This document shows, piece after piece, positions 1 through 32,284 of a stretch of DNA of 32,284 bases. Numbering within the stretch: the first letter of the stretch is position 1; every line of letters starts with the position of its first letter. Under the pieces are notes generated by a model, which saw nothing but the letters and a program-made list of their open reading frames with translations, did no database searches and was not told the origin of the DNA. This DNA comes from a bacterium (GTDB lineage: Bacteria; Cyanobacteriota; Vampirovibrionia; Gastranaerophilales; Gastranaerophilaceae): positions 1-32,284 of the forward strand of contig JAFXYZ010000043.1 of assembly GCA_017541465.1 (NCBI GenBank), given 5' to 3'. A program made the position numbers and the translations under genes.

Positions 1-53
1 AGCGCACTACCTTGGGGTGGTAGGGGTCGCAGGTTCAAATCCTGTCGTTCCGA
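1..53 (+). tRNA. tRNA-Pro (anticodon GGG), 3' part only
   Basis: The window opens inside a tRNA. The anticodon stem CTACC/GGTAG closes the seven-base loop TTGGGGT, which puts GGG at positions 34-36 of the standard numbering and so reads proline CCC/CCU codons. The T arm GCAGG-TTCAAAT-CCTGT follows, then the acceptor strand CGTTCCG and discriminator A at 53. The CCA end is not encoded; a run of seven T follows directly (54-60). The first roughly 24 bases (acceptor 5' strand and most of the D arm) lie before the window. Confidence 0.9.
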
Positions 54-230
54 TTTTTTTCGCGAAATTTTTAATAATATATTATTATTTGTATTTATTT
101 TTGTTTCTCTAAAAATTTATCTTTTTTCTTATCATTTTTGCTATTAATGTTGTATTGCATAAAAATAAATTTATGTTACGATTATCTTAAACAAAAGTTT
201 AATATACACATATATAAGAATAGGAATGAG

Positions 231-1334
231 ATGCAGACACTTGAAGAAACTAAAACAAATAAGCAGACAAATATAATAAAACCCGGTCATTCCAGAAATG
301 AAATGTCGTTTGAGAGATTAAAATATTATCGTCATTTAATCGGCGGGGCTGTTACCTGTGTTAAAAGCAGAATGTCAAAAACCCCGAAACCGCTTTGTTT
401 TTCTTTAATGGTTACAAGCAAATGCAACTGTAATTGTGATTTTTGCTTCTGGAAACACAACAGAGAAAATGATGATATGTCAACAGAGGAAATCGTTAGA
501 CTTCTTAAAGAAGCCGGCGAAATCGGATATCTTGACTGTATTCTCTGGGGTGGTGAACCTCTGTTAAGGCAGGATATTGCACAACTTTGCAGAACTTCTC
601 AGGAAGCAGGTCTATATACAAAAATTGCTACAAATGGTTGGTTTTTAGAGGAAAACCCTGAGTTTGGTAAATATACCGACCTGATGTTCGTTTCCCTCGA
701 TGCCGTTGGAAAAGCGCACGATGATATCCGTCATCTCCCGGGAATTTGCGATCGCGTTATGAGCGGGGTTGAATATCATAAAATTCATTCACCCAAGATG
801 AGAATTTACGTTTGCTGTACGGTCAGCTCAGCTACTGATTTTAATCAGATTAAGCAGGTTGCTGAGTATTGCAAAAGCGCTGATATTCTTCTTTATTTCA
901 CCGTTAATAAATCAAACCAGACCTTGGAAAAAGCTCATAACGTAAAAGAGCTTGAACTCGAATCTGATAAACTTTCCGAAATCTTTGTCCAAATCAAAGA
1001 GCTCAAGAAGGAAGGTTATCCTATCCGCAATTCATACTACTTTATGGATTATATTATCGCTAAGAAAAATTATTATGAATGTCACTGGCCGAGAATTGCC
1101 ACTGTTATCTATTCAAACGGCAATATGCTCAGATGCTATGACAGAGAACCGTTTATCAGTGTTAAAGACAGACCTTTAAAGGATGTTATTTCTGATAAAT
1201 TATTTATAGATACGGTTAATAAGTGTAAAGACTGCAAGCTGGCATGTGTCGGGAACTATGCTCTCGATGCTTCGGGGCTCTGGAAACTCGAATGGCCCGC
1301 TATTAAGTCGTTAATGGAAATTGCAATTACTTAA
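231..1334 (+). CDS. Radical SAM enzyme with cysteine-rich C-terminal (SPASM/twitch-like) region
   Basis: A cytoplasmic iron-sulfur enzyme of the radical SAM superfamily, about 367 residues from the chosen start. The cluster-binding motif C65-x3-C69-x2-C72 is preceded by a hydrophobic strand (FSLMVTSK), and the SAM-contact motif appears as WGGEP. The C-terminal third has further cysteines (CHWPRI, CYDRE, CKDCKLACVGN) spaced as in SPASM/twitch domains that bind an auxiliary cluster. The start at 231 is preferred because TAGGA lies just upstream; the frame stays open to an ATG at 138, but the extra 31 residues look unlike a folded domain. The substrate is unknown. It lies 21 bases upstream of the SLBB export gene and probably shares its transcript, so peptide or polysaccharide modification are both possible; this is inference. 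Confidence 0.85.
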   Translation: MQTLEETKTNKQTNIIKPGHSRNEMSFERLKYYRHLIGGAVTCVKSRMSKTPKPLCFSLMVTSKCNCNCDFCFWKHNRENDDMSTEEIVRLLKEAGEIGYLDCILWGGEPLLRQDIAQLCRTSQEAGLYTKIATNGWFLEENPEFGKYTDLMFVSLDAVGKAHDDIRHLPGICDRVMSGVEYHKIHSPKMRIYVCCTVSSATDFNQIKQVAEYCKSADILLYFTVNKSNQTLEKAHNVKELELESDKLSEIFVQIKELKKEGYPIRNSYYFMDYIIAKKNYYECHWPRIATVIYSNGNMLRCYDREPFISVKDRPLKDVISDKLFIDTVNKCKDCKLACVGNYALDASGLWKLEWPAIKSLMEIAIT

Positions 1335-1355
1335 TTAATATAGAAGGAAATAATA

Positions 1356-3782
1356 ATGTTGAAAAAGAGCATTAAATTATTATTAGCAGTATTCATCGTT
1401 CAGTTTATGGTTTTATTATCTGTTTCTGTTGCTGCAGAAATAGATGGTAATGAAGTGCATAATTTGGGTCAGGCTAAGGGTGAATTTGCTGCGGAGCAGT
1501 TTGTGAAAGCTGTTGAAAGAAGTTCTATCGAAAATATGTTTGGACCGGGTTTGTTTCAAATCGGTTATGATGTATTTTCAAATACAAATGCTTTGACGGG
1601 TAATTCAAAATTTACATCTGAATATCCTTTGAATATCGGTGAAAAAGTCACTGTTTATTTATATGGTGATTCAATGGATATTATTTCAATGTCAGGCAGC
1701 GATGTAGTTCAGCCTCTTATTTCTACCTCGGTAGATTCCAAAGGTAATATTTTCGTTCCGGGTATCGGTATGGTAAGAGCTGAGGGCAGAACTATCGGCG
1801 AGGTTGAGAAAAGTATTCAGAGTTTAGCCAGACAAAAATACAACGGAATTAATGTCAGACTGACAGTTAGTGCTGATACGGATTTTTCCATATATGTATT
1901 TGGTCAGGTAAATCGTCCGGGTAAAGTTATTATTTCTTCAAATGCTTCCATTATTGAAGCTCTTGGTGCCGCAGGCGGTGTTAAGAAAAGCGGTTCTTTG
2001 AGAAACATTGCTTATACATCTTCCAACGGTAAAAAACTTCAGGTTGATTTATATGATTTACTTTTTAAGAATAAAAGACCGACAATTCAACTTCACGCAA
2101 ATGACGTTATTTATGTAAATAATATAGGTTCAGTTGTTGCAATTACAAATGGAGTAAATACTCCGGGTATATATGAAATTCTTCCTTCCGAAACGGTTGC
2201 AGATTTGATTTACTATGCCGGCGGAGAAACTCCGAGTACTGATTTATCTGTATTGACTATTCAGCAATATAATCCTTCTATCGGTCAAAAATCTTCAAAA
2301 GATATTCTCAAAAGTCAGTTAAAGAAACAGACAATGACGAATGGTGATGTACTTTATCTGCGTTCAAAATATCAGGGAGCTCAGGATATGGTTACACTTG
2401 AGGGTAATGTTAAACATCCTGTTACTATGGCATATAAAGAAGGGATGAAACTTTCAGATCTTATAAACGGTGAGACAGAGCTTCTTGATGAAACTTTTCT
2501 TCATCAGGCTGTTATAACGCGTATTACAGGTGATGAAAGAGAAAAAATCTCTATTCCCGTTTCACTTAAAGATTTATTCTCGGGTAAAGAGGATATTGCA
2601 CTTCAGCCTCAGGATGTTGTTACTGTTTATAAAAATTCACAAGTTTCCTATGTAACAGTTAGTGGTGCCATTAATCAACCCAAAAGGGTTCCTTATAAAC
2701 CCGGTTTAACTCTGGGAAAAGTTATGACAGGCGTTCAGTTTGAACTTGCTACACAGTCTGATTTTCAGAATGAAACAAATGCAAATACAATTTTTGATAA
2801 TCGATATATTGACAAAGACAAGGTTGCTGTTTCGGAAGGTGATATTCAAAACGATTCTCAGCAGGCTGTCCAAATTCAATATACACCTGTTGATGTTTCC
2901 GATGTTGCTGTTGAAATAACGAATGCAGCAGGTAATACTTCGATTTATTATCTTTATGATATTATGGTAGCTTCAAATCAGGTCAATTCAATCAGTGTAG
3001 GTCCGGGTTCTCATGTTTTCTTCAGACCCTTAAAGAACAATGAACTTGTAAAATCAGTTAATGTATCAGGTTTCGTAAACAGACCCGGCGTATATAAGTT
3101 TGTCAAAGGGCAAAAACTTACCGATATTTTAAAAACCGCAGGTGGTTTGGCTGATGGTGCCGATTTAAGAGGTATCGTTCTTAACAGAAGATATATTGAA
3201 CACCAGCAGGAAGAGATTGCTCTTGACAGTAATGATAAAGATGTCAGAGAAATTGAAACTGCGCTTACCGGTTCAGGTATCACTGCTTCCTCTAATTCTA
3301 ATACGGTAGAAGATATAAAGAACAGTTTAAAATCGAGCAGTGCTGCTGTCAAAAGACGTTATGATTCAAGAATTTCATTATACATTACTACTCAGGATAT
3401 TAATAAAATTCCTGAAAAATCCAATATTGATATTCTTGACGGTGATTCAATTTTTATCCCGAGATATTCTAACCATGTTTCCGTAATAGGTGAAGTTTAT
3501 AATGAAACTTCGTTTGTTTACAAAAAGGGTATGAAATCAAAAGCTTATATCAAGGCAGGCGGCGGATATACTTCATCTGCGGCAAGATCAAAAGTATATA
3601 AAGTTGGTGTTGACGGTAAGGCTCAGAGGCTTGGTTTATTAGCAAATAAATCTGTTCAGCCCGGTGATACAATCGTTGTTCCCAGAAAACTCAAAGGTAA
3701 TGATTGGCTTACTCCTCTCCTTCAGACTGTTCAGGCAGTCGGACAAGTTATCTCAACCGCATTCATTATTACGAAGATATAG
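1356..3782 (+). CDS. Polysaccharide export protein with multiple SLBB domains (Wza-like)
   Basis: An 808-residue secreted or outer-membrane protein. It has an N-terminal signal peptide (LLLAVFIVQFMVLLSVSVAAE), then a poly-export (PF02563-like) domain at about residues 90-175 (YPLNIGEKVTVYLYG ... VDSKGNIFVPGIGMV). About six SLBB-type repeats follow, each with the hallmark V.GxVNxPG....: IYVFGQVNRPGKV, AITNGVNTPGIY, VTLEGNVKHPVTM, VTVSGAINQPKRV, VNVSGFVNRPGVY and VSVIGEVYNETSF. Wza-type pores usually carry two or three SLBB units in about 380 residues, so this is a long multi-SLBB version of the kind common in Cyanobacteria and other phyla. GAAGGAAA precedes the ATG. It ends two bases before the convergent lipid kinase gene. 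Role by family: outer-membrane passage of exopolysaccharide; no polymerase or Wzc-like partner is visible nearby. Confidence 0.88.
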   Translation: MLKKSIKLLLAVFIVQFMVLLSVSVAAEIDGNEVHNLGQAKGEFAAEQFVKAVERSSIENMFGPGLFQIGYDVFSNTNALTGNSKFTSEYPLNIGEKVTVYLYGDSMDIISMSGSDVVQPLISTSVDSKGNIFVPGIGMVRAEGRTIGEVEKSIQSLARQKYNGINVRLTVSADTDFSIYVFGQVNRPGKVIISSNASIIEALGAAGGVKKSGSLRNIAYTSSNGKKLQVDLYDLLFKNKRPTIQLHANDVIYVNNIGSVVAITNGVNTPGIYEILPSETVADLIYYAGGETPSTDLSVLTIQQYNPSIGQKSSKDILKSQLKKQTMTNGDVLYLRSKYQGAQDMVTLEGNVKHPVTMAYKEGMKLSDLINGETELLDETFLHQAVITRITGDEREKISIPVSLKDLFSGKEDIALQPQDVVTVYKNSQVSYVTVSGAINQPKRVPYKPGLTLGKVMTGVQFELATQSDFQNETNANTIFDNRYIDKDKVAVSEGDIQNDSQQAVQIQYTPVDVSDVAVEITNAAGNTSIYYLYDIMVASNQVNSISVGPGSHVFFRPLKNNELVKSVNVSGFVNRPGVYKFVKGQKLTDILKTAGGLADGADLRGIVLNRRYIEHQQEEIALDSNDKDVREIETALTGSGITASSNSNTVEDIKNSLKSSSAAVKRRYDSRISLYITTQDINKIPEKSNIDILDGDSIFIPRYSNHVSVIGEVYNETSFVYKKGMKSKAYIKAGGGYTSSAARSKVYKVGVDGKAQRLGLLANKSVQPGDTIVVPRKLKGNDWLTPLLQTVQAVGQVISTAFIITKI

Positions 3783-3784
3783 AG

Positions 3785-4648
3785 TTATTTCTTATAATAA
3801 ACATTCAAAGAGTCGGGGAGAATTTTCATCAGATAATTCTCCTCGCTTTTTGTTTTCTCGCCGTCAACGTGGAGGGCTGTTTCCTCCGTTTTGATTTTTA
3901 TACTGTCTGTTTTGAAGTAGATAACGTTTTTTGTCGTGATTTTTATATTCAGAATAATTTTTATAAATTCAATGACAAACGTGAAGAAGTTAGAAGAGCG
4001 AAGGAGGAATACATCAAACCTTCCGTCATCGATTTTTGATTTATGAGAAACGGATACAAGATTTCTGTACATATTCCCTGCGTTTGCGACAATTAAAGAG
4101 GTTGCGTTTACGATTAGTTTTTTATCCTCATATTTTAAAACATATCTTTTCTGCTTCAGCCTGAAAATCTGAAAGAAGCCGTTTAAAACGTAGGCAAAAT
4201 ACCCCATTTTTCTTTTCCATATCCTAGGGGTATTGTTGATGATTTTTGCATCATACCCAAAGCCTGTTCTTAAAATAAAGGGTTTATCGTTAATAAGCGC
4301 CGTATCAATTTTTTTTGTATTCCCTTCTAAAATTACATCCAGCGCTTTTGAAACATTTAAGGGTATTTTGAGTTTTGCCGCCAGCAGGTTTGCCGTTCCT
4401 ATCGGGATTATGCCCAAAGTCTTGTTTTTATTTACAAGATACGGAAGAAAGGTGTTTATAGTTCCGTCACCGCCTACTGTTATTATCGTATCGTATTTAT
4501 CCAAATCTCTCATAATTGGGATAATATCAATAAACACAAAGCGGAAGTTTACTCCTGCCTTCGATAGTTTCTGATAGATTATCTTTTTGAAGGAATAAGC
4601 CTCTTTTGTGCCTGAATTATTATTGAATACAACCAAAAATGATTTCAT
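3785..4648 (-). CDS. Diacylglycerol kinase / lipid kinase family protein (DagK/YegS type)
   Basis: A 287-residue cytoplasmic or membrane-associated kinase of the DAGK catalytic family, near the usual 290-300 residues. Visible motifs in order: NNNSG near residue 10 (the NPxSG position of the nucleotide loop), TVGGDGTIN at about 57-65 (the GGDGT ATP-binding signature) and IPIGTANLLA, the P.GTxN.(L/F)A motif. The C-terminal half has the beta-sandwich with LIVANAGNMYRN and VDGE. By family it phosphorylates diacylglycerol or a related lipid, recycling lipids or making phosphatidate. Diverging from it by 81 bases is an operon with a PAP2 phosphatase, which would catalyse the opposite step, so both may act in lipid head-group turnover (inference). 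The substrate (diacylglycerol, undecaprenol or sphingoid) cannot be read from the sequence. Confidence 0.88.
   Translation of the reverse strand: MKSFLVVFNNNSGTKEAYSFKKIIYQKLSKAGVNFRFVFIDIIPIMRDLDKYDTIITVGGDGTINTFLPYLVNKNKTLGIIPIGTANLLAAKLKIPLNVSKALDVILEGNTKKIDTALINDKPFILRTGFGYDAKIINNTPRIWKRKMGYFAYVLNGFFQIFRLKQKRYVLKYEDKKLIVNATSLIVANAGNMYRNLVSVSHKSKIDDGRFDVFLLRSSNFFTFVIEFIKIILNIKITTKNVIYFKTDSIKIKTEETALHVDGEKTKSEENYLMKILPDSLNVYYKK
3815..3856 (+). terminator. Rho-independent terminator of the SLBB gene, inside the convergent gene
   Basis: GGGGAGAATT (3815-3824) pairs with AATTCTCCTC (3835-3844): ten pairs including one G-T, loop of ten bases. It is followed by GCTTTTTGTTTT. It sits 33 bases after the SLBB stop but within the last codons of the minus-strand lipid kinase gene, so the hairpin sequence is also coding. 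Confidence 0.75.
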
Positions 4649-4729
4649 TGTCTTAATATGTCTTATATCTAAAATTATTTTTATTATATAATAAGTTTGA
4701 TTAGAGTAAATATATCAAAGGAATTATAA

Positions 4730-6247
4730 ATGAGAGTAAAAGAACAAAAACTGATGTGGCAGTCAAGAAATATGGGACTTTTTGATAAATTAAAACTCAA
4801 AAGCCAGCAGGTTGCCATATCGTCATTATTAAATTATTTAGGCAATAATTTTTCAAAGGAAAAATTAATAGGATTAGCAAAAATATTTGAAAAAATCGCA
4901 GGTTCAAAGGGCGGTGTTAACCACGCAAGAAGGATGCAGTGGCTTTTTGAATCAGAGCATCCGCACCTCTATTGGTGGAAGAGAATTTTAACCGAACTTA
5001 ACCCTAATTGCAGGGATAAATGGATTCAAAACTTCTTTGTAAACGGCTATTACGGTGATAATCTGAGAAAAAGAAGCGAGTTTAATAAAGCAAACGGCTT
5101 TTTCCCTCCGACTGTTCTGCTTGCAAGCATAACCAAAAACTGCAACTTCAACTGTAAGGGTTGCTGGGCACACGAATACGATGTCAGAGAAGATTTGACA
5201 AAAGAAAAATGGCAGGAAATCTTCAGAGAAGCCCGTGACGTTATGGGCATCCATATTTTTCCGATAGTCGGCGGCGAGCCGTTTATCAGAAAAGAATTTC
5301 TTGAACTGGCTGAAGAGTTTAACGATTGTACGTTTATAACCTTCACAAACGGCTCTTTAATTACCGAGCAGGTGGTTGAAAAACTCAAAAAACTCGGTAA
5401 TGTTCAGCCGATGTTCTCTCTTGGCGGTATGAGAGAAAACACTGATGCCGTCAGAGGTGAGGGTTGTTTTGATATGGTTATGAAAAAAATGGATATGCTC
5501 AAACAGGCAGGCATATTCTTCGGCGCAAGCATAACCGCAACTTCTCAGAACTGTGATGAGGTTACTTCAGACGAATTTATGCAGATGTTATCGGATAAAG
5601 GGTGTCTGTGGTCATGGTTTTTCCACTATGTTCCAATCGGAGAGAGCCCGAATGTTGATTTAGTTCCGAACGCACAGCAGAGAGAAAAAATTCTTAAAGC
5701 CGTTTATAACGCAAGAAACACACTTCCTATGATGACTGTTGATTTCTGGGGTGACGGACCTGAGATGATGGGCTGTATAGCTGGCGGCAGACAGTATATC
5801 CACGTTAACCCTAAGGGTGATGTTGAGCCTTGTACGTTTGTTCATCTTGCAACCAACAATGTCAATAACTGCACTCTGACTGAGGCGCTTGCTTCACCGT
5901 TTATGAGCGCTATCAGAAACGGCATTCCTTATGAGGACGGCAATATGCTCAGACCTTGTATGATAGTTGACAGACCTGAGGTTTTGAGAGGGTATTATGA
6001 AAAATTCAAACCCTATGAAACTCATCAGGGCGCGGCTGATTACCTCACAAACCCCGAAATTATGGGCAAAATCGACAAATATTCCCATGAGGTTAAAGAA
6101 ATTCTTGATGAGGACTGGAGAAACAACCTTTGGATGACCATTTTCCCGCTTGAAGGCGAATACTATATAGACAGAGACAACTTCTGCTCTAAAGTTAAAC
6201 CCGGGAAAAAATGTTCTTCAGAGAAGTGTGCATGTTGTTGTCACTAA
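4730..6247 (+). CDS. Radical SAM enzyme with N-terminal helical extension and Cys-rich tail
   Basis: A 505-residue radical SAM protein. The cluster motif C138-x3-C142-x2-C145 (CNFNCKGCWAHEY) follows a helical N-terminal region of about 120 residues; VGGEP supplies the SAM-contact motif. Later cysteines (MGCIAGG, EPCTFVH, LRPCMIV) fit an auxiliary-cluster domain. The protein ends in CSSEKCACCCH: five cysteines and a terminal histidine in eleven residues, an unusual tail that could hold a metal or cluster. AAAGGA lies just upstream of ATG 4730. It overlaps the next gene by 16 bases, so it is the first gene of a coupled operon with a PAP2 phosphatase; together with the divergent lipid kinase this suggests, but does not show, a membrane-lipid substrate. 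Confidence 0.85.
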   Translation: MRVKEQKLMWQSRNMGLFDKLKLKSQQVAISSLLNYLGNNFSKEKLIGLAKIFEKIAGSKGGVNHARRMQWLFESEHPHLYWWKRILTELNPNCRDKWIQNFFVNGYYGDNLRKRSEFNKANGFFPPTVLLASITKNCNFNCKGCWAHEYDVREDLTKEKWQEIFREARDVMGIHIFPIVGGEPFIRKEFLELAEEFNDCTFITFTNGSLITEQVVEKLKKLGNVQPMFSLGGMRENTDAVRGEGCFDMVMKKMDMLKQAGIFFGASITATSQNCDEVTSDEFMQMLSDKGCLWSWFFHYVPIGESPNVDLVPNAQQREKILKAVYNARNTLPMMTVDFWGDGPEMMGCIAGGRQYIHVNPKGDVEPCTFVHLATNNVNNCTLTEALASPFMSAIRNGIPYEDGNMLRPCMIVDRPEVLRGYYEKFKPYETHQGAADYLTNPEIMGKIDKYSHEVKEILDEDWRNNLWMTIFPLEGEYYIDRDNFCSKVKPGKKCSSEKCACCCH

Positions 6248-6864
6248 AGAAAACCTTATGTATAATGTCGGCGGTGCTGGTGCTCTTTATCGCACTTTCA
6301 CTGGTTGTAGTGTTTCACTTCGATGTTATTACGGGTTTAGACTTAAAAATATTGGTAAAAATTCAGCACCTGCTCGGGTTTATTCCCTTGCAGGTGCCGA
6401 TTTTTATTTCCGATTTCGGCTATGACCTGTATATGCTTCCTCAGTTGTTAATAATCGGTGCGGTTATGATTAAGTTCGGAAGGTGGAAAGAATTTATAGG
6501 ATATGCTTTGATAACGGAAGGTGTCTATCTTTCTGTTTTGATTTTAAAAGAAATCATTCAGAGAGTCCGCCCCGATGAAATTTATATGAAGGTGCATAAA
6601 ACCTCGTTTTCCTTTCCCTCCGGGCACAGCAGTGTAAGTATGTTTTTTTATCTGACCTTAATTTATCTCATTAATACTTCAGTAAAAAACAAATGGGCAA
6701 AAATTTTTATTGACGCATTTTTAATCTTGTGGATTTTATCGGTCGGATTAAGCAGAATTTATCTCGGAGTTCATTATCCGAGTGATGTTCTCGGCGGATA
6801 TTTGGTCGGTATTTTCGCCTTTTTACTCTTTTATCTCTATTCCCAAAAAATAAGAAAAACATAA
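6232..6864 (+). CDS. PAP2-family membrane phosphatase
   Basis: An integral membrane phosphatase of about 210 residues with five or six hydrophobic segments. The three-part PAP2 active site is complete: K-x6-RP (KEIIQRVRP), PSGH (SFPSGHSS) and SR-x5-H-x3-D (SRIYLGVHYPSD). Family members remove phosphate from phosphatidate, phosphatidylglycerol phosphate or undecaprenyl diphosphate on the outer face of the membrane; which one applies here is not determinable. An ATG at 6211 is also in frame, but GAGAAG at 6221-6226 sits at proper spacing for ATG 6232, so the shorter form is preferred; this still overlaps the radical SAM gene by 16 bases. The next gene starts within its stop codon (TAATG). Confidence 0.88.
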   Translation: MLLSLKKTLCIMSAVLVLFIALSLVVVFHFDVITGLDLKILVKIQHLLGFIPLQVPIFISDFGYDLYMLPQLLIIGAVMIKFGRWKEFIGYALITEGVYLSVLILKEIIQRVRPDEIYMKVHKTSFSFPSGHSSVSMFFYLTLIYLINTSVKNKWAKIFIDAFLILWILSVGLSRIYLGVHYPSDVLGGYLVGIFAFLLFYLYSQKIRKT

Positions 6865-7883
6865 TGAATGTACCGGCACTGACAAATTTAAAAGGAACAT
6901 TTTATTCTAATAAAAACACTCTGAAGGTATTAAAGTACGCTTCAGATAATCCTGCGCTCGTGGAAAAAGCCGCTACTTTTGCGCTCTCGACCATAATAAG
7001 ACCGATTTCAATTTTAATGACACCAAAGACCGACAAGAGAGAAAAAGAGTATATGTTCGCTAAATCTTTTGCTTCGGGGGCTATCAGCTTCGGGCTCACT
7101 TCCCTGATTTTTAAACCCGTTTCAAGAGCGATGGATACTATTTCAAAAGAACCTCAGAAATATCTGACGAAGGAAACCATTAATACTTTAAAAACGGCAG
7201 GCAAAACGCTGGAGGAGTCTGCGCCCTTTAATTTCCTCAAACAGACCGTAAAATATACTCCTGCCATCGTTTCGATTTTCCCAAAGGCACTTTTGACAAC
7301 GGCTTTAATAACTCCGATTATTGAAATTGCGTTTGATAAAAAGTATAAAATTAAACTGCCCAAGTTTGAACCGTTTAAACTTGAGAGTAAAAAACTTCAG
7401 AAGAGAGAAGAGAAAAAGCAGAGCTTTAAAGGGGAACGACTTGCAAGAGCTATCGCAAAGCCCTTAAATAATGAAGCTGTTCAGAAGTTTGCGCTGAAAC
7501 ATCAAAACTCTAATTTCTTTATAAAAATTCTTTCGGCTAAAGACCTGATAGCAACAGGATTTTTTGCGTTTTTGACGAAGAACAGCAAACATATTGAGGA
7601 TAAAAACAAAGAGCCCCTGATTATTAACTCCTTCTTATCGACTGCACTTGCAATTACGGGCGGTTTTGCGGTGGATAAACTCACCCAAAAACCGATGGCG
7701 AAGTTCCTCGACAGGTTAGAACAGGCGAACAGAGGGGATAAAGACCTTCCGAAATACATTGAGGGGGCAAAAATTCTGAAGCCTATCGTTATTCTGGGTG
7801 TACTCTATTATGCAATAGTACCTTCTCTTTCGACCTTCCTCTCCGGGAAAATCGCACATGCCCACGAGGATAAGCATGGATAA
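6864..7883 (+). CDS. Unknown lineage-specific membrane protein
   Basis: I do not recognise this 339-residue protein. It is basic and has several moderately hydrophobic stretches (ATFALSTIIRPISILM, FASGAISFGLTSLIFKPV, TPAIVSIFPKALLTTALITPIIEIAF, NSFLSTALAITGGFAV, ILKPIVILGVLYYAIVPSLSTFL) separated by Lys-rich loops, and ends in a His-rich tail (HAHEDKHG). In composition and layout (weak membrane segments alternating with charged loops, C-terminal membrane segment, charged tail) it resembles the unknown proteins at 11185 and 12249, but I cannot show homology by eye. Its ATG overlaps the PAP2 stop (TAATG), and its own stop overlaps the start of the PnuC-type gene, so it is translated as part of that operon. 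Confidence 0.7.
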   Translation: MNVPALTNLKGTFYSNKNTLKVLKYASDNPALVEKAATFALSTIIRPISILMTPKTDKREKEYMFAKSFASGAISFGLTSLIFKPVSRAMDTISKEPQKYLTKETINTLKTAGKTLEESAPFNFLKQTVKYTPAIVSIFPKALLTTALITPIIEIAFDKKYKIKLPKFEPFKLESKKLQKREEKKQSFKGERLARAIAKPLNNEAVQKFALKHQNSNFFIKILSAKDLIATGFFAFLTKNSKHIEDKNKEPLIINSFLSTALAITGGFAVDKLTQKPMAKFLDRLEQANRGDKDLPKYIEGAKILKPIVILGVLYYAIVPSLSTFLSGKIAHAHEDKHG

Positions 7884-8565
7884 GGTGATTTCTCTTTTTA
7901 AAGGTGAGTTTTTGGGGTGGGAAAAGTCGGAGTTAATCTTATTTTTTGTTTCGCTTGTTGTTGTTTCCTGTTCTGCAATTTTGAAGGGTGACGAAATAAT
8001 CGCCGTTATTGCTTCCGTTTTCGGGATAATTTATACCTTCAGCGCAGGGAAGGGGAAGATTTATTGCTACTTTTTCGGCATTATCTCAACCTTTTTGTGC
8101 GGAATTATTGCTTTAAAATCAGCAATATACGGCACTTTTGCACTCTATTTTTTATATTATCTTCCGATGGAGGTGTGGGGAATTTTCTCCTGGAAGAAGC
8201 ATTTAAAAGATAATACGAACGAAATTATAAAGACAAAACTTTCACAAAAAGAGAGAATTTGGTTTATGATAATTTCTGCTTCTCTTGTTATAATTGCGTA
8301 TCTTCTTTTTGATTATTGGCACGACCTCAATCCGCTTGCAGACTCTCTTGTTGTTGTTTTGTCCGTTGGTGCTATGTATCTGACTGTCAAAAGATGTATT
8401 GAACAGTGGGGCTTATGGACAATAGTCAATATTCTTTCAATCTGGCTTTGGTTTGAGGTGTTTTTGTCGGGCGAAAAAACTTTTTCTGTTTTTGTGATAA
8501 GAATAATTTACTTTTTCCTGGGAATTTATTTTTATTTTAAATGGCGCAAAAGTGTTGAGGAGTAA
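7876..8565 (+). CDS. pnuC: PnuC-type vitamin/nicotinamide riboside transporter
   Basis: A 229-residue membrane protein with about seven hydrophobic segments, the usual PnuC size. Family signatures are the early GWEK/SEL entry, SAGKGKIYCYFFGIISTFLCG, the aromatic stretch YGTFALYFLYYLPMEVWGIFSWKKH, and the late WGLWTIVNILSIWLWF, where the family has its substrate-binding W/N residues. PnuC proteins move nicotinamide riboside (relatives move thiamine or riboflavin) by facilitated diffusion, trapped by a kinase; no NadR-like kinase is visible in this window, so the vitamin is uncertain. ATG 7876 with GAGG at 7866-7869 is favoured over the in-frame ATG at 7858. The eight-base overlap with the preceding gene implies translational coupling. 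A hairpin followed by T-runs ends the operon. Confidence 0.82.
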   Translation: MDKVISLFKGEFLGWEKSELILFFVSLVVVSCSAILKGDEIIAVIASVFGIIYTFSAGKGKIYCYFFGIISTFLCGIIALKSAIYGTFALYFLYYLPMEVWGIFSWKKHLKDNTNEIIKTKLSQKERIWFMIISASLVIIAYLLFDYWHDLNPLADSLVVVLSVGAMYLTVKRCIEQWGLWTIVNILSIWLWFEVFLSGEKTFSVFVIRIIYFFLGIYFYFKWRKSVEE

Positions 8566-8573
8566 TAATATAA

Positions 8574-8620
8574 CTCCCTCTCCTTTGGGAGAGGGTTGGG
8601 GTGAGGGTTTATTTTTTTAT
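8574..8620 (+). terminator. Repeat-derived hairpin terminator (CCCTCTCC/GGAGAGGG element)
   Basis: CCCTCTCC (8576-8583), loop TTTG, GGAGAGGG (8588-8595), then TTGGGGTGAGGGTTT and a run of seven T. It lies immediately after the PnuC-type gene and can end that transcript. The same G-rich arm with TTGGGTGAGGG recurs inverted at 10474-10509, so this is a dispersed repeat serving as terminator. Confidence 0.65.
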
Positions 8621-8711
8621 TCTTGATTTCCGTTAAATTTTTTCATTTGTTATAATTTTGAAAAATATGGTATTATAAATATAAGATAATAAGAGATGTG
8701 AGGATATTTTT

Positions 8712-9474
8712 ATGTTCAATTTTAAAAATAATCAAGTTCCTACCCCCCCCCTACTTCTTTTATAAAAGAAGTAGGCAAGAAAATTTTAGTAGTTTTTCCG
8801 GTTCAAATAATAATTTATTAAATCGTAGTTTTGGTCAATGTAATGCCTTCACTCTCGCCGAAGTTCTTATTACTTTGGTTATTATCGGTGTTATTGCAGC
8901 AATAACAGTTCCGACTTTGATGAATAAGACAAATAATCAAGAATATGTTTCAAGATTAAAGAAAGCATATTCAACGATGTCACAGGCAACAAATCTCATA
9001 ATTGCTGAAGAAGGAACTGCACAGGCTGATAAAGGCGGTTGGGCAGATAGTGGTAATCATATTTACGAACTATATAAAAAACATTTAAATAATGCAAAAG
9101 AATGTGGTGCCTTTTCTAATTGTTATAATGGTAATTATAAAAAACTCAGTGGACCAGATTATCCTTGGGAATGGCGAAGCATTGGAGATATGCATAAATT
9201 AATATTGTCTGATGGAACACAAATTATTTTTGAACATGATAATGCTGCTTGTGAATCATTTGGGGTCTTTGAGAATCGTTGTATGCAGATAATCATAGAT
9301 GTTAATGGAAACAAAAAACCAAACAAACTTGGTCGTGATGCTTTTTATTTTGTTTTGCAACCTTATTCTTTTGTGCCAGCTGGTTGTTCAAATACATCTA
9401 ATTGTAATGTTACAGATGGTTCCGGAACAAGTTGTGCCTGCAGAGTTTTAAGAGAAGGTGCAATAAATTATTAG
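8712..9474 (+). CDS. Type IV pilin-like / pseudopilin protein; 5' frame broken at a C9 tract
   Basis: From about 8850 the frame encodes a clear prepilin: AFTLAEVLITLVIIGVIAAITVPTLM, with the +5 Glu of the methylated hydrophobic helix, followed by a globular domain with several cysteines (CGAFSNC, AACESF, NRC, GCSNTSNC, SCACR) and DUF-type pilin repeats typical of this lineage. GAGGA at 8700-8704 points to ATG 8712 as the start (MFNFKNNQVPTPP), but that frame stops at 8763-8765 just after nine consecutive C (8743-8751). Losing one C, or gaining two, joins it to the pilin frame. A GTG at 8698 opens the whole frame without a shift, but it overlaps the likely ribosome site. The gene may be phase-variable, switched off, or misread in the assembly. 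By family it would be an extracellular filament or secretion-system minor subunit. Confidence 0.8.
8743..8775. repeat. C9 homopolymer joined to a perfect 26-nt palindrome
   Basis: Nine C at 8743-8751 run into a perfect palindrome at 8750-8775: CCTACTTCTTTTA and its exact complement TAAAAGAAGTAGG. Both lie in the 5' coding part of the pilin-like gene. In a genome this AT-rich a nine-C run is unexpected. Confidence 0.85.
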
Positions 9475-9476
9475 CA

Positions 9477-9500
9477 GTAGGTCGTGTTGTAAAACACGAC
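9477..9500 (+). repeat. REP-like hairpin, GTAG + GTCGTGTT/AACACGAC stem
   Basis: GTAG (9477-9480) is followed by a perfect eight-pair stem GTCGTGTT-GTAA-AACACGAC (9481-9500). It lies between the convergent pilin and sigma genes, where it may also help terminate transcription. It matches in plan, but not in stem sequence, the GTAG hairpins at 21994-26689. Confidence 0.65.
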
Positions 9501-9529
9501 AAATATTATAACTTTTATTCAATAATAAC

Positions 9530-10417
9530 TTAAACGATACTCTTCTTTAATTTTTCTTTTTTATTTTCAGCGAGGAGGTTTCTGAGTTTCATAATTGCCT
9601 GTGCGTGAAGTTGGCAGACTCTCGATTCCGATACATCAATATTTTCCCCGATTTCTTTTAAGGTCATATTTTCGTGGTAGTAAAGCACCATTATTAGTCT
9701 TTCTCTTTCTGGCAGGCTATTCAGGGCCTTTTGTAGTTCGTTTTTGGTGTCTTTTTCCTCTAATTTTTCTAGTGGTGTCTGAGAGTTTTTATCCTCGAGT
9801 GTATCAATAATTTCTATACTCTCATCGCCTGTTCCTTTTTTGTCGTAGATAGAAGTTACAAAAGTTTCATCGGATAAAATCGAATTTACTTTTTCGATAG
9901 GGATACCCATATAGTTTGCAATTTCGGTTGTTGTTGCGTATCTTCCGAGTTTTTGTCTTAAAACTTCACCCGCCTGCTTAACTTCTTTTGCCTTCCTTCT
10001 TGTACTTCTCGGAAGCCAGTCCTGAGAACGGATTTTATCAATGACAGTACCCTTCATCCTCATAATCGCATAGGTTTCAAATCTTGCGCTTTTACTCGGG
10101 GAAAATTTTTCTATTGCGTCTATCAAGCCTTCAATGGCAAAACTTGAAATATCCTCAACCGTAAAGTTCTGGGGCAGATTAATCTTCATTCTGCCGATAA
10201 CATACTTTGTGAGGTAAATATATTGCACGATTAAATCATTTCTCAGAATTTTGTTTGTTTTATCCTTGAGAAATTCAGACCAAAGCTGTTCGAGTTCTTC
10301 GTCTGTCAGTCGTTTTATTCCTTTGTATGAATAACTTGCCGTATTACTCATCAAAAACCCCAAGTTACAAGACTTGCCATATTTTAATTGTACATAATTA
10401 TTATTTTCTTTAATCAT
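9530..10417 (-). CDS. Sigma-70 family RNA polymerase sigma factor, FliA/WhiG type
   Basis: A 295-residue group-3 sigma factor lacking region 1.1. Region 2 is at about residues 60-135 (LIVQYIYLTKYVIGRM ... EGLIDAIEKFSPSKSARFETYAIMRMKGTVIDKIRSQDWLPRSTRR, the FliA/WhiG hallmark for -10 recognition). Region 3 is KLGRYATTTEIANYMGIPIEKVNSIL. Region 4 is LPERERLIMVLYYHENMTLKEIGENIDVSESRVCQLHAQAIMKLR, binding the -35. FliA factors usually drive flagellar genes, WhiG and SigF relatives development or stress genes; no flagellar gene is in this window. An ATG at 10351 (MSNTASYSYKG) preceded by GGGG is a plausible shorter start. The gene stands alone, convergent to the pilin-like gene. Confidence 0.9.
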   Translation of the reverse strand: MIKENNNYVQLKYGKSCNLGFLMSNTASYSYKGIKRLTDEELEQLWSEFLKDKTNKILRNDLIVQYIYLTKYVIGRMKINLPQNFTVEDISSFAIEGLIDAIEKFSPSKSARFETYAIMRMKGTVIDKIRSQDWLPRSTRRKAKEVKQAGEVLRQKLGRYATTTEIANYMGIPIEKVNSILSDETFVTSIYDKKGTGDESIEIIDTLEDKNSQTPLEKLEEKDTKNELQKALNSLPERERLIMVLYYHENMTLKEIGENIDVSESRVCQLHAQAIMKLRNLLAENKKEKLKKSIV

Positions 10418-10473
10418 GTAAAAGTATGAAGTTTTGTAAAGTAGGTTAATATTTAAATATCAAATTTATAATT

Positions 10474-10509
10474 CCCCCTCACCCAACCCTCTCCCCTGAG
10501 GGGCGAGGG
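10474..10509 (-). repeat. Second copy of the CCCTCACCC / CCCTCTCC hairpin repeat
   Basis: CCCTCACCCAACCCTCTCCC lies within 10474-10496. CCCTCTCCCC (10487-10496) folds on GGGGCGAGGG (10500-10509) with one mismatch. It is the inverted counterpart of the element at 8574-8607. It sits in the gap upstream of the sigma gene. Confidence 0.7.
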
Positions 10510-10538
10510 CTGAAGAATGTCAGAAAAGAGAGAGCAAC

Positions 10539-10570
10539 AAAAAAGACCTTCCGAAGAAAGTCTTTTTTTT
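10539..10570 (-). terminator. UUCG-type hairpin terminator of the zinc-ribbon gene
   Basis: Read on the minus strand: GACTTTC, loop TTCG, GAAGGTC, followed by TTTTTTG. The stem has seven pairs with one wobble and is flanked by A and T runs on both sides, so it could also work in the other direction. It lies 23 bases after the zinc-ribbon stop codon. Confidence 0.8.
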
Positions 10571-10592
10571 GTTATTTAATATTAAATTGTTA

Positions 10593-10874
10593 TTATTCCT
10601 GTTCAGGTGTGCTGTGGTGTTTTGCGTAGCATTCTTTGCAGTAAACTTCTTTACCCTGGATAGGTCTGAAGGGAACTTTTGTCTGGCAGCCGCAGTCAGA
10701 ACAGGTTACTTCATACATTTTCTTTCTGTTCTTCTGTCTTCTTGCCTTTCTGCATTCCGGGCATCTTTTGGGTTTGTTTACAAGTCCTTTTTCAGCGTAG
10801 AATTCTTGCTCGCCGACAGTGAAAGTAAATTCACTACCACAATCTTCGCAAATGAGTTTCTCGTCTTCGTACAT
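10593..10874 (-). CDS. Small double zinc-ribbon protein
   Basis: A 93-residue soluble protein with two cysteine modules. The first is CEDCGSEFTFTVGEQEFYAEKGLVNKPKRCPECR (residues about 9-42), the 'probable zinc-ribbon' pattern with the conserved FT..EQ.FYA.KG..N.P.RC..CR. The second is CSDCGCQTKVPFRPIQGKEVYCKECY (about 58-83), the CxDCG..T.VPF.P..G..VYC..C pattern. Each would bind one zinc through four cysteines. Proteins with this double pattern are widespread and abundant in several phyla, but their role is not settled; nucleic-acid or ribosome association is a guess. AAGGAG sits eight bases before the ATG, a strong ribosome site. It is a single-gene unit with its own terminator. Confidence 0.85.
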   Translation of the reverse strand: MYEDEKLICEDCGSEFTFTVGEQEFYAEKGLVNKPKRCPECRKARRQKNRKKMYEVTCSDCGCQTKVPFRPIQGKEVYCKECYAKHHSTPEQE

Positions 10875-11184
10875 TTTGGTGTCTCCTTAGTTGTCTTGTC
10901 TGTAAATAATGTTGTGATAGGAATTAAGGATATTAATTACTAAAAATCGTTATCTACACTACTGATTATATTTTATATATTTTTTCGCATTTTAGCAATA
11001 TTTTTTTTTAAATATTATTTTTTTAGTGATATAATCAGGGCATGGTCAACTCTTTTGTAATTCAATAATAGTTTAATAAACGACTATATTAAGTATTGTA
11101 AAAATATAATTTTTTTTATGATTTTGAGGGCAAAAATTAAAATTTAGGATTTTTTTTTAATATGGACATGTTTCGCGGGTAAAA
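10875..11184. other. AT-rich divergent intergenic region
   Basis: Holds the upstream sequences of the zinc-ribbon gene (minus) and of the 11185 operon (plus), with long T and A runs. I find no convincing -35/-10 pair, no hairpin and no gene. A six-codon frame at 11162 (MDMFRG) just before the 11185 start has no ribosome site. Confidence 0.5.
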
Positions 11185-12249
11185 ATGATTTATTCTATTG
11201 GTACACAGCAAAATTCAGCCGTTAATGAGAAGATAGCGTTTGGCAAAAGAAAAGCCAAAGATAAGCAGGCTTCTCTTGATGAGCACGATCATCTTATGCT
11301 TGAAGAGTATAAGAAGCATCCTGTTTCGACTAAGTTTAATATAGCTTATGACAAACTCACGAATGCTCTGACGACCTATCCTGCAAAAGGTTTCAGAGGC
11401 AGTGTAAACTCAAACTTCTATGAATTTCTGACAATGGGCACAATACCCTATCTGGTCGGAAGCGGAATGCTGATGGCTGTTTTCGGTTTGGCAGGTAAGT
11501 TCTTTGACGCAAAATCAATGGCTGCTTCAGCAAAAACAAGCAAAAAGATGGCGCTCGGTGTACTTTTCTACGGCATAGCCAAAACTTTATCAAAGAAGCT
11601 CATTGAAACACCCGTAAAACTTAAATACGGTGTTGATGTTAATCTTCCCGTAAAAAGAGTTATTAATGAAGTTCCCGACGGAACAAACAACGATGATCTG
11701 GTCTCTTATGAATATCATAAAGCCTTTGAGAGTGTTGATTTCCCGAGATTTGATTTATTATACAGTTCCCCCGAATCAGGAAAACCCCAAAACAGCTACT
11801 ATGATATGGTAGCAAAGAAAATGGGGCTCGGTGAAAATCTTAAAGACTCTGACCAGCAGGTTAAACCCAAAATAAGAGAGCTCGTCACAAAGACAAGAAC
11901 CTTCACAACTCTGAGTTCATATCTCTGGGCAGCTTCAGCGGTCGGTATCGCTATGCAGAAGCCCTGGGAAACTTCAGCCGTTAAAGGTTTGAAAGGTTTT
12001 GTAAAAGCTCCCGTTAAAGCCGTCAAATACTTTGGCAGCCAGTTCGGAAGAAGTTTCAAAGAATTTCTGGGCATAGGTGAAAAAACCCTTAAAACAAAAC
12101 ATATCGCAGGAAGAGCCCTGCTCGGTCTTGCAGTTGCTACAACAGTAATCGGAAACATCGTTACACTTTCCGATTCAAAAACAAAGAAAGCCAAAAAAGC
12201 TGCTGCCACACCGCTTATTAATAACGATAAAACAAAGGTGGTGTGCTGA
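11185..12249 (+). CDS. Unknown lineage-specific membrane protein, paralogue of the next gene in part
   Basis: A 354-residue protein I cannot assign to a named family. Near the N terminus is KIAFGKRK. Hydrophobic segments are at about 87-110 (TMGTIPYLVGSGMLMAVFGLAG), 127-142 (MALGVLFYGIAKTL), 240-255 (SSYLWAASAVGIAM) and 312-330 (GRALLGLAVATTVIGNIV), with a Lys-rich tail. After the second segment comes KLIETPVKLKYGVDV, closely matching KLFIQAPIKARTGVDI in the next protein, and both then have a 60-80 residue loop before another hydrophobic pair. So the two share a module. It heads a tightly coupled operon: its TGA overlaps the next ATG (TGATG). No strong ribosome site is seen before its ATG. 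Confidence 0.7.
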   Translation: MIYSIGTQQNSAVNEKIAFGKRKAKDKQASLDEHDHLMLEEYKKHPVSTKFNIAYDKLTNALTTYPAKGFRGSVNSNFYEFLTMGTIPYLVGSGMLMAVFGLAGKFFDAKSMAASAKTSKKMALGVLFYGIAKTLSKKLIETPVKLKYGVDVNLPVKRVINEVPDGTNNDDLVSYEYHKAFESVDFPRFDLLYSSPESGKPQNSYYDMVAKKMGLGENLKDSDQQVKPKIRELVTKTRTFTTLSSYLWAASAVGIAMQKPWETSAVKGLKGFVKAPVKAVKYFGSQFGRSFKEFLGIGEKTLKTKHIAGRALLGLAVATTVIGNIVTLSDSKTKKAKKAAATPLINNDKTKVVC

Positions 12250-14750
12250 TGAGTAATAATTTCGTAAACAATTTTATTAATCAGGCAAAACCGATTATTC
12301 CCAACATTAAGGGCAATAAGGAAATTGCAACACCCGTTCCTTCAGACGGATATATGCTTCCTTCAAGAATTTTCGGTTCACCCAAAAGAGCCCTGAAGAA
12401 TTTAAAAAATGATGTTGTAACCATTAAAAAAGGTGCACAGGGTAAAGCCAACGACCACGAGCTCGGCAGACTAAACGACCTTGCAATGAAGGCTGGTTCT
12501 TTGCTCTTGGCTGCATACCTCTTCTCAACAAAACCGTTCAAGACCTCAAAAGCTATGGAATTTGTCGGTTTTGGCTCATTCTTCGCTTCAATGGCGCTCT
12601 GGCCTAAATTATTCATTCAGGCACCTATCAAAGCAAGAACAGGTGTTGATATTCACAGAAAATATGTCGATTCCTTCGGAAGAGAGAAAATGTTCTTCCA
12701 GGATCCCCAATACGTTCCCTGGTCATTAATGAGCCAGGCGGAAATCGACAAAATGGGCGATAAATTAAAGATTTCAAAGGATACCCCGAACAGAAACGCG
12801 GTTATTCAGGACACTGCAAGAAAAACAGCCGTTCAGGGCAATACTCTCTGGATGTACACCGCAGGTTTTGCAACTCCTCTTATGAGTGCATTAATCTGCA
12901 ACTTCGCAGAACCAAAAATTGACGGTTTAATTCTTAATTCAAACTTAAAGAGCACTCAAAAACATCTTGAAAACTCTTCTCTTACACTTCTTCAGAGAAT
13001 TAAGCACGGTTTTGAACTCAGACAGGGACAGAAATTTATAAAGAGTCTTGCGGATAAACCGCTCGACAGTAAAACTATAAGTGAAATTGCGCAGAAATTC
13101 GGCAATGATAATCTCTCGGTTTCGCAGACACTTGAAAGCTCTCTCCAAAGACTTGCTAAAGAGGCGAGACTTAACTCGGTTCCGATGAATAAGAATAATT
13201 TGGGTGAGGTAATTTCAAAAGTTGCACAAAGAGCAAAATTGCCCTCTGACGTCGCTTTTGAACTTGAAGATGTCGTTACAAAACTCGGTACAAGAGAAAT
13301 CAGTTCTGCTACTTTATCCGACATAGCTGATAAACTTGCAGGTATGGCTGCAAAAGGTAATAAATTCCAGCAGAAGAAATTAACAGGTGCATTTACCGAG
13401 GCTTTAACAGAAGTCTTTGAAGCACAAAGAGTTCCGAAAACTTCTGCTGTTGCGGATAAATTAACAAATCTTTCTCAGGTTATGGCTAATCTAAAAGCAA
13501 AAACAGGTATCTTTGACCGCTTCTTTGCTGCAAGAACAAAAGCAACCCCCGGTACTTTGCTCGGAAAACAATATACAGGCTTCTCTCAGGAGGTTATTGA
13601 AGCTCTCGGGCTTAAACCAACCCTCTTTGGCGGAAAGAAATTACTGAGCGATGATGAAGTTATAAGACATATTGAACAGTTTGTCGAGTCAGACAAATTT
13701 GATTCCACCATAAAATCACTCGATGGCAGAATTGAAACCTTCCACAGAGATTTTGATACTACTTCGGTATTTAAGAAAATGAAGGAAACACTCTCTCAGG
13801 CAGGCGAACACATGAGAGGCGCAGGCTTTGGCGAGGTTGCCGATAAGATGACGGGAGCTCAGCCTTCTCTTACAAGAACTCTCAGAGCTTTGGGCTTTAA
13901 AGAAGGTGAAGAGGTTTCAAGAGATGCTCTTGCAAAAGCCTTCAGAGATGTTTTGGGCAACGACCAGAAGAAGATGTCAGTATCAGGCATTTTTGAAAGA
14001 GAAACAGGTATTCAAATCGGCGATAATATGGATAAACTTAAACGCTCTATCGAAGATTTCGTTTCAGGTCAGCCCGGCTCTTCAATGAGAGCGATGAGAA
14101 CCGAAGCCGAAGAAAGAATTTTGGGTGCTCAGTCCTCATTCTATCGTACAATTCAGACCTTTGATATATTTAAGAAAATCAAGAACGGTACTCTCAGAAC
14201 ACAACTCGAAAACATTTCTGTTGACGGTCAGGCAGCAAGATTAACTCCTGAAGAAGTCAATGAAGCAATAGATTATGCTAAGAAATTTATCACAAAAGGT
14301 ACTATTGTTGATCATTCCGATAAAGCAAGATATATGAATACTCAGTCAGGCAAGAGAATTCACGATGCAGTTATGAGAGTTCTCTTTGATGACGGAGAAT
14401 TCCCGACCGAAATCGGAAGCCCTGCACTCAAAAGCAGAATGAGAGCATATAAATCAGAGGTTAAATCAAAAATTGTTGATATTATGCACTCTGTTGAAGC
14501 TCCTCATAACCAGAGATGGATGTCCGAAACAGTAGAGCATATGCAGGGTATCACAAAGCATAATCTTGTCGGCGAACCCATTGTTGACTCCGTTAAAAAC
14601 GGTGTTCAGAATATGAAAAATTCCAATAAATGGTTAAAGATATTCGGTACTGCATTCCTTGCTCTTGTCGGTATAACCTTAATTGCAGGAACTCAGTTCG
14701 GTAAACACAACAAAAAAGCCGAAAAGGAAGGAGAAAAGACGAATGGCTAA
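12249..14750 (+). CDS. Unknown large lineage-specific protein with two membrane regions and long helical middle
   Basis: 833 residues from ATG 12249; a GTG at 12243 is possible, but ATG sits in the TGATG overlap with AGGTGG upstream. N-terminal part: hydrophobic segments (AMKAGSLLLAAYLF, MEFVGFGSFFASMALW), then KLFIQAPIKARTGVDIHRKY shared with the preceding protein, and NTLWMYTAGFATPLMSALIC. The middle, about residues 230-770, is soluble, charged and mostly helical with repeated short motifs such as LSDIADKL/ISEIAQKF and LRALGFKEGEEVSRDALAKAFRDVL. The C terminus has one membrane segment (WLKIFGTAFLALVGITLIAG) and a Lys/Glu tail. The layout suggests a membrane-anchored scaffold, but the function is unknown. 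The following GH13 gene starts eight bases before its end, implying coupled production. Confidence 0.7.
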   Translation: MSNNFVNNFINQAKPIIPNIKGNKEIATPVPSDGYMLPSRIFGSPKRALKNLKNDVVTIKKGAQGKANDHELGRLNDLAMKAGSLLLAAYLFSTKPFKTSKAMEFVGFGSFFASMALWPKLFIQAPIKARTGVDIHRKYVDSFGREKMFFQDPQYVPWSLMSQAEIDKMGDKLKISKDTPNRNAVIQDTARKTAVQGNTLWMYTAGFATPLMSALICNFAEPKIDGLILNSNLKSTQKHLENSSLTLLQRIKHGFELRQGQKFIKSLADKPLDSKTISEIAQKFGNDNLSVSQTLESSLQRLAKEARLNSVPMNKNNLGEVISKVAQRAKLPSDVAFELEDVVTKLGTREISSATLSDIADKLAGMAAKGNKFQQKKLTGAFTEALTEVFEAQRVPKTSAVADKLTNLSQVMANLKAKTGIFDRFFAARTKATPGTLLGKQYTGFSQEVIEALGLKPTLFGGKKLLSDDEVIRHIEQFVESDKFDSTIKSLDGRIETFHRDFDTTSVFKKMKETLSQAGEHMRGAGFGEVADKMTGAQPSLTRTLRALGFKEGEEVSRDALAKAFRDVLGNDQKKMSVSGIFERETGIQIGDNMDKLKRSIEDFVSGQPGSSMRAMRTEAEERILGAQSSFYRTIQTFDIFKKIKNGTLRTQLENISVDGQAARLTPEEVNEAIDYAKKFITKGTIVDHSDKARYMNTQSGKRIHDAVMRVLFDDGEFPTEIGSPALKSRMRAYKSEVKSKIVDIMHSVEAPHNQRWMSETVEHMQGITKHNLVGEPIVDSVKNGVQNMKNSNKWLKIFGTAFLALVGITLIAGTQFGKHNKKAEKEGEKTNG

Positions 14751-16482
14751 TTATCTCGAACAATTATTTCCGTCTGTCTATTCTCACTATCTTACTCCTG
14801 AGGTAAAACCTCAGAGTGCGCCTGCTGCTTCGGAACAGCCAAAACTCTATAACAATGCTTCAAGCCTGCTTATAGATTTCTTAAACCAAAACGGAATAGT
14901 CAATGCCGCGGTTCAGGTTAAAACTCCCGAAATAGCCTCGGCGCCGATTGATTATCATAACAATTTAAAAACGATGTTCAAAAACAACGAGGCAAATATC
15001 CTCGGTGTAATCATAAGAACTTTTAACGCAAAAGACAGAGTAGGAAACCAGCTCATCAGAAAAGGTGATGAAGTCGGTACCTTTAATAATGCCGTTGAGA
15101 GACTTGATGAAGTCAAAGGGCTCGGAATAAACACTCTTCACGTACTTCCGATTAACCCTCCGGGAAAGAAAAATGCCCTGGGTACTGCAGGCTCACTCTA
15201 CTCCCCTGCTGATTTTCTCAAGATTGATCCTAATATAATCGATAAAAATGATTCAAGAACGGATAAAGAACAGGTTCAGAACTTCAACGCAGAATGCCAT
15301 AAAAGAGGGATAAAGACTATGCTCGATATGCCGAGCTGCGGTTCTTTTGATATGTTTGAAAAACACCCCGAATGGATGGCAATAGACGAAAACGGATATG
15401 CAAAAACTCCGGGCGGCTGGAACGATATTAAAATGCTCAACCCCTGGAAGGATGAGTCAAAGAGGGAACTGAATCCTGATTTGGTTAAATTGCATAAGGA
15501 TTTTGTCGATTGGGCTATGGAGCTTGGCTTTGACGGGCTCAGAATTGACGTTTCAAGAACCAAACCACCGGAATTTTGGCAGGAAATTATAGATTATTCT
15601 CATACAAAAGATCCCGAATTTGCGTGGCTTGCGGAAACTTATACCTATGAAGATGCTTCGCCTCAAATTAATATGAACTATGACAGACCTAAAGATGCGC
15701 TCAAAGCAGGCTTTGACAGTTACTACGGTCAGTATCATATTTATCACGAATGGGAAAATGCAAAAGAATTTCACGATTATATCATCGATAATCTCAAGAT
15801 GAGTTATGAGTTTGACAAAGGAAAATCAGTAATCGGATCGTTCGGAACTCACGATGACAACTCTCTTATGGAACATGGCGGTCCTGATTTCTTAAAACAG
15901 GTCGCAGCGGTTGAAGCTACAATTCCTATGCTGAATACCTACTTCTTCGACGGCTTCCAGTCAGGTGATGACTACAGATATGACTTCGATAAACAGCAGG
16001 ATGAATATACTGAAACAGATTCGCACGATTGTTTCGTTCATACCGGCAGACCTGATATTTTCAACCTTTCAAGACCTTTAATCGGCAAACACCACGACAT
16101 CGGTCAGTTCATGCGCTCTGCGCTTAAAGTCAAAGAAAATTATAAAGATTTAATTACAAAGGGTTCTTATATTCCGCTTGCGGTTGATAAAAACCCCGAG
16201 GACAAGTTAATTGCTTTTGCACGTCATTACAAAGGCAAAACTATTGTCGTTATTATAAATAAAGACGTAAACAAGGCTCAGCACGGCTCGGTTATGATTC
16301 CGGGGCTGAGTGAAAAACAGACTCTGAAGAACCTCTTCCAGCCCTATGGCGACCAGTCGGTTGTTCAGGCTCAGGACGGCAAAATCAACGTTGAAATGGG
16401 CAAATCAAGAGTTGTTGCTTTTGAAATCAATACCCCCGACATAGAAAATTCAGGACTACCCGTATATAAACAAAACCTGTAG
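14743..16482 (+). CDS. Glycoside hydrolase family 13 enzyme, GlgE-like aspect (alpha-glucan acting)
   Basis: 579 residues from ATG 14743 (GGAG upstream; the frame is open further back, into the previous gene). No signal peptide is seen, so it is probably cytoplasmic. A low-complexity N-terminal stretch of about 80 residues precedes the (beta/alpha)8 barrel. The catalytic set is present: nucleophile D269 in GLRIDVSR, acid/base E298 in WLAETY, and D371 in SFGTHDDNSL. Region I reads LDMPSCGSFDMF: the usual DxxxxH histidine is missing. LDMPSCGS...KHPEW and SRTKPPEFW recall the corresponding parts of GlgE maltosyltransferases (DIAFQCSPDHPW, TKPVRFW). Hydrolase, transferase or inactive variant cannot be decided by eye. 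It overlaps the preceding scaffold-like gene and is followed seven bases later by a tiny membrane protein. Confidence 0.82.
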   Translation: MANYLEQLFPSVYSHYLTPEVKPQSAPAASEQPKLYNNASSLLIDFLNQNGIVNAAVQVKTPEIASAPIDYHNNLKTMFKNNEANILGVIIRTFNAKDRVGNQLIRKGDEVGTFNNAVERLDEVKGLGINTLHVLPINPPGKKNALGTAGSLYSPADFLKIDPNIIDKNDSRTDKEQVQNFNAECHKRGIKTMLDMPSCGSFDMFEKHPEWMAIDENGYAKTPGGWNDIKMLNPWKDESKRELNPDLVKLHKDFVDWAMELGFDGLRIDVSRTKPPEFWQEIIDYSHTKDPEFAWLAETYTYEDASPQINMNYDRPKDALKAGFDSYYGQYHIYHEWENAKEFHDYIIDNLKMSYEFDKGKSVIGSFGTHDDNSLMEHGGPDFLKQVAAVEATIPMLNTYFFDGFQSGDDYRYDFDKQQDEYTETDSHDCFVHTGRPDIFNLSRPLIGKHHDIGQFMRSALKVKENYKDLITKGSYIPLAVDKNPEDKLIAFARHYKGKTIVVIINKDVNKAQHGSVMIPGLSEKQTLKNLFQPYGDQSVVQAQDGKINVEMGKSRVVAFEINTPDIENSGLPVYKQNL

Positions 16483-16489
16483 GTAAAAA

Positions 16490-16705
16490 ATGAAAATCCA
16501 AAATATTAATATTCTACCCTTTAGCGCACGAACCGGCGCATCAAAGCCTGTTCTCAAAATCGGTGATGCCTTAAAACCTAAAACGGCACCTAAAGAGGAC
16601 GATGTTGTTTTTAAGAAGCAAAAAGGCTCTATAATGAGAAGAGCTGTTCTTTTGTCTCTTATAATGCTTTCGGCTACAGTTGCGTACTTCAGAAAATTAG
16701 GGTAA
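16490..16705 (+). CDS. Small single-pass membrane protein, unknown
   Basis: 71 residues: a short N-terminal part with ILPFSART, a charged basic middle (KPKTAPKEDDVVFKKQKG) and one membrane helix (AVLLSLIMLSATVAYF) near the C terminus. The gene starts seven bases after the GH13 stop with TAGG upstream, so it is the last gene of that operon. The ILPFSART segment is reminiscent of KIAFGKRK near the start of the 11185 protein. Function unknown; a membrane tether or partner for the operon's proteins is a guess. Confidence 0.6.
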   Translation: MKIQNINILPFSARTGASKPVLKIGDALKPKTAPKEDDVVFKKQKGSIMRRAVLLSLIMLSATVAYFRKLG

Positions 16706-16720
16706 ACATAATTTCTTATA

Positions 16721-16814
16721 TACAATGTTACAGTAAGCAGTAGCTAAACGTTGTCGGGTTAAGTAAACCCGACCTGCTTTGAAAATTAATGATTTTTGTT
16801 ACTGTAACATTGTA
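16721..16814. repeat. 94-bp inverted-repeat element with 16-bp perfect ends
   Basis: TACAATGTTACAGTAA (16721-16736) is exactly complementary to TTACTGTAACATTGTA (16799-16814). Between them lies a second hairpin, GTCGGGTT/AACCCGAC (16753-16773), flanked by CTGC, which belongs to the GTAG-type hairpin family. The size and ends look like a miniature mobile element or a long cruciform between two operons. Confidence 0.7.
16753..16777 (-). repeat. REP-like hairpin, GCAG + GTCGGGTT/AACCCGAC stem
   Basis: On the minus strand GCAG is followed by GTCGGGTT, a five-base loop and AACCCGAC, all eight pairs intact. It is a variant copy of the GTAG hairpin family with a changed but still paired stem, nested inside the 94-bp inverted-repeat element. 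Confidence 0.6.
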
Positions 16815-16832
16815 ATTATTACTATTTTTTAT

Positions 16833-16861
16833 TAGACAATCCTTTTTTCTTGTGCTACTAT
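16833..16861 (+). promoter_or_regulatory. Sigma-70-type promoter of the secreted helical protein
   Basis: TAGACA (16833-16838), a 17-base spacer, TACTAT (16856-16861). This matches five and four of six consensus positions. Transcription would start near 16868, leaving a leader of about 44 bases that contains AAAGGA before ATG 16912. Confidence 0.55.
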
Positions 16862-16911
16862 TTTGCTATCAAAAATCGGTCAGATAGTTAGTCTTTAGAA
16901 AGGATAATAAA

Positions 16912-17376
16912 ATGAAGAAGATTATTTTATCAACACTTTGTTTGGCGATTATGACAACTCTGAGTGCAAACGCAGGTGTGCTCGACAAGATGCAAAATGC
17001 CGTAGATAAAGCAAGTGACGCGGTTATCAGCGCTGATAAAACCGTAACAAGCGCTAAGAACGCAAAAAATAACGCAAAAACATCCGCTCAGACAACAGCA
17101 AAAAATGTGAAAACAACCGCTCAGAATACGAAAGATGCAACTATTGCAAGCTTAGAAAAACAAAAAGCTGAAGCACTCGCCAAAATCGAAAAGAAAATGG
17201 ACGCAGTAAAGACTGATATGAAAAACCTCCAGTCATCAGATGCAACAGTCAGCTCAAAAGCTAATTCTCTGAAAAATCTCAATACAAAATTATCAAATCT
17301 GAGAAAAGAGTATAAAGAAACAAAAGCAAGCTACGACAAGAAAATCAAGGCTGCTAAAAAATCATCAAAGAAATAG
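16912..17376 (+). CDS. Secreted Lys/Ala-rich coiled-coil protein, unknown
   Basis: 154 residues with a clear signal peptide (MKKIILSTLCLAIMTTLSANA, cleavage likely after ANA). The mature part is almost wholly helical, rich in Ala, Lys, Thr and Ser, with short repeats such as TSAKNAKNNAKTSAQTTAKNVKTTAQNTKDA, followed by a coiled coil (LEKQKAEALAKIEKKMDAVKTDMKNL ... LNTKLSNLRKEYKETKASYDKKIKAAKK) and a very basic end. The layout suggests a periplasmic or surface helical rod, perhaps binding acidic polymers; no family is recognised. It has its own promoter and a strong terminator shared with the convergent queA, so it is transcribed alone and possibly at high level. Confidence 0.78.
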   Translation: MKKIILSTLCLAIMTTLSANAGVLDKMQNAVDKASDAVISADKTVTSAKNAKNNAKTSAQTTAKNVKTTAQNTKDATIASLEKQKAEALAKIEKKMDAVKTDMKNLQSSDATVSSKANSLKNLNTKLSNLRKEYKETKASYDKKIKAAKKSSKK

Positions 17377-17397
17377 TTTTTTGATTTCAATATATTT

Positions 17398-17429
17398 AAA
17401 AGAGAGGTTTTCAAAGCCTCTCTTTTTTT
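17398..17429. terminator. Bidirectional terminator between the helical-protein gene and queA
   Basis: AGAGAGG and CCTCTCT form the stem, extended by T-G and T-A pairs towards a small loop, followed by seven T on the plus strand. An A-rich flank on the other side lets it also serve the minus-strand queA operon, whose last stop codon is at 17438. Confidence 0.85.
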
Positions 17430-17437
17430 GCTGAAAT

Positions 17438-18481
17438 TTATTTTATCAGCATACAGTCGCCGTAGCTGTAAAATCTGTATTTTTCTTTTATTGCTTCTTC
17501 ATAAGCGCTCAGAATAAACTCTCTTGAGGTGAAGGCGCTTACAAGCATAAGAAGGGTTGATTTCGGAAGATGGAAGTTTGTGATTAATTTATCCACGATT
17601 TTGAACTCGTAAGAAGGGTATATAAAAAGTTCTGAGGTTGATTTGACGGGCTTTATTTCCCCGAACTTCGCCATTGTCGTTTCAAGAGTTCTCACTGTCG
17701 TTGTTCCGACAGCAACAATGTTTTTCCCCTCTTTTTTCGCTTTGTTTATTGCGTTTGCAGATTCTTCAGAAATTTCAAATAATTCTGAGTCCATTTTATG
17801 TTCAAGTATATTCTCGCATTTGACGGGTTTAAAAGTGCCTAAGCCTACATTTAAAGTTACAAAACAGTGATTAACACCTTTTTGTTCGAGTTCTTTTAAG
17901 ATTTTCTGAGTAAAATGTAAACCCGCAGTAGGCGCGGCAACCGCCCCGGGTTTTTCTGCGTAAACCGTCTGATACCGCTCAAAATCAAGCGCTTTATACT
18001 GCTCTGAGGTCAGTTGTCTTTCTATATAAGGCGGAAGCGGAATATTTCCGACTTTATCCAAAATTTCATATAGATTTCCCTCATAGTGAAGTTTGACGAA
18101 CCATTTATCATCGTCTTTTTTGAGAATTTCAACCTCTAAATCATCGCTGATAGTGAGCTTCATCCCCTCTTTAACTCTTTTGGACGGCTTAATCAGAGTG
18201 AGCCAGATATGGGGCTCTGTTTCTTTGACAAGAAAAATCTCGATTAGTGCCCCTGTATCTTTTTTCGCATAAAGCCTTGCAGGAATGACTTTTGTGTTGT
18301 TTAGAACAAGAAAATCATCCTCCGTCAGATAATCAACTATGTCTTTAAAATGTTTGTGCTCAATTTCATGAGTTGAACGGTCAAGCACCATCATTCTTGA
18401 CATTTCTCTTTTCTGCGAAGGTGTTTGTGCAATCAGCTCATGGGGAAGAGTATAATCAAAATCACTGAGAAGCATTGTCAT
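17438..18481 (-). CDS. queA: S-adenosylmethionine:tRNA ribosyltransferase-isomerase
   Basis: 347 residues, the normal QueA length. The enzyme moves and rearranges the ribosyl part of SAM onto 7-aminomethyl-7-deazaguanine at the wobble base of tRNA, giving epoxyqueuosine in the queuosine pathway. Signatures are the N-terminal LSDFDYTLPHELIAQTP, the DFLVLNNTKVIPARLYA block, YQTVYAEKPGAVAAPTAGLHFT (the most conserved stretch), VTLNVGLGTFKPV and the end TNFHLPKSTLLMLVSAF. Its ATG overlaps the yidC stop by one base (TAATG), so it is the last gene of the glycosyltransferase-yidC-queA operon. No other queuosine gene is visible in this window. Confidence 0.97.
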   Translation of the reverse strand: MTMLLSDFDYTLPHELIAQTPSQKREMSRMMVLDRSTHEIEHKHFKDIVDYLTEDDFLVLNNTKVIPARLYAKKDTGALIEIFLVKETEPHIWLTLIKPSKRVKEGMKLTISDDLEVEILKKDDDKWFVKLHYEGNLYEILDKVGNIPLPPYIERQLTSEQYKALDFERYQTVYAEKPGAVAAPTAGLHFTQKILKELEQKGVNHCFVTLNVGLGTFKPVKCENILEHKMDSELFEISEESANAINKAKKEGKNIVAVGTTTVRTLETTMAKFGEIKPVKSTSELFIYPSYEFKIVDKLITNFHLPKSTLLMLVSAFTSREFILSAYEEAIKEKYRFYSYGDCMLIK

Positions 18482-19590
18482 TACAGTCTTTTGTCTTCAA
18501 GTTCTTTTGTATCTTCTTTGACTTTTGCGGGCTGTGCATTTGATAAATCAGCCTTATTCGTTATTCCATGGGCTTTATCCTCTAATTCCATTTTTTTGTT
18601 TATGACAACAGTCTGAATAATCTGGAAGATGTTGCTGACAACGAGGTATAAAAGGACACCTGCCGGAATCGGGAACATAATGAACATAACAGTAACCATA
18701 ATCGGCATCATGTTGCCCATCATCTTCTGCATCTGCTCCTGGTTTGGATCCATTTTGATGTTTTTGTTCGTTGCCATCATTACTTTTTGGGTTAAAATCA
18801 TCGTTAAGCCAAAGAGAATGATTAAAAGAAGTACGTCTTTATTGAATTGTGCCGTAACCTGTGCAGTCGGAACCGTTGCGGAGAGTATATCTCCGTTCCT
18901 TTCAAACTTAATGTTCTCGACCTCTCTTGTGTTTCTGTCCTGAATATCAACGGTTAAGGCGGTAACTTTTTCAAGCTGGCTGAACTTTAAATCGAGCGCA
19001 TCAAGGCTGATTTTTAAATCCATGGGTTCACCGGGGGTTATGTCGCCCTGAACCTTTATCGGGTTTTTCTCTTTTATTTTAACGTTATCGAGGACTTCAT
19101 CGCTGTAATATACCTTCAGATTTTTAAAGATAACGAACTGGTCGTTCTTGCCTGCGGTAAAAGTGCCGTCATAAGAGCGCCCTGCGACACCTCTCAGTGT
19201 TGTATCCAGCCTTTTGATAAACAGGAAATGTGAATCGCCCGCAACCTGTATGAACTGGGGGCTGATGAGCGCGTTATATAAGAAAATGAAGATGGGGAGC
19301 TGAATTAAAAGGGGCAGACATCCTGCCATAGGATTGAATTTGTTCTCTTTATAGAACTCCATCATTTTCTGCTGCATAACCTGAGGGTTATTTTTGTATC
19401 TTTCCTGAATAGCCTTCATCTTGGGCTGAAGTGCCTGCATCTTCTTCATAGAGCGCTGTTGCGATTCACTAAGAGGCCACATAAAGGCTCTTACAATAAC
19501 GGTCAGAATTATGATAGCCATTCCGAAACCGCCTGATATATTCGCTAAAAATTGTAAAAAGTTCACTGTACTAACTGTTATTAAGTCCAC
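18481..19590 (-). CDS. yidC: Membrane protein insertase YidC/Oxa1 family, with insert between TM2 and TM3
   Basis: 369 residues, GTG start with GAGGAA seven bases upstream. It inserts membrane proteins alone or with SecYEG. TM1 (GGFGMAIIILTVIVRAFMWPL, with the conserved groove Arg34) is followed by the cytoplasmic helical hairpin (SMKKMQALQPKMKAIQERYKNNP...MMEFYKENKFNP). TM2 is GCLPLLIQLPIFIFLYNAL, and the last segments are VLLLIILFGLTMILTQ, MPIMVTVMFIMFPIPAGVLLYLVVSNIFQIIQ. There is no Gram-negative-type large P1 domain at the N terminus; instead about 125 residues of beta-rich sequence (about 125-250) lie between TM2 and TM3, on the outer face. It sits between a glycosyltransferase and queA rather than the common rnpA-yidC cluster. 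Confidence 0.95.
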   Translation of the reverse strand: MDLITVSTVNFLQFLANISGGFGMAIIILTVIVRAFMWPLSESQQRSMKKMQALQPKMKAIQERYKNNPQVMQQKMMEFYKENKFNPMAGCLPLLIQLPIFIFLYNALISPQFIQVAGDSHFLFIKRLDTTLRGVAGRSYDGTFTAGKNDQFVIFKNLKVYYSDEVLDNVKIKEKNPIKVQGDITPGEPMDLKISLDALDLKFSQLEKVTALTVDIQDRNTREVENIKFERNGDILSATVPTAQVTAQFNKDVLLLIILFGLTMILTQKVMMATNKNIKMDPNQEQMQKMMGNMMPIMVTVMFIMFPIPAGVLLYLVVSNIFQIIQTVVINKKMELEDKAHGITNKADLSNAQPAKVKEDTKELEDKRL

Positions 19591-19605
19591 GATAGCTTCC
19601 TCTCT

Positions 19606-20934
19606 TTATTGACTTGTTAATGTTTCTTTTCCCTCTACTATTGTTGTTTTTGCCGTTCCGTGTGTCGTTTTGCCCCAGTCCATAGTTTTCTTGCAGAAGA
19701 TTATTTTAAATACTATAAAGAAAACTACGGGAAACCAGAGGAAAACCATATATAAACATGTCGTAACCGACTGAACCAGATTTTCAAAAGGCTTCAGCCC
19801 GTCATATTTCCTTAAACTGTACATCAGTGCAAAGCTGAAGAAAATACAGAACATTATTGATATTGCGATGGATGAAAGTATCCAGTTATCAACCCCTTTG
19901 ACGAAGCGGAAGAACTGGAAACAAATCTCTGAGGTCATCCAAAACGGCATGAGAAATTCCGTTATGTAGGCGGTCATATCAAGGCTGACACGAAGCGACA
20001 TATCTTTTGAAGTTAAAACCTCTTCAAAGTGTTCAAGATACCTCCTTATCGAGCCTTCAACCCATCTTCTTCTCTGTTTGAGAAGAGGGATATAGTGTAA
20101 AATGGCCTCTTCGTAAACGCAGACCTCAGGGCAGAAACGAACGTCCCAGCCTTTTATTTGAAGTCTTGTTGACATATCGAGGTCGTCTGTAATTGTGTAA
20201 TTATTCCACCCTCCGATGTCGTTGAGGGCAATTCTCTTGATTATTTCGCCGTTTCCTCTTAATTCAACCGCACCCCGAACCGCGTCTCTGCCGACCTGAA
20301 AGTGAGTGTCGAGAGTAAGTTCGTTGCTCTGGCAACGGGTTAAAAGGTTGTCGTTTTTGTTGCTTATTACTTTTCTTGCCTGAACTGCTCCGACATCTTC
20401 ATCTTCAAGCGCGGGAACGAGTTTTGTTAAGAAATCGGGGTTTACTCTTGCATCTGCATCAAGCACGAGAATGGCTTCGCCGTGTGCGTATTTTAAAGCA
20501 TCGTTTAATACAGCTGATTTTCCGGGGAAATCTCCGTCTTTTCTTGAAAAAGTAATCAGGTTAGGGTAGGTTTTTGTTAATTCCTGGAGTACTCCTGCAG
20601 TATTGTCGGTGCTTCTGTCGTCTATAACAATTATTTCATACTGTGGGTAGTCCAGTTTTGCAACATTTTCAATGGTCTGAGAGATAACGTCCTCTTCGTT
20701 GTGGGCAGGTATCATAATCGATACAAAAGGCTTGTAGTTTTCATTTACAACCTTAGGGTGTTTTTTTAATTGTCTGGTTCTATGCTTAAACGCAATTTGC
20801 ATGTAAATACAGTAAAGAATGGTAAACCCGATGATAGTAAAGGTTGCCCAGTTTTTGTCCATGTAGTTTTGGAAAATGAACAAAAATACCCAAAGCGTAA
20901 ATATGATAAGTAATAGAACAATTCTTTCTTTCAT
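19606..20934 (-). CDS. Membrane-bound processive family 2 glycosyltransferase
   Basis: 442 residues. Two N-terminal membrane segments precede a GT2 catalytic domain with the full set of motifs: SIMIPAHNEED, VIDDRSTDN, LVLDADARVNPDF (DxD), ITDDLDMS and the QRRRW motif (Q..RW) that marks processive enzymes such as PgaC, hyaluronan and cellulose synthases. Two or three more membrane helices follow, then a hydrophilic tail. By family it polymerises or transfers a sugar from a nucleotide donor at the membrane, possibly a poly-N-acetylglucosamine-like or lipid-linked glycan; the sugar is not readable from sequence. The first gene of an operon with yidC (15-base gap) and queA. Confidence 0.88.
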   Translation of the reverse strand: MKERIVLLLIIFTLWVFLFIFQNYMDKNWATFTIIGFTILYCIYMQIAFKHRTRQLKKHPKVVNENYKPFVSIMIPAHNEEDVISQTIENVAKLDYPQYEIIVIDDRSTDNTAGVLQELTKTYPNLITFSRKDGDFPGKSAVLNDALKYAHGEAILVLDADARVNPDFLTKLVPALEDEDVGAVQARKVISNKNDNLLTRCQSNELTLDTHFQVGRDAVRGAVELRGNGEIIKRIALNDIGGWNNYTITDDLDMSTRLQIKGWDVRFCPEVCVYEEAILHYIPLLKQRRRWVEGSIRRYLEHFEEVLTSKDMSLRVSLDMTAYITEFLMPFWMTSEICFQFFRFVKGVDNWILSSIAISIMFCIFFSFALMYSLRKYDGLKPFENLVQSVTTCLYMVFLWFPVVFFIVFKIIFCKKTMDWGKTTHGTAKTTIVEGKETLTSQ

Positions 20935-21013
20935 TCGGCGATTACTCTTATCTCCCTAACATATATTATTTTATCAAAAATATATATTTTGTGGAAATAT
21001 TGTTACACTTTGG

Positions 21014-21910
21014 TTAAATATCTTTTCTGTAACCGATTTTAAAATATTCAAGATACTCTTTAAATTCATCCTGCGCAGATTTTGCGGTGTCTGTTAAATA
21101 ACCTCTTTCTCTTTTCCATTCATTGAGCCCTCTGTAATAGAATAATTTTATATCATCGTATATTATAAAGGGCACTATATTATTTTTAAGGCATTCTTTA
21201 AACATTATTAACCGCCCTACTCTGCCGTTCCCGTCCTGGAAGGGATGAATTTGTTCAAAATGATAATGAAAATCGAGAATTTCGGTTAAATTTTTTGTTT
21301 TTCTCTCGTTGTAACTCTTTAATAATTTTTTCATTTCTTCTGAAACATTTTCGGGTTTTGTTGTTTCATTGTTTCCGACAATATTGGGGTATTTTTTATA
21401 GTCGCCGACCGCAAATCTTTCACTGTTTTTTGTACCTGTTTTTAAAATATGGTGTAATTTTTTTATAAAACTCTCAGAGAGCTCAGAATTGGCTTTATCG
21501 ATAATTAAGTCTATACATCTGAAATGATTAACGGTTTCTATTATGTCATCAACATCAACCGTATTTTCTTCAAGTCCGATTGAATGCGTTTCATAGATGT
21601 ATCTTGTCTGGTCGTGTGTTAATTTTGAACCCTCTATGTGATTTGAATTGTAGGTTAAATCTATTTGTATTTTATGATAGATGCCCCCTTTTATTTTGTT
21701 GTTTCTCTCGCTCTTTAAAATATCCAAAAGAGTTTTGGGTTTATCAGTATGTTTATTTTTTCTTTCGGGCTTTTTTGCATTTTCTGGGATATTCCAGGTT
21801 TTTCCCTTTAAAAAAGCATTGGGAATTTTGCCGTCAGCACAATAATTTCTGACAGACCTTTCCGAGATATTCCATAATTTTGCAATTTCACTTACCGAGA
21901 GATATTTCAT
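21014..21910 (-). CDS. Fic-domain protein with N-terminal excisionase/MerR-like helix-turn-helix
   Basis: 298 residues from ATG 21910. Residues 1-45 form a winged helix-turn-helix of excisionase type (YLSVSEIAKLWNISERSVRNYCADGKIPNAFLKGKTWNIP). The autoinhibitory motif S89-x3-E93-G94 (SNHIEG) lies N-terminal to the Fic core, the class II arrangement, and the active-site loop is H222-PFQDGNGR-VGR, complete with the catalytic His. Fic enzymes usually transfer AMP to a hydroxyl side chain of a target protein; the target is unknown. An in-frame ATG at 21937 exists, but a near-consensus promoter places the transcript start at about ATG 21910, giving a leaderless message. Its own DNA-binding domain suggests autoregulation. 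It borders the repeat-rich island. Confidence 0.9.
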   Translation of the reverse strand: MKYLSVSEIAKLWNISERSVRNYCADGKIPNAFLKGKTWNIPENAKKPERKNKHTDKPKTLLDILKSERNNKIKGGIYHKIQIDLTYNSNHIEGSKLTHDQTRYIYETHSIGLEENTVDVDDIIETVNHFRCIDLIIDKANSELSESFIKKLHHILKTGTKNSERFAVGDYKKYPNIVGNNETTKPENVSEEMKKLLKSYNERKTKNLTEILDFHYHFEQIHPFQDGNGRVGRLIMFKECLKNNIVPFIIYDDIKLFYYRGLNEWKRERGYLTDTAKSAQDEFKEYLEYFKIGYRKDI

Positions 21911-21916
21911 ATAAAT

Positions 21917-21945
21917 ATTATAACATTTTATCGGCAAAAAATCAA
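21917..21945 (-). promoter_or_regulatory. fic promoter, near-consensus, leaderless
   Basis: On the minus strand: TTGATT (-35, plus positions 21940-21945), a 17-base spacer, TATAAT (-10, 21917-21922, perfect), then six bases to ATG 21910. The spacer is largely filled by one arm of the TTTTGCCGATAAAA inverted repeat. Confidence 0.75.
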
Positions 21946-21985
21946 TTTTGATTTTGTAATTTAAAACAGAATTTTGCCGATAAAA
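21926..21985. promoter_or_regulatory. Paired operator candidate: 14-bp inverted repeat at the fic promoter
   Basis: TTTTATCGGCAAAA (21926-21939) and its exact complement TTTTGCCGATAAAA (21972-21985), separated by 32 bases. One arm lies between -35 and -10 of fic; the other lies upstream of the -35. A dimeric regulator, perhaps the Fic protein's own helix-turn-helix domain, could bind both. Confidence 0.65.
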
Positions 21986-21993
21986 AATAGTTG

Positions 21994-22183
21994 GTAGGTT
22001 GGGTTTTAACCCAACATCATTGAATTTTAATTGAAATTATTGGATTTCGTACAATAAAAATAAAAATTAATATTGAAAAATTTATTGCGCAACCTAACCC
22101 TGCACTTGTAAATTCTGTCTGAAATTATTAAAATAATAATTATCGCAATATTATGAATGTCGTAGGGTTAAAACCCAACCTAC
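21994..22183. repeat. Inverted pair of GTAG hairpins (BIME/MITE-like unit), upstream boundary of island
   Basis: Copy on plus: GTAG 21994-21997, hairpin GTTGGGTTTTAACCCAAC 21998-22015. Copy on minus: hairpin 22162-22179 (one stem mismatch, GTAGGGTT against AACCCAAC) and CTAC 22180-22183. The two head towards each other and enclose about 146 bases with no gene, forming a 190-bp unit with inverted ends. It fills most of the 297-base gap between fic and the next gene. Confidence 0.75.
22084..22183. repeat. 100-bp direct repeat, upstream copy
   Basis: Matches 26590-26689 at 98 of 100 positions in the same orientation; the differences are at 22089 (G against A) and 22164 (A against T). It ends exactly at the CTAC of a hairpin repeat. 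Read in frame it begins IAQPNPALVNSV-stop, the same end as the truncated calcium-binding protein. Confidence 0.9.
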
Positions 22184-22234
22184 ACTTAACTATATATTTT
22201 AATTCTAAGCAGTATACAAGATAGGGATTAAAGA

Positions 22235-22657
22235 ATGAGTGATGAAGCAAGAAATAAAAATCATGATATTATCAATAATTTAAAAATAAATGATAATTGG
22301 AAAGAACGATTTCAAATTATTGATAAATGGTATGACGATGGTGTTGGTATCAAAATAACTGATAGATTGAAAAACATTCCATATAAAGAAAGACGTAATA
22401 TTAATGTGTCAATTTATATTAAAAATGGTGGACTTGGTACTTTCATAGCATCATACATATTTGGTCCTTTTTATTATTTGTTTAAAGGTTTATGGTTAAA
22501 AGCAATAGTTTATACTTTAATGATAATTTGTTTCTTTGGAGTTATAGGAATTTTTATGCAATCATTACAAATCGTTGTTTGGGTAGGTGGAGCACTTTTT
22601 GCAATGTTGACCCCATTTGATTATTTCCGTTTGAAAATATTAGGAAGACAATGGTAG
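22235..22657 (+). CDS. Small membrane protein, DUF2628-like
   Basis: 140 residues. A charged soluble N-terminal half of about 65 residues (MSDEARNKNHDIINNLK...ERRNINVSIYIKNGG) is followed by a membrane part beginning FIASYIFGPFYYLFKGLWLKAIVYTLMIICFFGVIG and then LQIVVWVGGALFAMLTPFDYFRL. The GPFYYLFKGLWLKA turn between helices is the pattern of DUF2628 proteins, whose function is not known. AGGG lies nine or so bases upstream of the ATG. The leader and first codons are duplicated, in decayed form, at 23839-23881. It is low in GC even for this window and lies inside the repeat-bounded island, so a horizontal origin is likely but not proven. Confidence 0.7.
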   Translation: MSDEARNKNHDIINNLKINDNWKERFQIIDKWYDDGVGIKITDRLKNIPYKERRNINVSIYIKNGGLGTFIASYIFGPFYYLFKGLWLKAIVYTLMIICFFGVIGIFMQSLQIVVWVGGALFAMLTPFDYFRLKILGRQW

Positions 22658-22670
22658 GAGGTATTCAATT

Positions 22671-23663
22671 TTGAAATATATTCTTTTAATATTATTAGGA
22701 ATACCTGCAATACTACTTGTTGTTTTTATTTTTATTGGTATTCCTTTTTATTTACTCAACTTGATATTAGAAAAAGTATTTCCAAATAAAAATAATACTA
22801 AATTAAAAAATATTATATTGTGTTGTGTATTTCTTTTAATTATGACTCCTTGGTTGCGAGATTGTATGCAAGCAACAGTAGAATCTCCACGTTTGGCTTT
22901 TAGAATTGCCAATTATCAATATACGCACAGAATATTATGTGTAATTGATTTTGTACGTTTGGGAAATATCAAAATTGCTGATTCTCTTAGACATAATGTA
23001 TTCAATCAGTATATGAAGATAAAGAATAGTTTTAAGGATAATGAATATGAGGCAATTGGGTTGTTTAGTCATATAAATGATGAATATATAAATATTCAAA
23101 ATAAATGCAATATTGATGCAAAATATAAACAGTTATATTTAGATGAATTAAAAAGAAATTTGGATTCATATATTATCAGAAATAGCAACTTAGATATGGA
23201 TAGGTTAGATTGGCGTTATTTTGCGTACAATATACCTTTTATCAAAGATTATTATATTCCAAACAGAATTAATTTCTATCCTCGTTTGGCATTAAGCTAT
23301 CTGTATCAAGCTGACATCCAAAATAGTAAAGAAACAATATATGAATTGTCAAATATATTGTTAAATTTTGATATTGTTCTAAATCAAGAAAAAGAAAATA
23401 ATACAAGGGATTATAGAACAAAACAAACAGAATATAATTATATTATACAAAAAAAATTGTTGAGACATCTTCGTGATTATACATATCCTGTTTTTATAAA
23501 CCAATATCCACAAGCAATAATAAAAATGGCAAAAGATTTGGAAGATGAAAACCTATGTTCAATGACAATAATCTTTGATTACTATTTTGAATCTTTAAAA
23601 TACGGTTATAATGAGAATCCTGAAATAATGCATATTATAAAAGATCAGTGTAATTATGATTAA
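22671..23663 (+). CDS. Unknown membrane-anchored protein
   Basis: 330 residues, TTG start with a strong TAGGAGG nine bases upstream; it begins 13 bases after the DUF2628-like gene, so they form one unit. Two N-terminal membrane segments (YILLILLGIPAILLVVFIFIGIPFYLL and LKNIILCCVFLLIMTPWL) are followed by a helical soluble domain of about 260 residues, rich in Tyr, Asn, Lys and Ile. Stretches such as FYPRLALSYLYQADIQNSKETIYELSNILL look like paired helices of a TPR-like fold, but no repeat is regular enough to claim. I do not recognise a family. It is very low in GC and has no defence or toxin motif I can see. Confidence 0.6.
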   Translation: MKYILLILLGIPAILLVVFIFIGIPFYLLNLILEKVFPNKNNTKLKNIILCCVFLLIMTPWLRDCMQATVESPRLAFRIANYQYTHRILCVIDFVRLGNIKIADSLRHNVFNQYMKIKNSFKDNEYEAIGLFSHINDEYINIQNKCNIDAKYKQLYLDELKRNLDSYIIRNSNLDMDRLDWRYFAYNIPFIKDYYIPNRINFYPRLALSYLYQADIQNSKETIYELSNILLNFDIVLNQEKENNTRDYRTKQTEYNYIIQKKLLRHLRDYTYPVFINQYPQAIIKMAKDLEDENLCSMTIIFDYYFESLKYGYNENPEIMHIIKDQCNYD

Positions 23664-23682
23664 TCAAATAGAAAAGGAGCTG

Positions 23683-23818
23683 GTAGGTTGGGTTTTAACC
23701 CAACAATCAAGGGTTTCGGGTGCACAAAACATTTAAAACACGTTGCATAATTAAATATTGGGATTTTAAAATATGATAATTAAATACATTAATTTCGTTG
23801 GGTTAAAACCCAACCTAC
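23683..23818. repeat. Second inverted pair of GTAG hairpins (136-bp unit)
   Basis: Plus copy: GTAG 23683-23686 and hairpin 23687-23704. Minus copy: hairpin 23797-23814 and CTAC 23815-23818. Both stems are perfect. The enclosed 92 bases differ from those of the 21994-22183 unit, so only the ends are conserved. Confidence 0.75.
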
Positions 23819-23868
23819 CACTGATATATTTAAAACACTAAGTAGTATACAGAATAGGGATTAATCAA

Positions 23869-23979
23869 ATGGGTGATGAAGAAAAAGATATAAATCAAGA
23901 TAAAAATAAAGGAAGAAAGAATGTTGGGTTAAAACCCAACCTACCACTGATAAAATCCGTTTTTAATTTTTCTAATTGA
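23869..23979 (+). pseudogene. Relic gene start interrupted by a hairpin repeat
   Basis: The leader TAAGTAGTATAC..ATAGGGATTAA and first codons (MGDEEKDINQDKN) resemble the leader and start of the 22235 gene (TAAGCAGTATAC..ATAGGGATTAA, MSDEARNKN). After 18 codons the frame runs through a GTAG hairpin repeat (NVGLKPNLP) and stops at 23979. It is best read as a duplicated gene of the same family cut by repeat insertion. Confidence 0.55.
23923..23944 (-). repeat. Solo GTAG hairpin repeat
   Basis: Hairpin GTTGGGTTAAAACCCAAC (23923-23940) followed by CTAC (23941-23944). It is a perfect minus-strand copy, without a partner, inserted in a relic gene. Confidence 0.8.
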
Positions 23980-24243
23980 TTATCCATATTTTTTATACTC
24001 CTATGATTATTTTATCAATAGCAACAATACCATTTAACAATATAACTATTGTTAAATAGCGAAGATATTATTATTCAATTATTATTAAAAAATCCATTAT
24101 TATAATATCAATTTTGGGGAATTATGTAAATAATAAATACAATAATTGTTTAAATGTTTACAAGTTTTATAAAAAAATATATAATTAATCTGTAAATTAG
24201 GTTTTGGGGTATATTTGGGTAATTTTGAAAAACATACATTAAC

Positions 24244-24282
24244 ACAAGAGACATGCAAAGTTTAACTTTGCATGTCTCTTGT
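24244..24282. repeat. 39-nt perfect palindrome
   Basis: ACAAGAGACATGCAAAGTT, a single central T, then its exact complement. It would form a very stable hairpin; the T content downstream (TCGTTTTGG) is too weak for a clear terminator. It lies 38 bases before the 24321 start codon. Confidence 0.75.
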
Positions 24283-24320
24283 TCGTTTTGGAATATAAAT
24301 ACTGTATAGTAGGTTAAAAA

Positions 24321-25061
24321 ATGACAGAAGAAAATAAAGATATAAAAAAATTTAAAATTAAATTAAAAAATATAAAAGACAAATTAAAATTATTATGGAA
24401 AAAAATATGGGGTAAAGACTTATCCGAAGACGATAATGATTATAATTCTACATCAGAGGATATTTTTGAAGAAATAGAACAACAAAAGAAATATAAACAC
24501 ACAAGAGAAGGATTAAAAGCCAAAAGAGAACTTGTTATCTCTGTATCGGCAATTATATTATTTGTAATTATTTATTTAATTTTTTGCGCCTTGAATCATA
24601 TAGTAAAAACTAATGAGTTTTTTGCTTGTTTTGGTAAAGATGTTTGTATTTATAAAGGTAAAGAATCAAATTATTCTCATTTCTTTTATCCAATGTATAC
24701 TAAAATTTCAAATGATGAAATTTTTATTATGCATTTTCCTTGGTTATATGAAGAACAATGTGATGCCGAAATATACTCTGCAAAAGAAAATAAATTTAAA
24801 AAGGTAACTGATTTTCGAAAGTTATTACCTATAATTGTTCCGAATTCAAATGGTACAATGCAATCAAAAGTGTTAAATATAACAAAAAACGATTCTAATG
24901 AAATAATTATGATTGATTATCTACAACCTATATACAAGTATAGTTTAAAAGATAAAATATATACAAATACCTATAAAGATTATATTAGCAGTAACAATTA
25001 TGTTTATTTAACTCCTTATAAGAACAAAATACTGTTAATGTCTAATTTTAATCATTTTTGA
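24321..25061 (+). pseudogene. 5' part of a frameshifted membrane-anchored Kelch-like gene
   Basis: Encodes 246 residues: a charged cytoplasmic N terminus (KKFKIKLKNIKDKLKLLWKKIWG), one membrane helix (LVISVSAIILFVIIYLIFCAL, about 71-92) and the beginning of a beta-rich outer domain (KISNDEIFIMHF, AEIYSAKENKFKKV, YKYSLKDKIYTNT, NKILLMSNFN) as in Kelch or galactose-oxidase-like propellers. The frame stops at 25059-25061 right after five T (25055-25059). With four T the reading continues NHFEYPPHERIRSIVYDYKG into the next frame without a stop, so one gene of about 538 codons has been split by a single-base insertion (or a sequencing error, or a switch). Confidence 0.75.
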
Positions 25062-25200
25062 ATATCCACCACACGAACGTATTAGAAGTATTGTATATGA
25101 TTATAAAGGTATTTCACCTAAAATACTTGAAAAAAAAGAAAATTTATTTTTACTAAATACAAATACTTTAGAATTAGAAAAATTTCCAGATTTTGAAGTT

Positions 25201-25938
25201 ATGCCCAAAACAGTACCAATCAGCAAAGACATTATATGTCTAAAAGATGGTACAATAATTATTCCAATAAGATATAAAGATAGAGATAAAGACGAGACAT
25301 TTACATCAATTACGGCAAGAACAGCGGAAAAAAGGAACTTTTATAAAAAATATGATAATGATTATATTTGGGATCATGTAGAAATTTATAATCCCGAAAC
25401 AAAATCATTTAAAGCTGAATTTAATACCGATGTTCTTAAAGAAAATTTATTCAATTTTGAATTAAAAAACGGAAATATTTTGTTTATTAATCAAAATGAC
25501 AGTTACATTTTTGATATAAAAACTCATTCTTTTATAAAAGCAGATGAATTAACACAAAAACAATGTCAAACATTTATAAAGCACATTAATGATTTATTAA
25601 AAAAACATATGAGTTTGAAACTTGAGGAAGCATCAACAAAACGAATAAAATATATAAAGTTAAACGATAAACAATATTTATTGAGTTGTGGTGAAGAAGG
25701 ATATCTATATAAAGACTACTTTTTTTATGGTGATATAAGAAATCCCATTAAGACTTGCCACAAAAGCGTTATCGCCGATTTTGGAAAGTTAAAAGCCCAA
25801 ATTGGTCCGGAGTTTATTTATAGTCACTTTGAATCAACAGTTATACCTGTTAATAGGAATAAAATTTTAATTATAGGTGGAGCTGATTATATAGACTCAT
25901 CTTTCAACACTCAAATATTAGAAATAAAGGAGAAATAA
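25201..25938 (+). pseudogene. 3' part of the frameshifted Kelch-like gene
   Basis: The frame is open from 25060, and its first ATG is at 25201, lacking a ribosome site, so this is the continuation of the 24321 gene rather than a separate one. It encodes further propeller-like blades: DIICLKDGTIIIPIRY, VEIYNPETKSFKAEF, LKNGNILFINQNDSYIFDIKTHSFIKAD and, near the end, PVNRNKILIIGGADYIDSSFNTQILEI, whose IIGG is the Kelch hallmark. Together the two halves describe a single-pass membrane protein with an outer beta-propeller. The ligand is unknown. It ends three bases before the calcium-binding fragment, suggesting one operon. Confidence 0.72.
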
Positions 25939-25941
25939 CAC

Positions 25942-26628
25942 ATGCACGAATCAAATAAAAGTATTTTCCTTAATTGGAGATATTGTGTGGAGTATAAAAA
26001 TGCATCAACTAATTTACGAAAAATAATAGGAAGTAAATATGATCAACTATCTTCATCAGAACAAAAATGTTTAAAACAAGCATATGCTCACATAAAATCA
26101 TTAGGTACTTATGATAGAATAAAAGATAGATATAAACATGGAACTGATGCGGAACTTCAGAATTGGAGTGAAGCATCAAGAATATATCGTAACTATGGTG
26201 TTATAGGGATTGATAATAAATCGTTGTGGAATTATATTTATGATGAAATTAGGGAGCCCAATAAATATCATTTTACAACAATAGATCCTTCTCCAACAAA
26301 TAGAGAAAATTATTATAATTATTTGATAAAGAATACTCCATATACAAACAATGGAGCTCTTACAGGCGGTGCTGCTCCTCTATTTTATGAAGCAGAAGCA
26401 TCTAACCCTATAGCCTCTGACCCATTAATGATAGATTTGAATGGTGATGGAATTGTAACAACAGCGATAAACAACGGAAAATTTTTTGACCATCAAAATG
26501 ATGGATTTGCTGAAAGAAGTGCTTGGGTATCAAATGAAGATGGCGTATTGTTCATTGATAAAAATAACAATGGTATTATCGACAATGGTATTGCACAACC
26601 TAACCCTGCACTTGTAAATTCTGTCTGA
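25942..26628 (+). CDS. Truncated RTX/EF-hand-like calcium-binding protein fragment
   Basis: 228 residues; GGAG lies nine bases before the ATG. The N-terminal 140 residues are unrecognised, mostly helical. Residues about 158-218 carry ASDPLMIDLNGDGIVTT, FFDHQNDGFAERSAWVSNEDG and LFIDKNNNGIIDNG, the dockerin/EF-hand-like DxNxDG loops and W.s.dDG.L..D.N.NG.IDNG pattern found near the end of large secreted RTX-type proteins. In those proteins the sequence normally goes on as xELFG; here it switches to IAQPNPALVNSV-stop exactly where the 100-bp repeat begins (26590). So the gene has been cut short by the repeat. There is no signal peptide; such proteins are usually type I-secreted by a C-terminal signal, which would be lost. 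Confidence 0.72.
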   Translation: MHESNKSIFLNWRYCVEYKNASTNLRKIIGSKYDQLSSSEQKCLKQAYAHIKSLGTYDRIKDRYKHGTDAELQNWSEASRIYRNYGVIGIDNKSLWNYIYDEIREPNKYHFTTIDPSPTNRENYYNYLIKNTPYTNNGALTGGAAPLFYEAEASNPIASDPLMIDLNGDGIVTTAINNGKFFDHQNDGFAERSAWVSNEDGVLFIDKNNNGIIDNGIAQPNPALVNSV

Positions 26629-26689
26629 AATTATTAAAATAATAATTATCGCAATATTATGAATGTCGTTGGGTTAAAACCCAACCTAC
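26590..26689. repeat. 100-bp direct repeat, downstream copy
   Basis: Identical to 22084-22183 at 98 of 100 positions. It contains the last codons and stop of the truncated calcium-binding gene and ends with a GTAG hairpin (26668-26689, minus) whose CTA is the reverse complement of the comEC stop codon. Confidence 0.9.
26668..26689 (-). repeat. GTAG hairpin repeat supplying the comEC stop
   Basis: Hairpin GTTGGGTTAAAACCCAAC (26668-26685) and CTAC (26686-26689). On the minus strand the GTAG reads across the comEC end so that TAG is its stop codon. Confidence 0.85.
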
Positions 26690-29043
26690 TTTAACTCTTT
26701 CACCTTCACAAACTTATTTTTATGTGGGTAATATGAATAAAATTCGGTTTTGTCCTTCTTTATAACGACTTTTATTGCGTTATTATTGTCCGTTCTCATA
26801 TAGAAGGTGTCTTTTAAATTATCAAGTGTCTCTTTTCTCGGGTGGCCGTACTGGTTAAACCCTGTTGAAATAATTGCTGATTTTGTTTTGCTTATCATTT
26901 CGGGTGTTGTTGTTCCGTCTGCGCCGTGGTGTCCGATTTTGATTATATCAAACTCTTCAAAGGGAATTATATCAATCATCTTAGCTCTGCAGTCGCCCAT
27001 AAAAACTGCTCTTTTGTCGTTTGCCTCTAATAAAGTCATAATTGAATGGTCGTTTTCACTCTCAGCATTAGGATTTACAAAATTTGTCAGTCTGAAATTT
27101 TCTGTTTCGTGCAAAATTTCTCTGTCCTTAACAATTTTTGTATCTATACTGTGCTCTTTAATATAATCTGAAATATTTTCAGCGATGTTTGTGTCCTCTT
27201 CGTTTTCTATCATATAGACAAGAGAAACTGGAAATCCCGACAGAATATCGACCGCACCGCCCGCGTGGTCTGCGTCAAAGTGGGTTAAGGTGAGCGAATG
27301 CAGTTCTTTTATTGTTTTTCCTCTCAGATACTTCAAAATAATCTGTTTTCCAGAGGAATTTATTGACTGATAGGGAAGTCTCCCCGTATCAATAAGAAAA
27401 TATTTGTTGTCGGGTGATTTTATAAGCGCACTGTCTGCGTTCCCGACAGAGAAAAAGATTATTTCTGTATCTTTATTCGGTATTGAAATAAAGGTCGAAA
27501 CAAACAACAAAGCCAAAACCGTTAAAAATATTTTGTGTCTGAGTTCAAAAGTTTTATTGATAAAAAATATTGTGGCTGAAATTAAAAGAGTATAGTATAA
27601 AACCAGACTGTGCGCGCCGAATTTATAGATATTAATTGTTGAATAAGGCATTTTTGAGAAGAAATCGGCGACAATTACTATCCAGGAAATAAACGGGTTG
27701 AGGACAAAAGAGGATATTTTGCAGACATAAGGTGCGATATATTCAAATCCTGCCAGAATAGAGCTGACAAACCCCAGAAAACTGACTATACTCAATACGG
27801 GAATAATAAGAATGTTCGCCAAGACGGAATAGATACTAAGAGTGTTAAAATAATACATCTGCAGGGGTGCTGCGTACAGTTGCGCAACAAGAGGAACAAG
27901 CGCCGAAACAAAACAGATGTTTAAAAATTTATTGCTGATTTTATTGTTAAATACCGGGGTTGTGAAGAGCAGTCCGAAGGTGACGATGAACGAGAGCTGA
28001 AATCCTACGTCATTAATCATCGAGGGGTTATAAAGGAGCATAAGAAGTGCGACAAGGAACAAAAGCGCAAGTGTGTCCGTTGTTCTGTCGAGAAGTTTCC
28101 CGAGCAGAATAAACAAAAGCATTATCGTTGCTCTCAAAATCGAAGCGCCAAAACCCGTCATACAGGTGTAGAAAATAATTATCCCCATGCCCGTCAAAAT
28201 CGAGAACCGGTAATTCAGCCGAAGCCTTTGAGACAAAAAGAACCAGATACCGAAAATAAGGGTAACGTTCATCCCTGAGGCTGCGAGGATATGCAAAAGC
28301 CCTGAGTTGATAAAATTCTGCCTTATTTCATCCGTAGGATTGACCGCATCATCGCCGAAGATGATACCGCCTAAAATCTCAAGATTTGGTGATTTTATGT
28401 TTTTTGCATGTTTATCTATTATTTTTGTTCTCTGGGTGTTTAATTTAGAAAGAAATTTCCAGCCTAAAGTGTCTGCATGGGATAAAATCTGATAATTATT
28501 ATCCTTTGAATAGAAGAGAGTGAAGGTATCCTTGCTCTTCAGATATTTTGCATAGTTAAACTGGTACGGGTTTTGGGCTGAAGTTGCACTGTTCAGCCTG
28601 CCCGAGAGCTTCAGTGTATCCCCTATCTGTATTTTTGAGAAATCGGACTTGTCCCCGTAAACACTTACAAGTGTTTTTGCGTTTATGTTGTCCTTCTCTT
28701 CCCCGTCAACGACAATGGTTTTAACCTTTGTATAAAACTTTGTTCTGTCCGAATTATTTGTGGTCGGAATGGAAAGGACTCTTGCCGTAATTGTTGCATT
28801 TGACGGTGCATAAGAAACAAGGTCGTCGTGGTCTTTAATTCGCAGGGAACAGTTAATATACGCGGTTAAGATTATAAAAAGACAGGCTAAATAAACATTT
28901 ACGGGAAGTTTTTTAAGAAGTGTGAAAATTGTCAGCAATAAAAACAGAAGGGAACAAAAAAGTATTTCAGCTTGGCTGAAAAAGGCGCAGACAGTTATAA
29001 TATATGTTACTGAGATTAAAATTAAGATGTTTTGCTTTGACAT
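26686..29043 (-). CDS. comEC: ComEC/Rec2 DNA-uptake channel protein
   Basis: 785 residues, typical ComEC length. N-terminal membrane segments and an OB-like outer domain (ATITARVLSIPTTNN...IQIGDTLKLSGRLNSA) are followed by the Competence domain with many membrane helices (SGLLHILAASGMNVTLIFGIWFFL, GFGASILRATIMLLFILLGKLLDR, with the HILAxSGxN and R/A-T family motifs). The C-terminal metallo-beta-lactamase domain has FFSVGNADSALIKSP, FLIDTG, LTHFDADHAGG, MGDCR and KIGHHGADG, the metal-binding set of an active nuclease-type domain. It carries single-stranded DNA through the inner membrane during natural transformation. AGGGA precedes the ATG. The stop codon falls within a repeat, so the last residue or two may have been altered by its insertion. 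Confidence 0.95.
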   Translation of the reverse strand: MSKQNILILISVTYIITVCAFFSQAEILFCSLLFLLLTIFTLLKKLPVNVYLACLFIILTAYINCSLRIKDHDDLVSYAPSNATITARVLSIPTTNNSDRTKFYTKVKTIVVDGEEKDNINAKTLVSVYGDKSDFSKIQIGDTLKLSGRLNSATSAQNPYQFNYAKYLKSKDTFTLFYSKDNNYQILSHADTLGWKFLSKLNTQRTKIIDKHAKNIKSPNLEILGGIIFGDDAVNPTDEIRQNFINSGLLHILAASGMNVTLIFGIWFFLSQRLRLNYRFSILTGMGIIIFYTCMTGFGASILRATIMLLFILLGKLLDRTTDTLALLFLVALLMLLYNPSMINDVGFQLSFIVTFGLLFTTPVFNNKISNKFLNICFVSALVPLVAQLYAAPLQMYYFNTLSIYSVLANILIIPVLSIVSFLGFVSSILAGFEYIAPYVCKISSFVLNPFISWIVIVADFFSKMPYSTINIYKFGAHSLVLYYTLLISATIFFINKTFELRHKIFLTVLALLFVSTFISIPNKDTEIIFFSVGNADSALIKSPDNKYFLIDTGRLPYQSINSSGKQIILKYLRGKTIKELHSLTLTHFDADHAGGAVDILSGFPVSLVYMIENEEDTNIAENISDYIKEHSIDTKIVKDREILHETENFRLTNFVNPNAESENDHSIMTLLEANDKRAVFMGDCRAKMIDIIPFEEFDIIKIGHHGADGTTTPEMISKTKSAIISTGFNQYGHPRKETLDNLKDTFYMRTDNNNAIKVVIKKDKTEFYSYYPHKNKFVKVKELK

Positions 29044-29135
29044 AAATTATCCCTGTTTACTCTTAAAAATTGTATTAAAAAAATAATTTTGTGTTAATAT
29101 TATTTTAAATAAAAGTTTAGGATATTAATTTAAAC

Positions 29136-29813
29136 ATGGGCGAACACTGGACAGGTTATATAGGTCAGTTTCATGTGCATTGGGACACACTAATCACTAT
29201 GTGGTTTGCGATGCTTATGGTCATTTTGTTTTCTTTTCTGATGACAAGAAAAATGTCCTATATTCCTTCAACCCTTCAGGCATTTGGCGAAAATCTCATG
29301 AAATTTTTTATCGGCTCCGTTGATATAATCGGGGAAGATAAGAAAAAACACATTCCTCTCGTTGCGTCTTTGTTTTTGTTTATCCTCTTCGCTAACTTAA
29401 TGGGGCAGCTGCCTTTAAGACTAATTGAACTCAAACAGGGAGAGCTTGCTTCCCCGACAAACGATATAAACATGACCGCAGCAATGGCGGTTTTGGTTCT
29501 TTTCTATTATCTCTTTACGGGTATAAAGGCAAAGGGAATAAGGGCAATATGCCCCGCATTCAGTTTTGTCGGGATAATAGAGATGTTTGTAAACCTTCTC
29601 GAGATGATAACAAGACCGTTCAGTTTGGCGCTCCGTCTTTTTGTCAATATTCTTGTGGGTGAAATTCTCGTTACGGCACTGCTCGGAATATGCGCATATT
29701 TCCTGCCTCTTCCGATGATGCTGTTTGAGGTTTTGATAGCCTTCATTCAGGCATATGTATTTATGATGCTGACGGTTGCTTATATATCGTCGTCAGTAAC
29801 GGAAAACGAATAA
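29136..29813 (+). CDS. atpB: ATP synthase F0 subunit a
   Basis: 225 residues, about five membrane helices. The proton-channel helix has the essential Arg in SLALRLFVNILVGE, and the last helix FEVLIAFIQAYVFMMLTVAYI carries the conserved Glu/Gln positions; PTNDINMT is the family motif before TM3. Subunit a forms the two half-channels next to the c-ring. It is the first gene of the operon here: no atpI is seen between it and the divergent comEC 92 bases away. Confidence 0.97.
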   Translation: MGEHWTGYIGQFHVHWDTLITMWFAMLMVILFSFLMTRKMSYIPSTLQAFGENLMKFFIGSVDIIGEDKKKHIPLVASLFLFILFANLMGQLPLRLIELKQGELASPTNDINMTAAMAVLVLFYYLFTGIKAKGIRAICPAFSFVGIIEMFVNLLEMITRPFSLALRLFVNILVGEILVTALLGICAYFLPLPMMLFEVLIAFIQAYVFMMLTVAYISSSVTENE

Positions 29814-29849
29814 CAGAAAAATAATATACATTGTGAAAGGAGAAAAACA

Positions 29850-30092
29850 ATGGAAGAAGTAAAAACAATATCAGACTTTGCTCAGCTTGGAGCCGGCTTA
29901 GCTATCGGTCTTGCAGGCGGTGTTGCAGGTCTTGGTATCGGTATTGCTACAAAAGGTTTGATGGAAGCAGTTTCCCGCCAGCCTGAAATCGCTGGTAAGG
30001 CATTCGGTTTCTTCCTCTTGGGTGCTGCACTCTCTGAAGCCTGCGCACTTTATGCACTCTTCATTTCTATGAAATTAATAGGTATTGTATAG
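29850..30092 (+). CDS. atpE: ATP synthase F0 subunit c
   Basis: 80 residues forming a helical hairpin. The Gly-rich first helix (GAGLAIGLAGGVAGLGIGIATKGLMEAV) and the RQPE loop (Arg43-Gln44-Pro45) are standard. The ion-binding carboxylate is Glu63 in GAALSEACALYALF; it is followed by Ala, not Ser/Thr, and the first helix lacks the Gln of sodium-type rings, so proton coupling is expected. AAAGGAG precedes the ATG at good spacing, fitting the high copy number this subunit needs. Confidence 0.97.
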   Translation: MEEVKTISDFAQLGAGLAIGLAGGVAGLGIGIATKGLMEAVSRQPEIAGKAFGFFLLGAALSEACALYALFISMKLIGIV

Positions 30093-30102
30093 AGATTAAA
30101 CA

Positions 30103-30567
30103 ATGGAATTTGATGCAACCTTCTTTATAGCGGCAATAAGTTTTATTTTGTTCACGTTTATAATGAACAAAATTTTCTATGCTCCCGTTATGAAAATAAT
30201 GGAGGACAGAGAGATTTATGTCTCAAATAACTATGAAGAGGTGAAAAGCGCGAAGGTTAAAATCAAAGAAAATACCGATTCAAAGAATGAACGGCTCGAG
30301 GTTACAAGAAACGAGGGCAGAGGGATAATTTCCGAAAAAACGAACGAAGCAAAGCGCCAAAACACTGAAAAAATCAGAAACGCAAAGCAACAGACCAACG
30401 AAAATATCACAAAAATGAAGGAGGAACTCGTTGATCAGGCTCAAAAGTCCAAAGAAGTGCTTCTTTCAAATGTCGTTGATATTTCAAAAGAAATTTCCCA
30501 AAAACTCTTAGGCTCTGAAATCAACACAGACAACATTACGGCGGATAAAATCAAAGGGGTGGACTAA
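30103..30567 (+). CDS. atpF': ATP synthase F0 subunit b' (cyanobacterial-type second b)
   Basis: 154 residues: one N-terminal membrane helix (TFFIAAISFILFTFIMNKIF), then YAPVMKIMEDREIYVSNNYEEVK and a long charged coiled coil. Subunit b-type stalk protein with the F.P....i..R pattern. A second, different b gene follows at once, so this is the b' of a b/b' heterodimer stalk as in cyanobacteria, plastids and purple bacteria. The assignment of which is b and which b' follows the cyanobacterial order c-b'-b-delta. Confidence 0.88.
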   Translation: MEFDATFFIAAISFILFTFIMNKIFYAPVMKIMEDREIYVSNNYEEVKSAKVKIKENTDSKNERLEVTRNEGRGIISEKTNEAKRQNTEKIRNAKQQTNENITKMKEELVDQAQKSKEVLLSNVVDISKEISQKLLGSEINTDNITADKIKGVD

Positions 30568-31068
30568 TTGAAGGAACTCTTTAATACTCTTTTATATTCA
30601 AACACTCTCAACTTTCTTCTGATGGTTGTCCTTTTTGTTATTGTCTTTAAGAAAATAGACATCAAAAAAGCCTTTATCTCTATGAGAGATGAGATTAAAA
30701 CTGTTGTTGAAAAATCAGAAAACGAGAAAAACCTGGCACTGAAAGAACTTGAGCATACAGAGGAGGAATTAAAACAACTCCCCGAAGAACTCGAAAAAAT
30801 TATCTCTGACGCAAAAGAATCCGCGGTTAATATCTCAAAAGATATTGAAGCAAAAGGCGAAGAAGAGTTAAAGAAGCTCGAAAAACAGGCTAAAAAATCA
30901 ATCAGGTTTGAAGAGAAAAAGTTCTATGAACTCTTGGCCTCAATGACTTCAACCGCTGCGGTTGATTTGGCGAAGGATAATGTCGTTGAAGAGTTAAGGA
31001 AAAATCCCTCGCTGCATTCAAAATTCCTTGATGAAGCACTATCAGAACTTGACAGGGTGGAAATATAG
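30568..31068 (+). CDS. atpF: ATP synthase F0 subunit b
   Basis: 166 residues, starting with TTG directly after the b' stop (TAATTG), with AAGGGGTGG upstream. One membrane helix (LNFLLMVVLFVIVF) precedes a very charged coiled coil (KSENEKNLALKELEHTEEELKQLPEELEKIISDAKES...), which forms the outer stalk, and a C-terminal segment that would contact delta. The sequence is diverged; its identity rests largely on its place between b' and delta. Confidence 0.88.
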   Translation: MKELFNTLLYSNTLNFLLMVVLFVIVFKKIDIKKAFISMRDEIKTVVEKSENEKNLALKELEHTEEELKQLPEELEKIISDAKESAVNISKDIEAKGEEELKKLEKQAKKSIRFEEKKFYELLASMTSTAAVDLAKDNVVEELRKNPSLHSKFLDEALSELDRVEI

Positions 31069-31071
31069 AAA

Positions 31072-31626
31072 ATGGAAAAGGTCGATATAAAGAAAATTAA
31101 ACCTGCAAAGAACTATTCAAACGCTCTTTTTGAAACTGCAAAAGAGCTCGGGAGAAACGAAAAAGTTTTAAACGAGCTTGAATATATTGTTGATTTAATA
31201 TCTAAAAACGACCACTTAAAAGAGTTCTTAAACAACCCCGTCATCTCGAAGGACGATAAGAAAAGTGTTTTATCTCAGGTCTTTGACGGAATTTTATCGG
31301 ATATTACAACTGATTTTCTTTTGCTTTTAAACGATAATTCGAGGTTAGACCTTCTTGAAGCCGTTCTTGTTCAATATACAAAGAAGATGGACGAGGAGCT
31401 CAATATAGAACGTCCTAACGTAATATCTGCGGTTGAATTATCGGATGATTACAAAAATACAATTATTCAGAAACTCGAAAGCAAATTAAACTCAAAGGTC
31501 CTGCCGAGGTTTGAGGTCGAACCCTCGATTATAGGCGGGTTAATCATCGAAGTAAAAGACAAAACCATTGATTTTAGTTTAAATACAAAGTTTAAAAATA
31601 TGTCAAAACAATTAATAAAAGGATAA
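31072..31626 (+). CDS. atpH: ATP synthase F1 subunit delta
   Basis: 184 residues. The N-terminal helical domain ([55 protein letters not shown]) and the C-terminal strand signature ([29 protein letters not shown], the family's GG...i.dk..D.S....l..l) are both clear. Delta joins the b stalk to the alpha3beta3 head. It begins three bases after the subunit b stop. Confidence 0.95.
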
Positions 31627-31630
31627 AAAT

Positions 31631-32284
31631 ATGGCTACACTTCATCCTGACGAAATAACATCAATAATTAAAGACAAGCTGAAGAACTACGAGACAAAGC
31701 TCGAGGTCAATAACGTAGGCAGTGTTCTTGAGGTACACGACGGTATCGCAAAAATATACGGGCTCAGAAATGCTATGTACACTGAGCTTATCGAGTTTGA
31801 TGACGGCAAGGGTACTCTCGGAATGGCTTTAAACCTTGAAGAGGACAATGTCGGTGCCGTTATTTTCGGTGATTATTCTCATATTTCAGAGGGTATGACA
31901 GTAAAGACAACCGGCAAAATCGCCTCCGTTCCCGTTGGTGACGGGTTAATCGGAAGAATTATCGATCCGAACGGCAGACCTATTGACGGAAAAGGTGATA
32001 TTAAATATGAAAAAGTCAGGGCTATAGACATTGTTGCCCCGGGTATCGTAACGAGAAAATCGGTTTGTGAACCGCTTCAGACAGGTTTAACAGCTATTGA
32101 TGCGCTGACACCTATCGGAAGAGGACAGAGAGAGCTGATTATCGGGGACAGACAGACCGGTAAAACGGCTATTGCCATTGATACCATTATCAACCAGAAG
32201 AATACGGATGTTATCTGCGTTTATGTTGCAATAGGACAAAAAACATCAACCGTTGCTCAGCTGGCTAAAACCCGTGAAAGATAC
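31631..32284 (+). CDS. atpA: ATP synthase F1 subunit alpha, 3' end outside the window
   Basis: 218 codons are present and the frame is open at the window end; a complete subunit has about 500. The N-terminal beta-barrel ([25 protein letters not shown]) and the start of the nucleotide domain ([53 protein letters not shown]) are standard; GDRQTGKT is the Walker A loop of alpha. It starts five bases after delta with AAAGGA upstream. Gamma should follow in cyanobacterial order. Confidence 0.97.

Follow-up and report, generated by a model that had tools for sequence, protein, structure and literature searches.

A run of nine cytosines near the 5′ end of a pilin-like gene of Gastranaerophilales is very probably a translational phase-variation switch, which would operate by slipped-strand mispairing in the part of the prepilin that is predicted to be cleaved off, and the same arrangement is repeated over a very large family of pilin genes in this genome. 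The gene lies in a window of 32,284 nucleotides (the whole stretch of DNA analysed here), which is contig C4 of a 2.1-Mb draft genome in 74 contigs. The mechanism would be of a known kind, since phase variation through homopolymers is well documented (PMC6321876, PMC5084427, PMC1891110), and what is new here is how it is concentrated on a single, very large family of pilins, together with its placement in a removable leader. If this is true, Gastranaerophilales, which are relatives of Cyanobacteria that live in the gut and have been studied chiefly through metagenomes, hold a very large phase-variable set of a single family in a small genome, with some 65 pilins here that each have a gate of their own and comparable numbers in certain relatives, and the pilins of a widespread lineage of the gut would constitute a combinatorial trait at the population level. 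It would also help to account for the high number of pilin genes in these genomes, and could be tested directly in existing metagenomic reads. Moreover, because most copies are out of frame, gene callers will miss or mis-start many of these pilins.

On the forward strand of the window, a ribosome site GAGGA (8700..8704) serves the ATG at 8712..8714, nine C follow at 8743..8751, and the frame ends at TAA (8763..8765) within a perfect 26-nt palindrome (8750..8775), all of which had been pointed out in an earlier sequence-only reading of this DNA and was confirmed in the sequence. The nine-C run, described there as striking, is indeed the sole run of C or G of six or more in the whole window, and a chance test on the window alone, with 3 C7 positions against 0.77 expected, is suggestive only. 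As that reading had also recognized, the frame of ATG 8712 is off by one relative to the pilin, and the two are joined at C8, with one C lost, or at C11, with two gained. In its present OFF state the short frame (8712..8765) encodes MFNFKNNQVPTPPLLLL followed by the stop codon, and its leader, MFNFKNK.VPTPP, runs into the pilin in those paralogues that are in frame. The mature pilin-like protein, beginning with FTLAEVLITL, is intact with 208 aa and a stop codon (8848..9474), and is recognized by a TIGR02532 match above the cut-off, a modelled N-terminal helix and paralogues of 60% identity. GAGG or GAGAGG at the place of the ribosome site is common among the paralogues. Further upstream, a consensus scan found a possible sigma-70-like promoter at 8647..8676 on the same strand (TTGTTA and TATTAT with a spacing of 18 and a TG before the second hexamer), whose 9 of 12 matches are about what is expected from shuffled sequence. 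Elsewhere in the window, no Pfam family matches the open frames of 339 aa (6864-7883) and 354 aa (11185-12249).

In the proposed mechanism, ATG 8712 would be the real start, and the tract would lie in the leader cut off by prepilin peptidase. Replication slippage would gain or lose one C, so that at C8 (or C11) the leader would be read into the prepilin, and at C9 translation would stop at 8763-8765 and yield no pilin. Because the tract sits in the removed leader and the OFF state makes none, the mature protein would be unchanged whenever it is made. With about 65 scattered pilin genes that share this design and would switch separately, very many pilin combinations could arise in a single population. 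Such switching would presumably be reversible, with ON genes expressed and their products serving in a pilus or in secretion, and it may bring an advantage in the gut such as escape from immunity or phages, or altered adhesion.

A search of the genome with the mature pilin returned 90 matches, fragments included, and inspection of their surroundings identified 78 genes with a prepilin start, 66 of which carry a C7-C10 tract in the leader. The position of the tract is strikingly constant, starting exactly 31 nt after the ATG in 53 of the 63 assessable genes, and the bases before it, wherever conserved, are TA. The genome contains the motif TACCCCCCC 69 times and its reversed control once; among the places examined, one (C43:110484) is clearly non-pilin, and in a few others the site is at a contig edge or no pilin can be seen downstream. 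The confinement to leaders extends to 391 pilin genes from many genomes, in which C or G runs of seven or more number 293 in the leaders and one in the bodies (in 260 kb). Of the features that the sequence-only reading proposed to look for in other pilin genes, the C-run is thus general (66 of the 78 prepilin genes), and the palindrome is found in a minority only (17 of the 66 tract genes). Two contig ends, G000:C37 (L242) and G000:C40 (L074), have 19 nt in common directly after a C10 tract, and probably represent one pilin gene split by an assembly break near the tract. Some tract-bearing pilins are broken in other ways, with an internal TAG in L023, an interrupted body in L032 and a nonsense codon in the leader of L066.

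Frames were called where the start codon leaves the frame open up to the tract, and among the 63 genes assessable in this way 25 are in frame and 38 are out (24 off by one in one direction and 14 in the other), although these counts come from genes related to each other and are not independent events. Sorted by their flanks, the genes fall into a class that is ON at C8 (17 C8, 24 C9, three C7 and one C10) and a class that is ON at C9 (10 C8 and eight C9), and none of the 63 has flanks that need C7 or C10. The gene of the window is a C9 member of the former class, now OFF and ON once one C is lost. The occurrence of C8 or C9 is independent of flank class (Fisher p 0.40), and the number of ON genes agrees with that obtained from shuffled lengths. 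The flanks therefore keep the ON state usually one slip away and the length drifts, as would be the case for a tract that slips but not for a fixed signal of recoding.

An intact pilin body of at least 170 aa is retained in all 38 OFF genes, and in 27 of them no ATG, GTG or TTG exists in the pilin frame ahead of the mature protein, therefore these 27 could not be made from another ordinary start. The dN/dS of OFF pairs equals that of ON pairs at about 0.53-0.57, a value that is indicative only, given high dS and the mis-assigned starts of three genes (L042, L047 and L059). Pilins with no tract or with an interrupted one are in frame in nine of nine assessable cases (p 0.0006). These results bear on the GTG at 8698..8700, which opens the pilin frame over 258 aa and from which the sequence-only reading had considered that translation might start with the frame intact; this start is unsupported, because it shares sequence with the ribosome site that serves ATG 8712 and is not a feature common to the paralogues, and both the 27 OFF paralogues devoid of an in-frame start and the in-frame tract-less pilins make it unlikely to be real. 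Across the family, the tract between start and body sets the frame, and both states exist with the OFF bodies intact, as in known homopolymer phase-variable genes. Phase variation by slippage, the first of three options raised in that reading, is hence strongly supported at the level of sequence and on genome scale, by the 66 tracts, the 25 ON and 38 OFF genes and the intact OFF bodies.

The palindrome CCTACTTCTTTTATAAAAGAAGTAGG (8750..8775) stands at the start of a dispersed insert of about 95 nt (8751..8845), which is located between the tract and the mature pilin, in the leader predicted to be cut off by prepilin peptidase. The genome contains 18 copies of this insert at 82% identity or more, all in pilin leaders, and one further weak copy at C74:58497. 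The centre of the palindrome varies among copies (AT, AC, GT and GG), and tract genes that lack it show the same mixture of in-frame and out-of-frame states as those that have it. It had been suggested that the palindrome could stall polymerase or ribosome as part of the switch; however, being present in only 17 of the 66 tract genes and variable at its centre, it is not needed for switching, and it is probably an inserted element outside the switch, in a leader that seems to tolerate insertions. The RNA hairpin formed by the palindrome of the window is stable (z -4.0). A role as terminator was rejected, since no T-run follows the palindrome and a terminator scan omits it. Other dispersed palindromic repeats, CCCTCTCCTTTGGGAGAGGG-like among them, occur between tract and mature pilin in L014, L021, L023, L032, L048 and others; these are translated in ON genes, and one such repeat is found upstream of the gene of the window (8573-8610). 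The removable leader may offer small palindromic elements a site where they can insert without harm.

Among 383 genomes of the order, a run of six or more C located 5-35 nt before a prepilin start was found in 43 and a run of seven or more G at a similar place in 70, with none for the reversed-pattern control in either case, numbers that are rough, as some C6 matches, such as ones in G026 and G101, belong to repeats of another kind, and tracts farther away are missed. Counts of generic poly-C over the family had proved misleading, and the pattern tied to the prepilin start was adopted because the C-runs that were sampled from other genera had no pilin close by. In relatives, L119-L122, L126 and L136 consist of clustered TTTACCCC-like repeats around C-runs and are unrelated to pilins. 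Those relatives that have names are Candidatus Gastranaerophilales and Melainabacteria genomes, many of them from gut samples. A pattern search of genome and viral contig collections found no leader of the window's own type in another strain. Leaders differ in other genera, and poly-G is found beside poly-C even in a single genome (G239), suggesting that the arrangement evolved repeatedly or is very plastic. Outside the genome of the window, only 23 of 213 genes are ON. The 2.2-Mb genome G239 has at least 158 pilin matches, and in G214 17 poly-C and 67 poly-G tracts are located directly before prepilin starts.

Differences of single bases in tract length have been observed between nearly identical sequences. 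In G060, copies whose flanks are 90-95% identical are OFF at C11 or C12, and a single copy with C13 is ON. In G277, contig C41 begins with 112 nt that also close contig C68, and the two stretches differ in nothing but C9 versus C10; exact matches to this leader occur only at those two contig ends. The simplest reading is that the pair is one locus at which the assembly was broken by two coexisting lengths, and it could also be two paralogues with identical ends. No length variants were found at the contig-end overlaps of G047, G229 and G041, which had either the same length or different paralogues.

Genus g7 follows a different pattern, in which nearly all poly-C tracts are C10 and out of frame by an identical offset (14 of 14, 17 of 17 and 7 of 7 genes in three genomes), and the tract lengths of orthologous pairs agree between species. 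This uniformity is stiffer than free slippage. We read it as a tract length that is favoured, the frame being arranged to be OFF at that length, under which a cell with many pilins would express few at once; in Campylobacter, too, poly-G tracts cluster near one length, with 52% 9G and 30% 10G in one set (PMC6321876). The g7 data also speak for the main rival explanation, namely that RNA polymerase or ribosome is programmed to slip on the C (or G) run such that genes out of frame still yield a fixed, small amount of product, for length and offset are near constant there and conserved between species, and in the window's gene a hairpin follows the tract. However, the window's genome, G041 and G060 show a mixture of offsets, with many genes already in frame, the shift required is not the same from genus to genus, only a minority of genes have the hairpin, and bacterial transcriptional slippage has been studied mainly on A/T runs (PMC1088944). 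A constant offset combined with a conserved stimulator, as a programmed frameshift would have, was not found, and g7 alone shows the offset part. Transcript slippage or programmed frameshifting, the second option of the sequence-only reading, is thus disfavoured in the window's genome, where the offset is not constant, and unlikely as an explanation of the whole. Equally doubtful is the narrower proposal that the C10/G10 tracts of g7 are held at one length and that dozens of paralogous pilins are expressed there by programmed polymerase or ribosome slippage, beside sister genera with DNA-level switches.

The third option, sequencing or assembly error, would mean that every gene is truly in frame and the lengths are miscalled. 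Homopolymers are error-prone and the genome is a draft in 74 contigs. However, the tract is conserved in 66 genes and many independent assemblies, the departure seen most often in the window's genome is a single surplus C (24 genes), no other gene of the window is disrupted, and errors would not yield the uniform offsets of g7 (14/14 and 17/17). Error could not have produced a tract conserved at a fixed place in 66 genes, and it is very improbable as a general explanation, while any single length may still be wrong. Just as improbable is that the OFF copies are silent donors or decaying pseudogenes for gene conversion and the tract a mere recombination landmark, since, even though exchange is plausible among paralogues that share leaders and conserved pilin N-termini, with dispersed repeats in many leaders, the OFF copies retain ribosome site, start codon, intact body and a dN/dS equal to that of ON copies, and a donor could do without a start codon and without a frame that a single slip turns ON.

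Type IV pili of Neisseria vary in part through a homopolymer near the coding 5′ end (the poly-G of pilC), and Neisseria pilin varies by gene conversion with silent partial copies (pilE/pilS). Unlike pilE/pilS, the phase-variable pilins proposed here are complete genes, each with its own start and tract. Like the contingency loci of Campylobacter and N. meningitidis, they have G or C tracts of about 8-12 in or close to the 5′ end of genes linked to the cell surface, with the length setting the frame. The known loci, however, serve many unrelated functions, with 18-39 phase-variable genes per genome in C. jejuni (PMC6321876) and 115 genes of many kinds at simple-repeat loci in N. meningitidis (PMC5084427), whereas here about 65 proposed switches are found on one pilin family in a 2.1-Mb genome, inside a removable leader and in a lineage next to Cyanobacteria. 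In Bordetella fim/fimX, too, the length of a C-run controls the gene of a fimbrial subunit, but that run is in the promoter and alters transcription, in contrast to a coding leader in which the reading frame is altered, and Bordetella fimbriae are unrelated to type IV pilins (PMC1891110). A text search of the open-access literature found no report of phase-variable pilins in Melainabacteria or Gastranaerophilales; type IV pilus genes were noted in a termite Melainabacterium with phase variation unmentioned (PMC5877343), and pili are unmentioned in the first paper on Melainabacteria of the human gut (PMC3787301).

The protein itself resembles type II pseudopilins and type IV pilins (TIGR02532, GspG) in its N-terminal FTLAE motif and long helix, and differs from them in a C-terminal half for which no named family was matched and in its extreme copy number. 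Its prepilin site reads A^FTLAE, with cleavage before F, E at +5 and a hydrophobic helix, as in class III signals. TIGR02532 scores 18.6 bits against a cut-off of 16.3, Pfam PF07963 falls below its own cut-off, and the N-terminal helix is the part that aligns with GspG and other pilins. The predicted structure has a long helix (residues 4-56) and a beta-rich head with a mean pLDDT of 84.7, and Foldseek returned no significant fold match in the PDB. The genome also encodes the machinery that such a protein would need, with one match above cut-off for prepilin peptidase (PF01478) and several for assembly ATPases (PF00437).
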